NCBI RefSeq assembly: GCF_009937995.1
Contig: NZ_AP021881.1
Span: forward strand, 2,604,001-2,668,000
Origin: Sulfuriferula nivalis
Lineage (GTDB): Bacteria; Pseudomonadota; Gammaproteobacteria; Burkholderiales; Sulfuriferulaceae
Length of the DNA: 64,000 nt
Direction of reading: 5' to 3'
The notes under the pieces are model-generated. The model had not been told where the DNA came from and did not search any database. It saw nothing but the letters and a program-made list of their open reading frames with translations. This document shows positions 1 to 64,000 of the stretch, piece after piece (the stretch's first letter is position 1; each line of letters begins with the position of its first letter). A program made the position numbers and the translations under genes.

Positions 1-734
1 GGGGTTAGCTGGCATGGCGCCAGGACCGAACACCAGTCGTGCGCACCCGCAGCATAAGATTTATCCTTACCTGCTCAGAGGTGTCGCAGTGACCCGTCCC
101 AATCAGGTGTGGAGTACGGATATCACTTACCTGCGCCTGCCACGAGGATTCGTGTATTTGGTGGCAGTGATAGATTGGTACTCGCGCAAAGTGCTGGCAT
201 GGCGATTATCGAATACGATGGACAGTGGCTTCTGTGTGGACTGTCTGGAACAGGCACTACAGTCGCACGGCATACCTGAGTTATTTAACACTGATCAGGG
301 CAGTCAGTTCACCAGTGACGCGTTTACGGGTGCACTCAAGGAAAACGGCATTACGATTAGCATGGATGGTCGCGGACGGGCATTGGATAACATCTTTGTG
401 GAACGGCTCTGGCGTAGCGTCAAGCACGAAGACGTATATTTGAAAGGCTATGCTACATTACCAGCACTGCTGCTAGGATTGACGGAATACTTTGTGTTTT
501 ATAACGCTGAACGTATCCATCAGTCACTGGGTTATAAAACACCAGACGAGGTTTATCGAACAGCCAGTGGCGGTGGTGCCAGCATCGTGGACAAGTTCAC
601 TACGTCAGGAAAAGCGTTGTTAGAAAAAGATCGAAAACCAGAAACAAAACCGGGGCAGCGCCGTGCAGCTGCATATGAAAGGTTACCCTCTTAAACTCGA
701 CGTATTATTGTCTTGACGGAGGGGTCCACTTTAG
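1..734 (+). mobile_element. IS3-family insertion sequence, right part
   Basis: The window opens inside the transposase reading frame, so the left end and orfA lie outside. After the transposase stop there are about 40 bases ending in a GGGGTCCACTTTA-like terminus. From base 735 the sequence reads as the inside of a GGDEF domain (FIDLDNF...), which places the right IS boundary at about 732-734. The 3-bp target duplication usual for this family cannot be checked without the other end. A TTGACG hexamer at 713-718 inside the IS end could serve as an outward -35 element. The family assignment rests on the DDE transposase; the exact boundary is inferred. Confidence 0.85.
2..694 (+). CDS. IS3-family transposase OrfB, DDE integrase core (5' partial)
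   Basis: This is the catalytic subunit of an IS3-type transposase, which cuts and joins IS ends by a DDE mechanism. The frame is open to the left edge, and the first ATG inside the window (14) is internal to the family's usual protein. Counting from that ATG, the rve core shows Asp36 (STDITY), Asp94 (NTDQGSQF) and Glu130 (FVERLW). The last two are separated by 35 residues, the DD(35)E spacing. The family's usual HKIYPYLLRG and RIHQSLGY segments flank the core. The C-terminus ends with GGGASIVDKF followed by a basic tail. The visible catalytic domain is intact, so the element may still be active. OrfA and the frameshift site are not visible. Confidence 0.93.
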   Translation, partial: GLAGMAPGPNTSRAHPQHKIYPYLLRGVAVTRPNQVWSTDITYLRLPRGFVYLVAVIDWYSRKVLAWRLSNTMDSGFCVDCLEQALQSHGIPELFNTDQGSQFTSDAFTGALKENGITISMDGRGRALDNIFVERLWRSVKHEDVYLKGYATLPALLLGLTEYFVFYNAERIHQSLGYKTPDEVYRTASGGGASIVDKFTTSGKALLEKDRKPETKPGQRRAAAYERLPS

Positions 735-1946
735 TTCATAGATCTAGATAATTTCAAAAACATTAATGACACCCTAGGTCACGACACTGGCGACTTGTTA
801 TTACAATTGGTCGGCCAACGACTAGTACACAGCGTACGTAAAAACGATTCTGTTGCCCGCATGGGTGGCGATGAATTCGTCATCATCATGGAAGATTTAA
901 GTGAATGCCCTCACGAAGCCATTAATCAAGTTGAAGTCTTTACACAAAAAATACTGACTATCCTCAATCAACCCTATCAGCTACTCAGCAATACTCGCCA
1001 TAGCACCCCTAGCATAGGCGTCACTATGATCTCTAACCACAAACTCACTATTGATGAATTGATGAAACGGGCAGATATTGCCATGTACTCCGCTAAAAAA
1101 GCAGGGCGTAATAACATACGCTTCTTCGATCCAGACATGCAAGCCGCAGTTGAGCAACGATCAACCATGGAAGTATGTCTAAATCACGCTTTAGCTCAAC
1201 AGCAATTCATGCTTTATTATCAGCCGCAGGTAAACAATGATGGTGTGATAGTAGGTGCAGAGGCTTTGCTACGTTGGCTACATCCAGTCAATGGCATCAT
1301 TAATCCAGCCGATTTTATACCGATTGCCGAAGAAACCGGCCTCATCATTCCTATCGGTCTATGGGTACTCGAAACCGCGTGCCATCAACTGAAACTATGG
1401 GAATCAGATACAGCTAAAACCGCCCTGCACCTTGCAATTAATGTTAGCTCACGCCAATTCCAACACCCTGATTTTGTCGAACAAGTGACTACTGTTATCT
1501 ACAAATCCGGCATTAATCCAACCCAACTCAAACTAGAGCTGACCGAAAGTATGGTCATAGGCAACATCAATGAGATTATCAACAAAATGCAGGCACTCAA
1601 AAAGCTGGGAGTGAAATTTTCTATGGATGATTTTGGTACTGGCCATTCTTCCCTGTCCAGCTTGAAAAAATTGCCACTGGATCAGCTTAAAATTGACCAG
1701 AGTTTTGTGCACGATATTGCCAGCGACCATGACAGTGCGATTATTGTACAAACCATCATCGCCATGGCCAGCAATCTCGGTATGGATGTCATTGCTGAAG
1801 GCGTGGAAACCGAAGAACAAAGAAACTTTCTTAATGAACACCATTGCCTGAATTTTCAGGGTTACCTGTTTGGCAAACCAGTACCTGTAGATCAGTTTGA
1901 GCAGATACTAAAACACAATCCTGATCTAACAAGCATGAACATCTAA
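735..1946 (+). pseudogene. GGDEF-EAL protein, 5' end removed by IS insertion
   Basis: This is the 3' remnant of a bifunctional c-di-GMP turnover gene. The frame opens directly at the IS junction with the conserved FIDLDNFKNIND start of a GGDEF domain, preceded by a TAG at 732-734. The remnant keeps RKND followed five residues later by GGDEF (an RxxD inhibitory site plus active site). It then carries a complete EAL domain with EALLRW, the DDFGTGHSS loop, the IAEGVET glutamate and QGYLFGKP. The upstream sensory region and roughly the first strand of GGDEF are missing. Possible internal starts are TTG at 795 or the ATG of MGGDEF at 861; either might give an EAL-only product. The EAL part looks undamaged, so residual phosphodiesterase activity is conceivable, but as a gene it is broken. 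Confidence 0.85.
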
Positions 1947-2024
1947 AAAGACATGCTAGCAATGCCCCAGCAAATAACAGCAGTCAATAAAGCACAATAT
2001 TCAAATACAATTGACCATAATCAG

Positions 2025-2804
2025 TTAACCAAAATTCCAGTTTGACACAGTCGGGAGTGATTCAAACCCAGGTCTGGCAAAATAATAACCCTGCATTAAA
2101 GCCACGCCATTCTCCTTGAACCAACGTGCCTCAGCTGCTGTTTCCACACCCTCTGCAATAACTTGCACACCTAACATCTGAGTAGTTAACAAGATACCTT
2201 TCACTACGGCCTGCTTAACTGGATTTACATCTATATCCTTGACCAAATGAATATCAATCTTGATAAGATGAGGTTGGAAATTCGTAAGCAGTGTTAATCC
2301 TGCATACCCGGCGCCAAAGTCATCTATAGCTGTGTAAAACCCACGATCTCGATAGTATCGGAAGATAGACAACAGTTTTTCCGGCTCAAGAATCTGCTCA
2401 CCTTCAGTGACTTCGAAGATGATTTGCTCCAAAGGAAACCCAGCCGCCTCAGCAGCAGCAATCGTTGTACGGATGCACAACTCTGGTTGATACACGGCAT
2501 TAGGGAGAAAATTAATCGAAATGCGGGCTGTCATCCCCAACCGCTGCGCAAGCATTATGCTCCGTTTGCGACATTCCTGATCAAAGCGATAACGGTTGTT
2601 ATCATTTACTTTAGCCAATATCTCAGCGGCACCTTCCTTATTCGGACCGCGCACCAAGGCTTCATAAGCAAAAATAGTTTGCTGTTGAACATCGACGATA
2701 GGCTGAAAAGCAAACGTAAAATCGAAATCCAGTAAGTCTTTACAGCCCTTGCATGCCGGGTCAGCAAGTTCAGCGAGTATGGAATTAAAAACAGTTTTTG
2801 ACAT
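2025..2804 (-). CDS. Stand-alone EAL-domain c-di-GMP phosphodiesterase
   Basis: Predicted cytoplasmic enzyme hydrolysing cyclic di-GMP to pGpG. It is 259 residues long, almost entirely EAL domain. The signature is at 48-50 in YEALVRG, followed by the metal-binding Asn in SINFLP, Glu in FEVTE, the paired Asp in IDDFGAGYAG, Lys in IKID, Glu in AEGVET and QGYYFARP near the end. All catalytic residues I can identify are present. The short N-terminal tail carries a Cys18-x2-Cys21 pair (CKGC), which could bind metal or sense redox state; that is inference. A GGAG ribosome site precedes the ATG. It stands alone, converging on the broken GGDEF-EAL gene and upstream of rlmJ on the same strand. Confidence 0.9.
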   Translation of the reverse strand: MSKTVFNSILAELADPACKGCKDLLDFDFTFAFQPIVDVQQQTIFAYEALVRGPNKEGAAEILAKVNDNNRYRFDQECRKRSIMLAQRLGMTARISINFLPNAVYQPELCIRTTIAAAEAAGFPLEQIIFEVTEGEQILEPEKLLSIFRYYRDRGFYTAIDDFGAGYAGLTLLTNFQPHLIKIDIHLVKDIDVNPVKQAVVKGILLTTQMLGVQVIAEGVETAAEARWFKENGVALMQGYYFARPGFESLPTVSNWNFG

Positions 2805-2878
2805 CTCAAATCTCCAGACTAATTCAAACAGAATTTAAGATATATAGGAGAAACGCACAAATTTCACACGCCTAACAA

Positions 2879-3721
2879 CTACCCCATCGTTTCCAGTACA
2901 AACCCAGCCCCCTTATCCTGCCCCAGCACATTCGTTAAATAGAGCATGACCGTTTTGAGCGTAGCGTGCAAAGTCCACGGGGGATTGATAATAAACATGC
3001 CGCTGCCATGCATGCCAAAGCCATCCACTGATGGCGTTTGCACTGCCAGACTAACATTGAGCCATGACTTGGCGGGAACGCGTTTGAGCGCTTCAACAAA
3101 ATGTTGCGACTCATGACGTTGCAACTGAGGATACCATACAGCATAAGTGCCAGTCTCAAAACGTTTGAGCGCATCTTTCAGCGCAGCGGGAACACGCTGG
3201 TAATCCTGTTTTTCTTCATAGGGAGGATCTATCAATACAAAACCTCGGCGTGGCGCGGGTGGCAACACTGCCTTTAAGCCAGTGAACCCATCTATTGCCT
3301 GTATTTTTACCCGTCGTCCCGCACTGGCAAAGTTTTCATGCAGCAACTGACTGTCGGTCGGATGCAGTTCAAACAATTTCAATTGGTCCTGGCTTCGCAA
3401 CACTTGCATAGCAACCCACGGCGAACCGGGATAAATCTTCAATGTGCCATCTGGGTTTAAACCACGTACCAATGTCACGTATTCAGCCAAAGCAGCTGGA
3501 ATATCATTACGTTCGATAAGCTTGGCGATACCACTTTGAAACTCAGCATTTTGCGTCGCATAGCCACTATCCAGCGCATACAAACCTGCGCCTGCATGCG
3601 TATCAATAGCCCAGTAGGGTTTATCTTTCTGATTGAAATATTGCAAAATCTGTAATTGAACGAAGTGTTTTAACACGTCGGCATGATTGCCAGCGTGGAA
3701 GGCGTGACGGTAACTCAGCAT
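2879..3721 (-). CDS. rlmJ: 23S rRNA (adenine2030-N6)-methyltransferase RlmJ
   Basis: Predicted to methylate N6 of A2030 in 23S rRNA using S-adenosylmethionine (YhiR/ComJ family). The N-terminus MLSYRHAFHAGNHADVLKH is the family signature, and the DPPY catalytic motif of N6-adenine methyltransferases lies at 165-168. The length of 280 residues is normal for the family. It ends about 75 bases downstream of the EAL gene start on the same strand and is divergent from sbcB, from which it is separated by 106 bases that presumably hold both promoters. Confidence 0.94.
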   Translation of the reverse strand: MLSYRHAFHAGNHADVLKHFVQLQILQYFNQKDKPYWAIDTHAGAGLYALDSGYATQNAEFQSGIAKLIERNDIPAALAEYVTLVRGLNPDGTLKIYPGSPWVAMQVLRSQDQLKLFELHPTDSQLLHENFASAGRRVKIQAIDGFTGLKAVLPPAPRRGFVLIDPPYEEKQDYQRVPAALKDALKRFETGTYAVWYPQLQRHESQHFVEALKRVPAKSWLNVSLAVQTPSVDGFGMHGSGMFIINPPWTLHATLKTVMLYLTNVLGQDKGAGFVLETMG

Positions 3722-3827
3722 GATATTTGACTCGATTTGCGGTATCTCGCATTGTAACTGATTTTGCGCATTGCCATTCCCGCGTGAAACCGCAATAATT
3801 CAGGGATAACCTTAACCAAAACCTACC

Positions 3828-5255
3828 ATGCACACTTTTCTCTGGCACGATTACGAAACCTTTGGCGTGAATACCCGCAGTGACCGCCCTGCACAATTTG
3901 CAGCTATCCGCACCGATGCGGATTTAAATGAAATTGGTGAACCTGTGATGTGCTATTGCCAGCCTACGCCAGATTATCTGCCCGACCCGCAGTCCTGTTT
4001 AATCACAGGTATCACCCCACAAACCTGCATGACACAAGGCATCAACGAAGCCGCGTTTGCTGCACAAATCGAGACTGAACTATCACAGCCAAATACCATA
4101 GGCGTGGGCTACAACACCATACGTTTTGACGATGAAGTGACGCGCTTCATGTTCTGGCGCAATCTTATCGATCCTTATGCGCGGGAGTGGCAAAATGGCT
4201 GCGGCCGTTGGGACATTCTCGATGTGGTTCGAGCAGCTTATGCACTGCGACCTGATGGTATCAACTGGCCAACCGGTGCCGATGGCCGTGTGAGTTTCCG
4301 CCTTGAACTACTCACCGCAGCTAATAACATCAGTCACACCGCTGCGCATGATGCACTCTCGGACGTGCGCGCGACCATCGCACTGGCCAGACTCATCCGC
4401 ACCAAGCAACCCAAGCTATTTGATTTCTGCTTCAAACTACACAAAAAAGACGCCGTCGCTGAACAAATCAGTCTGCACGCACCGCGCCCATTTGTACATA
4501 TTTCGGGAATGATACCCGTGGAGCAAGGTTGTATCATGGTGGCCTATCCGCTCGCCACGCACCCGACTAACAAGAACGAAATCATAGTCTGGGATTGCGC
4601 ATATGACCCCAGCGAGCTTGCCACACTAGACGTTGCCACGCTGCGCACACGCATGTTCAGCAAAACTGATGCACTCCCTGCGGGTGTCACGCGGCTACCG
4701 ATCAAGACCATCCACATCAACAAATCCCCCGTCGTCAGTCCCCTTAAAACGCTAAGTGCAGAACAGGCCCAACATTGGGGATTAGATATGGATAACGTCA
4801 TGGCTAACGTCGCTGCATGCCAGCAATTGGGTGACATGAACACAACATGGCGGGAAGTTTATCAGCGTGAATATGCCGACACGCTTGATGTTGACGAAGA
4901 CTTATACAATGGATTTATCAGTAATGATGACCGCCGCTTGCTCACGCGCTTACGCGGGCTTGCCCCTGAAGCGCTGGCGCAGTCACGCCCCAGCTTTACC
5001 GATGCACGTCTGGATGAGCTGCTGTTCCGCTACCGCGCACGTAATTACCCAGCCACACTGAATACAGAAGAATCTGGTCGCTGGCACGGGCATTGTGCGG
5101 ACAGGTTATTCAATGGCAAGCATGGCGCACGCACACTTACCCAGTTTAGCGAAACTATAGACCAACTTGCTGAAACTGCCGATGATCGAGGCGAAGTGAT
5201 ATTATCAGACTTATACGACTACGCTGACAGCATCACCCCTGACTATCCTGATTAG
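3828..5255 (+). CDS. sbcB: Exodeoxyribonuclease I (SbcB)
   Basis: A 3'-5' single-strand DNA exonuclease of the DEDDh superfamily, acting in recombination and mismatch repair. The N-terminus carries the first acidic motif in LWHDYETFG (Asp8, Glu10). A middle motif is in GYNTIRFDDEV, and the third motif is in AHDALSDVRAT, with the catalytic His and Asp. The length of 475 residues matches E. coli ExoI. The C-terminal part corresponds to the SH3-like and helical domains of the family. It is followed after ten bases by the potassium channel gene, so the two are probably cotranscribed, though no functional link is obvious. Confidence 0.95.
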   Translation: MHTFLWHDYETFGVNTRSDRPAQFAAIRTDADLNEIGEPVMCYCQPTPDYLPDPQSCLITGITPQTCMTQGINEAAFAAQIETELSQPNTIGVGYNTIRFDDEVTRFMFWRNLIDPYAREWQNGCGRWDILDVVRAAYALRPDGINWPTGADGRVSFRLELLTAANNISHTAAHDALSDVRATIALARLIRTKQPKLFDFCFKLHKKDAVAEQISLHAPRPFVHISGMIPVEQGCIMVAYPLATHPTNKNEIIVWDCAYDPSELATLDVATLRTRMFSKTDALPAGVTRLPIKTIHINKSPVVSPLKTLSAEQAQHWGLDMDNVMANVAACQQLGDMNTTWREVYQREYADTLDVDEDLYNGFISNDDRRLLTRLRGLAPEALAQSRPSFTDARLDELLFRYRARNYPATLNTEESGRWHGHCADRLFNGKHGARTLTQFSETIDQLAETADDRGEVILSDLYDYADSITPDYPD

Positions 5256-5265
5256 GCAGCCCAAT

Positions 5266-6102
5266 ATGAGCATAGACAACTACCGGCATTACATAGGCAT
5301 AGGCGGTGTACCAAAACATGACAAAGCTATTGCCTACCTTTGGGAACAACGCCTGCATCGCTTAATGCTGGTTGTCGCCTTGCTCACTCTTCCCGCGTTT
5401 TATCTGGAAATCACAGAACAATCTGGCTGGTTCAGGCATCTGGGACAGGCACTGGATTTCGTCATCCTTATGGCTTTCATTTCGGAACTCGTCTGGATGC
5501 TGTATCTGGTCGAACAGAAGTCGCTATACCTGTTACACAACTGGCTCAATTTACTCATTATTTTTGGAGCTGCCATTAGTCTGACCGGTGTGGATGGTGA
5601 ATGGTTACCGTTAGCACGACTGTTTCGATTAGCGTATGTATCACTCATGATTGCACGCTTGCTTGGCACCATACGCAATCTGTTCACGCCTGGCGCCATC
5701 CCCTATCTATTAGGCTGGGCTACTATATTGTTTCTGTTGGCAGGTGCTGGTTTTTATTGGCTGGAACCGACAGTACACACATACTCCGAAGGTTTATGGC
5801 TGGCTTTCACAACAGGTGCCACTGTAGGCTATGGCGATATAGTACCGACTACCAGTGCAACACGTATTTTATCAGTCATTATTGTATTATTTGGATTAGG
5901 CATCCTATCTGTTACCACAGCGAGCATTGCAGCTGTCTTTATCGGTGCCGATGAGAAAAAGTTACGTGAAGAACTCCATCATGACATACGCGCCCTGCAT
6001 GCAGAGGTGCTGCAATTACGCATAGAGCTGCAACAATGCAAACCTAAGCCAACTGACGCACTCGCTCAAACACACACACAGCCAGTGCAGCCGCCGCGTT
6101 GA
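5266..6102 (+). CDS. Voltage-gated-type potassium channel (ion transporter family)
   Basis: Predicted inner-membrane channel subunit, likely a homotetrameric K+ channel. Six hydrophobic segments are visible at roughly 33-49, 61-82, 94-108, 117-135, 146-166 and 201-227. The fourth contains several Arg residues (LARLFRLAY...MIARLL) like a voltage sensor. The selectivity filter TVGYGD sits at 186-191 between the last two helices. A charged heptad-like tail from about 229 to 260 may form a coiled coil for tetramerisation. No RCK or cyclic-nucleotide domain is present. The last 59 bases overlap the convergent SpoU methyltransferase gene, so the Gln/Pro-rich C-terminal tail shares DNA with that gene's end. 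Confidence 0.88.
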   Translation: MSIDNYRHYIGIGGVPKHDKAIAYLWEQRLHRLMLVVALLTLPAFYLEITEQSGWFRHLGQALDFVILMAFISELVWMLYLVEQKSLYLLHNWLNLLIIFGAAISLTGVDGEWLPLARLFRLAYVSLMIARLLGTIRNLFTPGAIPYLLGWATILFLLAGAGFYWLEPTVHTYSEGLWLAFTTGATVGYGDIVPTTSATRILSVIIVLFGLGILSVTTASIAAVFIGADEKKLREELHHDIRALHAEVLQLRIELQQCKPKPTDALAQTHTQPVQPPR

Positions 6103-6799
6103 GCGACTCAACTTGCCCTGGCATGGGTATACTGATCGCGCAATTAGTCGCCGCACGAAGTTGCACAGATAACCCTGCACCTTCGTTGCCGATCACAAAA
6201 CCAACTTTGCCAGTCAGATCAGTTTGAAACAAGCTATACGGTGCATCCAGTGCAGTAGCGCAAATAAGCCCGTTGAACTGCTGTGCAACTTCTATCAAAT
6301 TGGCATGCTCGACAATCTGCGTCGCGAAATGTGCGCCCATACCACCACGCAACACTTTGGGTGACCATGCATCAGCGCAGCCTGCGGACAAATACACTGC
6401 ATCCACTCCAGCAGCCGCTGCACTACGCAATATCGTGCCGAGATTTCCCGGATCCTGAATTGCTTCCAGCAATACAATAAATTTGCTATCAGCAGGCGCA
6501 ACACCTGGTGGAATATCCACTAATAACAACAAGCCTGTTGGCGTTTTTACAGGTGATAGCGTGTTAAACAGACCTTGCGACAATGCTAATACAGGCACGT
6601 TAGTTAGACGCGCCAGCAACGGATGCTGCTCGGCCGATTCAGCAACGATAACCAGACGTGGCAATTGTTCTGTTGCGAGGTAGCTTAAGAGTAAATGCTC
6701 ACCATCCAGCAAAGTTTGTCCTAATTCGCGCCGTTCACTAGTAGAGTCGGCCAGTTTTTTTAAAGCTTTGTATTGCGGATTGTGCATAGAAGTGATCAT
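6044..6799 (-). CDS. SpoU/TrmH-family RNA 2'-O-methyltransferase
   Basis: SAM-dependent ribose methyltransferase of the knotted SPOUT class, acting on rRNA or tRNA. It shows all three SpoU motifs: QDPGNLGTILRSA (115-127), VIGNEGAGL (202-210) and IPMPGQVESLNAAAALAV (224-241). An N-terminal substrate-binding domain of about 95 residues precedes them, as in RlmB-like and YsgA-like members. The exact target cannot be read from the sequence. The ATG overlaps the marC stop codon as ATGA, indicating translational coupling in a cysS - HD-GYP - marC - SpoU run. The 3' end overlaps the potassium channel gene in convergent orientation. Confidence 0.88.
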   Translation of the reverse strand: MITSMHNPQYKALKKLADSTSERRELGQTLLDGEHLLLSYLATEQLPRLVIVAESAEQHPLLARLTNVPVLALSQGLFNTLSPVKTPTGLLLLVDIPPGVAPADSKFIVLLEAIQDPGNLGTILRSAAAAGVDAVYLSAGCADAWSPKVLRGGMGAHFATQIVEHANLIEVAQQFNGLICATALDAPYSLFQTDLTGKVGFVIGNEGAGLSVQLRAATNCAISIPMPGQVESLNAAAALAVCVFERVRQLA

Positions 6800-7443
6800 T
6801 TTGCTGCCAACCCAGGCAATAATACGATTAAACCATCAACCATAAATTGCACTGCCATCGCTGCCAATATCAACCCCATCACCCGTGTTGATATATTCAA
6901 TCCTGCTGTACCCAAACGATCACCGATCGGCTCAGCCATTCGCAACACCAACCACACCAGCAAGCCTACCCCGGTAATTGACAAACTAAACAGTATCTTA
7001 TCCAGAAAACTAGCCGCCTGATGCGCATCAACAATCACCAGACTAATTGCACCAGGGCCAGCCAGTAAGGGAATAGCCAATGGCACAACGGAGATATCTA
7101 CTTTGGATTCAGCTTCGATTTCCTCAGCATCAGTATGCCGCGCAGGGCTGACTTTGGCGTGAAACATGGAAATCGCAATCATCATCACCAGCAACCCACC
7201 AGCAATCCGGAACGAAGGTATGCCTATACCAAAGAAGCCCAGCACACCATCACCTGCCCACACCGAAAACACAAGAATAATGGTCACGGCAACCGCCGTT
7301 TTTAACGCAGTGCGGTGCATTTCCAGCGGCCGCCGATCACCCGCCATACTCAAAAAAATCGGAATTGCCCCCAGCGGATTCAGAATGGCGAAGAGCCCGA
7401 CTAAGAATTTAACCTGTTCAGCAAGGTGAAGTTGAGTAAGCAC
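6796..7443 (-). CDS. MarC-family integral membrane protein
   Basis: A 215-residue polytopic inner-membrane protein of the MarC/YchE family. The family name comes from the mar locus, but a role in antibiotic resistance has not held up, and YchE-like members have been linked to amino-acid transport. The family N-terminal motif VGLFAILNPLGAIPIF is present, and about six hydrophobic segments can be traced. The start is GTG (7443), since no ATG lies upstream of the conserved region. It is coupled by ATGA to the following methyltransferase gene and lies 24 bases after the HD-GYP gene. Confidence 0.88.
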   Translation of the reverse strand: MLTQLHLAEQVKFLVGLFAILNPLGAIPIFLSMAGDRRPLEMHRTALKTAVAVTIILVFSVWAGDGVLGFFGIGIPSFRIAGGLLVMMIAISMFHAKVSPARHTDAEEIEAESKVDISVVPLAIPLLAGPGAISLVIVDAHQAASFLDKILFSLSITGVGLLVWLVLRMAEPIGDRLGTAGLNISTRVMGLILAAMAVQFMVDGLIVLLPGLAAK

Positions 7444-7467
7444 TATAGATTTATCTCGGTATGAATA

Positions 7468-8865
7468 CTAAATTGTAAAACCCGCAGGCAATTCCACATA
7501 ACCTTGTAAAGCCAAATCAGGTAATGCCCGTATTAACGCATCCAGACAATCACTGTCTATCGCTGTACCGCGCTCTTTTTCCATAATCGCTATTGCGTCA
7601 GGCACCGGGATGGGACCGCGATAGGGTCGATTGGCAGTAATTGCGTCAAAAATATCTGCCACAGTAATAATACGTGTTTCCAGCGTAATCTTGTCCGCAC
7701 TAATTCCATGCGGATAACCTTTACCATCCAGACGCTCATGGTGCGCAGCGGCCACTTGTGCCAGCTCAGCAAACACATTCAACCGCGACAAAATCTGCTC
7801 GGAATAAAACGCATGTGCCTTGACTTGCGCCCATTCATCCTCATCAAGCTTGCCCGGCTTATCCAGCACGCCATTACTCACGCCGAGCTTGCCTATATCA
7901 TGCAGCAATGCGGCGCGGTATAGCCATTTCTGTCTGGCAGGCCGTATCCCCATACGCTTCGCCACCGCCAAGGTGTAAGCGGCCACTCTGCTGCTATGCC
8001 CATAAGTGTATGGACTTTTCGCATCGACCACTTTAGCAAAAGCCTCGGCTATGGTATCCAGCCTGTCTTCGTCTATCTCTATTACCTTGGAGTGAGGCTC
8101 TAATTGGCAGACCTTGTCCTGTAAATCATCACAAGCAAAACCATGCCAGAAACCATCTTGTTGCCGAGCAATATTAAACGCCTCGACCAACGCCGGATCA
8201 AACCAGGTACCAGAACGTTTATTGACTTCAGCAACCGCAAAATCCATCCCGTCGGCCGCATAAAACACTTCTATGACTTGAGATAACAGGGCAATTCTTG
8301 CATTCGCAGGTATTGCTTCACCAACCAGTCCAAAAGGCTTGCCCTTACCGTTCCAGTGTTCATCAAGGTAGCGCACACCAAGCGCGACTTCTTCATCAAA
8401 CCCCAACTGCCGCGCAATATCTGCACCGCGTTCACAACGGGTAGATACCAACTCCTGAGCAAACTCCTCGCCGCGCTCTACCAGCGCCAGCATTTTACTC
8501 ACACGTTCATGCAAAGATTTACCCACGCCAACGTGGGACATCACAAATTTACCCAACTGAAACAGACTCTCGGTATCGACCTGCTTAAAATCATTTTTTA
8601 CCGTGCGATCATCGGTTTCATAGATTTCAAACAGGCGCGCTGCATTACTACTGCACCCCGCATCCTTGAGTAAGATGGTGTAATACAAATGCGAAAGCGC
8701 ACTTTGATCCATGCCGTATTGTTGCCCGACATGCATACCAACCCAGCAACTACGCAAGCAATGTCCTGGTGGCAAACCTTCGGTTAAATCCAGTGCATAG
8801 CTGAGCGAACCAATAATATCGGATAGTAATAATTTATCTGCCACTGGTAATTCAGTTGCTATCAT
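7468..8865 (-). CDS. HD-GYP domain c-di-GMP phosphodiesterase with degenerate N-terminal HD
   Basis: Predicted to hydrolyse c-di-GMP through a binuclear or trinuclear metal centre. Numbered from ATG 8865 (a GTG lies one codon upstream), the C-terminal half has the HD pair in LLHDIGKLG (322-323), the second His pair at 375-376 in AAHHERLDGKGYP, and GYP at 383-385. The N-terminal half resembles a second HD domain in layout. Where a His-Asp pair is expected it has LLKDAGCSSNA (Lys67-Asp68), and it ends with HWNGKGKPFG, so it is probably a non-catalytic, regulatory copy. GGGAG upstream of 8865 fits a ribosome site. It follows cysS by 25 bases on the same strand. Confidence 0.88.
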   Translation of the reverse strand: MIATELPVADKLLLSDIIGSLSYALDLTEGLPPGHCLRSCWVGMHVGQQYGMDQSALSHLYYTILLKDAGCSSNAARLFEIYETDDRTVKNDFKQVDTESLFQLGKFVMSHVGVGKSLHERVSKMLALVERGEEFAQELVSTRCERGADIARQLGFDEEVALGVRYLDEHWNGKGKPFGLVGEAIPANARIALLSQVIEVFYAADGMDFAVAEVNKRSGTWFDPALVEAFNIARQQDGFWHGFACDDLQDKVCQLEPHSKVIEIDEDRLDTIAEAFAKVVDAKSPYTYGHSSRVAAYTLAVAKRMGIRPARQKWLYRAALLHDIGKLGVSNGVLDKPGKLDEDEWAQVKAHAFYSEQILSRLNVFAELAQVAAAHHERLDGKGYPHGISADKITLETRIITVADIFDAITANRPYRGPIPVPDAIAIMEKERGTAIDSDCLDALIRALPDLALQGYVELPAGFTI

Positions 8866-8890
8866 CACTTGCTCCCTGGATTGTTACAAC

Positions 8891-10255
8891 CTAGCTTTGT
8901 CTCCAAATCGTACCCTGTGCCGTATCTTCCAGCACGATACCCATCTCTAACAACTGCTGACGTATGCGATCACCTTCAGCAAAGTTTTTGGCTTTACGCG
9001 CTGCAACCCTATCCGCTATCAACTGCTCAATTTGTTCAGCATCCACCGCACTAGTTGCCCCCTGCAAATGACTGACTGCATCATTTTGCAACAAGCCCAG
9101 CAAACCGCCCAGGCTTTTTAACAGACTAGCTGTTTGAGCTGATTTGGTTTTATTGGTTTCATTCGCCAAGTCAAACAATACCGCAACAGCCTCTGGCGTA
9201 TTAAAGTCATCATCCATTGCCGCTTTAAAACTTGCGGCCTGAGGCTGAGTCCAATCTATACTGCTCACGGTAGCAGGAACTTCACGCAACGCGGTATAGA
9301 GCCGGTTAAGCGCTTGTTTGGCATCATCCAGATGGTGATCAGAATAATTCAAGGGGCTGCGATAATGCGCACGAACGATGAAAAAGCGTAGCGTTTCTGC
9401 ATCATACTTTTCCAGCACTTCACGTATGGTGAAAAAATTCCCCAGCGACTTGGACATTTTTTCATTATCAACGCGCACAAAGCCATTGTGCATCCAATAA
9501 TTCGCCATGGTGCACCCATGCGCACCTTCAGATTGGGCAATTTCGTTTTCATGGTGAGGAAATTGCAAATCTTGACCGCCACCATGTATATCAAAGTGGT
9601 TAGACAAATAATGCTCACTCATAGCCGAACATTCGATATGCCATCCAGGTCGCCCCTCACCCCAAGGCGAGGCCCATGCAGGTTCGCCAGGCTTAGCTGC
9701 CTTCCATAATACAAAATCCAGTGGGTCACGCTTATGCTGGTCAATTTCTACCCGCTCGCCTGCTCGCAACTCATCCAGCGATTTACCTGACAGCTTGCCG
9801 TAACCCACGAAGTTATGCACGATGTAATACACATCACCGTTGTCAGCAGCATAGGCTAACCCACGCTCTATCAATGTGCTAATCATCGCTTGCATAGGCG
9901 CAACGAATTCTGTAGCACGTGGCTCATGGGTGGGTGGTAACACACCCAAAGCCGCTGCATCTTCATTCATCGCAGTGATAAAACGGCTGGTCAATGCGGT
10001 GGTAGTTTCATTGTTTTCGGCAGCACGCTTGATGATTTTGTCATCAATATCCGTAATATTGCGCACATACTCCACGGCATAACCCGATGCCCGCAACCAG
10101 CGCGTGACCACGTCAAATGCCACCATGACACGCGCATGACCCAAATGGCAATAGTCATACACCGTCATCCCACACACGTACAAACGAACTTGCCCAGGGG
10201 TAATTGCTACGAAGGGCTGTTTTTCTCGGCCTAAAGTATTATAAATTGTTAGCAT
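8891..10255 (-). CDS. cysS: Cysteinyl-tRNA synthetase
   Basis: Class I aminoacyl-tRNA synthetase that charges tRNA-Cys. It is 454 residues long, a normal length. The HIGH motif is HLGH at 37-40 and the KMSKS motif is at 266-270 exactly. The zinc ligands expected for discriminating cysteine are visible at Cys28, Cys209, His234 and Glu238. The C-terminal DALR-type helical domain and small anticodon-binding tail end in a GTIW segment. It is the first gene of the minus-strand run with HD-GYP, marC and the SpoU enzyme, and is divergent from the TPR gene across 90 bases. Confidence 0.97.
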
Positions 10256-10280
10256 AGTGGTTCAATTATTAAGGTAATAG

Positions 10281-10308
10281 TTTGAATCAGCGCGAGTTCT
10301 TGTATAAT
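10281..10308 (+). promoter_or_regulatory. Putative sigma-70 promoter for the TPR/L,D-transpeptidase genes
   Basis: In the 90-base divergent region after the cysS start, TTTGAA (10281-10286) and a perfect TATAAT (10303-10308) are separated by 16 bases. The predicted start of transcription is near 10315, about 30 bases before the ATG at 10346. Called from consensus only. Confidence 0.5.
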
Positions 10309-10345
10309 TGAACTCCCTGATTAGTGGTCGGATGAGTATATCATA

Positions 10346-11314
10346 ATGAAACGCACTTCCCTTTTAGCCCTGCTGTTCTTAGCCTTTACTAGCCATGCAG
10401 GATTAAGTCTTGCGGCAACGAGTTCCGAATACCAAGAAATCAACAGCTTGTTCAAACAAGGGCAATATGACAACGCACTCACTCGTGCTAATGCATACAT
10501 TGCAAAAAATCCACAAGATGCACAAACCCGTTTTCTCAAAGGCTTAATTTTAACCGAGCAAAACAAATCAGCGGAAGCGATTAAGGTTTTTACAGGCCTG
10601 ACTGAAGATTTTCCAGAACTGCCAGAACCCTACAACAACTTAGCGGTACTGTATGCAGCACAAGGCCAATATGACAAAGCCAAAAATGCGCTGGAAATGG
10701 CTATTCGCACCCACCCCAGCTATGCTACCGCGCACGAAAATCTGGGCGACATCTACGCAAAAATGGCATCACAGGCATATGACAAAGCGCTGCAACTGGA
10801 TAATAAAAATGCCACTGCTCAAACTAAACTGGCATTGATCAAAGAACTATTTAGTAACCGCAATACCTCGGTGGCCAGCGCATCCAAATCAACTGCAACA
10901 CCAGTTGTAGCAGCACCGGTTGCAGCAGCACCTGTCAGCAAGCCTACCGATACCAAACCAAACGTGGCTGCGGCGGACAATACCGATATCAGTGATGCCG
11001 TACAAGCTTGGGCGACAGCCTGGACTAACCAGAATGTTAAAGCTTACCTTGCCAGCTACGCGCCAAAATTCAAAACACCCAATGGCGAATCACGCAGCGC
11101 TTGGGAAAACAGCCGACGCGAACGCATTACCGCACCGAAAAAGATTGTGGTTAGCCTATCGGATATCAACGTAACTAATGTTACTGGTGATTTGGCAGCT
11201 GTCAGCTTCAAACAAACCTATCAATCAGACCGACTCAAATCGAACACACATAAAATCATGGCATTAGCCAAGGTAAACGGGAAATGGTTAATTACTGAGG
11301 AACGTTCACGTTAA
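10346..11314 (+). CDS. Secreted TPR protein with C-terminal NTF2-like (Cds6-type) domain
   Basis: Periplasmic protein of unknown exact role, probably linked to cell-envelope metabolism by its neighbour. A signal peptide is visible (MKRTSLLALLFLAFTSHAG, cleavage near LSLA-ATS). Residues about 27-155 form TPR-like helical pairs, including PEPYNNLAVLYAAQGQYDKA and HPSYATAHENLGDIYAKM. An Ala/Pro/Thr-rich linker follows, and from about 215 there is an NTF2/SnoaL-like fold (VQAWATAWTNQNVKAYLASY... through KWLITEERSR). The same domain ends the next gene, an L,D-transpeptidase. Twelve bases separate the two, so cotranscription is likely. Confidence 0.8.
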   Translation: MKRTSLLALLFLAFTSHAGLSLAATSSEYQEINSLFKQGQYDNALTRANAYIAKNPQDAQTRFLKGLILTEQNKSAEAIKVFTGLTEDFPELPEPYNNLAVLYAAQGQYDKAKNALEMAIRTHPSYATAHENLGDIYAKMASQAYDKALQLDNKNATAQTKLALIKELFSNRNTSVASASKSTATPVVAAPVAAAPVSKPTDTKPNVAAADNTDISDAVQAWATAWTNQNVKAYLASYAPKFKTPNGESRSAWENSRRERITAPKKIVVSLSDINVTNVTGDLAAVSFKQTYQSDRLKSNTHKIMALAKVNGKWLITEERSR

Positions 11315-11325
11315 TCCCACGTCTC

Positions 11326-12558
11326 ATGTTTATGACCAAAACACGCGTTACCATCACTGCTGTTTGTTTGCTGGCTTCGACTAGCACGTATAGCAGTGAA
11401 CAAATCGCAATGGCAGGCCCGATATTTGATAGCGCACCTGTCCATCATTATGTGCCACTCAAAAATCAAGTTGATAATTTATTAGCCGAAGCACTCCTGT
11501 CCATACAGGAAAATCGACTGGACATCGCACTCAAGCAAATCGAAAGTTTGTTGCGCTTGCATCCAGATTATCGTCTTGCGCAACTCATACATGGCGACTT
11601 ACTGACAGCACGAATACAACCCCTCACTAATTTCGGCAACAGCAAAGTTGTCACTCCTGCCATCGCAGATTTGCGTGATGAAGCGCGTGCGCGTCTCTCC
11701 AGCTACCTCGACAGACCCAGCGTAGGGATGGTCCCACAACAGTTGTTACAACTCGACCCCAGCATTCCCACTGCCGTCGTTGTCGACACTGACAAATCAC
11801 GTTTATATGTATTCAAGAATCAACACGGTGTATTGCAAAACGTTGCTGATTACTATGTCACTATCGGTAAAAACGGGGTAGATAAAACGCGGGAAGGCGA
11901 CAATCGCACACCACTCGGCGTGTATTACATCACCCACAAACTTGAAGGCAACAAACTCCCTGATTTGTATGGCAATTTTGCACTTACACTAAACTTCCCT
12001 AATGACTGGGATGAAAAACTAGGCTCATTTGGTCATGGTATCTGGCTACACGGCACCACCAGTGCAACCTACAGCCGCCCACCCAAAGCCAGCAGTGGTT
12101 GTGTAGTGCTTACCAATAACGACTTGGTCGAGCTTGGAAAATACATTACACCCAGCCTCACTCCCGTTGTTATTGCTGACCATATTAAATGGGTACCTGC
12201 ACGCAGTGCAGAATCCAGCAAAGATGAATTAATGAAGCAAGTAGAAACCTGGCGACACGACTGGGAAAGCCGCGATACCGATCGCTATATCAAGCACTAC
12301 GCGGCCAACTTTACTGCAAACAAGATCAAATTCAGCGATTGGGCAAATGCTAAGCGTCGCGTTAATCAAGGCAAGACCTGGATTAAGGTAGCACTTTCAC
12401 GCGTCAGCATCTTTGAATACCCTGGCCAGAAAAATATGTATATGGTCAGTTTTGAACAAGACTACCGCAGCAACAATCTGGATAATGTCATGCATAAACG
12501 ACAATACTGGGTTAATCAAAATGGCAACTGGAAAATCGTCGCAGAAAACGGCGCATAA
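11326..12558 (+). CDS. L,D-transpeptidase (YkuD/ErfK family) with NTF2-like C-terminal domain
   Basis: Periplasmic peptidoglycan-modifying enzyme, expected to form or edit L,D-links between peptides or attach proteins. A hydrophobic leader lies at 8-22. Residues about 148-280 form the YkuD domain, with His242 ([11 protein letters not shown]) and the nucleophile Cys259 in [11 protein letters not shown]. After a linker, residues about 298-410 form an NTF2/SnoaL-like domain related to the end of the upstream protein. The arrangement resembles YafK/Cds6-type enzymes. Two in-frame ATGs (11326 and 11332) are possible, and neither has a strong ribosome site. The N-terminal region before the catalytic domain is helical and may hold a degenerate TPR. 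Confidence 0.9.
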
Positions 12559-12584
12559 TTTTTAACTTTAAAAGGGAACAAAAA

Positions 12585-13076
12585 ATGGTCAAATTACATA
12601 CCAACTACGGCGTTATCACTTTGGAAATGAATGCTGAAAAAGCGCCTAAGACAGTAGCTAACTTTTTGGAATATGTGAATAGCGGTTTCTATAGCAACAC
12701 CATATTCCATCGCGTCATCGATGGTTTTATGATACAAGGTGGTGGTTTCGAACCAGGCATGAAGCAAAAAGAAACCAATGCCGAGATCGAAAACGAAGCT
12801 GCTAACGGTTTAACTAATGATGCCTACACTGTCGCCATGGCACGCACACCTAACCCGCATTCAGCTTCATCACAGTTTTTCATTAACGTTAAAAATAACA
12901 GTTTCCTGAATTTCAGCGCGCCTACTGCACAAGGCTACGGCTACTGCGTATTCGCCAAAGTGGTTGAAGGTCAGGATGTCATCGACACCATCAAAAAAGT
13001 AAAAACTGGCAACAAAGCTGGTCATCAAGATGTGCCAGTCGAAGACGTGATCATCGAACGCGCTGAAGTCGTTTAA
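12585..13076 (+). CDS. ppiB: Peptidyl-prolyl cis-trans isomerase B (cyclophilin)
   Basis: Cytoplasmic cyclophilin-type proline isomerase of 163 residues with no signal peptide. It shows the [14 protein letters not shown] active-site stretch, the [13 protein letters not shown] motif and [12 protein letters not shown]. An AAGGGA ribosome site precedes the ATG by about 8 bases. It sits five bases ahead of lpxH, an arrangement common in proteobacteria (cysS and ppiB near lpxH). Confidence 0.95.
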
Positions 13077-13081
13077 GCAAT

Positions 13082-13810
13082 ATGCAGCACTCGCACAGCC
13101 TGTTCATCTCGGATTTACACCTGTGCGAGTCACGCCCGAACATCAACCAGCAATTTTTTGATTTCCTGACACAAACTGCAATACACGCCGATGCGCTTTA
13201 CATACTCGGTGATTTATTTGAATACTGGCTAGGTGATGACACACTAGACCAGCCACTCAACCAGCAAGTAGCCACAGCACTCAAACAACTGACTGCCACA
13301 GGCGTAAAACTCTACTTCATGCATGGCAACCGTGACTTCCTGATCGCGCAAGACTTTGCTGTACTCAGCGGTGCAACCCTGCTACCAGACCCCAGTCTGA
13401 TCGATTTATACGGCACACCGACACTGCTCATGCACGGCGATACCTTATGTACCGATGACGTTAAATATCTTGCTTTCCGCAACCAGGTACGCAACCCAGT
13501 CTGGCAGCATCAATTTCTGGCGCAACCACTCGCCACACGCATCGCGCTCGCCCAACAAGCGCGCAAGCAGAGTGAATCTGACAAACAAGAAAAATCCAGT
13601 GAAATTATGGATGTAAATGATGCGGCCGTTACCGCTGTGTTAACCGAATACAACTACCCTCGCCTAATCCACGGTCACACCCACCGTAGCGCAGTCCACA
13701 ACCACAACATAGATGGACATATGTGCCAACGCTGGGTGCTTACCGACTGGTATGAGCATGGCGGTTATTTGCGTTGCGACAACCAGGGTTGCGAATTTAC
13801 ACAGCTTTAA
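13082..13810 (+). CDS. lpxH: UDP-2,3-diacylglucosamine diphosphatase LpxH
   Basis: Hydrolyses UDP-2,3-diacylglucosamine to lipid X in lipid A synthesis at the inner face of the membrane. It is a calcineurin-like metallophosphoesterase with all metal motifs in order: SDLHLCESRP, LGDLFEYWLGDD, HGNRDFL, LMHGDTLCTDD and HGHTHR. The length of 242 residues is typical. It follows ppiB closely and converges with yccF, with five bases between the stop codons. Confidence 0.95.
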   Translation: MQHSHSLFISDLHLCESRPNINQQFFDFLTQTAIHADALYILGDLFEYWLGDDTLDQPLNQQVATALKQLTATGVKLYFMHGNRDFLIAQDFAVLSGATLLPDPSLIDLYGTPTLLMHGDTLCTDDVKYLAFRNQVRNPVWQHQFLAQPLATRIALAQQARKQSESDKQEKSSEIMDVNDAAVTAVLTEYNYPRLIHGHTHRSAVHNHNIDGHMCQRWVLTDWYEHGGYLRCDNQGCEFTQL

Positions 13811-13815
13811 GCTGT

Positions 13816-14214
13816 TTAATCCTTGGCAACGACCGTCATCCCTATCGGTGCCAATGCTATTATTGCCAGCTTCAAATGCTGTATGCCAAAAGGTATGCCA
13901 ATAATGGTGATAAAACAGGCTAGCGCAGACATCACATGCCCTATCGCCAGCCATATACCCACAAACACAAACCAGACAACATTCCCCAGCAAGCCTAATG
14001 TACCAGTGCCGATATCATCCTTCCCGGTCAGCATTTTCCTGCTAACGACTTCTTTACCAAACGGAAAAAATGCAAATTGTCCTATTACGAAACAAGCTTT
14101 TGCCCAGGGTATGCCGACGATGGTAATCAAAGCCAATATCCCAGCGAACCACCAGCCCAGTCCCATCAGCGCTCCACCGAGTACAAACCACAGTATATTT
14201 CCTAAAGTCTTCAT
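13816..14214 (-). CDS. YccF-family inner-membrane protein
   Basis: A 132-residue membrane protein with two repeated YccF halves. Each half has a Trp-rich hydrophobic segment followed by an ITIVGIPW or ITIIGIPFG motif (near 31-38 and 103-111). The function of the family is unknown. AAGGAA precedes the ATG. It lies downstream of the secreted protein gene on the minus strand. Confidence 0.85.
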   Translation of the reverse strand: MKTLGNILWFVLGGALMGLGWWFAGILALITIVGIPWAKACFVIGQFAFFPFGKEVVSRKMLTGKDDIGTGTLGLLGNVVWFVFVGIWLAIGHVMSALACFITIIGIPFGIQHLKLAIIALAPIGMTVVAKD

Positions 14215-14255
14215 TTCTTATTCCTTATCGTTTAGGTAGATACGACATACCATCA

Positions 14256-14912
14256 TCACTGCACCTTGATAACTTTGTAATCAGCCGGCAACACAAACAG
14301 CTCTGCACGCAACGGAACCACACTATCGGATTGATAATGACGACTGCGTCCATCACTTGCTTCATCACTCAATGGCAAACCATACTGGAACACAAATGGA
14401 ATAGCGACCACGTAACGTGCTAAATCACATTGGTTACGCACATCATCAGGAGTCCGCTGCCAGGTCTTCCACTGACTCAATGCCAGAGCACGCCAGTATT
14501 GTTGCAGAGCAACCGCCGTATCAGCTTGCAGCTTGCTGGTGGCGGTGATTTCCCCACAATGATTGCCATTCACAGCCCAGTCAAACCGATGCGTACTGGT
14601 ATTTATTTGGGTGACGTGCTGGGTAATTTTCCATGGCTTAGGTAGTGTTATCTTGGGTGCCTGTGTGTCATAAAGATAGACTTGGTGATCATCGCGACTG
14701 ACATTATAAAGCTTGCCTGTGGCACGATAGAGCAAGGCAAAATTATCTGCATCAATCCCGGTATCCATACGTAAAAAATCAGGCGTCACCAATATGCGCG
14801 TACGGTAAGCAGGTGTGCCAGCATCACTATCCTGATAATCGAGCTCGGTCATCGTTGCCGCCCACGCATGCACGGACAGCATCATACCCAGAATAATCAG
14901 CTTATAGCGCAT
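14256..14912 (-). CDS. Secreted/periplasmic protein of unknown function, overlapping metZ
   Basis: I do not recognise a family. The start at 14912 is preferred over the longer frame (to 14987), because it gives a clean signal peptide (MRYKLIILGMMLSVHAWAA) and has GAGG a few bases upstream. The mature part of about 200 residues is mixed alpha/beta. It contains a repeated 'value-of-variable' style segment (NFALLYRATGKLYNVSRDD), two Cys residues that could pair (in GNHCGEI and RNQCDLA) and several Trp. The first 11 bases overlap the end of metZ, so it is translationally coupled to metZ and would share control by the upstream SAM-responsive leader. Confidence 0.7.
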   Translation of the reverse strand: MRYKLIILGMMLSVHAWAATMTELDYQDSDAGTPAYRTRILVTPDFLRMDTGIDADNFALLYRATGKLYNVSRDDHQVYLYDTQAPKITLPKPWKITQHVTQINTSTHRFDWAVNGNHCGEITATSKLQADTAVALQQYWRALALSQWKTWQRTPDDVRNQCDLARYVVAIPFVFQYGLPLSDEASDGRSRHYQSDSVVPLRAELFVLPADYKVIKVQ

Positions 14913-16080
14913 CCAGACCTCGCGCCAAATCATTCTGAATATCACGTAGCGATTCCAGACCAACTGCAACGCGCAACAACCCGTCATTTATCCCCGCATT
15001 CGCCCGCTGCTCTGGCGTCATACGGCTGTGTGTCGTCGTCGTAGGATGGGTAATAGTGGTTTTCGCGTCACCCAGATTAGCAGTAATCGAAATCATTTTG
15101 GTTGCATCAATTACTTGCCAGGCAGCTGGTTGCCCACCTTTAACCTCAAACGCAACAATGCCGCCACCTGTACGCTGCTGGCGCATCGCCAATTCATGCT
15201 GTGGGTGAGAAGCCAAGCCAGGGTAATACACCCGTGCCACATTCGGATGCGCTTCCAGCCAGGTAGCCAAAGCTAACGCCGATGCAGAATGTGCATCCAT
15301 GCGGAGTTTCAGCGTTTCCAGGCCTTTGAGAAACACCCAAGCATTGAACGCGCTCATAGTCGGCCCTGCGGTACGTAAAAAACCGTACACACCTTCAAGC
15401 AACTGATGACTACCCAAGACTGCACCACCTAGTACACGACCTTGCCCATCCAGATATTTGGTCGCAGAATGCACGACTATATCCGCGCCCAATTTTAATG
15501 GCTGTTGCAATGCTGGCGAACAAAAGCAATTATCCACCGCCAATACCACGCCAGACTGTTTCGCCAATGCCGACAATGCACGAATATCACTGACTTCCGT
15601 CAGTGGGTTAGAAGGAGATTCCACAAAAAACAGCTTGGTGTTGGGGCGTAACGCCGCTTGCCATTCACTGATATCAGTCGGCGAAACATAAGTTGTTTCC
15701 ACACCAAAGCGCCCGATAATATTACTGAACAGTTGCACAGTAGAACCAAAAATGGAGCGCGATGCAATGATGTGATCGCCCGCTTTGAGCAAGCCCATTA
15801 CCGTAGCCAGTATCGCCGCCATTCCAGAAGCTGTCGCCACACAACGCTCAGCGCCTTCCAATGCGGCCAGCCGCTGTTCAAACATGGTGACGGTGGGATT
15901 GGTAAAACGCGCATAAATATTCCCGGGCTGCTCACCCTTAAACCGAGCTTGAGCTTCGGCCGCATTGTTGAACACGAAACTGGAAGTCAAATACAGTGCT
16001 TCACTATGCTCACCAAACTGGCTACGCGTAATGCCGGCCCGTACTGCCAGAGTTTCTATATCGTAATCTTCGTTTTGCAT
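14902..16080 (-). CDS. metZ: O-succinylhomoserine sulfhydrylase
   Basis: PLP-dependent Cys/Met-metabolism enzyme converting O-succinylhomoserine plus sulfide to homocysteine, the direct sulfhydrylation route of methionine synthesis. It is 392 residues long. YARFTNPT, ATASGMAAI, the FFVESPSNPL stretch with VDNCFCSPALQQPL, and the PLP lysine Lys208 in VHSATKYLDGQGR identify the family. The GGA-VLGSHQLL context favours MetZ over cystathionine gamma-synthase. AGGAG at 16087-16092 precedes the ATG. Its leader carries a SAM-II-type riboswitch with an intrinsic terminator just before the ribosome site, so expression should fall when SAM is high. Confidence 0.93.
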   Translation of the reverse strand: MQNEDYDIETLAVRAGITRSQFGEHSEALYLTSSFVFNNAAEAQARFKGEQPGNIYARFTNPTVTMFEQRLAALEGAERCVATASGMAAILATVMGLLKAGDHIIASRSIFGSTVQLFSNIIGRFGVETTYVSPTDISEWQAALRPNTKLFFVESPSNPLTEVSDIRALSALAKQSGVVLAVDNCFCSPALQQPLKLGADIVVHSATKYLDGQGRVLGGAVLGSHQLLEGVYGFLRTAGPTMSAFNAWVFLKGLETLKLRMDAHSASALALATWLEAHPNVARVYYPGLASHPQHELAMRQQRTGGGIVAFEVKGGQPAAWQVIDATKMISITANLGDAKTTITHPTTTTHSRMTPEQRANAGINDGLLRVAVGLESLRDIQNDLARGLDAL

Positions 16081-16092
16081 AAACCACTCCTA

Positions 16093-16131
16093 ATAAAAAA
16101 CCCGTTTTGCTGACTACAGCTAAAACGGGTT
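16093..16131 (-). terminator. Intrinsic terminator in the metZ leader (riboswitch expression platform)
   Basis: On the minus strand, AACCCGTTTT, a bulged A, GCTG, a TAGT loop, CAGC and AAAACGGGTT form a 14-bp stem with one bulge, followed by TTTTTTATT. The hairpin ends one base before the AGGAG ribosome site of metZ. Its 5' arm is also able to pair with the upstream segment 16137-16145, making it switchable. It could also terminate readthrough from purF. Confidence 0.88.
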
Positions 16132-16132
16132 A

Positions 16133-16182
16133 GGTTTTTTAGCTGAATTTATTAAGCGCCCGCAAGTTAGAAATCGGCGCAT
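16133..16182 (-). promoter_or_regulatory. SAM-II-type (SAM_alpha-like) riboswitch aptamer upstream of metZ
   Basis: Read on the minus strand: P1 5' arm GCGCC (16180-16176), then GATTT, a short loop containing CTTGC, P1 3' arm GGCGC (16160-16156), then TTAATAAAT and the tail CAGCTAAAAAACC. The order and sequence of the conserved blocks (GAUUU after P1, UUGC in the loop, UNAUAAAU after P1 and GCUAAAAA at the end) match what I remember of the SAM-II class, a small H-type pseudoknot that binds S-adenosylmethionine. Position directly before a methionine gene, and a terminator that competes with the GCUAAAAA tail, support this. The loop-tail pairing P2 is short here (UUG with CAG) and needs a covariance check. 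Confidence 0.8.
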
Positions 16183-16187
16183 GATTC

Positions 16188-16216
16188 ATCTTAAACACTC
16201 GCTGGTTTAACGTCAA
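16188..16216 (-). promoter_or_regulatory. Putative metZ promoter
   Basis: On the minus strand TTGACG (16216-16211), a 17-base spacer and TAAGAT (16193-16188) form a good sigma-70 promoter. Transcription would begin near 16181, at the first stem of the SAM-II-like aptamer. The promoter starts only a few bases after the purF stop codon, so metZ is probably its own transcription unit. Confidence 0.65.
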
Positions 16217-16220
16217 CCAC

Positions 16221-17738
16221 TTACGTCCCACGCGCCAGATTCAAGTCCAGCTGCAATGAGGACGACTTCACTTTTATATCCGAACCACAGCGCATGGATT
16301 CGATAATGTCCAGATATTCCGGAGTAATATCACCTGTCACATAATTACCGTTAAAACACGATGTATCAAAATGCACTAGCGCAGGATTAATCTCACGCAC
16401 AGCTTCAATCAGCGCATCTATATCCTGATAAACCAGCGCATCTGCACCGATTTCGCGAGCGATTTGCTCATCAGTACGACCTGTAGCCAGCAATTCCTGA
16501 CGTGTAGGCATGTCGATACCATAGACGTTAGGGAAGCGCACAGGAGGCGCAGCAGAAGCAAAGAATACCTGACGTGCACCCGCATCACGCGCCATTTGTA
16601 CGATTTCACGACTGGTGGTACCACGCACGATAGAATCATCGACCAGCAGCACATTTTTATCTTTAAATTCCATGCCAATCGCATTGAGCTTCTGGCGTAC
16701 GGACTTCTTACGCATGGCCTGTCCTGGCATGATAAAAGTACGGCCAATATAGCGGTTCTTGATAAAGCCTTCGCGATAAGACAAGCCCAGTGCATTAGCC
16801 AGCTGCAATGCGCTGGGACGGCTGGTGTCAGGTATCGGGATAACCACGTCGATATGCAGGTGCGCCCATTGCTGACGGATTTTTTCAGCCAGCTGTTCGC
16901 CCATACGCAGACGGGTTTCATATACGGAAACGCCATCTATCACTGAATCAGGACGCGCTAAATAAACGTATTCAAAAATACAGGGGAAATACTGTGGATT
17001 ATCCGCACATTGATGGCTGTGCATTTTTCCAGTTTCATCAATATAAATTGCTTCACCTGGCGCGACATCACGCAGCACTTTAAAGTCCAGCGAATCTATC
17101 GCCACACTTTCCGATGCGAGCATGTACTCAACACCGTCTGCAGACTGACGGCTACCGATAATCAAGGGACGAATACCGTATGGATCACGAAATGCCAATA
17201 AACCATGACCTGCTATCATTGCCACCACGGCATAAGCGCCACGGCAACGTCTATGTACACCACTCACTGCCTTGAAAATACGATCCACACTCAACTGCTG
17301 AGTACTGCCGACTTCTACCAGCTCATGTGCCAACACATTCAATAAAACTTCTGAGTCCGAACTGGTATTGACGTGGCGCAAATCCAGACGGAATAAGTCT
17401 TCTTTGAGCTGGTCAGTATTGGTCAGATTACCATTATGTGCCAACACGATGCCATAGGGTGAGTTCACATAGAAAGGCTGCGCTTCGGCGGTAGAGGCTG
17501 CATTACCTGCAGTTGGGTAGCGCACATGCCCGATACCAGAATTCCCCAGCAGATTACGCATGTCACGCGTACGGAATACGTCACGCACCAAGCCATTGGC
17601 TTTATGCATATGAAACACGTTACCCTCAGCTGTCACTATCCCCGCTGCATCTTGCCCACGATGTTGCAAAACCAATAAACCATCATAGAGTAACTGATTG
17701 ACGGGTGAGTGAGAGACGATGCCGATTATGCCGCACAT
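16221..17738 (-). CDS. purF: Amidophosphoribosyltransferase
   Basis: First committed enzyme of purine synthesis: PRPP + glutamine gives phosphoribosylamine. Cys2 is the N-terminal glutaminase nucleophile ([12 protein letters not shown], exposed after Met removal). The Ntn domain continues through GHVRYPTAG and NGNLTN. The C-terminal phosphoribosyltransferase domain has the PRPP loop in [13 protein letters not shown]. The length of 505 residues is typical. It is the last gene of the trpFBA - accD - folC - dedD - cvpA - purF series and is preceded by an AGGGA ribosome site and cvpA nine bases upstream. Confidence 0.97.
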
Positions 17739-17747
17739 AGGAAATCC

Positions 17748-18236
17748 CTAAAAGTGTATATATTTAACCAAACCATCAGGCAGCCAAGGCGTGGATATGA
17801 CTGCCAACTTTACAAATATCGGTACGAAATAAGACTGCTGCCACAATTCAATTTTTGGCAAAGCAGTCAAACCCGCCAGCAGCACCATGGTTGTCACTAT
17901 AAACAATCCACGTATTGCCCCAAATATGAATCCCAACAGCCTGTCAAACAGACCTAACCCTGCCGCTTTAAGTGACTCTGCCAATAGCAGCGTCAACAAC
18001 ATGGATAGTGCCATCACGGCAATAAACACCAGCACGAATCCACCTAAATAACGAATTGCAGGTGTGGTAATAAATGCCGGCATATACACCGCCGCGCTTT
18101 CAGCGAAATATTTCGCCATTATGAAAGCTAATATCCACGCCAATAACGACAATATTTCTTTGACGCCACCACGAACCAGACCCAGCAGCATAGACAGGAA
18201 CAACACCAGCAAGATGCCCCAGTCCACACTATTCAT
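17748..18236 (-). CDS. cvpA: CvpA-family membrane protein
   Basis: A 162-residue inner-membrane protein with four hydrophobic segments, starting MNSVDWGILLVLFLSMLLGLVRG, the CvpA signature. The family is linked to colicin V export in E. coli and to envelope stress tolerance, and its molecular role is unsettled. It sits between the dedD-like gene (3 bases) and purF (9 bases), the conserved order in beta- and gammaproteobacteria. Confidence 0.92.
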   Translation of the reverse strand: MNSVDWGILLVLFLSMLLGLVRGGVKEILSLLAWILAFIMAKYFAESAAVYMPAFITTPAIRYLGGFVLVFIAVMALSMLLTLLLAESLKAAGLGLFDRLLGFIFGAIRGLFIVTTMVLLAGLTALPKIELWQQSYFVPIFVKLAVISTPWLPDGLVKYIHF

Positions 18237-18239
18237 ACA

Positions 18240-19061
18240 TTATTTCAGTGGAACAACTTGCGCTTGTACACCTGCCGCATTAATTTTAGCGAGCACTTTA
18301 TCAGCCTGCGCTTTATCCGTGTATGGACCGACACGCACACGCGTTGCACCGCTAGGCAGTTTTTCCGTATAAGTAACCACTCCGACTGCACTTAAACGGT
18401 CACGCAACTGTTGCACATTCTCGGCATTACTAAACGCACCTAATTGGACAACAAAATGTTGGGAACTGACAGGAGCTTTAGCAGTAGGTATCTCAGCAGA
18501 TGGCTTAGGTTCGGTTTTTGCAACAACTTTAGGCTCAACTTTAGCCACAGCCTTGGCTTCAACTTTCACTTCAGGTTTTTTAATTTCCTGTTTAGGTTTG
18601 ACTACTTCTTTAACCTCAACTTTGACAACAGGTTTAGCTTCAACCTTAGATTCGGGTTTAGACTCGATAACTGGAACCACTTTTGGATTTGCGTTAGCTT
18701 TAAGTTCGGCTGGTTGCACGACATCCTTAGCGATTTTTTCAGAGGCTGAATTAACCTCGGTAATTTTATCTTCTGAATTATTCTGTGGCGTGGTCGATGG
18801 TGTTTCCGCTGCATCAGCGATAGATGATACGGCAGCCTCAGTTTTAGCAGGCACCGGCGGCACTACTGGCTCGGCTAACTTAGATGCGACTGGGTTCACC
18901 ATATCAATAACGACATCGGCATTTTGCTGTCGTGGTGTCGCATCCAGCACTAAAGGCAAGACTATCGCAGCCGTCAGCAATAACGCACCCGCACCTAGCA
19001 AACGCTGGCGCGCACGTTTTTTAAATTTCAGCTGTTCTTCAGAGGTGGCTTGTATGGCCAT
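18240..19061 (-). CDS. DedD-like SPOR-domain cell-division protein
   Basis: Bitopic membrane protein whose C-terminal SPOR domain (about the last 75 residues, HFVVQLGAFSNAENVQQLRDRL... to AQVVPLK) binds glycan strands stripped of stem peptides at the division septum. The start at 19061 is chosen over the longer frame to 19124 because AGGAAG precedes it and because it clears folC. A short cytoplasmic basic part is followed by a TM segment (LLGAGALLLTAAIVLPLVL, about 23-41). The long linker is Lys/Val/Glu/Pro-rich with imperfect KVEAKPVVKVE-like repeats, probably a flexible periplasmic spacer. Its position between folC and cvpA matches dedD. Confidence 0.88.
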   Translation of the reverse strand: MAIQATSEEQLKFKKRARQRLLGAGALLLTAAIVLPLVLDATPRQQNADVVIDMVNPVASKLAEPVVPPVPAKTEAAVSSIADAAETPSTTPQNNSEDKITEVNSASEKIAKDVVQPAELKANANPKVVPVIESKPESKVEAKPVVKVEVKEVVKPKQEIKKPEVKVEAKAVAKVEPKVVAKTEPKPSAEIPTAKAPVSSQHFVVQLGAFSNAENVQQLRDRLSAVGVVTYTEKLPSGATRVRVGPYTDKAQADKVLAKINAAGVQAQVVPLK

Positions 19062-19069
19062 TGTGCTTC

Positions 19070-20314
19070 CTATTTGACTGCATCTAAAACGGCGGCGACT
19101 GTGTAGAAGGAACCAAAGGCGCATATTCTATCATTTTCTGCCGCGTGTTCACAGGCATAAAACCAAGCTGACCTAATATCCATTTGGGGAACAATGACAG
19201 GAATTTGCAGTGCATGCAATTGTGCTTGCAATACCTCAAGTATTGCCCCGCGCGGCACATCTAACTCGGCAATCACCCATACATCAATTACCTCACGCAT
19301 CGCGGCTATCACGCCTGCTATATCTTTATCTGACAGCATGGCAAAAACAGCATAAGTCTTTCCAATAATGGGCTGTTGCGCTAAATTAGCGGCTAACGCT
19401 TCAGCGCCATGAGGATTATGAGCGACATCCAATATGCGCATCGGCGCCTGGGCTATCACCTGGAAACGCCCTGTGACCTGCGCTCCTTGCAAACCATGCC
19501 GTATCGCCTGCTCATCAACCAAACAATACGCATTAAAATAACTCAGAGCGGCAATCGCAGTAGCCGCATTATTGATTTGGTATGCACCACGCATCGTTGG
19601 CAGAGGTAAATTTAAATATTTTTGCACCCCATCATAATCCCAGCTATCTGAATTCACTTGATAGTTAAAATCATGCCCCAGCGCATGCCAATCTGCGCCA
19701 ATTAATTGTGCAGCAGCTTGTAAGGATAAAGGTGGCTGTGCATCACCACAAATTGCCGGGTGCTGTGGACGAAACACACCTGCCTTCTCACGACCTATCA
19801 ACTCGCGATTGTCACCCAGATAATCGACATGGTCGATACCAATATTGGTCACAACAGCCACTTGCGCATCAAATACATTAACCGCATCCAGACGACCGCC
19901 CAAACCAACTTCCAATATCATCACATCGACATCAGCTCGTTCAAAGATCCAAACCGCAGCCAGCGTTGCAAACTCAAAATAACTTAATGAAATATCGCCG
20001 CGCGCCGCTTCTATGGCGCTGAATGCTGCACAAATTGCAGTATCGTCTACTTCTGACTGGTTTAATCGTATACGTTCATTAAAACGTAAAAGATGGGGTG
20101 AGGTATATAAACCCACTTGGTGACCTGCTGCACTAAGCATGGTTTCGAGGTAGGCACAGGTTGAACCTTTGCCATTTGTTCCTGCCACTGTGATGATAGG
20201 TGCGCGCAACTGGGGCAGCAACACATTGCGCACCGCCCCCACCCGCGCCAGCCCCATATCGATGGTCTGCGGGTGTAAATTTTCTAAATGATTCAGCCAG
20301 GCGGCTAAATCCAT
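19070..20314 (-). CDS. folC: Dihydrofolate synthase / folylpolyglutamate synthase
   Basis: ATP-dependent Mur-ligase-family enzyme that adds glutamate to dihydropteroate and to folates. The P-loop is TVAGTNGKGSTCAYLE near 43-57. YTSPHL, the conserved EVGLGGRLDAVN segment and the C-terminal DVAHNPHGAEAL motif follow. The length is 414 residues. Its start overlaps the accD stop as TAATG, and it ends 8 bases before the dedD-like gene. Confidence 0.95.
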   Translation of the reverse strand: MDLAAWLNHLENLHPQTIDMGLARVGAVRNVLLPQLRAPIITVAGTNGKGSTCAYLETMLSAAGHQVGLYTSPHLLRFNERIRLNQSEVDDTAICAAFSAIEAARGDISLSYFEFATLAAVWIFERADVDVMILEVGLGGRLDAVNVFDAQVAVVTNIGIDHVDYLGDNRELIGREKAGVFRPQHPAICGDAQPPLSLQAAAQLIGADWHALGHDFNYQVNSDSWDYDGVQKYLNLPLPTMRGAYQINNAATAIAALSYFNAYCLVDEQAIRHGLQGAQVTGRFQVIAQAPMRILDVAHNPHGAEALAANLAQQPIIGKTYAVFAMLSDKDIAGVIAAMREVIDVWVIAELDVPRGAILEVLQAQLHALQIPVIVPQMDIRSAWFYACEHAAENDRICAFGSFYTVAAVLDAVK

Positions 20315-21183
20315 TAAGCAGCCGTCGGCATATGTTGCATCATGGACAACAGGCTGGACAATCGGTCACGCATTTCACGGCGGTCTATAATTAAATCCAC
20401 CGCGCCATGCGCCTGTAAAAACTCTGCACGCTGGAAACCTTCTGGCAATGTTTCACGCACTGTTTGTTCAATCACGCGCGGACCGGCAAAGCCGATTAAC
20501 GCCTTAGGTTCAGCAATAATCACATCTCCCAGCATGGCAAAACTTGCTGACACACCACCCATGGTCGGATCCGTCAACACTGAAATAAACGGCAATTTTG
20601 CTTCCGACAATTTAGTCAGCGCCGCACTGGTTTTTGCCATTTGCATCAATGAGAACAAGCCTTCCTGCATACGTGCGCCACCACTGGCTGCGTAACACAC
20701 AAACGGCACTTTATCCTGTATGCAAGCTTCTACACCACGAACAAAACGCTCGCCGACTACGGCTCCCATAGAGCCGCCCATGAATTTGAATTCAAACGCG
20801 GCCACGACCAACGGCACATGACAAACACTACCCTTCATTACGATAAGCGCATCTTTCTCACTGGTTGCGCGTTGCGCTTCCAAGATACGATCACTATATT
20901 TTTTGCTGTCTTTGAATTTCAGCGTATCGACTGGAATAACCCCTGCTGCAATTTCAAATCGACCTTCTGTATCCAGCAGCATGTCCAAACGAGCACGGGC
21001 ATTGATACGATGATGATATCCACATTTAGGACAGACTTCCGAGTTTCGTTCCAGATCAGCCCGATACAACACTGTTTCACACGATGGACATTTGCTCCAC
21101 AGGCCTTCTGGCATAATCTTTTTAGCATCATCCGCTAAACGGCGATTGATTTTTGGACGTAATATTTTTTGAAACCAGCTCAT
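20314..21183 (-). CDS. accD: Acetyl-CoA carboxylase carboxyltransferase subunit beta
   Basis: Beta subunit of the carboxyltransferase that makes malonyl-CoA for fatty acid synthesis. The N-terminal C4 zinc finger uses Cys32, Cys35, Cys51 and Cys54. The crotonase-like core contains SGGARMQEG and the [10 protein letters not shown] motif. It is 289 residues long. It lies three bases after trpA and is coupled to folC. The partner accA is not in the window. Confidence 0.96.
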
Positions 21184-21186
21184 AGT

Positions 21187-21990
21187 TTATCCTTTTGCTA
21201 CTGCATTCATGGCAGCGCGCACTTCAGCTACAAATTTAATTAAATTGCTCACCACTTGTTCACGTGGTGAATTTTCTATCTCTTCAACAATACGGCTACC
21301 AATTACCACCGCATCAGCAAACTGTGCAATTTTAGCCGCTGTTGCTGCATCACGAATACCAAACCCCACACCTACAGGCAAACCGCAACGTTCACGTATA
21401 ACTGGAATGTGTTGTGCAACCTCATCCAAATCAAGGTTAGCGGAACCTGTTACACCCTTAAGTGAAACGTAATACACGAAACCACTGGCTTTGCTGGCGA
21501 CCAGATTAATACGGGTATCAGGTGTAGTAGGCGATAACAGGAATATCGTATCGACGCCAGCTGCCGTAAATATTTCAGCAACACTTTCCTCAGGTGGAAT
21601 ATCCACAGTTAACACACCATCAACCCCAGCCTGATGAGCGGCTTGCGCAAAAGTTGCATAACCCATATGTTCTATTGGATTAGCATAGCCCATTAACACG
21701 ATGGGCGTAGTTGCATTGGTGGTACGAAACTCAGCTACCATAGCCAACACGTCACGCAAGCCCACATGATGCTTCAAGGCCCGTTCAGACGCACGCTGTA
21801 TAGTTGGGCCATCTGCCATAGGATCAGAAAAGGGCACACCCAGCTCAATAATATCAGCGCCCGCCTCAACCAAACCATGCAATATAGCCACGGTAAGCTG
21901 TGGATCCGGATCACCTGCAGTAATGAACGGAATCAGCGCAGCCTTGTTCTGAATTTTGAGTTGCGCAAAAGTTTGTTGAATACGACTCAT
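21187..21990 (-). CDS. trpA: Tryptophan synthase alpha subunit
   Basis: Cleaves indole-3-glycerol phosphate to indole and glyceraldehyde-3-phosphate in the alpha-beta complex. It is a TIM barrel of 267 residues with catalytic Glu49 ([11 protein letters not shown]) and Asp60 (MADGPTIQ). The phosphate-binding GVGFGI motif is near the end. It follows trpB by 22 bases. Confidence 0.96.
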
Positions 21991-22012
21991 AGTTACTTTC
22001 TTTTATGTAGGC

Positions 22013-23212
22013 TTACAGCGTAATACCCGCAAGCTTCGCCACAGTATTGATGTCTTTATCGCCACGGCCAGACAAATTGACTAACAGCACCTGATCTTTA
22101 GCCATAGTTGGCGCAATTTTAGCGGCATGTGCCAATGCATGACTGGATTCCAACGCCGGGATAATCCCTTCAAAACGGCATAAATTATGGAACGCAGCCA
22201 TCGCTTCATCATCATTAATAGCTACATATTCAGCACGCCCGGTATCTTTTAACCATGCATGTTCAGGACCTACTCCGGGATAATCCAACCCTGCCGACAC
22301 AGAATGGGTTTCGATAATTTGACCATTGTCATCCTGCATTAAATAACTACGGAAACCATGCAACACACCTGGCGTACCAGCAGATAATGGCGCGGCATGA
22401 CGACCTGTGCTTATGCCGTCTCCACCCGCCTCTACACCAATCAAGCGTACATTTTTTTCATCCAGATATGGATGAAATATACCTATCGCATTACTGCCAC
22501 CACCCACACATGCGATGATCGCATCAGGTTGTCGGCCTACCATTTCTGGCATTTGCGTTAAACATTCATCACCAATTACCGACTGAAAATCGCGAACCAG
22601 CATAGGATAAGGATGCGGACCTGCTGCTGTGCCAAGGATATAAAATGTAGATGCAACGTTAGTCACCCAGTCACGCATGGCCTCATTGAGCGCGTCTTTC
22701 AAGGTTTTGGAACCCGAGGACACAGGCACCACTGTTGCACCCAGCAGTTTCATACGGTAAACGTTAGGCGATTGGCGCACCACGTCGTCAGCCCCCATGT
22801 ATACCACGCATTCCATGCCATAGCGTGCCGCTACCGTTGCCGATGCAACGCCATGCTGGCCAGCGCCAGTTTCAGCTATCACGCGTTTTTTGCCCATCCG
22901 TCTCGCTAACAAGGCTTGACCGATAGTGTTATTGATTTTATGCGCGCCAGTGTGATTCAAATCTTCACGTTTCAGATAAATCTGCGCACCGCCCAAGTGT
23001 TCGGACCAGCGTTTAGCGTGATAAATCGGACTAGGACGACCTACGTAATGTTTGAGCTCATGGCGAAATTCAGCCATAAATGCTGGATCTTTGCGTGCAA
23101 CATCATATTCTTGGCGTAACTCATCCAGTGCTGCGATTAGCGTTTCCGCAACAAAAATACCACCATAAGAGCCAAAATGCCCACGTTCATCAGGGAGTTC
23201 ACCGATACGCAT
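22013..23212 (-). CDS. trpB: Tryptophan synthase beta subunit
   Basis: PLP enzyme joining indole and serine. The Schiff-base lysine is Lys92 in HTGAHKINN, and the phosphate-binding loop GGGSNAIG is present, as is the C-terminal LSGRGDKD. The length of 399 residues is normal. The first 14 bases overlap the end of trpF, indicating coupling in a trpF-trpB-trpA block. Confidence 0.97.
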
Positions 23213-23822
23213 TATTTACCTCGTGTATAAATTGAGCGACTTTAGCCGCGTCTTTAATGCCTTTACTTGCTTCTACGCCGCTGGATACATCGACAGCCCA
23301 TGGATGTGTACGTCGTATTGCTGCGCCGACGTTATTTGCATCCAGTCCACCTGATAATATTAATGGCAGCGGTAAGTTTGCAGGAATTAAATTCCAGTCA
23401 AACCCATGCCCAGTACCACCTGCTTCACCAGCAACATAAGCATCAAGCAAGATGCCCTGCGCATCATGGAATTGCAAAGCATATTGTACCAAATCTAGCC
23501 CTTGCTTTACGCGTACAGCTTTAATATAGGGCAAATTGAACTGTCGGCAGTAAACTGGTGATTCGTTGCCATGGAATTGCAATAGACCAGGCCTTACCTG
23601 TTCGATTACTTTTGCCACTGTTGCCACATCAGCATCAACAAACAATGCTACGCTGCTCACAAACGCAGGCACCGCCCTGGCTATCAAGCTCGCTTGCGCT
23701 ATTTCGACATGCCGAGGGCTGGGCGGATAGAACACCAAACCTATCGCATCGACGCCTTGCTGTGCTGCATAAACCGCAGCGTCGACACTGGTAAATCCAC
23801 AAATTTTAATCCGAGTTCGCAT
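23199..23822 (-). CDS. trpF: Phosphoribosylanthranilate isomerase
   Basis: Third step of the tryptophan branch, an Amadori rearrangement on a TIM barrel. The catalytic Cys is in KICGFTS (Cys8), and the catalytic Asp is in VALFVDAD. The glycine-rich [10 protein letters not shown] and [14 protein letters not shown] phosphate-binding motifs close the barrel. It is 207 residues long. It is located six bases after truA, as in many beta- and gammaproteobacteria. Confidence 0.95.
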
Positions 23823-23828
23823 AGTATT

Positions 23829-24602
23829 TTACTCGCAAGGTGAACGACTGGAGGGCAAATCCCATTCTGCATCATAGCTCACATGACACAAATGCAATCC
23901 TGCCGCGGCAAAAGTAGGTGCAGACTGCGTGCGATCACGTTGCCGCAACAAATGCTGCATCCATATTGCAGGCTGCTTACCCTGACCAACATAAACCAAC
24001 GCACCAACTATATTACGCACCATGTGGTGTAAGAATGCATTTGCAGTCAGATTAAAGATAACGTGATGACCTTCACGCATCACCTTTAATTCGCTCATGT
24101 TACGCACAGGCGTATTGGCCTGACATTCAGCCGCACGGAACGCGCTAAAATCGTGCTCACCAATTAAATATTGCGCGGCCTCCTGCATAAGCATTGCGTC
24201 CAATGGCAGATGATACCAACCAACTTGTCCTGTCTGTAACGCTGGTCGTATAGAGTGGTTTAACAAAACATAGCGATAACTGCGTGTCAGCGCACTGAAT
24301 CGGGCATGAAACCGTTCACTGACCGGATGAGCCCACAACACAGCCACACCCGCAGGTAAAAATGAATTCACACCACGTACCCATGCACTGAGTGGGCGTG
24401 TTACCTCTACATCAAAATGCACTACTTGCAAAGTTGCATGCACCCCCGTATCCGTCCGCCCAGCTGCTACGACCGCAACAACATGACCCGCAATTTGCGC
24501 CAATGCATGCTCTAGCGCATCTTGCACACCACAACCCTGTGGCTGATGTTGCCAGCCACAAAATTCGGCGCCATTATATTCCACTCCCAACGCAATACGC
24601 AT
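23829..24602 (-). CDS. truA: tRNA pseudouridine(38-40) synthase TruA
   Basis: Isomerises uridines 38-40 in the anticodon arm of tRNAs. The start at 24602 (MRIALGVEYNG) is chosen because it forms a TAATG overlap with the stop of the upstream gene; a further ATG at 24617 is possible. The catalytic aspartate is Asp51 in AAGRTDTGVHA. YRYVLLN and the C-terminal FLHHMVRNIVG motif also fit. The length is 257 residues. Confidence 0.95.
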   Translation of the reverse strand: MRIALGVEYNGAEFCGWQHQPQGCGVQDALEHALAQIAGHVVAVVAAGRTDTGVHATLQVVHFDVEVTRPLSAWVRGVNSFLPAGVAVLWAHPVSERFHARFSALTRSYRYVLLNHSIRPALQTGQVGWYHLPLDAMLMQEAAQYLIGEHDFSAFRAAECQANTPVRNMSELKVMREGHHVIFNLTANAFLHHMVRNIVGALVYVGQGKQPAIWMQHLLRQRDRTQSAPTFAAAGLHLCHVSYDAEWDLPSSRSPCE

Positions 24603-25243
24603 TATGGCATCCACCAAAACAAAACCATCATGGAACAGAAGCTGACATAATCCAGCCAGATAAATGGTCGCTGTTCCAGAGTCATATCAGATGTCGGAAC
24701 GGCCTGAGTTGGCTGGCTTAACTGTCGCAAACGCTGTTGAAATGAGATTTTGTGTGATTCGTTCATCAGCGCATCTGCATAAGTCAAAGTCAAACCAATA
24801 CGAGTTGCTATACGCTTTGCTGAACACCCCCAAAAACACACATAGCGCATAATGCTATACAACCCTAACAACAACGACTCTCGCGAGAGCCTTGCCATTA
24901 ATATCGCCAATAATGCCAATACCAGAACCAGTCGCCACATTTGCAACAAGCCACTTTGCACACCCACTATACTCGGACTATACATTGCAAATTGGGGCAT
25001 CAGCGGCACACCCGGCAAACTGTAAGCGTGAACCAGTAACAATACCAATAGCAACCATCGACTACGGCGCAGATAGCGCAGGAATAAATTAATTACCTGT
25101 CTGTTAGCACCTAACGTCAAAAGACCACTCATTCCCAATAATATTAATGGTGGCTTATCCATCATCCATACAACAAAAAACAGCCACAGCAATATTGCTG
25201 TGGCTGGATGGCAGGAAATGAAAGACTTTAGTCTAACTTGCAT
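24602..25243 (-). CDS. Multi-span membrane protein, weakly EcfT/CbiQ-like
   Basis: I cannot name this protein with certainty. It is 213 residues long with about five hydrophobic segments (near 17-27, 30-42, 60-76, 102-118 and 196-211). A cytoplasmic-looking helical region follows (SRESLLLGLYSIMRY ... KRIATRIGLTLTYADALMN) that resembles the coupling-helix region of EcfT/CbiQ energy-coupling transporter subunits. No ATPase or substrate-binding partner is nearby. It is bound tightly between fimV (one-base overlap at 25243) and truA (TAATG overlap), so it is certainly translated as part of that operon. Confidence 0.55.
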   Translation of the reverse strand: MQVRLKSFISCHPATAILLWLFFVVWMMDKPPLILLGMSGLLTLGANRQVINLFLRYLRRSRWLLLVLLLVHAYSLPGVPLMPQFAMYSPSIVGVQSGLLQMWRLVLVLALLAILMARLSRESLLLGLYSIMRYVCFWGCSAKRIATRIGLTLTYADALMNESHKISFQQRLRQLSQPTQAVPTSDMTLEQRPFIWLDYVSFCSMMVLFWWMP

Positions 25244-28038
25244 TAACCTGCTTGTTGTAGAAATGCATGCGCTTGTTCTTGCTGTTGTGCATTACCTTCT
25301 TGCATAACCTCTTGCAAAATTTCACGCGCATTTTCATTGTCACCCATTTCCAAATAAACCTGAGCCAAATCTAATTTAGTTTTGACTTCCTGCTCAGCCT
25401 CACTCAACTCATGAACAACAGGTGCCGCTTCAGCAACATTATTAAGCGTATCAGCTTCTTCCGTAGCTTCCGTAGCTTCTGCAACTTCTGCAACTTCTGC
25501 AACTTCTGTAGCTTCTGTAGCTTCTGTAGCTTCTACAACTTCTGGGGCCGCTACGGGTTCTGCAGCTTCAGGCTCATCAAAATCCAAACTAATGCCTGAG
25601 AAATCCAATGCAATATCTTCAGTCGCGGCAACTGGGGCAGCTTCTGCAGCCACTTCCTGATGATCATGCTCATCCAGATTAAAATCAAAATTGAGCATAT
25701 TGTCATCATGAGCTACGACTTCAGGCACTGCGACATCCTCAACTTTGACAGGCTCATCAGCCTCTACTGCAACTTCATGATGCGCAACATCTGGCATATC
25801 AAAATCCATTACATCTGATGCCTCAGCAGCAACCGGCTCAGTTTCAGCAGGTAACTCAAATTCACTCATGTCCAGCATATCATCTGCGGATATCTCTTCC
25901 TCCGTGACAACTTCCTTGTGCTCTACTTCACTGCTGCCCAATGACTCACTATCAAAATCCAACGCACCAGACAAGTCCATCACACTCTCATCAGTGGGGG
26001 CTTCGATATGATCGACCACCTCATCAGCTGGCATAGATACCGCCTCTGCAATTTCAGCAACGGGTTCATCTATCGCTTTTTCCACTTCCGACGCAGTTGT
26101 TGTCGAACCACCATACAATGGATTATTCGGGTCTAAACTCCGACCCAGCTCTGCAGCTTTTTCCCAAACCGGGGTGTTTTCCCCTGCTAACGCTGAATAC
26201 AATTCAGTCGCGATAAATTCAAATGCAGGTAAATTTTTACGACCTGCATAAATTTCCAGCAACTTCAATTTAATTTCATGGCGAGCTGGATCTTTAACCA
26301 TTGCTTCTTTGAGTATTTCTTCAGCCTGTGCATCACGACCATACGCCATATACACTTCGGCCTCGGCTATCGGATCAACATCATGCGTATCCAAGCTACC
26401 AAGGCCTGACTGACTGAAATCCGTCAAGAATGATGTGTTGTTTGTATTAACAACCGCACCACCTTGCGTACCGTAAACCGTATTTGGCTTAGCCTCAACA
26501 TTGGTCATAATGCTATTTTCAAACTTGGATAAGTTTGCACGACGACTACGACTCTTAGCCATAAAACCGAACAATGCCAACAAGAGCGCAGCAACAGCGC
26601 CGCCACCAGCGTAAAGTGGATTAATATCCTCATACCAAGCTGATTCAGCAACTGGCACAGGTGCCGGCACAACCGGTTTTACTACAGGTTTTTTGACAAC
26701 AGCAGGCGCAGGCTTAACTTCTGGTTTAACCTCAGGTTTAACCTCTGGCTGAGCTGCGGGCGGTACCGGAATAGCAGCTGGTTTAGCAGCTTCTTTCTGC
26801 ATATTCGCCATACTCTGGTTTTTCAATTCAACCAAACGCTGCATATCTTTAATATTTTTCTCTAGTGCAGCAGCGCGATCATTTGCTTCTTTTAACGCTT
26901 TTTGCTTAGCAACTGCCTCATCCTGAGCTGCCTGTTTTAGTTCAGCAGCGGTTGGTTTAGCTGGTTTTGTCGCATTTGCTGTTTTACTATCTGTAGCTGG
27001 TGCCTCACCTTTAGATAGTTTCAACACGTCCTGCCCAGCTTTAACCGGAGCTGCCTTATCCTCAACCTTGGGTGTAATCTTGCCACTATTAGGCGTAGAC
27101 TTTGCTTCCGCCGCAGGTGCTGCAGCCACTTCAGATGCCAATTTTTGACGGTAGCTATGCCAATCATTCGCTTGCAACTTGATTTCACGCACTGCATCCG
27201 CTTCACTGATTGCAGCAACATCTTCTTTACTTGGCACTTTCAGAATTTTGCCAGCTTTCATCTGATTCATATTGCCATCAAATGCTGATGGATTTTGGCG
27301 ATATAAACCAACCAGCATCTGTTCCAGCTTCACGCCTTCTGGCTTGACCTGTTTGGCCAGCGAACTTAACGTAGAACCGCGTTTTGCTGTAATAGTGCTA
27401 GCCGCTGCAGCCAAATCATTTGATGCGGCACTTTCTGGTTTCACTGGTGCCACTTCTGCAGGCTTTGCTACCACAGGTGCAACGGCTTTAGGCTTAGTAA
27501 CAGATTTAGAACTTACTGCCTTCTCTGGAGCGCTATTGTTTGTAATTACTTTTTCTGCTGTCGGCGCTACAGTATTCACGACTGGTGCTGACGAAGTAGC
27601 AGGCGCCACAGTGACGCTATTATTATTGGTTGGCATCATGCCTGGCGGATCAAGCAACAACGTGTACTCACGCACCATCTGCCCGCTGCCCCAACTTAAT
27701 TCAATCAACATATCCAAGAAAGGATCGTTTATCGGCTTGCTGGAAGTCACTTTCAACACTGACCGACCGCTAGGTTTCTTTTCCAACGCCAACTTCAAAC
27801 TAGATAATGCACCCGTCATATCCAAATTAGCATTGCGATACGCATCTGCACCTGCCATACGCGCTTGCAATGTTGCTAACTCAGTCGGATCGGCAGCCAA
27901 TACTTCAATTTCGGCATTTAAAGGTTGACCCAGCGCTGAATTGATTGAAAGCTTACCCAAACCTGCGCTATATGCGGGTGCTTGCGCAAGTAGCAACATA
28001 GCAGCTGACAAACAACTCACCATCTTCTTTTTATGCAT
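25243..28038 (-). CDS. fimV: FimV/HubP-type polar hub protein
   Basis: Large inner-membrane, peptidoglycan-binding protein that organises the cell pole and supports type IV pili and twitching in relatives. It is 931 residues long. A signal peptide is followed by the FimV N-terminal motif LGKLSINSALGQPLNAEIEVL. A LysM-like domain follows (AKRGSTLSSLAKQ ... GKILKVPS), then a coiled coil (about residues 365-410) and a Pro/Lys/Val linker with PEVK repeats. A TM segment is near 475-495 (AGGGAVAALLLALFGFM). A long acidic cytoplasmic part has an E-A-T/E-V-A repeat run, and the conserved TPR-like FimV C-terminus (KTKLDLAQVYLEMGDNENAREIL) closes it. The neighbours usg and truA match the Pseudomonas order. 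Confidence 0.93.
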   Translation of the reverse strand: MHKKKMVSCLSAAMLLLAQAPAYSAGLGKLSINSALGQPLNAEIEVLAADPTELATLQARMAGADAYRNANLDMTGALSSLKLALEKKPSGRSVLKVTSSKPINDPFLDMLIELSWGSGQMVREYTLLLDPPGMMPTNNNSVTVAPATSSAPVVNTVAPTAEKVITNNSAPEKAVSSKSVTKPKAVAPVVAKPAEVAPVKPESAASNDLAAAASTITAKRGSTLSSLAKQVKPEGVKLEQMLVGLYRQNPSAFDGNMNQMKAGKILKVPSKEDVAAISEADAVREIKLQANDWHSYRQKLASEVAAAPAAEAKSTPNSGKITPKVEDKAAPVKAGQDVLKLSKGEAPATDSKTANATKPAKPTAAELKQAAQDEAVAKQKALKEANDRAAALEKNIKDMQRLVELKNQSMANMQKEAAKPAAIPVPPAAQPEVKPEVKPEVKPAPAVVKKPVVKPVVPAPVPVAESAWYEDINPLYAGGGAVAALLLALFGFMAKSRSRRANLSKFENSIMTNVEAKPNTVYGTQGGAVVNTNNTSFLTDFSQSGLGSLDTHDVDPIAEAEVYMAYGRDAQAEEILKEAMVKDPARHEIKLKLLEIYAGRKNLPAFEFIATELYSALAGENTPVWEKAAELGRSLDPNNPLYGGSTTTASEVEKAIDEPVAEIAEAVSMPADEVVDHIEAPTDESVMDLSGALDFDSESLGSSEVEHKEVVTEEEISADDMLDMSEFELPAETEPVAAEASDVMDFDMPDVAHHEVAVEADEPVKVEDVAVPEVVAHDDNMLNFDFNLDEHDHQEVAAEAAPVAATEDIALDFSGISLDFDEPEAAEPVAAPEVVEATEATEATEVAEVAEVAEATEATEEADTLNNVAEAAPVVHELSEAEQEVKTKLDLAQVYLEMGDNENAREILQEVMQEGNAQQQEQAHAFLQQAG
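25461..25543. repeat. 9-bp tandem repeat run inside fimV
   Basis: About nine imperfect copies of a 9-base unit (cttctgtag / cttctgcaa variants on the plus strand) encode a run of Glu-Ala-Thr and Glu-Val-Ala triplets in the acidic cytoplasmic part of FimV. Because the unit is a multiple of three, gain or loss of copies would keep the frame. The copies fall into blocks of identical units (three EAT, three EVA, two EAT), which suggests recent duplication by slippage. Confidence 0.85.
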
Positions 28039-28097
28039 TATCTCGACCCCTTTATTTCGATATGCTTCAACATATCCATTGTTTTAAATAAATCACA

Positions 28098-29114
28098 TTA
28101 CAACAAATCTTTTAGCACATTAACAATTCGCACACTATTTAACGCCACACCCGAGTGAATATTATCGGCGACCAGCCAATAATTCAGGCCAGGCTGAGAT
28201 CCCATTGCACCGCGTATGCGGCCTACGAAGACATCGTCACAACCCACCACGTCAACAGGAGTAGGATAAACACCGTCTTCAGCATCCGCCACCAGCACGC
28301 CGGTCTGTTGCTGCCACAACGCCGTTGACAATCCAACACTCACTGGCTTGCTTGTTATTACCTGAACTGATTGACCATGCCCATAAAAAACTGGTACACG
28401 AACTGCTGTAGGATTAACAACCAAGTCTGGAAGCGCCAAAACTTTCTGCGTCTCATTAATCAACTTCATTTCTTCAATACTATAACCATTATCCATCAAA
28501 TCACCAACTTGCGGCAAAATGTTAAAGGAAATACGCTTAGAATATACGTTATTTTCAGTTTCGTTAAGGCTAAAAATCGCTCTGGTTTGTTCAGCCAGCT
28601 CATCGACTCCAGCTCGACCAGAGCCAGAAACTGACTGATAAGTTGAAACATTTACACTAACCAAGCCAAATTCACTTGCTAATGGCTTCAAACTCAACGC
28701 CAAGTGCATACTCACTGCACATGGACTGGCAATAATCGATAATTTACCAGAATCTGTAAGCACTGCTTCATTCACACCCACTACGACGAGTGGCACACCG
28801 CTATCTTGACGAAAATGGGGACTAGTATCAATGACTACACAACCTGCAGCTACGGCAACAGGAGCAATTCGTGCAGATAATTCGGCACTTGCTGCAAATA
28901 TAGCCACCTGCACCAGTGAAAAATCAAAGTCATCAACGTCGGTTACAATTTTATCCTGATATTTAAACTGCAATTCACTACCCACCGCTTCACCGGTGGA
29001 TAGCATATAGAGCTGACCCAAACCAATCTCCGCCTCAGCCAAATGCGCCAATACCGCCTCGCCAACCAAGGTGGTTACACCTAACACCGCAATATTCAAT
29101 ACAGCGGCGCTCAT
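28098..29114 (-). CDS. usg: Usg-type aspartate-semialdehyde dehydrogenase homologue
   Basis: Paralogue of Asd in the Usg group, conserved next to fimV/truA in many proteobacteria and of uncertain function. The start at 29114 forms an ATGA overlap with the asd stop; the longer frame to 29168 lies inside asd. It is 338 residues long. The NAD(P)-binding N-terminus reads [15 protein letters not shown]. Residues equivalent to the ASADH active site seem present: Cys132 in ASPCAVSM, Gln160 in TYQSVSGSG, Arg239 in AVRVPV and His246 in YGHGQSV. The usual Asn before the Cys is Pro. Whether it is catalytically active is open. Confidence 0.82.
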
Positions 29115-30226
29115 TGAGCCTCTACCAGGATACGCAACATGCGACGCAACGGCTCTGCCGCACCCCATAACAACTGGTCACCCACTGTGAACGCGGACAG
29201 ATATTCACCGCCCATATACATTTTGCGCATACGTCCGACAGGAACAGCCAGCGTGCCTGTTACTGCGACAGGGGTTAAATCAGTCATACTAATTTCCTTT
29301 TGGTTAGGTACGACTTTTACCCATGCATTATGACCAGCAATAATAGATTCAATCTCATCCATAGGCACGTCTTGATTAAGCTTAACCGTCAGCGCCTGGC
29401 TGTGGCAACGCATTGCACCAATACGCACACATAATCCATCAATATTAATTTGATCGCCATGTAAACCTAAAATTTTGTTAGTCTCAGCCCGCGCTTTCCA
29501 CTCTTCTTTACTCTGACCGTTTCCCAAATCCTTGTCTATCCAAGGAATCAAACTCCCAGCTAATGGCACACCAAAGTTAGATTTAGGGAAAGCGTCATCA
29601 CGCAAGACTCCGGCAACTTCTCTATCAATATCCAAAATGGCTGAAGCCGGATCATCCAGCAAACCGGACACCGTACGATGTGTTTCACCCATCTGGTTTA
29701 GCAACTCGCGCATGTTTTGTGCGCCCGCACCTGAAGCAGCTTGATAAGTCATCGCGCTGATCCAATCCACCATATTTTCGCGGAACAAGCCACCCAACGC
29801 CATCAACATCAATGACACGGTGCAATTACCACCGATGAAATCCTTACCACCATTAGCCAGCGCATCTTTGATCACATGCTGGTTAACGGGGTCGAGGATA
29901 ATCACGCTATCGGATTCCATGCGCAATGTTGAAGCCGCATCTATCCAATAGCCCTTCCAGCCCGCAGCACGCAATTGCCCGAATACCTCAGTCGTATAAT
30001 CACCACCTTGAGTAGAAATAATCGCATCCATGGCTTTAAGCTCATCGATATTGCGCGCATCTTTCAATGCAGGAATATCACGCCCAATTTCTGGACCTTT
30101 GCCACCCACTTGCGAGGTAGTAAAAAACACAGGGTCTATTACATCAAAATCACGCTCTTCGCGCATACGCTGCATAAGCACCGAACCTACCATGCCACGC
30201 CAACCAACCAGACCTACTCGCATCAT
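29111..30226 (-). CDS. asd: Aspartate-semialdehyde dehydrogenase
   Basis: Reduces aspartyl-phosphate to the semialdehyde feeding lysine/diaminopimelate, threonine and methionine. Starting at 30226 ([14 protein letters not shown], with AAGGA upstream) gives 371 residues. The nucleophile is then Cys135 ([10 protein letters not shown]), the same number as in E. coli Asd. [14 protein letters not shown] and the C-terminal [13 protein letters not shown] region are typical of the Gram-negative class. It follows leuB by 14 bases and overlaps usg. Confidence 0.95.
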
Positions 30227-30240
30227 ACTTCCATCCTTAA

Positions 30241-31305
30241 TTAAAGCGCTGCAACAACAGCATCGCCCATCGCTGCACAACCCACTTTAGTCGTGCCTGC
30301 GGTATAAATATCTACTGTACGCAGACCACTGCTAATCACTTTCTTCACTGCGTTTTCGATGCGATCGGCAACATCATCACGTCCGAAGGTGTAACGCATC
30401 ATCATCGCCGCGGATAAAATGGTGGCCAATGGATTAGCAATATCCTGTCCTGCTATATCAGGTGCAGAGCCATGTATAGGCTCGTACATGCCTTTGCGAT
30501 TCTGGTCTAACGACGCCGAACCCAGCATGCCAATAGAACCTGTCAACATAGACGCCTCATCGGACAAAATGTCACCAAAAATATTACCAGTGACAATAAC
30601 GTCAAATTGCTTAGGATTACGCACTAATTGCATCGCTGCGTTATCAACATACATATGCGACAACGCCACTTCTGGATATTCCTTGGCCGTTTCAATAACC
30701 ACTTCACGCCATAACTCACTGGTTTCCAGTACGTTGGCTTTTTCCACTGAGCACAATTTTTTGTTACGCTTCATCGCAATCTGGAAACCGATATGCGCCA
30801 CGCGACGCACTTCTGATTCACTATAACGCATAGTGTTATAGCCTTCGCGCTCGCCGTTGGCATTGACATGTATGCCGCGCGGCTGGCCAAAATATAAATC
30901 GCCGGTCAATTCACGCACAATCATGATATCCAGTCCTGACACCACTTCTGCTTTCAAAGTAGACGCATCCGCGAGTTCTGGATAAACATTAACGGGACGC
31001 AGATTCGCAAATAAATTTAGCTCTTTACGAATGCGTAGCAGCCCTTGCTCAGGGCGCATGGGGCGCGGCAAACTATCATATTGATAACCACCTACAGCGC
31101 CTAACAAAACAGCATCAGCCGCACGTGATAGTGCCAGCGTTGCTTCAGGCAAAGGATCGCCCGCTGCATCATAACCCGCGCCACCGATAGTCGCATGCTC
31201 CATTTCGATTTTCAAACCTTCGCTATTCAAAGCCTGCAACACTTTTACTGCCTGCGCAGCTACTTCAGGACCTATTCCATCACCCGGTAAAACAGCAATT
31301 TTCAT
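30241..31305 (-). CDS. leuB: 3-isopropylmalate dehydrogenase
   Basis: Oxidative decarboxylation step of leucine synthesis, NAD-dependent. It is 354 residues long. It shows the N-terminal [10 protein letters not shown] and the substrate-binding Arg/Tyr region ([28 protein letters not shown]). The metal-binding Asp residues are in the [15 protein letters not shown] motif and [18 protein letters not shown]. It lies 42 bases after leuD in a leuC-leuD-leuB operon. Confidence 0.97.
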
Positions 31306-31347
31306 TTTATGCTTTCAATAATCAAATAAATAACCGTCAATCAACTC

Positions 31348-31986
31348 TTAAACAAACAACCATGGCGCAGTCAGATTGCGCTGTGCTTCATACGCACGAA
31401 TTTCATCCACATGTTTCAAAGTCAGCCCAATATCATCCAGACCATTCAACAAACAATATTTACGGTGAGCATCAACCTCAAAACCGAATACCGCACCCGA
31501 TGGAGTAGTAACGGTTTGCTGATTCAGATCAACATGCAAACGATAACCAACGGTTGCAGCGGTTTCAGCAAACAGCTGGTCGACCACTTCTGCCGCCAAA
31601 ACGATAGGTAACAAGCCATTTTTGAAACAGTTGTTGTAAAAAATATCAGCAAAACTCGGTGCAATGATGGCCCGTATGCCATAATCCTCTAACGCCCAAG
31701 GCGCATGCTCACGGCTGGAACCACAACCGAAGTTCTCACGGGCCAACAACACTTCAGCACCTTGATACTGCGACTTATTCAACACAAAATCCGGATTCAG
31801 GGGACGATGGGTATTATCCTGGCCAGGCTCACCATGATCCAGATAACGCCACTCATCGAACAAATTAGGTCCGAAACCGCTGCGTTTAATGGATTTCAGA
31901 AACTGCTTAGGAATAATGGCGTCGGTATCCACATTCGCTCTATCGAGCGGAACAACCAGCCCATCTAACTCAACAAATGGCTTCAC
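31348..31986 (-). CDS. leuD: 3-isopropylmalate dehydratase small subunit
   Basis: Small subunit of isopropylmalate isomerase, a swivelling domain that pairs with LeuC. It is 212 residues long. It shows [17 protein letters not shown] and the [13 protein letters not shown] motif. The start codon is GTG (31986), since the conserved N-terminus begins right there. It begins 13 bases after leuC. The C-terminal extension after GLDDIGLTL is usual for proteobacteria. Confidence 0.96.
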
Positions 31987-31999
31987 TTAGCAGCACCTT

Positions 32000-33403
32000 T
32001 CAAAATTCACGCACATCAACAAAATGGCCAGCCAATGCCGCAGCAGCAGCCATTGCAGGACTCACCAAATGGGTACGCCCACCTTGCCCCTGACGACCTT
32101 CAAAATTTCGGTTGGAGGTTGCAGCACAACGCTCACCAGGCTCCAGCCTGTCCGCATTCATCGCTAGACACATAGAGCAACCAGGATCACGCCACTCAAA
32201 ACCAGCAGCAATAAACAGCTTATCCAAACCTTCTTGCTCAGCCTGTTGCTTAACCAGACCGGAACCCGGCACCACCATCGCCAATTTCACATTTGCTGCT
32301 TTTTGACGACCTTTGATAACGGCCGCAGCGGCGCGCAAGTCTTCTATACGTGAATTTGTACACGAGCCTATAAACACTTTATCAATCGCAATCTCTGCCA
32401 TCGGCGTATTTGCAGTCAGACCCATATAAGCCAACGCCCGTTCCCAGTCATTACGCTTAACTGCATCCGTTGCGTCAGCTGGATCAGGCACGCGACCAGT
32501 CACTGCCACCACCATTTCCGGTGATGTTCCCCAAGTCACTTGCGGTTGAATATCCGCGGCATTGAGCACAACCTCATGGTCAAACACAGCATCCGCATCT
32601 GACACTAAGGTCTGCCACCACGCAACAGCCTGATCCCACATTGCACCCTTAGGCGCAGCAGGACGGCCATGTACGTAATCTATGGTTTTAGCATCCACCG
32701 CAACCATACCTGCACGCGCGCCAGCTTCTATCGCCATATTGCATAACGTCATGCGCCCTTCCATACTCAAACCACGTATCGCCGAACCAGCAAATTCAAG
32801 CGCATATCCTGTACCACCTGCAGTGCCGATGACACCGATAATCGCCAATGCCACATCTTTAGCAGTCACGCCTGCACCAAGGTCACCTTCTACCAGCACA
32901 CGCATGGACTTGGATTTCTTACTCACCAGACATTGTGTCGCCAATACATGTTCAACTTCGGATGTACCAATACCAAAAGCTAAAGCACCAAATGCACCAT
33001 GCGTACTGGTATGCGAATCTCCGCACACCACGGTCATGCCAGGCAGAGTCAAGCCTTGCTCAGGTCCGATAACATGCACTATGCCCTGACGCACATCATT
33101 CATTTTAAATTCTTGTATGCCAAATTCAGCACAGTTCTGATCCAGCGTTTCTACTTGCAAACGCGAAATAGGGTCGGCTATACCCGCTGCCCTATGAGTA
33201 GTCGGCACATTGTGATCGGGCACTGCCACAGCGGCACCTGCACGCCACGGTTTGCGGCCAGCCAGTCGCAAACCTTCAAATGCCTGAGGACTGGTAACTT
33301 CGTGAACCAAATGCCTATCTATGTAGATCAACGCAGACCCATCGGCTTCTGTATGTACCAAATGCGCCTGCCAAAGCTTATCGTATAACGTTTGCCCGCT
33401 CAT
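32000..33403 (-). CDS. leuC: 3-isopropylmalate dehydratase large subunit
   Basis: Aconitase-family [4Fe-4S] enzyme converting 2- to 3-isopropylmalate. The ATG at 33403 ([11 protein letters not shown]) is used rather than the TTG at 33415, giving 467 residues. The cluster ligands are in [11 protein letters not shown] and [59 protein letters not shown] is the usual core. It is the first gene of the leuCDB - asd - usg - fimV series, with its own promoter just upstream. leuA is not in the window. Confidence 0.97.
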
Positions 33404-33435
33404 GAATCTAACCAATCTTAATAATCGAACCAGAA

Positions 33436-33464
33436 ATTATACACAGACTCCAGCAAATTGATAA
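33436..33464 (-). promoter_or_regulatory. Putative promoter of the leuCDB operon
   Basis: On the minus strand TTATCA (33464-33459), a 17-base spacer and a perfect TATAAT (33441-33436). Transcription would start near 33429, leaving a leader of about 26 bases before the leuC ATG, too short for a leucine attenuator. It sits directly after the stop of the MFS gene. Confidence 0.55.
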
Positions 33465-33465
33465 A

Positions 33466-34620
33466 TCAGCACATTTTCGCCTCTAACTTACTCAGCTGGC
33501 TTGCAACCAGAATAGCGCCCACGGCCGCGCAAGCTGCCGCAATACTAAACACCCAAACGGCTCCCCAACTATCCCAAACCGCGCCCGCATACAGACCACC
33601 CAACGTGCCACCTGCACCATAAGTGACACTGTTATACAGGCCTTGACCTCGTGCCTGGTTACGGCCATGAAAATATCGGTGTATGAGTGCTACCGCCGAT
33701 AAGTGATATGCGCCGAAAGTTGCTGCATGCAGAATCTGCGCAAATATTATCCAGCCTAAATAATCTATGCCCCAGGCGATAATAATGAATCGCAGCACAG
33801 CAATCAGCAATGTCGTCAGCAATATCCGCGCCATGGACACGTTAGGCAACCACCGCGGCAACCACATGAAAACAGCTATTTCAGCTATCACACCAAGTGC
33901 CCATAACCAGCCTACTGCGCTTTTACTGTAGCCATGCGCAACTAAATCAATAGAATAAAAAGCATAATAAGGTCCGTGTGCTACAGCCATCAGAAAACAG
34001 CCCAGCAACAAGCTCATGACCTCTGGTCGCCGTACCACATGCCATATATCTACATGCACTCGCGTTTGCGTATTAATTTTCGCATCAGGGATATAACTTG
34101 CCAACCAGCCTATCCCGACCATAATCGCCAGGATAGCCCACGGCAAATCACCCACTGGACGGAAATTCAGCCAATAACCCAACCCTAACACGGCTATCAC
34201 AAAGCCTATGGAACCCCACAACCGTATCTGACCATATCGATGCGTATGCGACCCCAAATGCGACATCGTAGTTGCCTCAACCAAAGGCAAAGACGCGCTC
34301 CAGAAAAAACTCATTGTCGCCATCACCACAAACAACCACGCAAACTGACTACCGAAAAACACGCCAGCAAAACACAATAAACTTAACCAGGCCGTCAATC
34401 TCACCATAGCGGCACGCTTACCCGTTTTATCCGCCAGCCAACCCCAAATATTAGGTGAGAATATACGGGTCACCTGTAACAGCGACATCAACACCCCGAT
34501 TTGCCAAGCACTAAACGACAGTGACTGCAGGTATAAGCCCCAATATGGCGACATCGCGCCGACAAATGCAAAATAAAAGAAGTAGAACCCTGACAGCCGC
34601 CAATACGGTAAATTAGCCAC
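33466..34620 (-). CDS. MFS transporter (MFS_1-like / HcaT-type)
   Basis: Twelve-helix major facilitator protein of 384 residues. The opening RLSGFYFFYFAFVGAMSPYWGLYL and the GWLADKTGKRAAMVRLTAW loop after helix 2 match the MFS_1-like group that includes HcaT and nucleoside permeases. The substrate cannot be predicted. The first 8 bases overlap the end of msrA, so it is coupled to that gene. Confidence 0.85.
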   Translation of the reverse strand: MANLPYWRLSGFYFFYFAFVGAMSPYWGLYLQSLSFSAWQIGVLMSLLQVTRIFSPNIWGWLADKTGKRAAMVRLTAWLSLLCFAGVFFGSQFAWLFVVMATMSFFWSASLPLVEATTMSHLGSHTHRYGQIRLWGSIGFVIAVLGLGYWLNFRPVGDLPWAILAIMVGIGWLASYIPDAKINTQTRVHVDIWHVVRRPEVMSLLLGCFLMAVAHGPYYAFYSIDLVAHGYSKSAVGWLWALGVIAEIAVFMWLPRWLPNVSMARILLTTLLIAVLRFIIIAWGIDYLGWIIFAQILHAATFGAYHLSAVALIHRYFHGRNQARGQGLYNSVTYGAGGTLGGLYAGAVWDSWGAVWVFSIAAACAAVGAILVASQLSKLEAKMC

Positions 34621-35167
34621 GCACTTCTACCCATTGTGGGAAGTGTTGCTGAAATTTAGCCACTTTAGGTGCCACCACATACTGGCAATAACCTTGCTGC
34701 GGATGCAATTCAAAATAATGCTGGTGCATTTCTTCCGCTCGATAAAACTCAGTAGCCGGACTTAACTCAGTTACGACCGGGCGATCCATTTTCGACTGTA
34801 ATTGTGTTAACACTTCAGCAGACGTCTTCTTTTGCATTTCATCATAATAAAAAATAACCGAGCGATATTGCGTACCAACATCATTACCTTGACGATTTAA
34901 TGTCGTAGCATCATGAATAGTAAAAAAAACATGCAATATATCTACCAAACTAGTCTGCTGTGTATCGTATGTAACTTGAACTACTTCTGCATGTCCGGTC
35001 GTACCCGTACACACATCCTCATATACAGGATCAGGTTGCGCACCGCCCATGTAGCCTGATACAACACGTATTACACCATGCATTTTTTCAAACACAGCCT
35101 CAAGACACCAGAAGCAGCCGCCGCCTAAAGTTACTGTTGATATTTCGTGATTATTTCCTGTTGACAT
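34613..35167 (-). CDS. msrA: Peptide methionine (S)-S-oxide reductase MsrA
   Basis: Repairs the S-form of methionine sulfoxide in proteins. The catalytic cysteine is Cys18 in TLGGGCFWCLEAVF, with Cys21 next to it. The GYMGGAQPDPVYEDVCTGTTGHAEVV stretch is diagnostic. It is 184 residues long, with no signal peptide, so cytoplasmic. It is divergent from the 138-aa orphan gene across 80 bases. Confidence 0.95.
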   Translation of the reverse strand: MSTGNNHEISTVTLGGGCFWCLEAVFEKMHGVIRVVSGYMGGAQPDPVYEDVCTGTTGHAEVVQVTYDTQQTSLVDILHVFFTIHDATTLNRQGNDVGTQYRSVIFYYDEMQKKTSAEVLTQLQSKMDRPVVTELSPATEFYRAEEMHQHYFELHPQQGYCQYVVAPKVAKFQQHFPQWVEVRG

Positions 35168-35247
35168 TCAACTCTCTCACTTCCATATACCAAATACAAA
35201 AAAACAGGTTAAAATATGATTTTTTACTATCATGAAGGACGTTAGGT

Positions 35248-35664
35248 ATGTCAGGTCATTTCCCTTTCAGCGGCAACACTAACCGTGTAAGCGTATTCGG
35301 TTTTTACGATCGTCACAACCTAAACACCACCATGCAAGAAAAGTATTATAAATGGTGGTACGACTGGGCGAAAAACTTTGTCATGAATGACCCAGACTTG
35401 AGCGCTGTTAAGGGTTATGAATTCAAAAACTACCCTTACGGCCAACACTCCCATACGGACTTCCATTTACGTCAAGGTTTATGGGCTACCACGCTAATTG
35501 ATTTGGGTGGCTTCATTACAGGTACATTGTTTGGCAAAATGTCAGATGACGCCATGCATAAACTGGATGAAGATCATCACCACTTCCTGCATAAGCTTGA
35601 AGAAGAAGCTAAACAGAATCCACGTCCAGCATCACCTGAAATCGGCTGGTTCCGCCATTTCTAA
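35248..35664 (+). CDS. Unrecognised 138-residue protein upstream of nth
   Basis: I do not recognise a family. The protein is rich in aromatic residues (FGFYDRHN, EKYYKWWYDWAKNF) and His. It has one hydrophobic stretch (LWATTLIDLGGFITGTLFG, about 77-95) that could be a membrane-associated helix. A charged His-rich helix follows (MHKLDEDHHHFLHKLEEE, about 101-118), and the C-terminus is GWFRHF. There is no signal peptide. AAGGA lies about 12 bases before the ATG. The stop codon overlaps the predicted ATT start region of nth. Codon use and composition look like its neighbours, so it is probably native and expressed with the nth - FIST - DUF1841 genes. Confidence 0.65.
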   Translation: MSGHFPFSGNTNRVSVFGFYDRHNLNTTMQEKYYKWWYDWAKNFVMNDPDLSAVKGYEFKNYPYGQHSHTDFHLRQGLWATTLIDLGGFITGTLFGKMSDDAMHKLDEDHHHFLHKLEEEAKQNPRPASPEIGWFRHF

Positions 35665-36298
35665 ACTCACCAGCAGTCAACGCCGCGAGATATTTTCCCG
35701 TTTCGCGGCGGTTAATCCCACCCCTACCACTGAACTCGAATATCAAAGCACATTTGAATTATTGGTAGCGGTTGTACTTTCAGCACAAGCAACTGATAAA
35801 AGCGTCAACATTGCCACACGCATTTTATTTAAAATTGCTAATACCCCTGAAGATATATTTGCACTAGGTGAACAGCGCTTAGCTGAATACATTCAGAGAA
35901 TAGGCTTATACAAAAGCAAAGCCAGACACTTAATCGCGACTTGCCAAATTCTGGTTGAGCAGCATAACAGCATCGTTCCCAATAACCGCACCGAATTAGA
36001 AGCATTACCTGGCGTAGGACGTAAAACTGCAAACGTCATACTCAACACTGCATTTGGCGAAGCTGTCATGGCGGTGGATACCCATATATTTCGGGTATCT
36101 AATCGCATCGGGCTGGCGCCTGGTAAAACAGTACTAATTGTTGAACAAAAATTAATGAAAGCCATACCTAAAGATTATATGGTCAATGCACATCACTGGC
36201 TGATATTGCATGGCCGATACATTTGCAAGGCACGCAAACCTGACTGCACCCATTGCATCATTGCTGACCTCTGCAAATACAAAGATAAAACCGTATGA
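35657..36298 (+). CDS. nth: Endonuclease III (Nth), probable ATT start
   Basis: DNA glycosylase/AP lyase removing oxidised pyrimidines. The helix-hairpin-helix reads LPGVGRKTANV, with catalytic Lys123, and the catalytic Asp is Asp141 in AVDTHIFRV. The [4Fe-4S] ligands are Cys190, Cys197, Cys200 and Cys206, spaced C-x6-C-x2-C-x5-C. These positions are each three above E. coli Nth when counting from ATT at 35657, placing the start almost exactly where homologues begin. No ATG, GTG or TTG occurs in frame nearby. The next options are ATG 35567 or TTG 35498, which would add 30 or 53 unrelated residues inside the upstream gene. ATT overlaps the stop of the upstream gene, so coupling is likely. Confidence 0.9.
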   Translation: MSKLTSSQRREIFSRFAAVNPTPTTELEYQSTFELLVAVVLSAQATDKSVNIATRILFKIANTPEDIFALGEQRLAEYIQRIGLYKSKARHLIATCQILVEQHNSIVPNNRTELEALPGVGRKTANVILNTAFGEAVMAVDTHIFRVSNRIGLAPGKTVLIVEQKLMKAIPKDYMVNAHHWLILHGRYICKARKPDCTHCIIADLCKYKDKTV

Positions 36299-37383
36299 TA
36301 GCCACCGGCATCGCAACGGGTAAAACCGCTGACCCTGCTATTGCAGCACAAGCAGTTGCAATGGCAATGGATAAGCTATCAGTTACTCACGCCAATAGTG
36401 TATTACTTTTTTTGAGCGATGCATTTGCACGAGACCCACAACCTGCACTGCTCGCTGCATCACGCCAGAGTCAATGCATACAAATCAGCGGTTGTAGTGC
36501 TGCAGGTATATTCACTGAACAAGACTGGGTACTTGACGCTCCTGCTGCCGCTGCCATGGTATTTAGCGGAAATCTGGGTCTAAATACTGCACACTCTCCT
36601 GAATCTGACGACTTATTGCTAGCACTGACAGCCCCTAACGCCATTAACCACAACTGGATTAAATCGCCAGGACAACGTTTCGGCGGCGTAGCCGGTGATG
36701 CTACTGGCCACGGCCTATACAAAGTTTGGAATAATGGAAAAATCAACACCGCAGGACACTGTGAACTATATTTGCCCAACACGACTGGTGCTATCGGCAT
36801 ATCGCACGGCATCCGCGCCTTAACTGCCCCTGTAACCGTTACCGAATCCAATGGCTACGATGTGCTATCTCTAGGCCGTCAATCTGCACTCAACCTGCTT
36901 GCCAGAGAGTTACCACTTGAGATTCGTGAGTTACCACGTATACCACTCCACCTCATCATGGCGGCAGAAGTCTACGGAGAGCCTGATTCGGCACTAATGG
37001 ATGGTCGTTATCGTCTTATCCCTGTTATCGCCACCAACACTGACGACAGATCCGTGACGTTGGCATCTCGTTTAGCTGAAGGCAGCCAGATGTTCTGGGC
37101 TATTCGCCAACCACTCGCGGCAGAACGCAGCATGCGTGTTGCCGTTGATAGAACTGCGCAGATTTTAGGCCATGATCCGAAATTTGCGATTATCGCCAGT
37201 TCATCTGGACGTGGTCCTGGCTTCTATGGTGGCATAGATAAGGATTTACTTGCAGTGAAGTCATGCTTCCCCGACTTACCATTTATCGGCTTTTACGGCA
37301 ATGGAGAAATTTGCTGGCTCAATGACAGCAACCAGTTATTAGAATACTCAACCGTTTTCGGACTTTTTGACTACAATGTTTAA
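36295..37383 (+). CDS. FIST-domain signal transduction protein
   Basis: Predicted small-ligand sensor with FIST N (about 30-200) and FIST C (about 205-345) domains; the family is proposed to bind amino acids or similar ligands. Diagnostic stretches are QISGCSAAGIFT, GQRFGGVAGDATGHGLYKVW, FAIIASSSGRGPGFYGG and the terminal PFIGFYGNGEI. It is 362 residues long, with no TM segment or output domain, so it must act through a partner. The ATG overlaps the nth stop (ATGA), and the end overlaps the DUF1841 gene by 8 bases. Confidence 0.88.
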   Translation: MIATGIATGKTADPAIAAQAVAMAMDKLSVTHANSVLLFLSDAFARDPQPALLAASRQSQCIQISGCSAAGIFTEQDWVLDAPAAAAMVFSGNLGLNTAHSPESDDLLLALTAPNAINHNWIKSPGQRFGGVAGDATGHGLYKVWNNGKINTAGHCELYLPNTTGAIGISHGIRALTAPVTVTESNGYDVLSLGRQSALNLLARELPLEIRELPRIPLHLIMAAEVYGEPDSALMDGRYRLIPVIATNTDDRSVTLASRLAEGSQMFWAIRQPLAAERSMRVAVDRTAQILGHDPKFAIIASSSGRGPGFYGGIDKDLLAVKSCFPDLPFIGFYGNGEICWLNDSNQLLEYSTVFGLFDYNV

Positions 37384-37813
37384 TCCAAGCAGACAGGACG
37401 CTCGCCAGTTTTATTTCACTACCTGGCGCAAATATCAAGATAAGCAACCTCTAGTAGGTGCAGAACTCATTGCTATTGATATTATGCTGACACATCCTGA
37501 ATATCATGATTTACTAAATCAGCCTGAACGTTATGGCGAGCAGGACTACCCGCCCGAGCTAGGTGCAACCAACCCTTTTTTACATCTTTCCATGCACTTA
37601 GCGATTCATGAGCAACTATCCATCGATCAACCTGCTGGTGTACGTGGCCACTACCAAAAATTATGCGCGCTATTTCAAGACGAAATGCGCGCACAGCATG
37701 AAATGATGGACTGTTTAGCAGAAATGATTTGGCAGGCTCAACGACAGCAAACTGCCTTTGATCCTGCCATTTATTTTGAATGCCTGATTAAGAAAACCTT
37801 AACGACGCCATAA
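37376..37813 (+). CDS. DUF1841 family protein
   Basis: A 145-residue helical cytoplasmic protein of unknown function found mainly in betaproteobacteria. It begins MFNPSRQDARQFYFTTWRKYQ and has the conserved NPFLHLSMHLAIHEQLSIDQP block with several His, which could bind metal. ATG 37376 is preferred to the TTG at 37367. It is the last gene of the orphan - nth - FIST - DUF1841 unit. Its end overlaps the convergent DUF2818 gene by 15 bases. Confidence 0.88.
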   Translation: MFNPSRQDARQFYFTTWRKYQDKQPLVGAELIAIDIMLTHPEYHDLLNQPERYGEQDYPPELGATNPFLHLSMHLAIHEQLSIDQPAGVRGHYQKLCALFQDEMRAQHEMMDCLAEMIWQAQRQQTAFDPAIYFECLIKKTLTTP

Positions 37814-38092
37814 GTAACGATACACAAACCCCGGGAACGCAAGCACTATAAACATACTTGCTGTAACTGCATAAAACTCCCAATGCTGGGGATGTGCCAC
37901 ACCTGTCTTTTGTTCCAGCAGGCGACCTAAGAATCCCACAACAAAATACCAAATCACCATTTCCAATACATGCCATCCCAGCGCCTTATATTCCGTTTTC
38001 ACTGGAATTACCAGCATCACTCTGTTGGTAAAAAAAGGAATATTGGCCGCAGCTAAAGCTACAACTAGCAATGCTAATACACTGGTATTCAT
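37799..38092 (-). CDS. DUF2818 family membrane protein
   Basis: A 97-residue inner-membrane protein with three hydrophobic segments, found next to nuoN in many betaproteobacteria. The start at 38092 overlaps the nuoN stop as ATGA, and the protein then begins [21 protein letters not shown]. Its constant position suggests an accessory role to complex I, which is inference. Confidence 0.87.
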
Positions 38093-39534
38093 AATGATTG
38101 CTGTATAGCGTAAGCACACAAAGCCATCAGCGGCTGAGGAAGTATGCCTAATGCTAATACACCTAAACCATTCGCACTCATCAAGAAAGCCACATCACCT
38201 TCAGGCTTAATCACATGCGTATCGGTTGCTTTATCAAAATACATAAGTCGAACTACGCGCAAATAGTAGAACGCGCCGATCAACGAGAAGATCACAGCTA
38301 TAACTGCAAGCCAGGTATAGCCTGCATTTACTACTGCCTGCAATACAGACAATTTCGCATAAAAGCCAACGGTAGGTGGTACGCCTGCTAATGAGAACAT
38401 GATGATCAACATCATAAACGCATACCAAGGATGACGCTGATTCAAGCCTTTTAAATCTTCCAGATTATCCGCCTCGAAACCTTTGCGTGAGAGCAGCATG
38501 ATCATGCCAAACGCACCCAAACCAGTTATCGTGTAAGTAACAATATAGAACATCGCAGCACTATAACCATTGATATCTCCTGCGAGTAAACCTAACAGCA
38601 GAAATCCCATGTGCGAAATTGTCGAATATGCCAACATACGCTTAAAGTTGGTTTGTGCAATCGCAGTAATATTACCTATAGCCATAGACAACACGGCCAT
38701 AATTATCATCATTTGCTGCCAGTCAGGAGACATAGACTGCAGTCCCTGCGCTAGGATACGCAACACAAAAGCAAAAGCGGCTATTTTAGTTGCCGTTGCA
38801 ATAAACAAAGTAACTGCTGTAGGCGCGCCCTGATAGACATCAGGCAACCACATATGAAATGGTGCAGCACCAAGCTTGAATGCCAAACCTGCAATAATGA
38901 ACACCAAGCCAAATACGAGTACAGTGTTATTAGCTACACCAGCCTGCAAGACCGTGGCAATTCTTGTAATATCCAAACTACCCGTTGCGCCATATATCAT
39001 TGACATTCCATACAGCAACATCCCTGATGCCAAAGCGCCCAGTACAAAATATTTCATCGCGGCTTCACTCGATACTGCAGAGTCACGCTGCAATGCAACC
39101 AGCGCATAAAGTGACAAACTCATCAACTCCAACCCCATGTACAGCGTAAGCAAACTACTTGCAGAAATCATCACCATCATGCCCAAGGTAGCAAATAGCA
39201 CCAGCACAAAAAACTCACCCTGGAACATGCCACGTGCATGAATGTATGAACGTGAATAAACCAACACAACAGCCACTACAAAATACAACATTAATTTCAA
39301 CGTATCTGACAATAAATCATCAATAAACATGCCATGCATTGCATACGTTGGAACACCTGTTGCCGTTGTCAGCGTCAACCAACCACAGCCTAACAAAGTT
39401 AGCAAACTGAGTATGTAAGTAATAAAACGCTGTTCATCACTCAAAAACAAATCAATAAGTAGAATTAACGACACCGCTGCCAGCAAAAATATTTCTGGCA
39501 ACAATGGCAACACATCCGTAAAAGCGAGATTCAT
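38089..39534 (-). CDS. nuoN: NADH-quinone oxidoreductase subunit N
   Basis: Antiporter-like proton-pumping subunit of the complex I membrane arm, 481 residues and about 14 helices. The Lys-bearing segments include [21 protein letters not shown] and ALFGF-equivalent [16 protein letters not shown]. It is the last nuo gene and is coupled to DUF2818. It follows nuoM by 19 bases. Confidence 0.96.
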
Positions 39535-39553
39535 CCGTATTCCTTCTTATGCT

Positions 39554-41041
39554 TTAAGGCAACTTACTGATTGCAACATGCGCAAGCAGATTATTAACTG
39601 AGGTATGCATGACTTCGGTATATGGCTTAGGATATAAACCCATAGACAATACCAGCACAGCCAAGATTGCAAGGAAACTAAATTCTCTCGCGCTCACATC
39701 TTTCATCTCATTTACATGTGGATTAGTAACTGCGCCAAAAATCACGCGCTTATACATCCACAAGGTGTAAGCCGCACCAAAAATTAATGTTGTAGCAGCC
39801 AAGAAGGCATACCAGAAATTAACCTTGATAGCACTCATGATCACCATAAACTCACCGATGAAACCACTCGTACCTGGCAAACCTGAGTTAGCCATAGAGA
39901 ACAGCATCAGAAATGCCGCAAATATCGGCATCTTATTTGCCACGCCACCATAATCCGAAATTTGACGTGAATGCAAACGGTCATACATCACACCAACACT
40001 CAAGAACATCGCAGCGGAAATAAAGCCATGTGAAATCATCTGAATCAAAGCACCCTCAGTCCCAATCGCGTTGAACATGAAGAATCCCAAGGTCACAAAA
40101 CCCATATGTGAAATCGACGAGTAAGCAATCAGCTTTTTCATATCCTGCTGCACAAGTGCAACCAGGCCGATATAAACCACAGCTATCAAGGAAATGGTGA
40201 CGATAAAGCCTGTCATGTAATGGCTTGCATCTGGTGCAATCGGCAGATTGAAACGCAAGAAACCATAAGCACCCACCTTAAGCGTAATTGCCGCCAATAT
40301 TACCGAACCACCGGTAGGTGCTTCGACGTGGGCATCTGGCAACCAAGTATGCACTGGCCACATTGGTACTTTTACCGCAAAGGACAGGAAAAAAGCCATG
40401 AACAGCAAAATCTGCGCTGACATCGCAATAGGTAAACGATGATAATCAAGAATTTCGAAACTACCACCCGATTGAAAGTACAAGTACAAAAATGCAACTA
40501 GCATTAACAGTGAACCGAGCAGCGTATACAAGAAGAATTTAATCGCAGCATAAACTCGACGCGGACCACCCCAGATACCAATCACCAGAAACAATGGTAT
40601 TAACATTGCTTCAAAGAACACGTAGAACAAAATCGCATCCAAGGCTTCAAACACACCAATAATAGCGCCAGACATGAATAAAAATGCGGCCATATATTGC
40701 GACACTTTGGTTTGAATAACTTTCCAACCAGCAATCACGACCAAAATAGTTGTGAAGCTAGTAAGTAATACAAATGGCATAGATATACCATCTACTCCGA
40801 GATGATAATTGATATTGTATGTAGGTATCCATGGCATTAATTCTTCAAACTGCATATTTGCGGTCATCGTATTAAAGCCCGTATAAAGCGGTACAGTAAC
40901 CGCAAAAGATACGATAGCACCTATCAACGCAATCCAGCGCGCCATGCTTGCATTACGATCCGACCCTGTTGCCAACACTAGCGCACCAGAAATAATCGGC
41001 ACCCAAACGGCCAAACTTAAAAGTGGGTATCCAGCTAACAT
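39554..41041 (-). CDS. nuoM: NADH-quinone oxidoreductase subunit M
   Basis: Proton-pumping membrane subunit of complex I, 495 residues. The conserved glutamate helix is in YVFFEAMLIPLFLVIGIWGG, and the Lys helix is in FAVKVPMWPVHTWLPDAHVEAPTGGSVILA, typical of NuoM. GLPGTSGFIGEF lies in the second half. It is located between nuoL and nuoN in the standard order. Confidence 0.97.
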   Translation of the reverse strand: MLAGYPLLSLAVWVPIISGALVLATGSDRNASMARWIALIGAIVSFAVTVPLYTGFNTMTANMQFEELMPWIPTYNINYHLGVDGISMPFVLLTSFTTILVVIAGWKVIQTKVSQYMAAFLFMSGAIIGVFEALDAILFYVFFEAMLIPLFLVIGIWGGPRRVYAAIKFFLYTLLGSLLMLVAFLYLYFQSGGSFEILDYHRLPIAMSAQILLFMAFFLSFAVKVPMWPVHTWLPDAHVEAPTGGSVILAAITLKVGAYGFLRFNLPIAPDASHYMTGFIVTISLIAVVYIGLVALVQQDMKKLIAYSSISHMGFVTLGFFMFNAIGTEGALIQMISHGFISAAMFLSVGVMYDRLHSRQISDYGGVANKMPIFAAFLMLFSMANSGLPGTSGFIGEFMVIMSAIKVNFWYAFLAATTLIFGAAYTLWMYKRVIFGAVTNPHVNEMKDVSAREFSFLAILAVLVLSMGLYPKPYTEVMHTSVNNLLAHVAISKLP

Positions 41042-41078
41042 AAAATCCCTATTCTAATTGTATTGCTTTAAATTATGG

Positions 41079-43091
41079 TCAAGCTACGCGCACAAACCAC
41101 GTCACCAAGGCGAACACGCCGATAATCATGGCAAATGCGTAATGATAGATATAACCTGATTGCCACTTGCGCGTGATAGTTGAAAACCAACCTACTAAAT
41201 GTGCTGCTCCGTTAACGAAGAAACCGTCTATTATTTTCACATCTATTACACGCCAGAAAAAACCACCTAAAGCACGCGCTCCACCGGCAAAGAACCAGGC
41301 ATTAAACGTGTCAAGACCATATTTATTATCCAATATATTATAGATAACAATGAAACGCTGTTTAATCGCTTCCGGAATATCTGGACGCTTCATATAGAAA
41401 AACCATGATAGCGCCACGCCAGATATTGCTAACCACAATGGCAAACTGGTCAAGCTATGCAACGCCATAGCAGTTGAACCTTGATAATCAGCTTTCAACT
41501 CCTCCATTGCTGGGTGCAATGTGTTATTAATAACAATGGCCCCATGGAAATAGTCTCCAAACAACATAGGCTGAATCGCAAAATAGCCTATTAATAACGA
41601 TGGAATAGCCAGCAATATTAATGGGATGGTTACAACCAAAGATGATTCATGCGGAACACCACCGTGATGCCCATGATCATCATGTCCATGTTGATGCTCA
41701 TCGTGACTGTGCGTATCAAAGCGTTCTTTACCGTGGAACACCAGGAAATACATGCGGAAAGAGTAAAAAGCCGTGACAAAAACGCCTGCTACTACCGCGA
41801 AATAGGCAAAACTTGCACCAGCCAAACCATGCTCCATCGCAATGTGTGTCGCCTCGATGATACTGTCCTTGGAGTAGAACCCAGAGAAGAATGGTGTACC
41901 TATCAACGCAAGCGAGCCTATCAGGGACGTTATCCAGGTAATCGGCATATACTTGCGCAAGCCACCCATATTGCGAATATCCTGGTCATGATGCATACCC
42001 ATAATGACCGAACCCGCTGCTAAGAACAGTAAAGCTTTGAAAAACGCATGCGTCATTAAATGGAACACTGCGACTGAGTACGCTGAGGCTCCTAGTGCAA
42101 CAGTCATATAACCCAGCTGTGACAATGTAGAGTAGGCAACCACACGCTTAATATCATTTTGGATAATACCCAAAAAGCCCATAAATAACGCGGTAATCGC
42201 ACCGATTACAATCACAAAAGACAATGCGGCCTGAGACATTTCAAACATAGGTGACATACGCGCCACCATGAAAATACCCGCTGTCACCATAGTTGCTGCA
42301 TGGATCAATGCAGATATAGGTGTAGGGCCTTCCATTGAGTCAGGCAACCAAACATGCAGTGGAAACTGAGCTGACTTACCCATCGCACCAATGAATAACA
42401 GGATACAAATCACAGTAATCAACGACCAGTCCATACCAGGGATGATACTGACGTGTGTCGAAGCCATCGCAGGCAATTGAGCGAATACAGATGCGTAGTC
42501 CAGCGTACCAAAGTACGCTAGCACCATGCCAATACCAAGCAAGAACCCGAAGTCACCTACACGGTTTACTAGGAATGCTTTTAAGTTCGCATAGATTGCT
42601 GTTGGACGAGTGAACCAAAAACCAATAAGCAAATATGACACTAAACCAACCGCTTCCCAACCAAAAAACAGTTGCAGGAAGTTGTTAGACATTACTAACA
42701 TCAACATTGAGAATGTGAACAATGAAATATAGCTGAAGAAACGCTGGTAGCCTGGATCTTCTTTCATATAACCGATAGTGTAAATATGCACCATCAATGA
42801 TACAAACGTCACTACTAACATCATCATTGCAGTCAGACTATCAATTAGGAAACCGACTTCCAGGCGTAGATCACCAGTAGTGATCCAAGTGTATACCGTC
42901 CCATTAAATACATGTCCTGCCTGCACATCCTGGAAAATCACCCAAGAAGCCCAACATGACACAGCGACACCTGCAATAGTGACGATATGCGATAGCGTGC
43001 GGCCTATAGCCCAGCCAAACAATCCTGCTACTATCGCACCAAACAATGGTGCAAGCGGGACTAAAAGATAAAGTTTTTGAATTTCCGTCAT
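41079..43091 (-). CDS. nuoL: NADH-quinone oxidoreductase subunit L
   Basis: Largest antiporter-like subunit of complex I, 670 residues, with the long lateral helix at the C-terminus. FFGWEAVGLVSYLLIGFW and GAMGKSAQFPLHVWLPDSMEGPTPISALIHAATMVTAGIFM are diagnostic. Between helices in the second half there is a His/Asp-rich loop (about residues 463-480, plus-strand 41655-41710) that could bind metal or be a simple linker. The C-terminal TM anchor ends ALVTWFVRVA. Confidence 0.97.
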   Translation of the reverse strand: MTEIQKLYLLVPLAPLFGAIVAGLFGWAIGRTLSHIVTIAGVAVSCWASWVIFQDVQAGHVFNGTVYTWITTGDLRLEVGFLIDSLTAMMMLVVTFVSLMVHIYTIGYMKEDPGYQRFFSYISLFTFSMLMLVMSNNFLQLFFGWEAVGLVSYLLIGFWFTRPTAIYANLKAFLVNRVGDFGFLLGIGMVLAYFGTLDYASVFAQLPAMASTHVSIIPGMDWSLITVICILLFIGAMGKSAQFPLHVWLPDSMEGPTPISALIHAATMVTAGIFMVARMSPMFEMSQAALSFVIVIGAITALFMGFLGIIQNDIKRVVAYSTLSQLGYMTVALGASAYSVAVFHLMTHAFFKALLFLAAGSVIMGMHHDQDIRNMGGLRKYMPITWITSLIGSLALIGTPFFSGFYSKDSIIEATHIAMEHGLAGASFAYFAVVAGVFVTAFYSFRMYFLVFHGKERFDTHSHDEHQHGHDDHGHHGGVPHESSLVVTIPLILLAIPSLLIGYFAIQPMLFGDYFHGAIVINNTLHPAMEELKADYQGSTAMALHSLTSLPLWLAISGVALSWFFYMKRPDIPEAIKQRFIVIYNILDNKYGLDTFNAWFFAGGARALGGFFWRVIDVKIIDGFFVNGAAHLVGWFSTITRKWQSGYIYHYAFAMIIGVFALVTWFVRVA

Positions 43092-43122
43092 GGTTGATTC
43101 CTGTCAGATGCCTAACGCATCA

Positions 43123-43428
43123 TTAGCCTTTAAGTTGATCCAAATCGTCCACGTGTATGGTACGCAAGTTACGGAACAGCACTACCAGTATCGCCAGTCC
43201 AATTGCCGACTCTGCTGCTGCCACGGTCAAAATAAAGAACACAAATATTTGCCCTGCTGTATCCCCCATAAAATGGGCAAAAGCGATGAAATTCATATTC
43301 ACTGCCAATAGCATTAACTCTATCGACATCAATAAAATAATGACATTCTTACGATTGAGAAATATACCCAGCACACTGATGGCAAACAGAATGCCAGCCA
43401 ATATCAAATAGTATGATAACGAAACCAT
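43123..43428 (-). CDS. nuoK: NADH-quinone oxidoreductase subunit K
   Basis: Three-helix membrane subunit of complex I, 101 residues, opening with [25 protein letters not shown]. The two conserved membrane glutamates are in [11 protein letters not shown] and [12 protein letters not shown]. It lies between nuoJ and nuoL. Confidence 0.96.
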
Positions 43429-43440
43429 GTCACGCGCTCC

Positions 43441-44058
43441 TTAAGACTTAGTAGAAGATGGCTGTTCAGCGGCCATACTTACGAGACGCACACGATCGGC
43501 ACGCTTAATTCTGACTTGTTGCGCAGGATCTTGATATTTACTGGTTTTACGTTTACGCATAGTTAATGCAATCGCAGCAACAATGGCGACCAGCAATACT
43601 ACAGCAGCCAATTCAAATGGATAGACATAGTCAGTGTAAAGCAAACGACCCAACTCTTTGGTATTGCTATAATTGGCTGCGTGTTGAGCAGGTGCAGGAA
43701 CTATATCCAGACCAAAACTACGACTACCTAATACCACTGCCATCTCTATCACCAGCATTACTGAGACAAAAGCCGCTAATGGTAAATAATCCCAAAAACC
43801 TTCACGCAATCTGTCCAGATTAATATCCAGCATCATCACCACAAACAGGAACAGAACCATAACCGCGCCTACATATACCAATACCAAGGTAATAGCCAAA
43901 AACTCGGCTTCAAGCATCAGCCACAACCCTGCTGCTGTAAAAAAAGCTAACACCAGAAACAATGCCGCATGTACTGGATTACGTGTAGTAATTACGCGAA
44001 ATCCCGCAAACAACAAAATTGCTGCAAAGCCAAAAAATACGATAGTTTCAAAATTCAT
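43441..44058 (-). CDS. nuoJ: NADH-quinone oxidoreductase subunit J
   Basis: Five-helix membrane subunit of complex I, 205 residues. NPVHAALFLVLAFFTAAGLWLMLEAEFLAITLVLVYVGAVMVLFLFVVMML carries the pi-bulge helix of this subunit (given here only as a landmark, near residues 28-78). The C-terminal tail after the last helix is basic and Ser-rich. It is twelve bases from nuoI and from nuoK. Confidence 0.95.
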   Translation of the reverse strand: MNFETIVFFGFAAILLFAGFRVITTRNPVHAALFLVLAFFTAAGLWLMLEAEFLAITLVLVYVGAVMVLFLFVVMMLDINLDRLREGFWDYLPLAAFVSVMLVIEMAVVLGSRSFGLDIVPAPAQHAANYSNTKELGRLLYTDYVYPFELAAVVLLVAIVAAIALTMRKRKTSKYQDPAQQVRIKRADRVRLVSMAAEQPSSTKS

Positions 44059-44070
44059 TGTCTATACACC

Positions 44071-44559
44071 TTATCGATATTTAGCATCGGCAGCACGAGC
44101 CGCTGCAATTTGATCTTCGTGCTTGTCACCAACAGCCAACAACATTTCCTTGTTGTAATACAGGTCACCACGTTTTTCACCGTGATATTCCAATATGTGC
44201 GTCTCGACTATGGAATCCACAGGGCATGACTCTTCGCAAAATCCGCAGAAAATGCATTTGGTCAGATCTATATCATATTTCGTGGTACGACGAGTCCCAT
44301 CATCACGCTGTTCTGATTCTATGGTGATGGCCATAGCTGGACATACTGCCTCACACAATTTACAAGCGATACAACGCTCTTCGCCATTAGGATAACGACG
44401 CAACGCATGTAAACCACGGAAACGCACTGACTGAGGTGTTTTCTCTTCAGGAAATTGCACTGTGATTTTGCGTGCAAAAAAATGCCGCCCAGTCAGGCGC
44501 ATACCTTGCAGCAATTCCAACAACAGCAAGCTGGTAAAAAAATGTTTTATCGCTTTCAT
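44071..44559 (-). CDS. nuoI: NADH-quinone oxidoreductase subunit I
   Basis: Peripheral-arm subunit carrying two [4Fe-4S] clusters (N6a and N6b), 162 residues from ATG 44559 with GGAG upstream; a TTG one codon earlier is less likely. The two ferredoxin motifs are [12 protein letters not shown] and [12 protein letters not shown]. The N-terminal helix lies along the membrane. Confidence 0.97.
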
Positions 44560-44582
44560 CAAATCACTCCATTATTCCACGC

Positions 44583-45611
44583 TTAGTGGAATAAATATCC
44601 GTAAGGGGTTTGCATCATTGCGCCGACAAACAGCAACCAGACCAAGGTAATAGGGATGAACACTTTCCAACCCAAACGCATAATTTGATCATAACGATAG
44701 CGAGGAAACGTGGCGCGGAACCATAAGAATAAGAATAAAACAAAACCTATTTTGAACATCAACCATACAAAACCTGGTATCCAGGTAAATGGCGCGATAT
44801 CAAATAAAGGCTGCCACCCACCCAAGAACATGATCGAAGTCAATGCCGCAATCAAAATCATGTTGGCATATTCAGCCAGGAAGAAAACAGCAAATGCCAT
44901 CCCTGAGTATTCAACATGGAAACCAGCGACAATCTCAGACTCACCTTCAGCCACGTCGAATGGTGCACGGTTGGTTTCAGCCACACCCGCGATCAAATAA
45001 ACGATAAACATAGGGAACAACGGTAACCAATACCAGCTAAAAACTCCGCCCGTTTGGCCTTTCACAATGTCGACCAAATTCAGACTTTGCGCTGCCATTA
45101 ACACCCCTACCAAAGCGAAACCCATGGCTATCTCGTAAGACACAATTTGAGCTGCTGAACGCAAGCTTCCAAGAAATGCGTACTTGGAGTTGGATGCCCA
45201 ACCCGCAATAATCACGCCATACACACCAACAGAGGTCATCGCCAGGATATACAACAAACCTGCGTCAACATTCGCCAACACCATTTCTGGTGAAAAAGGA
45301 ATAACGGCCCAAGCTGCCAGCGCAGGTGCTATGGTCAATACAGGCGCAAGCACAAACAAAAACTTATTCGCGCCACTCGGTATGATGATCTCTTTCATCA
45401 ATAGCTTGATACCATCGGCTATCGGTTGTAATAAACCCTTAAAACCTACGCGATTTGGACCTATACGTACCTGCATGTAACCTATGACTTTGCGTTCAGC
45501 ATAGGTCAAATAAGCTACAGCTATCATCAACGGACCAACAATGGCAATGATTTTGGCCAGATTCCACACCAGTGGCCAAGCAGCACCAAACAAATTTTCT
45601 AAAAAGGCCAT
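44583..45611 (-). CDS. nuoH: NADH-quinone oxidoreductase subunit H
   Basis: Membrane subunit forming the quinone-access channel, 342 residues from ATG 45611, one base after the nuoG stop. The longer frame to 45638 lies within nuo[39 protein letters not shown] and [19 protein letters not shown] are the conserved loops facing the hydrophilic arm. Confidence 0.96.
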
Positions 45612-45612
45612 G

Positions 45613-47961
45613 TTATGCGCGCTCCAACTTGATTTCACCCATCATTGCACCCAAGCCAGCTGTCAGGGGATGACTAGCAACCAGTCGAACACATTCATCG
45701 GCTACCGCGTTATCGAGCTCGCTGCGCAGGGTTAAACGTACACCTGCTTGCTCGACAACAACGAGTCCACCCGAAACCACATTCAGCTTCTGCATCAGCG
45801 CTGCATTCATACCAACACCGACAAATTCGCTATCTTGTGTTTTCTGCAAAGATTCAGCACGACGAACTATGGCATCGGCTTGATACATAGGGACTGTTCC
45901 AACACGATATACACCTTTGGCTATAGTTACATCACCAACATCAAGTGTAGATAACCCATTGCTCAATGCGGTCTTCGGCAAGTCTCCTTGTGGTAGGAAA
46001 GCTCCACGCACTTCTTCTACACTGTCCAAATCGAATCCATTCAGACCCATCATCGTGCCAAGCACTCTCAATACTTTCCAAGCCGGACGAGTTTCACCCA
46101 AAGGTTTAACTGCACCATTGAAAGTCTGAAGTTTGCCCTCTACGTTAATGAAACTACCTGCTGTCTCAGTAAATGGTGCAATTGGCAAAAGGACATCAGC
46201 ATACTCTAACGCGTTATGTTTATATGCACTCATAGCAACAACCATATCGGCACTTTGCATCGCTTTTATCGCTAGTGCCGGATTATTACAATCCAACTCA
46301 GGCTCAACACCCAGCAACAAATAAGCTTTACGCGGGTTCGACAGCATCGCATCAGCATTTAAACCCGTTTTAGTACCCACAGGTGCTGCACCAGCAACAT
46401 AAGCACCTATACTATTTGCTGCTTCACCCAAGAAACCTAAAGTAGCGCCAGTCATCTCTGCAATGCACTGTGCCAAGGTATGCAAATCTGCATATTGTTG
46501 ATGATGTTGTGCCATGTTTCCCAGGAACACTGCTTTGCGCTCGCCACTATTCAAACTGGTTGCAATCGCAACGCTATTAGCGTCAGCAACCACACCAGCT
46601 AATTTTGCAAGTAATTCAGCAGGTATCGCCTTGCCTGTTTGCGCAGCCAATGCCAACAGAATTTGTGCCAGCGTTTGCACCATGGCTTGTGGAGCAACAA
46701 TAGCCTTGTGAGCAACCTTCATTAACAAATCATCATCTACTGGATTTACCAGACTAAACTGCGCACCATGCCGTACTGCATTGCGCAAACGATGAGCCAT
46801 TAACGGATGATCTTGACGCAGACTACTACCAATCAACAATATTCGGTTTAACGTGTCCAGATCAGCAACGGGCATACCTAACCATGGAGCGCCCATTACA
46901 CGTGCATCGGCACTAAAATCAGCCTGACGTAACCGCGTATCCACATTACCTGAGCCCAAACCACGCACTAATTTCTGTAGTAAATATAATTCTTCTATTG
47001 TTTGATGCGGTGTTGCTAATGCACCTATGCTATCAGCGCCATGCTGCTCACGAATTTGTTTCAATCCATTGGCGACATACTGTAGCGCAGCTTGCCAGTC
47101 AACTTCTATCCATTTACCGTCCTGTTTAACCATAGGCTGAGTTAAACGCTGCGATGAATTCAAGCCTTCATAGGAAAAACGATCCTTATCCGATAACCAG
47201 CACTCATTAATCTCTTCATTTTCCAGTGGCAGAACTCGCATAACCTTATTGTTCTTAACCTGCACAGCCAAATTGCTGCCTAAGCCATCATGCGGGCTAA
47301 CAGATTTGCGACGTGACAGCTCCCAGCTACGGGCGGTATAACGGAAAGGTTTGCTGGTTAACGCACCAACGGGACACAAATCAATAATATTGCCGGACAA
47401 CTCTGAATCTATGGTTTTGTTGATAAATGGCATGATCTCGGAATGCTCACCTCGACCAACCTGACCCATTTCCATAATCCCTGCGATTTCCGTACCGAAA
47501 CGTACACAGCGTGTGCAATGGATGCACCGTGTCATATCAGTTGAAACCAAGGGACCCAAATCCTTTTCTTTGACTACACGCTTTTCTTCTTGATAACGCG
47601 AAGAGCTACCACCATAGCCCACAGCCAGATCCTGCAAACTACATTCCCCACCCTGATCGCAAATTGGGCAATCCAGAGGATGATTAATTAACAGAAACTC
47701 CATCACGCCTTTTTGCGCTTTAACGGCATAATCCGATTTGGTAAATACTTTCATACCTTCGGTCAATGGCGTAGCGCAAGCTGGCATCGGTTTGGCAGCT
47801 TTCTCTACCTGTACCAAACACATACGACAGTTGGCCGCTATCGACAATTTCTTGTGATAACAGAAAGAGGGAATATAAACACCAATCTGCACGGCAGCAT
47901 CCATAATTGTGCCGCCTGTAGGTACAGCCACTTTCGTGCCGTCAATTTCGATTTCTAGCAT
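45613..47961 (-). CDS. nuoG: NADH-quinone oxidoreductase subunit G
   Basis: Large iron-sulfur subunit of complex I, 782 residues from ATG 47961 (AGGTGA upstream). The N-terminal [2Fe-2S] domain uses the Cys in [17 protein letters not shown]. This is followed by the [18 protein letters not shown] His/Cys motif and the [14 protein letters not shown] ferredoxin motif with its partner Cys in DLCPVGAL. The molybdopterin-oxidoreductase-like C-terminal domain has no visible cofactor site, as is usual. Confidence 0.96.
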
Positions 47962-47969
47962 ATGTTCAC

Positions 47970-49244
47970 CTAAACCATGCACTTGCCATGTTCGATGTGG
48001 TACTCGAATTCATGACGATAATGTTTGAGCATCGCTTGTACTGGCATTGCAGCAGCATCGCCAAGCGCACAAATAGTTCGACCACCAATATTATGAGCAA
48101 CGTCAGCCAGCAGGTCTAAATCCTCTGGACGACCTTGGCCATGTTCAATACGATGAATAACGCGATATAACCAGCCTGTACCTTCTCGACAAGGCGTACA
48201 TTGTCCACAAGACTCTTCAAAGTAAAAATATGACAAGCGCTCCAACGCTTCTACCATACATACCGTTTCATCCATGATAATGACTGAACCCGCACCTAGA
48301 GCCGAACCCGCCTTGGCAATTGAGTCATAGTCCATAGTACATTGCATCATAATCTCAGCTGGTAACACTGGGGTTGAAGAACCACCAGGTATACAGGCTT
48401 TGAAGGTATGCCCAGTGCGTATACCACCCGCCATTTCTAATAGCTCGGCAAATGGCATACCCATATGCACTTCATAATTTCCAGGCTTGTTAACATGCCC
48501 AGACACCGAGAATATTTTGGTACCGCCATTATTCGGCTTACCTAACTCCAGAAATTTTTGCCCGCCTTCACGAATGATGTAAGGGATACTTGCAAATGTT
48601 TCCGTGTTATTGATGGTTGTGGGTTTGCCATACAAACCAAAACTTGCTGGGAATGGTGGTTTAAAGCGCGGCTGACCTTTTTTACCCTCAATGGATTCCA
48701 GCAATGCGGTTTCTTCACCGCAAATATAAGCGCCATATCCATGATGATTAAACAGATCAAAACTAAAATCTGTTCCCATAATCTTCTCACCGAGAAAACC
48801 TGCTGCACGCGCTTCCTCTAAAGCAGCTTCCATGCGTTCATATGTTTGCCAAATTTCACCGTGAATATAGTTGTATGCACGCTTTACACCCATAGTGTAA
48901 GCAGCGATTGCCATACCTTCTATTAATGCGTGTGGATTCAACAACATAATGTCGCGATCTTTGAAAGTACCTGGTTCACCTTCATCAGAATTACATACCA
49001 AGTATTTGTCACCCTGGTAATGACGTGGCATAAAGCTCCACTTCAAACCTGTTGGGAAACCCGCACCACCACGACCACGCAATGCTGATTTTTTAACTTC
49101 TGCAATAATAGTCTCAGCCGACATAGGCTCGGTTAGCACTTTACGCAAAGCACTGTAACCACCATTGGCAACATAAGTTTCCAACTTCCATGACTCAGGA
49201 AGGTGAGCCGTATTGAATATAACTTCTCCGCCTTTAATAACCAT
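47970..49244 (-). CDS. nuoF: NADH-quinone oxidoreductase subunit F
   Basis: NADH- and FMN-binding subunit of complex I, 424 residues. It shows the glycine-rich [17 protein letters not shown] and the FMN-site [17 protein letters not shown]. The [4Fe-4S] N3 ligands are in [12 protein letters not shown] plus a later Cys in [12 protein letters not shown]. It lies one base after the nuoE stop. Confidence 0.97.
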
Positions 49245-49245
49245 A

Positions 49246-49719
49246 TCAGTTCAACTCTTTAAGAATAGCGTCGATTTTCTCAGACGTGAGAAAACCTTCC
49301 ATACGATGATTATTGATAAGGCACACAGGCGCATCACCACATGCACCCATGCATTCACCTTCTTTCAATGTGAATTTGCCATCAGTCGTGGTTTCACCAA
49401 AACCACAATCGAGACGCTGCTTCACATGTTTTGCCAACTCAGGTGCACCCATCAGCATACAAGAAATATTGGTACACAATGTCACTTTGTACTTACCGAC
49501 AGGTGCGGTGTCATACATATTATAAAAAGTCGCGACCTCGGCTACTGCAATTGCAGGCATGCCTAAATAGTTCGCTACAAAATCCATCGTTTCAGTTGCC
49601 AGCCAACCTTTTTCAACTTGCGCAATCCGCAGAGCTGACATGACGGCTGACTGACGTTGATCAGCTGGATACTTAGCGATCTCACGATCGATTTGGGCTA
49701 ATGATGCTGGGCTCAACAT
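49246..49719 (-). CDS. nuoE: NADH-quinone oxidoreductase subunit E
   Basis: Thioredoxin-like [2Fe-2S] subunit of complex I, 157 residues. The cluster ligands are in [13 protein letters not shown] and [16 protein letters not shown]. Its ATG overlaps the nuoD stop by one base. Confidence 0.96.
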
Positions 49720-50972
49720 TATCGGTCTATCTCCCCAAACACTATATCTTGCGTACCTATGATAGCGACTACGTCAGCAATCATATGGCCACGCACCATT
49801 TCATCTAGCGCTGCCAGATGTGGATAACCTGGGGCACGAATTTTAAGGCGATAAGGTTTATTAGCGCCATCAGACACCATATAAATACCAAACTCGCCCT
49901 TAGGGTGCTCTACCGCCGCATAAGCCTCACCTTCAGGCACATGCATACCTTCCGTAAACAGTTTGAAGTGATGGATTAGCTCTTCCATATTTTGCTTCAT
50001 ATCGTTACGGGACGGTGAAGCCACTTTGTGGTTATCCGTAATCACAGGACCCGCGTTTAGCTTCAACCAACTAATACATTGCTTGATAATACTGTTTGAC
50101 TGACGCATTTCTTCCATGCGCACCAAATAACGATCATAGCAATCACCATTCACGCCAACAGGAATATCAAAATTCAACCTGTCATAAATTTCATAGGGTT
50201 GTTTTTTACGTAAATCCCACTCGATACCGGAGCCACGTAACATAGGTCCCGAAAAACCCAGTGCCATCGCACGCTCAGGACTGACCACACCGATACCTAC
50301 GGTACGCTGCTTCCAGATACGGTTATCCGTAAGCAGTGTTTCATACTCATCCACATAGCCATCAAAACGACGAGTGAAATCCTCCAGAAAATCCAGCAAG
50401 GAACCCTGGCGATTCTCATTCATACGATTAATCGCAGTTTCATTATGAATCTTGGATGCTTTGTATTGCGGCATAGTGTCTGGCAAATCGCGATACACAC
50501 CACCTGGACGATAATACGCAGCGTGCATACGTGCACCGGATACGGCTTCGTAGCAATCCATCAAATCTTCACGCTCACGGAATGCATACAAGAACACCGT
50601 CATCGCGCCGATATCAATCGCATGCGCACCCAACCACAGCAGGTGATTCAAAATCCGTGTTACTTCATCAAACATCACACGAATATATTGCGCACGCTCA
50701 GGCACTGCAATACCCATTAATTTCTCAATCGCCATGACATAAGCATGTTCATTGCTCATCATGGATACATAATCCAGCCTGTCCATATATGGCAATGATT
50801 GAATATAGGTTTTGCTCTCAGCCAACTTCTCAGTGGCACGATGCAGCAAACCGATATGCGGATCTGCACGCTCAATAACCTCGCCATCCAGCTCCAGCAC
50901 CAGGCGCAATACGCCATGTGCTGCTGGGTGCTGAGGTCCAAAGTTCATAGTGTAATTACGTATATCAGCCAT
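49719..50972 (-). CDS. nuoD: NADH-quinone oxidoreductase subunit D
   Basis: 49-kDa-type subunit forming the quinone-binding pocket with NuoB, 417 residues, related to NiFe hydrogenase large subunits. [22 protein letters not shown] (landmark near residues 11-32) and [12 protein letters not shown] carry the conserved His residues. The C-terminus is DIVFGEIDR. It is separate from nuoC, not fused. Confidence 0.97.
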
Positions 50973-51571
50973 TACGCAGCATCTCCATAATTCGCTACAC
51001 GTACTATACGCGGCGTAATTTCACGCGCATCGATACTGACAGGTTGATAAATAACACGCTGCTGTTCAGGGTCGTAACGCATTTCAACATTACCTGACAC
51101 AGGAAAATCCTTACGGAAAGGGTGCCCTACGAAACCATAATCGGTCAGCAAGCGACGTAAATCAGGATGACCTTCAAACACAACGCCAAACAAGTCAAAT
51201 GCTTCTCGCTCAAACCAGTTTGCTGCTGGCCAGACAGGTATCATGCTATCCAAAATAGGGAAATCATCATCATTAGCAAATGCACGCACACGTATACGGC
51301 GATTTTTATTGATAGATAGCAAATGGTAAACCACTGCAAAACGCTTACCCTGCCACAGACCTTCCTGATAATCAGAATAGTCCATGCCACACAGGTCGAT
51401 CAGCTGCTCAAAACGCAGACCAGGATTATCACGCAACGCCATCATGACATCTCGTAAATCCTGTGCACGCACTTCTATCGTTAACTCATCCAGCGCCACC
51501 ACCTGGCGAACCACTTTGGTTCCCAGCGCAGTCAACACGGTGACCGACAAACTTTCTAAAGATGGATTCAT
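50972..51571 (-). CDS. nuoC: NADH-quinone oxidoreductase subunit C
   Basis: 30-kDa-type peripheral subunit of complex I, 199 residues. The diagnostic ERE/ERFD segment is [39 protein letters not shown] (landmark near residues 125-163). It overlaps nuoD by one base. Confidence 0.96.
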
Positions 51572-51590
51572 AAGAACTCGCTCTTAAATC

Positions 51591-52067
51591 TTAGCGCGCA
51601 ATAGTATTAGTGCGCTTGATCTTGTTTTGCAACTGAATAATGCCGTACAGCAAAGCTTCAGCCGTAGGTGGGCAACCCGGAACATAAATATCGACTGGTA
51701 CAATCCGGTCACAACCGCGTACAACAGAATACGAGTAGTGATAGTAGCCACCACCATTCGCGCATGAACCCATTGATATAACCCAACGCGGCTCAGCCAT
51801 TTGATCGTAAACTTTGCGCAACGCAGGTGCCATTTTATTGCACAAGGTACCCGCAACAATCATGACATCAGACTGTCGCGGACTTGGTCTAAACACCACA
51901 CCAAATCTATCCAGATCATAACGAGAAGCACCCGCCTGCATCATTTCCACAGCGCAACATGCCAGACCGAAGGTCATGGGCCAGAGCGAACCAGTGCGCG
52001 TCCAATTTATCAGTTTATCAGCCGTGGTCGTTACAAAGCCTTGTTCTAAAACGCCTTCTATTCCCAT
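51591..52067 (-). CDS. nuoB: NADH-quinone oxidoreductase subunit B
   Basis: Subunit carrying cluster N2, the last electron donor to quinone. The ATG at 52067 is chosen because AGGAG lies about 7 bases upstream, giving 158 residues; a start at 52088 would overlap nuoA by 31 bases. The cluster ligands are the adjacent Cys pair in [10 protein letters not shown], Cys in [10 protein letters not shown] (region) and [11 protein letters not shown], and Cys in [11 protein letters not shown]. It overlaps nuoA by 10 bases. Confidence 0.95.
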
Positions 52068-52414
52068 TCCAGCGCTCCTTTCTTCCACTCATATACGAAA
52101 CCGACAACCAAAATAGCCAAAAACAAAACCATCGCCAAGTACCCAAACATACCGATTTCTTGCAGCACGATTGCCCAAGGGAACAAAAATGCGATTTCCA
52201 GATCGAATAGTATGAATAAGATTGCTACCAAATAGTAACGTACATCGAATTTCATACGCGCATCTTCAAATGCTTCAAAACCACACTCGTAAGGTGAAAG
52301 CTTTTCACTATCAGGATGATTAGGCGCAAGCAACCAACCCAACACCATTGGGCCAACACCAACTGCTAATCCAACCAGCACGAATAGCAAAACAGGAAAA
52401 TAATTTTCAAGCAT
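52058..52414 (-). CDS. nuoA: NADH-quinone oxidoreductase subunit A
   Basis: Three-helix membrane subunit, 118 residues, first gene of the 14-gene complex I operon. [42 protein letters not shown] (landmark near residues 38-80) contains the loop that contacts the quinone site. TAGGAG precedes the ATG. The promoter probably lies between this gene and tRNA-Leu. Confidence 0.97.
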
Positions 52415-52444
52415 GGAAACTCCTAGCCACTACACAGCCCATCA

Positions 52445-52473
52445 GTTTAATTGCCATAAAAGCACTGCGTCAA
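52445..52473 (-). promoter_or_regulatory. Putative promoter of the nuo operon
   Basis: On the minus strand TTGACG (52473-52468), 17 bases and TTAAAC (52450-52445, a weak -10). It lies about 30 bases before the nuoA start. The -35 is good and the -10 poor, so the call is tentative; readthrough from tRNA-Leu is an alternative. Confidence 0.35.
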
Positions 52474-52562
52474 GTTTAAAAAATTTGTTCAGATTCACAC
52501 AAACTTTTTAAGCATTCAATCCCACAGCAAGCTGCAGCGTCGCGCTTGCGTGTAAATACTTG

Positions 52563-52648
52563 TGGTGCCGACGGCGAGACTCGAACTCGCACAGCTTTAC
52601 GCCACTACCCCCTCAAGATAGCGTGTCTACCAATTTCACCACGTCGGC
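52563..52648 (-). tRNA. tRNA-Leu(GAG)
   Basis: A class II tRNA of 86 bases with encoded CCA. The acceptor stem GCCGACG pairs with CGTCGGC. The D-loop reads TGGTGAAATTGGTAGACACG. The anticodon loop has GAG at plus-strand 52612-52614, a variable arm follows, and the T-loop is GTTCGAGTC. It decodes CUC and CUU leucine codons. Its place between secG and nuoA is conserved in beta- and gammaproteobacteria. Confidence 0.97.
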
Positions 52649-52691
52649 CTATTTGACAGGACGGATTGATAATCCGCCCCACGGCACATCC

Positions 52692-53069
52692 TTATTTAGG
52701 AATTTCACCAGCTTTTGACTGGCTATTGCCTGGAACTACTGAACCTGCAGGTGCAACAGGTGCAATCGCACTTGCTGGTATTACAGGTGGCATTACTTGC
52801 AATTTTTGTTGCGATTGCATTACGCCTGCAGACTGTACGCGATGCCCTGAATAATAGGTCAACACCAAACTAGTCACAAAAAAAACGGCCGCCAACACTG
52901 CAGTGGTACGACTTAAAAAGTTTGCAGATCCTGAAGAACCAAACAAACTGCCCGACGCACCACTACCAAATGACGCACCCATATCAGCACCCTTACCTTG
53001 CTGCAACAGCACCAAGACAATAACCGACGCTGCCGATAACAAATGCAAAATTAAAATTAAAGTTTCCAA
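52692..53069 (-). CDS. secG: Protein-export membrane protein SecG
   Basis: Accessory subunit of the SecYEG translocon, 125 residues with two TM helices (about 3-20 and 55-73). The conserved loop is LLQQGKGADMGASFGSGASGS. The C-terminal tail is Pro/Ala/Gln-rich and longer than in E. coli, as in other betaproteobacteria. It is flanked by tpiA and tRNA-Leu. Confidence 0.95.
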   Translation of the reverse strand: METLILILHLLSAASVIVLVLLQQGKGADMGASFGSGASGSLFGSSGSANFLSRTTAVLAAVFFVTSLVLTYYSGHRVQSAGVMQSQQKLQVMPPVIPASAIAPVAPAGSVVPGNSQSKAGEIPK

Positions 53070-53105
53070 TGCATATCCTTATAACGCGCAAATATTAAAC
53101 AAATA

Positions 53106-53867
53106 TTAAAATTGCGCAGCCTTACATATCGCAATAAACTCATCGGCGACAAGTGAAGCACCACCAATTAAACCACCATCAATATCGGGTTGACTAAATA
53201 ACTCGGCAGCATTCGCTGCTTTTACACTACCGCCATATAGAATCATCAAGCCCTGAGCAATGCCTGCATCCAAACCAGCAATCTTCTGCCGAATAAACGC
53301 ATGTATAGCCTGCGCTTGTTCAGGACTTGCTGTCTTACCCGTTCCTATCGCCCAAACTGGCTCATAAGCAACAACTGCTTTAGCCAATGCTGACACACCA
53401 GCAACTTCTATAATTGCATCGATTTGTCGAGCAATAACTGATTCTGCACATCCTGATTCACGCTCATCCAATGTTTCACCCACGCAAAGCACCGGGGTCA
53501 ATCCAGAAGTCAATGCCGCCATAAACTTTGCGGCAGCCATCTCATCCGTTTCACCAAATATTGCACGACGTTCAGAATGCCCTAACAACACATACTTACA
53601 ACCGAAATCCAGCAACATTGAAGCAGCAACTTCACCAGTAAAAGCGCCTTTGGCATGCTTGCTAACATTCTGCGCACCCCAGGCAATCGCTGAACCTGTC
53701 AATTCATGCTGCGCTTGTGGGATATATGGTGCAGGAGGAAATACCGCACAAGATACGTTACGCAGCCCAACTAATTGAGTTCGCAAAGATAACAACAATG
53801 CCTGGTTATCCACCAAGTTGCCATGCATCTTCCAATTACCAGCAACCAGTTTTTGCCGCATCGCCAT
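53106..53867 (-). CDS. tpiA: Triosephosphate isomerase
   Basis: Interconverts dihydroxyacetone phosphate and glyceraldehyde-3-phosphate. The catalytic residues are Lys in AGNWKMHG, His in LLGHSERR and Glu in VVAYEPVWAIGTGKTAS. The C-terminal phosphate site is LYGGSVKAANA. It is 253 residues from ATG 53867 with GGAG upstream; ATG 53861 is also possible. It is the first gene of tpiA - secG - tRNA-Leu. Confidence 0.97.
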   Translation of the reverse strand: MAMRQKLVAGNWKMHGNLVDNQALLLSLRTQLVGLRNVSCAVFPPAPYIPQAQHELTGSAIAWGAQNVSKHAKGAFTGEVAASMLLDFGCKYVLLGHSERRAIFGETDEMAAAKFMAALTSGLTPVLCVGETLDERESGCAESVIARQIDAIIEVAGVSALAKAVVAYEPVWAIGTGKTASPEQAQAIHAFIRQKIAGLDAGIAQGLMILYGGSVKAANAAELFSQPDIDGGLIGGASLVADEFIAICKAAQF

Positions 53868-53889
53868 ACCCCTACTCCGAAAACCCTAG

Positions 53890-53919
53890 ATAGTACACAC
53901 AACACCCCTCTTTGGTCAA
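53890..53919 (-). promoter_or_regulatory. Putative tpiA promoter
   Basis: On the minus strand TTGACC (53919-53914), 18 bases and TACTAT (53895-53890) precede the tpiA start by about 20 bases. It lies in the 208-base divergent region shared with pstS. Confidence 0.4.
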
Positions 53920-53962
53920 TCCTTAGTCAGCGCTAAGACTTGATTAAATACATTTCTTTATA

Positions 53963-53996
53963 CTGTCACATTCTTGTAACATTCACACACTAACAT
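53963..53996 (+). promoter_or_regulatory. Pho box and -10 element of the pst operon
   Basis: CTGTCAC (53963-53969) and TTGTAAC (53974-53980) form two direct 7-base repeats spaced by ATTC and followed by another ATTC. That is the 11-base periodicity of PhoB binding sites. TAACAT at 53991-53996 is suitably placed as a -10, so the box would replace the -35. This predicts activation by PhoB during phosphate limitation; phoB/phoR are not in the window. Confidence 0.75.
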
Positions 53997-54075
53997 GGTA
54001 AACAGTATCAGCAAATGATGTTTATCTCTGCTACTGGCAATACTGCAACTTCATCAATCTTTTGGGAGCACAATT

Positions 54076-55131
54076 ATGAAATTGAATAAATTGACCACTC
54101 GCACTTTAGCGAGCACATTATTATTAAGCGCAGGATGGGCATTTGCTGCAAGCACCCAAGCTGCAGAAATCACCGGCGCAGGCGCAACATTTCCATACCC
54201 TATTTATTCAAAATGGGCTGAAGCATACAAGGCTAAAACTGGTGTAGGTTTAAATTACCAATCCATTGGTTCTGGTGGTGGTATCAAACAAATTAAAGCA
54301 AAGACAGTTGATTTTGGCGCGTCTGACATGCCTTTAAAGCCTGAAGTATTAGCTGAAGCTGGTTTAATGCAATTCCCAGCTGTTATTGGTGGTGTTGTGC
54401 CTGTTATCAACGTTGAAGGCCTGACCCCTGGTCAGATCCATCTAAATGGTCAAGTGTTGGCTGACATATTCATGGGTAAAATCCTGACCTGGAATGACCC
54501 AGCGATTGTCGCACTTAACAAAACAGCAAAACTTCCTTCTACACCGATTACCGTAGTTCACCGCTCAGATGGTTCTGGCACTACTTTCATCTTCACTAAC
54601 TACTTATCCAAAGTAAGTGCAGACTGGAAGACAAAAGTAGGTAATGACACAGCAGTTGCATGGCCTGCAGGTGTAGGTGGCAAAGGTAACGAAGGTGTTG
54701 CATCTTTCGTACAACGTATCAAAGGTTCTATTGGTTATGTAGAGTACGCATATGCCAAGCAGAACAAAATGACTTACACCATGATGCAGAACAAAATGGG
54801 TACTTTTGTTGCACCTGACGACACCACTTTCCAAGCTGCTGCTGCAGGTGCTGATTGGGAACATGCACCAGGCTTCTACGAAATTCTGACTGATGAAGCT
54901 GGTAAAATGAGCTGGCCTATTACTGGCGCAACATTCATTTTGATGCATAAAGCTCAAGACAAACCAGAGAATGCTAAAGAAGTATTAAAGTTCTTTGACT
55001 GGTCTTACGCTAATGGCGATCAAATGGCTACTGATCTGGACTATGTACCATTACCAGACAGCCTGGTTAAATTAATCGCTAAATCTTGGAAAAATGATAT
55101 CAAAGCAACAGACGGTAAAGCAGTCTGGTAA
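54076..55131 (+). CDS. pstS: Phosphate ABC transporter substrate-binding protein PstS
   Basis: Periplasmic phosphate-binding protein delivering Pi to PstCA. The signal peptide MKLNKLTTRTLASTLLLSAG is cleaved near AQA-A. ITGAGATFPYPIYSKW, IGSGGGIKQIKAKTVDFGASD and HRSDGSGTTFIFTNYL carry the Pi-binding residues. It is 351 residues long. GGGAG precedes the ATG. Two hairpins separate it from pstC, probably allowing higher PstS output. Confidence 0.97.
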   Translation: MKLNKLTTRTLASTLLLSAGWAFAASTQAAEITGAGATFPYPIYSKWAEAYKAKTGVGLNYQSIGSGGGIKQIKAKTVDFGASDMPLKPEVLAEAGLMQFPAVIGGVVPVINVEGLTPGQIHLNGQVLADIFMGKILTWNDPAIVALNKTAKLPSTPITVVHRSDGSGTTFIFTNYLSKVSADWKTKVGNDTAVAWPAGVGGKGNEGVASFVQRIKGSIGYVEYAYAKQNKMTYTMMQNKMGTFVAPDDTTFQAAAAGADWEHAPGFYEILTDEAGKMSWPITGATFILMHKAQDKPENAKEVLKFFDWSYANGDQMATDLDYVPLPDSLVKLIAKSWKNDIKATDGKAVW

Positions 55132-55132
55132 A

Positions 55133-55163
55133 ATTCATTGCGGCACTTGGGGCCGCGATGAAT
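55133..55163 (+). other. Hairpin after pstS
   Basis: ATTCAT-t-GCGGC, a 7-base loop and GCCGC-g-ATGAAT form an 11-bp stem with one T/G wobble starting right after the pstS stop codon. It has no U-tract, so it is probably an mRNA-stabilising element (3' exonuclease block) rather than a terminator. Confidence 0.6.
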
Positions 55164-55165
55164 CG

Positions 55166-55198
55166 AAGGGGAGCAAGTAGAACTTACTCCCCTTTTTT
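55166..55198 (+). terminator. Intrinsic terminator/attenuator between pstS and pstC
   Basis: AAGGGGAG and CTCCCCTT arms, with a possible inner AAGT/ACTT pairing, are followed by TTTT. It lies only three bases after the preceding hairpin and about 50 bases before pstC. Partial termination here would make pstS more abundant than the permease genes. Confidence 0.8.
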
Positions 55199-55246
55199 AA
55201 GCACTACAAGTGCCGCGTCACGCACAATATCTTAGATGGTACTACT

Positions 55247-56209
55247 ATGAACAACACCTTATCTGATCGCAGAACTAAACGTTTCGTCATACAAGACACT
55301 TTATTTCGTAATGCGACTAAACTGTTTGCTTTTATCGTGTTAGCTTTACTGTTCAGCATCATCATTTCACTCGTAGTTGGCAGCATGCCATCTATTAAAG
55401 CTTTTGGTTTACATTTCCTTATCAGCGACCAATGGAATCCAGTGACCGAACAATTCGGCGCGTTAGTTCCCATCTTTGGCACTGTCACCACCTCCGTAAT
55501 TGCATTGCTTTTGGGGGTACCTATTAGTTTTGGTATCGCGCTGTTCTTAACTGAAATCTCACCTAATTGGCTGAAGCGCCCGTTAGGTATTGCCATCGAA
55601 CTGCTTGCAGGCATTCCCAGTATCATTTACGGTATGTGGGGTTTATTTGTCTTTGCACCATACTTCGCCGACAACATCCAACCATGGATGATAGACAAAC
55701 TAGGCCCTCTCCCCATGGTAGGCTTTCTGTTTCAAGGCGCACCTATGGGTATAGGCATGCTGAATGCAGGATTAATCCTGGCCATCATGGTTATTCCATT
55801 TATTGCATCTGTGATGCGCGACATGTTTGAAATTGTCCCCCCGATGCTGAAAGAATCTGCCTATGGCTTAGGCGCAACGAAATGGGAGGTGGTACGTAAT
55901 ATCGTATTACCTTATACCAAAGTTGGTGTTGCAGGCAGCATCATGCTGGGATTAGGTCGTGCGCTGGGTGAAACCATGGCCGTCACCTTTGTCATCGGTA
56001 ATGCGCATAACCTAAGCAGCTCACTAATGATGCCAGGCAACAGCATTTCTTCAGCACTTGCTAATGAGTTTACAGAAGCTGACGGCGTGCTCTATACCTC
56101 ATCACTGATAGAGCTAGGTTTGATTTTGTTTATTATCACTTTAATCGTTCTTAGTATTTCCAAACTCATGCTACTGCAATTAAGCAAAAAAGAAGGAGCT
56201 AAGAGTTAA
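55247..56209 (+). CDS. pstC: Phosphate ABC transporter permease PstC
   Basis: Inner-membrane permease half, 320 residues and six TM helices. The typical EAA loop is [46 protein letters not shown] is conserved in PstC. It has no strong ribosome site. It is followed after 2 bases by pstA. Confidence 0.95.
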
Positions 56210-56211
56210 TC

Positions 56212-57057
56212 ATGATTACTCTCTATCAGCGTCGTAAATTAATTAACAACTTTAATCTATTTTTTGCATGGGTCACCATGTTTATTGGGCTAGCTGCGCT
56301 TGGCTGGATATTATGGACACTACTGAGCCACGGCATACATGGCATAAAGCTGTCGTTATTCACACAAAACACACCAGCTCCGGGTAGCGAAGGCGGCTTG
56401 CTCAATGCCATTGCAGGTAGTTTTCTGATGTCAATCACCGGTGCGCTAATAGGTACCCCTATCGGCATTATGGCAGGCACCTATCTCGCAGAATTTGGTG
56501 GACGCGGCTGGCTAGCGCCAACTACGCGATTTATTAATGACATTCTGCTATCGGCGCCGTCTATTGTTATTGGTTTGTTTGTTTATGCTGTGTATGTAGC
56601 AACCACCCACCACTTCTCTGGTTGGGCTGGCACTTTCGCATTGGCTTTACTCGTCATACCTGTCGTTGTACGCACCACCGAAAATATGTTGCGTTTAGTT
56701 CCACACACACTGCGTGAAGCTGCTGCTGCCTTGGGTGCACCGCAATGGAAAGTAGTTACTATGGTCACTTGGCGCGCTTCTAAAGCAGGCATGATGACTG
56801 GTGTATTACTTGCTGTGGCGCGCATCACTGGTGAAACGGCACCACTGTTGTTTACTGCCTTAAACAATCAGTTCTGGAGTAGCAACATGAATGCGCCTAT
56901 GGCCAACTTACCTGTTGTAATTTTCCAAATGGCTATGAGCCCCTACGATAACTGGCATGATTTAGCCTGGTCCGGCGCATTACTTATAACTTTCACTGTT
57001 TTGTTACTAAGCATACTTGCGCGCGTACTCTTCCGCCAAGAACGCTCAGCTCATTAA
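56212..57057 (+). CDS. pstA: Phosphate ABC transporter permease PstA
   Basis: Second permease half, 281 residues and six TM helices. Conserved parts are [37 protein letters not shown] (landmark near residues 62-98) and the EAA loop [26 protein letters not shown] lies within the end of pstC. It forms the channel with PstC. Confidence 0.95.
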
Positions 57058-57078
57058 TTCCAATTAGAAGGCACAACG

Positions 57079-57840
57079 ATGGACATCAAACCAAAAATCA
57101 GTTTGCAGAATTTAAATTTCTTTTATGGCAAACATCATGCGCTGAAAAACATTAATCTGGATATACCTGACCATCATGTGACTGCATTCATAGGTCCATC
57201 AGGTTGCGGTAAGTCCACATTACTACGGACACTAAACCGCATGTATGACCTCTATCCTGGCCAACGTGCCGAAGGTAAGATTTTGCTGGATGGCGAAGAC
57301 ATACTGCAAAAAGAAACTGATTTGAACAAACTGCGTGCACGTGTAGGTATGGTTTTCCAAAAACCAACGCCATTCCCAATGTCTATTTATGACAACATCG
57401 CATTCGGTATTAAGCTATATGACAACCCTAGCCGATCGGAACTTGATGACCGTGTTGAATGGGCGTTAAAAAAAGCTGCATTGTGGAATGAAGTAAAAGA
57501 CAAACTTAACCAAAGTGGTTATAGCCTTTCCGGTGGTCAACAACAACGCTTGTGTATTGCCCGTGGAATAGCGGTTAAACCCGATGTATTACTGTTAGAC
57601 GAGCCAGCTTCTGCTTTGGATCCTATTTCTACCGCACGCATTGAAGAACTCATACACGAACTCAAAACCGACTACACCATCACCATAGTCACGCATAGCA
57701 TGCAACAGGCAGCGCGCGTTTCAGATTACACTGCGTATATGTATCTGGGCGAAATGATGGAATTTGGTAAAACTGATGTAATTTTCACCAATCCAACAAA
57801 AAAAGAAACCGAAGATTACATTACAGGTAAATTTGGTTGA
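57079..57840 (+). CDS. pstB: Phosphate ABC transporter ATP-binding protein PstB
   Basis: ATPase of the Pst system, 253 residues. Walker A is GPSGCGKST, the Q-loop is [17 protein letters not shown] (diagnostic for PstB), the signature is LSGGQQQRL, Walker B is [13 protein letters not shown] and the H-loop His is in IVTHSM. The operon ends here: no phoU follows, and the next gene is on the opposite strand behind a bidirectional terminator. Confidence 0.97.
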
Positions 57841-57862
57841 TATGTAGTTGATAAGCAAAAAT

Positions 57863-57893
57863 AAAAAAAACCGCCGCAAATGGCGGTTTTTTT
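57863..57893. terminator. Bidirectional terminator between pstB and glmM
   Basis: AAAAAAAACCGCC, a gcaaat loop and GGCGGTTTTTTT make a compact hairpin with A/T tracts on both sides, so it can end both the pst transcript (+) and the ftsH-folP-glmM transcript (-). It overlaps the last bases of the glmM stop region. Confidence 0.9.
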
Positions 57894-59247
57894 ATTTCAC
57901 AGCATTACGTACAGCAGTCGCAATTAATTCCGCTTGTTGCCGTGCCTGATCTTCACTTTGACACTCTACCATGACCCTGATCAATGGTTCAGTACCCGAC
58001 GCACGCAACACTACCCTGCCCGTTGCACCCAGTACCTGCTCAGCTGCCGCTACCGCTTCTTGAATAAGAGGTGCCTTTAAATCTACCTTGCCCATCAAAC
58101 GCACATTTAACAACGTCTGTGGATACTGCTGCATATCCGCTGTGTATTGCGCCAGCGTCATCCCTACATCCTGCAGTACTTGCAGCACCTGTAGTGCCGC
58201 AATAATCCCATCACCTGTCGTATGCTTATCCAAACACAAAATATGTCCAGAAGCTTCCCCACCTAACTGCCATCCCTGTTCTGCAAGCATTTCCAACACA
58301 TAACGATCGCCAACCTGAGCACGCATAAACGGAATATTCAGCCGCTCAAGTGCATGCTCCATCCCCAGATTCGTCATCAGGGTTCCAACCACGCCGCCTT
58401 TAAATTTACCCATTTGCTGGCGATATTTAGCAATAACGTAAATCAGTTGATCACCATCATAAATTACGCCATCCCTGTCTGCCATCATCAATCTATCACC
58501 ATCACCATCCAAGGCAATGCCGAAATCAGCACGATGCAATTTCACTGCTGCACTTAACGTTGCAGTATGTGTTGCACCGCACTCACGATTAATATTCATA
58601 CCATTAGGTTGGTTGGCTATCGCAATGACCTCGGCACCTAATTCATGCAAAACCGGAGGTGCAACATGGTAAGTGGCACCTTGCGCGCAATCCACCACAA
58701 TACGCAATCCACGCAGATCACTGTCAAAAGGAAATGTACTCTTACAAAACTCAATATAGCGCGCAGCAGCATCATCTATCCGTTTTACACGCCCCAAATA
58801 TGCAGAATCCATGGTTTGCATCGGACTATCCAGCATAGCTTCTATCGCTAATTCGGTTTCATCTGCCAGCTTTTGACCAGTTGCTGAAAAAAATTTAATT
58901 CCATTATCTTCATACGGATTATGCGATGCCGAAATCACCACACCAGCCTGTAACCGTAATGCTCTGGTCAAATATGCTATTGCTGGGGTGGGCATAGGTC
59001 CGACCAAACGCACATTTACACCAGCCGCGCACAAGCCTGCCTGTAATGCGGCTTCTAACATATAACCAGAAATACGTGTATCTTTACCTATCAAGACCAC
59101 GGGGTTTTCACCAGCACTCAGATGGCTACGATCACTGGCCAACACCTTACCCGCTGCATAACCTAAACGCATAACAAAGTCAGGCGTAATCGGTGCTACA
59201 CCAACACGACCACGCACACCATCAGTACCGAAATATTTTCTACTCAT
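57892..59247 (-). CDS. glmM: Phosphoglucosamine mutase
   Basis: Converts glucosamine-6-phosphate to glucosamine-1-phosphate for UDP-GlcNAc, peptidoglycan and LPS. The start at 59247 overlaps the folP stop as ATGA, and the frame extending to 59292 lies inside folP. The catalytic phosphoserine is Ser108 ([14 protein letters not shown]). The metal loop DGDGDRLMM and the C-terminal [15 protein letters not shown] are present. The length of 451 residues is typical. Confidence 0.97.
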
Positions 59248-60077
59248 GCTACATCCCCTATCATTTTCCATACCGTAAGCGCATCTCGACAAGCAGCCAC
59301 GTCATGCACTCTAATTATGTTTGCGCCCTGTTTAACCGCATACAAATGCGCAGCCAAGCCGGCTGCTAACCGCTCTTCAATCGAACGCCCCGTTATCAAA
59401 CCGAGCATAGACTTACGTGACATCCCGACCAACACTGGATAATTCAAAGTTACAATACGATCCAGATGTTTTAATAACTGCAAATTTTGCGTCAAGTTTT
59501 TGCCGAAACCAAACCCTGGATCTATGACAACACGGTCACTGGCAATACCAGTGGCTAATAACAATGCAATTCGAGATTTCAGGAAATCAGTAACTGTAAC
59601 TACCACATCATCATAATCCGTAAGTGCCTGCATAGTCTTAGGATTGCCTGGCATGTGCATCAAGCATAACGCAACGTTGGACTGCGCCACCACCTCTAAA
59701 GCGCCATCGGCTTGCAACGCTTCAACATCATTTACCATATGCGCACCCGCAGCAATCGCTGCACACATGACTTCAGGTTTGCGTGTATCTACCGAAACCA
59801 CCACACCACAGCCACGCAAGGCGGCAATAACGGGTATTACCCTTGCAAGCTCTTCATCAACACTGACAGATTCTGCTCCTGGGCGCGTAGACTCTCCACC
59901 AATATCAACAATATCTGCTCCCGCATCAATTAGCTCATGAGCTTGTGCAACTGCGGCATCCACCGTAGCATGACGCCCACCATCAGAAAAAGAATCAGGT
60001 GTGACATTAACTATCCCCATAATACGGGGATAGCTCAGATCCAATTGAATATCAGCACACTGTAATCGCATATTCAT
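59244..60077 (-). CDS. folP: Dihydropteroate synthase
   Basis: Condenses p-aminobenzoate with hydroxymethyl-dihydropterin diphosphate, the sulfonamide target. It is a TIM barrel of 277 residues. Conserved regions are [40 protein letters not shown] and [10 protein letters not shown]. The start is ATG 60077 or ATG 60071. Neither has a Shine-Dalgarno sequence, because the region just upstream is the U-tract of the ftsH terminator. It is coupled to glmM. Confidence 0.95.
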
Positions 60078-60104
60078 AAAAAAAGCCGAGGCAAACCTCG
60101 GCTT
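60078..60104 (-). terminator. Intrinsic terminator between ftsH and folP
   Basis: On the minus strand AAGCCGAGG, a TTTG loop and CCTCGGCTT are followed by a run of T that ends exactly at the folP ATG. The stem is strong (9 bp). Either it ends the ftsH transcript completely, leaving folP-glmM needing another promoter, or it works as a partial attenuator. Confidence 0.88.
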
Positions 60105-60123
60105 AATACACTCCCTAAATTGA

Positions 60124-62007
60124 TTACACTTCAGCCGCGGGTTTTGCCGCAGGACTGACTGGCGCGCTAGGCGTACCCCCTTGTGGTGGCACAGGCGGTA
60201 CCGAAGCTAAAGGTTTTGGTGGGCGCGGCTGTAAACCATCCATAATATCTTTAATTTGATCCGCATCTATCGTTTCCCACTCCAACAATGACTTAGTCAT
60301 CATTTCAACTTTGTCACGATTATCTTCCAATATCTTGCGGGCAATCGCATATTGCTCATCAATTATTCTACGGATTTCTATATCAACTTTTTGCATGGTT
60401 GACTCAGAGACGCTCTTACTACGCCCACCGAAGCCTTCTGCTTCATTGTCGCTATAAACCATGGTGCCCAACGTAGGTGACATACCCCATTGCGTCACCA
60501 TGCGCCGCGCCATATCAGTTGCACGCTCAAAATCATTCGATGCACCAGTCGTCATATTGTCCATGAATACTTCTTCGGCAATACGCCCACCGAATAGCAC
60601 GGATATATTTTGCAGTATTTGTATTCTGTCCATACTATAACGATCTTCTGTCGGCAACTGCATGGTCAATCCCAGTGCACGCCCACGAGGAATGATGGTT
60701 ACTTTATGCACAGGATCAGTTTTATCCAGCAGATAGGCAACCACTGCATGGCCTGACTCGTGGTATGCCGTGTTCTGACGCTCATGCTCGGGCATCACCA
60801 TACCCTTACGTTCCGCACCCATCATGATTTTATCTTTGGCACGTTCAAAGTCATCCATCTCAACCAGACGCTTATTACTGCGAGCCGCAAATAAAGCGGC
60901 TTCATTCACCAAATTTGCCAAATCCGCACCGGAAAAACCAGGTGTGCCACGCGCCAGAATATCAGGACGCACATCTGGTGCAGCTGGGATCTTACGCATA
61001 TGCACTAACAAAATCTGCTCACGACCGCGTATATCTGGCAAGTTCACATACACCTGACGGTCAAAACGACCCGGACGTAATAAAGCTGGATCAAGTACAT
61101 CAGGACGGTTAGTTGCAGCGATAACGATGACACCAGATGCACCTTCGAAACCGTCCATCTCAACCAACAACTGGTTCAAGGTTTGTTCGCGCTCGTCATT
61201 ACCACCACCCATACCAGCACCACGCTGGCGACCTACCGCGTCAATTTCATCAATAAAGATAATACAGGGCGCGTGCTTTTTCGCCTGATCAAACATATCA
61301 CGCACACGCGATGCACCAACGCCGACAAACATTTCCACGAAATCCGAACCTGAAATGCTGAAAAATGGCACTTTTGCCTCGCCTGCAATCGCCTTAGCCA
61401 GCAAGGTTTTACCCGTACCCGGGCTACCTGCCATTAATACACCACGTGGCACGCGACCACCCAGCTTCTGGAATTTAGATGGATCACGCAAGAAATCAAC
61501 CAGTTCCGAAACCTCTTCCTTGGCTTCATCGCAACCCGCCACATCCGCAAAAGTAATCTGGTTAGTAGATTCATCCATCATTTTCGCTTTGCTTTTACCA
61601 AACGAAAACGCACCACCTTTACCCCCACCTTGCATCTGGCGCATGAAAAATACCCATACACCGATCAACAATAACATCGGGAACCAGGATATGAATATCT
61701 GCGTCAGGAATGAAGGTTCTTCTTCAGGCTTAGCTTCAATCGCAACACCATTTTTAAGTAAGTCAGAGACCATCCAGGGGTCTGATGGCGCATAGGTACT
61801 AAAACGCTTACCATCATTTTTAATACCCTTGATGACATGATTTTCTATCACGACCTTAGCGATCTGACCTTGTTTCACTTCATCAACAAACTGGGAGTAA
61901 TCCATTTGCGCTTGTGCAGCTTGGTGCGAACCAAATTGATTGAACACCGTCATCATTACCAACGCAACGACCAACCATATCGCAATATTTTTAAACATAT
62001 TATTCAT
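60124..62007 (-). CDS. ftsH: ATP-dependent zinc metalloprotease FtsH
   Basis: Membrane-anchored AAA+ protease controlling sigma-32, LpxC and damaged membrane proteins. Two TM segments (about 6-22 and 103-121) flank a periplasmic domain. Walker A is at 194-201 (GSPGTGKT), Walker B is in [11 protein letters not shown], the SRH region is [19 protein letters not shown], and the zinc motif HESGH lies near residue 418. It is 627 residues long with a Pro-rich tail. It follows rlmE in the conserved order. Confidence 0.97.
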
Positions 62008-62071
62008 AAACTAGCTCCAGACTGAGCGATTGTAACTATCTCAAAGACAATGATTGATTCTAACGCGTTTC

Positions 62072-62698
62072 CTAGGCCGGCGTCACCGATGGACGCAAAT
62101 TTTTGCACAACAAATAAACCTCACTACTACGATCCCTTGACGCTTTCGGCTTCCGGGTCAGCACCTGTTCAAACACATCTCGCATTAACTTTACGTACTC
62201 CTGAAAACCCTCACCTTGAAACACTTTGACCAAAAATTGACCATTTGGTTTCAAATAAGCACTTGCAAATTCCAGCGCAAGCTCACACAAATACATGCTA
62301 CGAGCCTGATCGGCAGTGGCTACACCACTCATATTGGGGGCCATATCGGAAATAACAAGGTCCACTTTACGATTATTTAATGCCAGAGCTAATTGTTCCA
62401 ATGTCGCCTGTTCAGTGAAATCACCCTGAATAAAGGTTACTCCCGGAATACTATCCATCTCCAGTATATCCATAGCGATAACTTGCGCACCCTTACGCAT
62501 AGCCAGTTGCGACCACCCACCCGGGGTGGCACCCAAGTCCACTACTAAAGCACCATTACGTAGCAAATGATCGCGCTCGTCTATCTCGGCCAACTTGAAT
62601 GCTGCACGTGAACGATAACCTTGCGCCTTAGCCAGTTTCACATAAGGATCATTAATATGCTCTCGCATCCAAGCTTTGCTGGTTCTACTAGGCTTCAT
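62072..62698 (-). CDS. rlmE: 23S rRNA (uridine2552-2'-O)-methyltransferase RlmE
   Basis: Methylates U2552 of the ribosomal A-loop, needed for late 50S assembly. The SAM site is [13 protein letters not shown]. The catalytic K-D-K-E set appears as Lys in [11 protein letters not shown], Asp in LVISDMAPN, Lys in [10 protein letters not shown] and Glu in SSEVYLLC. It is 208 residues long. It is divergent from yhbY with only 36 bases between the start codons and upstream of ftsH. Confidence 0.96.
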
Positions 62699-62734
62699 CA
62701 GATAAAATACGGGTTTGGTTTAAGGAATAACAAG

Positions 62735-63031
62735 ATGATTAGTATTAACGCGCTACAACGTCGCTATTTACGCGCCCAAGCTCATGCTCTGCACCCTGTC
62801 GTCATGATAGGCGACGCAGGACTATCCGAAGCTGTCATGCGTGAAATTGATATTAACCTAAAAAGCCACGAATTAATTAAAATTCGCGTACTAGGTGATG
62901 ATAGAGACGCACGTGCAACCATGCTAACAACAATATGTGAAACTTTAGGCGCTGTAAACGTCCAGCACATCGGCAAACTACTTATCATTTACCGCCCGGC
63001 AGAGAAACCAAAACTGGCTTTACCAAAATAA
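62735..63031 (+). CDS. yhbY: YhbY-family RNA-binding protein
   Basis: Small CRS1/YhbY (CRM) domain protein associated with the large ribosomal subunit assembly. The start at 62735, with AAGGA upstream, gives 98 residues; the frame extending left to 62621 lies inside rlmE. ALQRRYLRAQAHALHPVVMIGDAGLS and the GxxG-like VLGDDRDAR loop are typical. It abuts the convergent DUF4149 gene with no spacer between the stop codons. Confidence 0.93.
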   Translation: MISINALQRRYLRAQAHALHPVVMIGDAGLSEAVMREIDINLKSHELIKIRVLGDDRDARATMLTTICETLGAVNVQHIGKLLIIYRPAEKPKLALPK

Positions 63032-63487
63032 TTACTTAGCCGATTGCTTAATCAACAGCACCAAGCCTAGCAGGCTTTCTATAATATAAGCAATGCGGGA
63101 AACACCATGCCAATGTGCAAAGCGATCACTAAATATGCTTTGCATAACGGCTTTAGGCATGGCTTGTTCTTTCAAACTTTCCATAATGGGCTGTATACCA
63201 AACTGCATACCTACGGTAATAAGCAACATCAACAATACAGCCCAAACAAAAGCCTGCTTAAAAGCAGCCCCGCCAAACTGGTTGATACGGAAAATCAGCA
63301 AATACACAGCACATACGATGCCAACATAGGCGATTACCGTAAACATACTACCCGCCAAGTTACCCGCAAGCTGTTTATCATCCAACTGGATAAACAAAAC
63401 AGGTGCAGCAATATACCCTATCGCCCACAAGCCACCTACCCACATGACCATGGCAATTTTTTCCATCAACATACCCAGTTTAGGCAT
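63032..63487 (-). CDS. DUF4149 family membrane protein
   Basis: A 151-residue protein with four hydrophobic segments, conserved between greA and yhbY in betaproteobacteria; the function is unknown. It opens with a WVGGLWAIGYIAAPVLF segment typical of the family. The start overlaps the greA stop as TAATG, so it is coupled to greA. Confidence 0.87.
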   Translation of the reverse strand: MPKLGMLMEKIAMVMWVGGLWAIGYIAAPVLFIQLDDKQLAGNLAGSMFTVIAYVGIVCAVYLLIFRINQFGGAAFKQAFVWAVLLMLLITVGMQFGIQPIMESLKEQAMPKAVMQSIFSDRFAHWHGVSRIAYIIESLLGLVLLIKQSAK

Positions 63488-63972
63488 TAGATGTACTGCA
63501 CTTCCAGAATTTCATATTGACGAATCCCGCCCGGCGCCATCACATCTGCTGTATCGCCCTCACTTTTACCTATCAATGCACGCGCTATGGGCGACCCTAT
63601 CGATATTTTCGCTTGCTTGATATCAGCCTCATCATCACCCACAATTTGATAAGTGACTTGCTCGCCCGTTTCCAGCTCTTCCAGCATTACAGTAGCACCG
63701 AAAACGATACGCCCTTCGGTGTCTAGTGTTGCAGGGTCGATAATTTGTGCGGTGGACAGTTTACCTTCCAGATCCGCAATCCGCCCCTCAATAAAACCCT
63801 GCTTTTCTTTCGCTGCATCGTATTCTGCGTTTTCTGACAAGTCACCTTGTGCGCGCGCTTCGGCAATAGCCTGAATCACTGCATGACGCTCTACAGTTTT
63901 GAGTTGATGCAACTCATCACGCAACATTTGCGCGCCTTTAACAGTTAACGGAGTTTTAATCATCATGTTCAT
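63487..63972 (-). CDS. greA: Transcription elongation factor GreA
   Basis: Rescues arrested RNA polymerase by stimulating transcript cleavage. It is 161 residues long. The N-terminal coiled coil ends in the acidic tip [16 protein letters not shown], where Asp and Glu (D-x-x-E) act in cleavage. The C-terminal FKBP-like domain includes [22 protein letters not shown] lies 8 bases before ATG 63972. One base upstream there is an in-frame stop of an open minus-strand reading frame running off the window, possibly the end of carB, but only eight codons are visible. Confidence 0.96.
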
Positions 63973-64000
63973 CTTACTTTTCCTCAGGCATTAAGTTGCC

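Follow-up and report, generated by a model that had tools for sequence, protein, structure and literature searches.

A SAM-II-family leader without helix P2a before metZ of Sulfuriferula nivalis, a candidate SAM-dependent transcriptional OFF switch

In the sulfur-oxidising bacterium Sulfuriferula nivalis, a short leader is read on the minus strand in the gap that separates purF (ending at 16221) from metZ (starting at 16080), within the stretch of 64,000 nucleotides that we analysed as a whole (the window). The features of the locus are collected in Table 1. MetZ, which an earlier note on this DNA had put forward as a logical target for a SAM riboswitch, was identified there with a score well above its NCBIfam cut-off.

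Table 1. Genes and leader features at the metZ locus (positions of the window)
Feature	Position	Strand	Remarks
metZ, O-succinylhomoserine sulfhydrylase, 392 aa	14902..16080	-	NCBIfam 721.8 bits, cut-off 522
AGGAG, likely metZ ribosome site	16087..16091	-	by eye; metZ ATG at 16080
Intrinsic terminator and T run	16095..16131	-	stem 16131-16099, 14 pairs, bulged A 16121, -18.5 kcal/mol
Antiterminator, 9 pairs	16117..16145	-	CAGCUAAAA 16145-16137 with UUUUAGCUG 16125-16117
GCUAAA, P2b 3' strand (taken as G42-A47) and antiterminator core	16138..16143	-	own mapping
L3 UUAAUAAAUUCA, A-rich loop, contains AAUAAAU	16144..16155	-	
P1 3' strand GGCGC	16156..16160	-	5 pairs with GCGCC
UUGC, P2b 5' strand, taken as U20-C23	16162..16165	-	own mapping, numbering of PMC3764141
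Linker CUAAC, in place of the usual GAAACAGC or GATACAGC of the genus	16166..16170	-	P2a impossible with CUAAC
L1 GAUUU, taken as G8-U12 of the SAM-II crystal numbering	16171..16175	-	own mapping, numbering of PMC3764141
P1 5' strand GCGCC	16176..16180	-	pairs with 16160-16156
Promoter-like site TTGACG-17-TAAGAT, directly after the purF stop codon	16188..16216	-	-35 16216-16211, -10 16193-16188
purF, amidophosphoribosyltransferase, upstream neighbour	16221..17738	-	NCBIfam 532.8 bits, cut-off 350

The earlier note had placed a promoter, the aptamer blocks, a terminator and the metZ ribosome site between 16216 and 16081 of the minus strand, and when the sequence was re-read and recomputed each of them was found at its claimed position. 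The promoter-like site matches the consensus at 9 of 12 positions; shuffled sequence yields 0.6 such sites per region, and taken alone the promoter is weak evidence. By eye, TTGAC followed by A or G also stands upstream of P1 in five of six other leaders of the genus, and is absent in L002/G121. P1 starts 7 bases past the -10 box, so the RNA probably begins approximately at P1. A simple terminator scan returned 0 sites at the metZ leader, and our guess is that it misses the terminator because of the bulged A.

In order to assign the leader to a class, we compared it with Rfam models and with a model of our own. When Rfam was applied at its cut-offs, a tRNA was the sole match in the 64-kb window. 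At permissive thresholds RF00521 (SAM_alpha), one of the models that had been suggested for this leader, gave 15.1 bits against a cut-off of 36, yet only 4 of 61 relatives reach 36 bits, so that this cut-off is a poor test in the lineage. The same model matched 22 of the 61 relatives at E <= 0.001 and none of 14 control genomes, and it gave 28-33 bits for four of the five canonical sister metZ leaders (the fifth, G157, was not listed); by comparison of coordinates, 16 of the 26 places listed precede metZ. Rfam as the sole test was dropped, since its cut-off misses clear relatives. Matches to Trp_leader, isrC, sR38 and GP20-b at the leader were rejected, all being far under their own cut-offs; that of RF00513 (Trp_leader), 20.5 bits of 41, is above the SAM_alpha score and arises through the terminator hairpin.

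Our model R1 was based on an alignment (A1) of 81 relatives, without the window and two leaders like it, which takes in two canonical Sulfuriferula leaders (L040, L045). On the 64-kb window R1 gave the metZ leader 49.6 bits with an E-value of 1.9e-12, and the second-best place 11 bits with an E-value of 0.21. The aptamer is far beyond chance, in keeping with the SAM-II type claimed before, and this match, together with the canonical metZ leaders of five sister species, speaks for common descent. All 13 pocket residues described as completely conserved in SAM-II (U10-12, U20, U21, G22, C23, G42, C43, U44 and A45-47; PMC3764141) are present at 16175-16138 in our own mapping. The five pairs of P1 close the GAUUU...UUGC loop, and UUGC is able to pair with GCUAA as P2b; that P2b is invariant in all 81 relatives follows from their selection, as its sequence was part of the search words. 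P2a, by contrast with these elements, reaches 1 pair by a loose count and +1.8 kcal/mol, and the leader is therefore filed as a SAM-II variant and not as a standard member. SAM-V, also suggested as a comparison, was not among the 5 Rfam matches up to E 10, and the layout is not that of the SAM-V platform, as the terminator stem sits between the 3' end of the aptamer and the Shine-Dalgarno site.

Covariation in A1, which the earlier note had proposed as a check, turned up 0 pairs in which both partners had changed; it is uninformative there, because many of the sequences came from a pattern that fixes most of P1, UUGC and GCUAAA. In a set of 247 elements whose selection required the first four P1 pairs, and a few of which look spurious, the fifth pair was GC in 227, AT in 12, TA in 3, CG in 3 and unpaired in 2. 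Among 43 metZ loci read, the motif lies at most 330 bases upstream in 19 (the element of L015 is farther up, and the upstream region of L044 was left out).

A betaproteobacterial copy with a transcriptional switch had been expected to be rare or new. Such leaders turned out to be widespread and already in print (PMC2258182, PMC3521395, PMC4239095). Of 300 genomes of the order, 114 matched a degenerate pattern for them, and among the rows listed the reversed pattern matched none. With R1 and a threshold of E <= 0.001, matches were obtained in 111 of the 150 genomes searched in the order and in 179 of the 369 searched in the class; the E-values of R1 are rough, and the weak matches may include false ones. 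In the tested relatives the RF00521 cut-off misses most of the family, with 4 of 61 over it compared with 40 of 61 matched by R1 (our own count). Downstream genes were named by NCBIfam in six loci only: metZ in L125 (Methylophilaceae), L110 (Alkalilimnicola ehrlichii) and L159 (Candidatus Desulfobacillus denitrificans), and metX in L116 (Oligella ureolytica), L091 (Oryzomicrobium) and L132 (Brackiella oedipodis).

Several other forms were seen among these leaders. L345 (G032) carries two SAM-II matches, at 117-173 and 285-343, and has the look of a tandem aptamer with starts about 100-170 bases apart, as do G077:C7, G120:C15, G029:C22 and G046:C2; unusually many R1 matches occur in two genomes of the class, G553 (10) and G665 (6). 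By eye, loop L3 seems to hold an extra hairpin in L338, L339, L340 and the second element of L341, which may be why SAM_alpha misses some leaders (L339 is the RF02424 match over the cut-off). Six loci from Oligella and other Alcaligenaceae (L074, L116, L147, L170, L179, L180) have a short linker, GCUAAAAAGG or similar, and a close ATG, and look translational. Bacteroidales loci L075, L077, L079, L104, L113, L137, L142 and L182, with GACTGC-like linkers and AAAATAATGCTAAAA, resemble a different SAM-II-like subgroup, in which L077 and L142 have almost no P2a.

Within the genus, the element stands before metZ in 8 of 18 genomes with E below 1e-9, and the look at related metZ leaders that had been recommended found GAUUU kept in them. 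Five canonical leaders (G161, G152, G150, G157, G159) score 71-73 bits with R1, and three variants (G160, G121 and G000, which is the window) score 48-50 bits; the leader of Sulfuriferula sp. WB-IL-01 (JABFSE010000017.1, L154) is the same as that of G121:C20. The canonical leaders read GAUUU-GAAACAGC or GAUACAGC-UUGC ... GCUAAA-GCG, and the variants GAUUU-CUAAC or CCAAC-UUGC ... GCUAAA-AAA, ACC or AAC, with a linker 3 bases shorter. In SAM-II, P2a is formed by the stretch before UUGC and the stretch behind GCUAAA, and for the two pairs that adjoin P2b, standard pairing is seen in 68 and 63 of the 81 sequences of A1. The earlier note had found P2 weak by eye and allowed for a variant; in fact P2a, the part of P2 above UUGC/GCUAA, is absent, and we regard its loss, read from the aligned leaders, as the main new point.

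We then compared P2a across 142 elements. At least two P2a pairs were counted in 137, and fewer in the three variants (0, 0 and 1) and in L214 and L216 (1 each), by a loose count whose observed mean of 2.82 compares with 2.28 after shuffling the letters of the tails and 2.62 after redealing the tails (0 of 500 redeals reaching the observed value). Measured as duplex energy, P2a is weakest of all 142 in the three variants, at +2.9, +2.9 and +1.8 kcal/mol, followed by -0.3, with a median of -4.3. Other values above 0 kcal/mol belong to L077 and L142 (Paludibacteraceae; +0.8, +0.4) and to L343 (G049; +0.4), all three outside the 142-element set, and six Alcaligenaceae loci are at -0.9 kcal/mol. 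A five-base linker is compatible with P2a: both copies of G136 form 3 bp by eye, ACC/GGU and GAC/GUC. A scan for short linkers in the named genomes returned 111 stretches, of which 68 were set aside because the linker repeats GATTT and the copy farther upstream gave the better P1, leaving 43 that include several of chance or GATTT-repeat type. A replacement for P2a farther downstream, linker AAC with GUU of the terminator arm, is possible by eye in all three variants and was discarded, as it would block the terminator.

The variant has been kept through strong divergence. Between the three carriers, metZ differs at 120 of 184, 116 of 193 and 113 of 183 four-fold degenerate sites (60-65%), compared with 2, 3 and 3 differences, counted by eye, in the 43-base core from P1 to GCUAAA; the changes fall on two positions of L3, a single base of the linker and one P1 pair, which turns into U-G. 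GAUUU, UUGC and AAUAAAU, which lie outside the antiterminator, are identical in the three. Unrooted trees separate the three carriers from five other leaders in metZ (support 88) and from four other leaders in purF (support 91), but cysS and trpB+cysS place G160 with canonical species (support 91 and 82), trpB alone being without support. As the trees are unrooted, a single origin of the P2a-less variant is likely rather than settled.

The tail of the aptamer had been described as complementary over 9 bases to the 5' arm of the terminator, so that two mutually exclusive folds would result. Recomputation gave 9 of 9 pairs, and both folds were obtained by energy computation. When the nascent chain was folded, the 9-bp antiterminator appeared at a length of 66 nt, with pair probabilities of 0.52 to 1.0 and a total energy of -16.7 kcal/mol. 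Once the chain is complete the terminator is the more stable fold, with -28.1 kcal/mol versus -17.4 when the antiterminator is enforced. As the full chain always prefers the terminator, the choice would have to fall during transcription, and the ON state would rest on kinetics.

All eight leaders of the genus are able to form both structures although their sequences differ, the antiterminator being CAGCUAAAA/UUUUAGCUG in the window, GCUAAAGCGG/CCGUUUUGGC in G159 and G161, and AAGC-GGAAC/GUUCC-A-GCUU in G150 and G157. Its energy is -8.1 (G000), -9.7 (G121) and -5.9 kcal/mol (G160) in the variants, compared with -16.4 (G161), -13.6 (G159), -11.7 (G152), -13.4 (G157) and -12.2 kcal/mol (G150) in the canonical leaders, and the terminators range from -15.1 to -19.1 kcal/mol in all eight. 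This comparison of three with five does not amount to eight independent cases, because the weakness of the variants is probably one evolutionary event. Beyond the genus, a terminator-like hairpin with a T run follows in 134 of 142 leaders (23 of 142 after one shuffle each), and 36 of the 134 terminator arms hold a complement of GCUAAA, compared with 1 after shuffling. In these 134 leaders the tail pairs with its own terminator arm at -10.3 kcal/mol versus -9.2 with foreign arms. Foreign arms that equal or surpass the leader's own make up 37% in the median leader and 2%, 3% and 12% in the three variants; for shuffled arms the average share is 25%. In these models the antiterminator is convincing in Sulfuriferula and appears as a tendency elsewhere, where it is not strongly specific.

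Taken together, these findings suggest that metZ is preceded by a functional SAM OFF switch of the SAM-II transcriptional kind in a form that lacks P2a, a candidate reading to which we assign a probability of about 0.72. With plentiful SAM the tail would be held in the P1/P2b pseudoknot, the terminator would form and transcription would end after about 90 nt. Without SAM, CAGCUAAAA would pair with UUUUAGCUG once the latter is transcribed, the terminator stem would be delayed and metZ would be read. In the variant, the shorter linker and the change of the tail from GCG to AAA, ACC or AAC would do away with P2a while P1, P2b and the complete pocket stay in place. The altered tail also makes the antiterminator shorter, so that the two competing structures would have weakened together. 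That the switch has been retuned in this way we propose tentatively.

Other explanations have to be weighed against this one. That there is no riboswitch, only an ordinary intrinsic terminator or leader in which aptamer-like words occur by chance, would agree with a SAM_alpha match under its cut-off and a higher score for RF00513, but it is hardly credible in view of the R1 E-value, of the same leader recurring before metZ in related species across strong divergence, and of a pattern common in the order whose reversed control is found in none of the rows listed. Nearly as improbable is a change of ligand, by which the reduced pseudoknot would sense SAH or another adenosyl compound instead of SAM: both sides of the pseudoknot are altered and have been kept so in three species, but U11 and U21, said to recognise the sulfonium (PMC3764141), are unchanged along with the rest of the pocket, and the gene downstream is still metZ. 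A decayed riboswitch deserves more attention, improbable as we judge it to be. Loss of P2a would then have ended useful SAM binding and left a constitutive or folding-rate-controlled attenuator. The three variants do have the weakest P2a of the 142, and in the Agrobacterium tumefaciens metA RNA two base changes that disrupt P2 abolished the SAM response, which compensating changes restored (PMC1273637, whose text assigns the mutant pairs to P2 without separating P2a from P2b). A decayed aptamer should drift, however, and decay is disfavoured because the pocket words outside the antiterminator stay constant while 60-65% of the four-fold sites of metZ differ.

The remaining alternative overlaps our preferred reading and departs from it on the retuning: P2a would be dispensable, its loss neutral, and the leader an ordinary SAM-II that switches like those of the sister species. 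SAM-V and the crystallised metX SAM-II, as compared in PMC6061858, have only 2 bp of P2a, and short or weak P2a helices occur elsewhere, in G136, the Alcaligenaceae loci, Paludibacteraceae and G049. The P2 stem was nevertheless necessary in A. tumefaciens according to PMC1273637, and all but 5 of the 142 elements keep at least two P2a pairs by the loose count. We hold this account to be unlikely, although it is the most credible of those set against the SAM OFF switch described above.

By its sequence, then, the element before metZ is a SAM-II leader of a common and already described kind, in a form without P2a. The variant can be seen as a natural experiment on what the pseudoknot needs, as three species keep the pocket and lose the helix above it and five sisters keep the helix; variant and sister leaders before the same metZ are matched pairs for affinity and termination. 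If the P2a-less aptamer is functional, one tail strand common to aptamer and antiterminator would tune both together. The full proposal, a natural SAM-II aptamer cut to P1 and P2b that works without P2a and has had its antiterminator weakened in step, is possible but still doubtful.

Known systems place the leader in a wider context. The discovery paper on SAM-II describes a promoter before P1, terminators, and a few cases outside the alphaproteobacteria (PMC1273637, Corbino et al. 2005). The metZ leader resembles the metA element described there (RF00521, SAM_alpha) in P1, in the GAUUU/UUGC/GCUAAA pocket, in the A-rich L3, in the promoter at P1, in the terminator behind the aptamer and in the methionine gene downstream; it differs in lacking P2a, in its 5-base linker and in its low Rfam score. 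SAM-V, whose P2a is compared with that of SAM-II in PMC6061858 (2018), has the same kind of pocket and a short P2a, but acts on translation, whereas here a terminator follows. In S. meliloti, the SAM-II leader of metZ has a predicted terminator and gives the sRNA RZ (PMC9373788, Scheuer et al. 2022); it shares the metZ target, a predicted SAM-dependent terminator and a short terminated RNA; it is alphaproteobacterial, and the likeness is one of description rather than of compared sequences. A search limited to the open-licence literature gave no mention of Sulfuriferula together with a riboswitch.

Leaders such as this one were in print as SAM-II by 2007 (PMC2258182). The metXZ element of Leyn et al. 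2014 (PMC4239095), reported before metX or metZ of beta-proteobacteria, among them before metZ in three Methylophilales, Nitrosospira multiformis and Thiobacillus denitrificans, has the same two-helix pseudoknot, terminator and proposed antiterminator. That paper treats it as new and apart from SAM_alpha, which it gives for two alphaproteobacterial groups, and its sections on the element do not mention a P2a-less form; among the matches listed in the open-licence literature, it was the only paper to name metXZ. By gene, lineage and topology rather than by comparison of alignments, the metXZ element is probably SAM-II. Bp2_Cand287_SIPHT, now RF02424, was described in 2012 as lying before methionine genes in the majority of genomes, with a suggested cis-acting role (PMC3521395); the legend of Figure 6A there has purF, metZ and metX. 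The family differs in being modelled as an sRNA, and its matches here lie on the strand opposite to the SAM-II leaders. Among 150 genomes of the order, 28 contain RF02424 (Bp2_287) matches, 29 in total, of which a single one exceeds the cut-off of the family. For 26 of the 29, R1 matches the other strand at an overlapping position. Of the remaining three, L339 (G119) and L340 (G030) also have R1 opposite, and L321 (G141) shows the motif there by the pattern only. In a scan of four loci, RF02424 and SAM_alpha themselves matched the two strands of one place in L318, L319 and L320, but not in L317. Since its matches overlap R1 or SAM_alpha on the other strand, RF02424 probably models the reverse complement of SAM-II leaders. 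SAM-II, RF02424 and probably the metXZ element thus appear to be one family, frequent in the sampled order and class.
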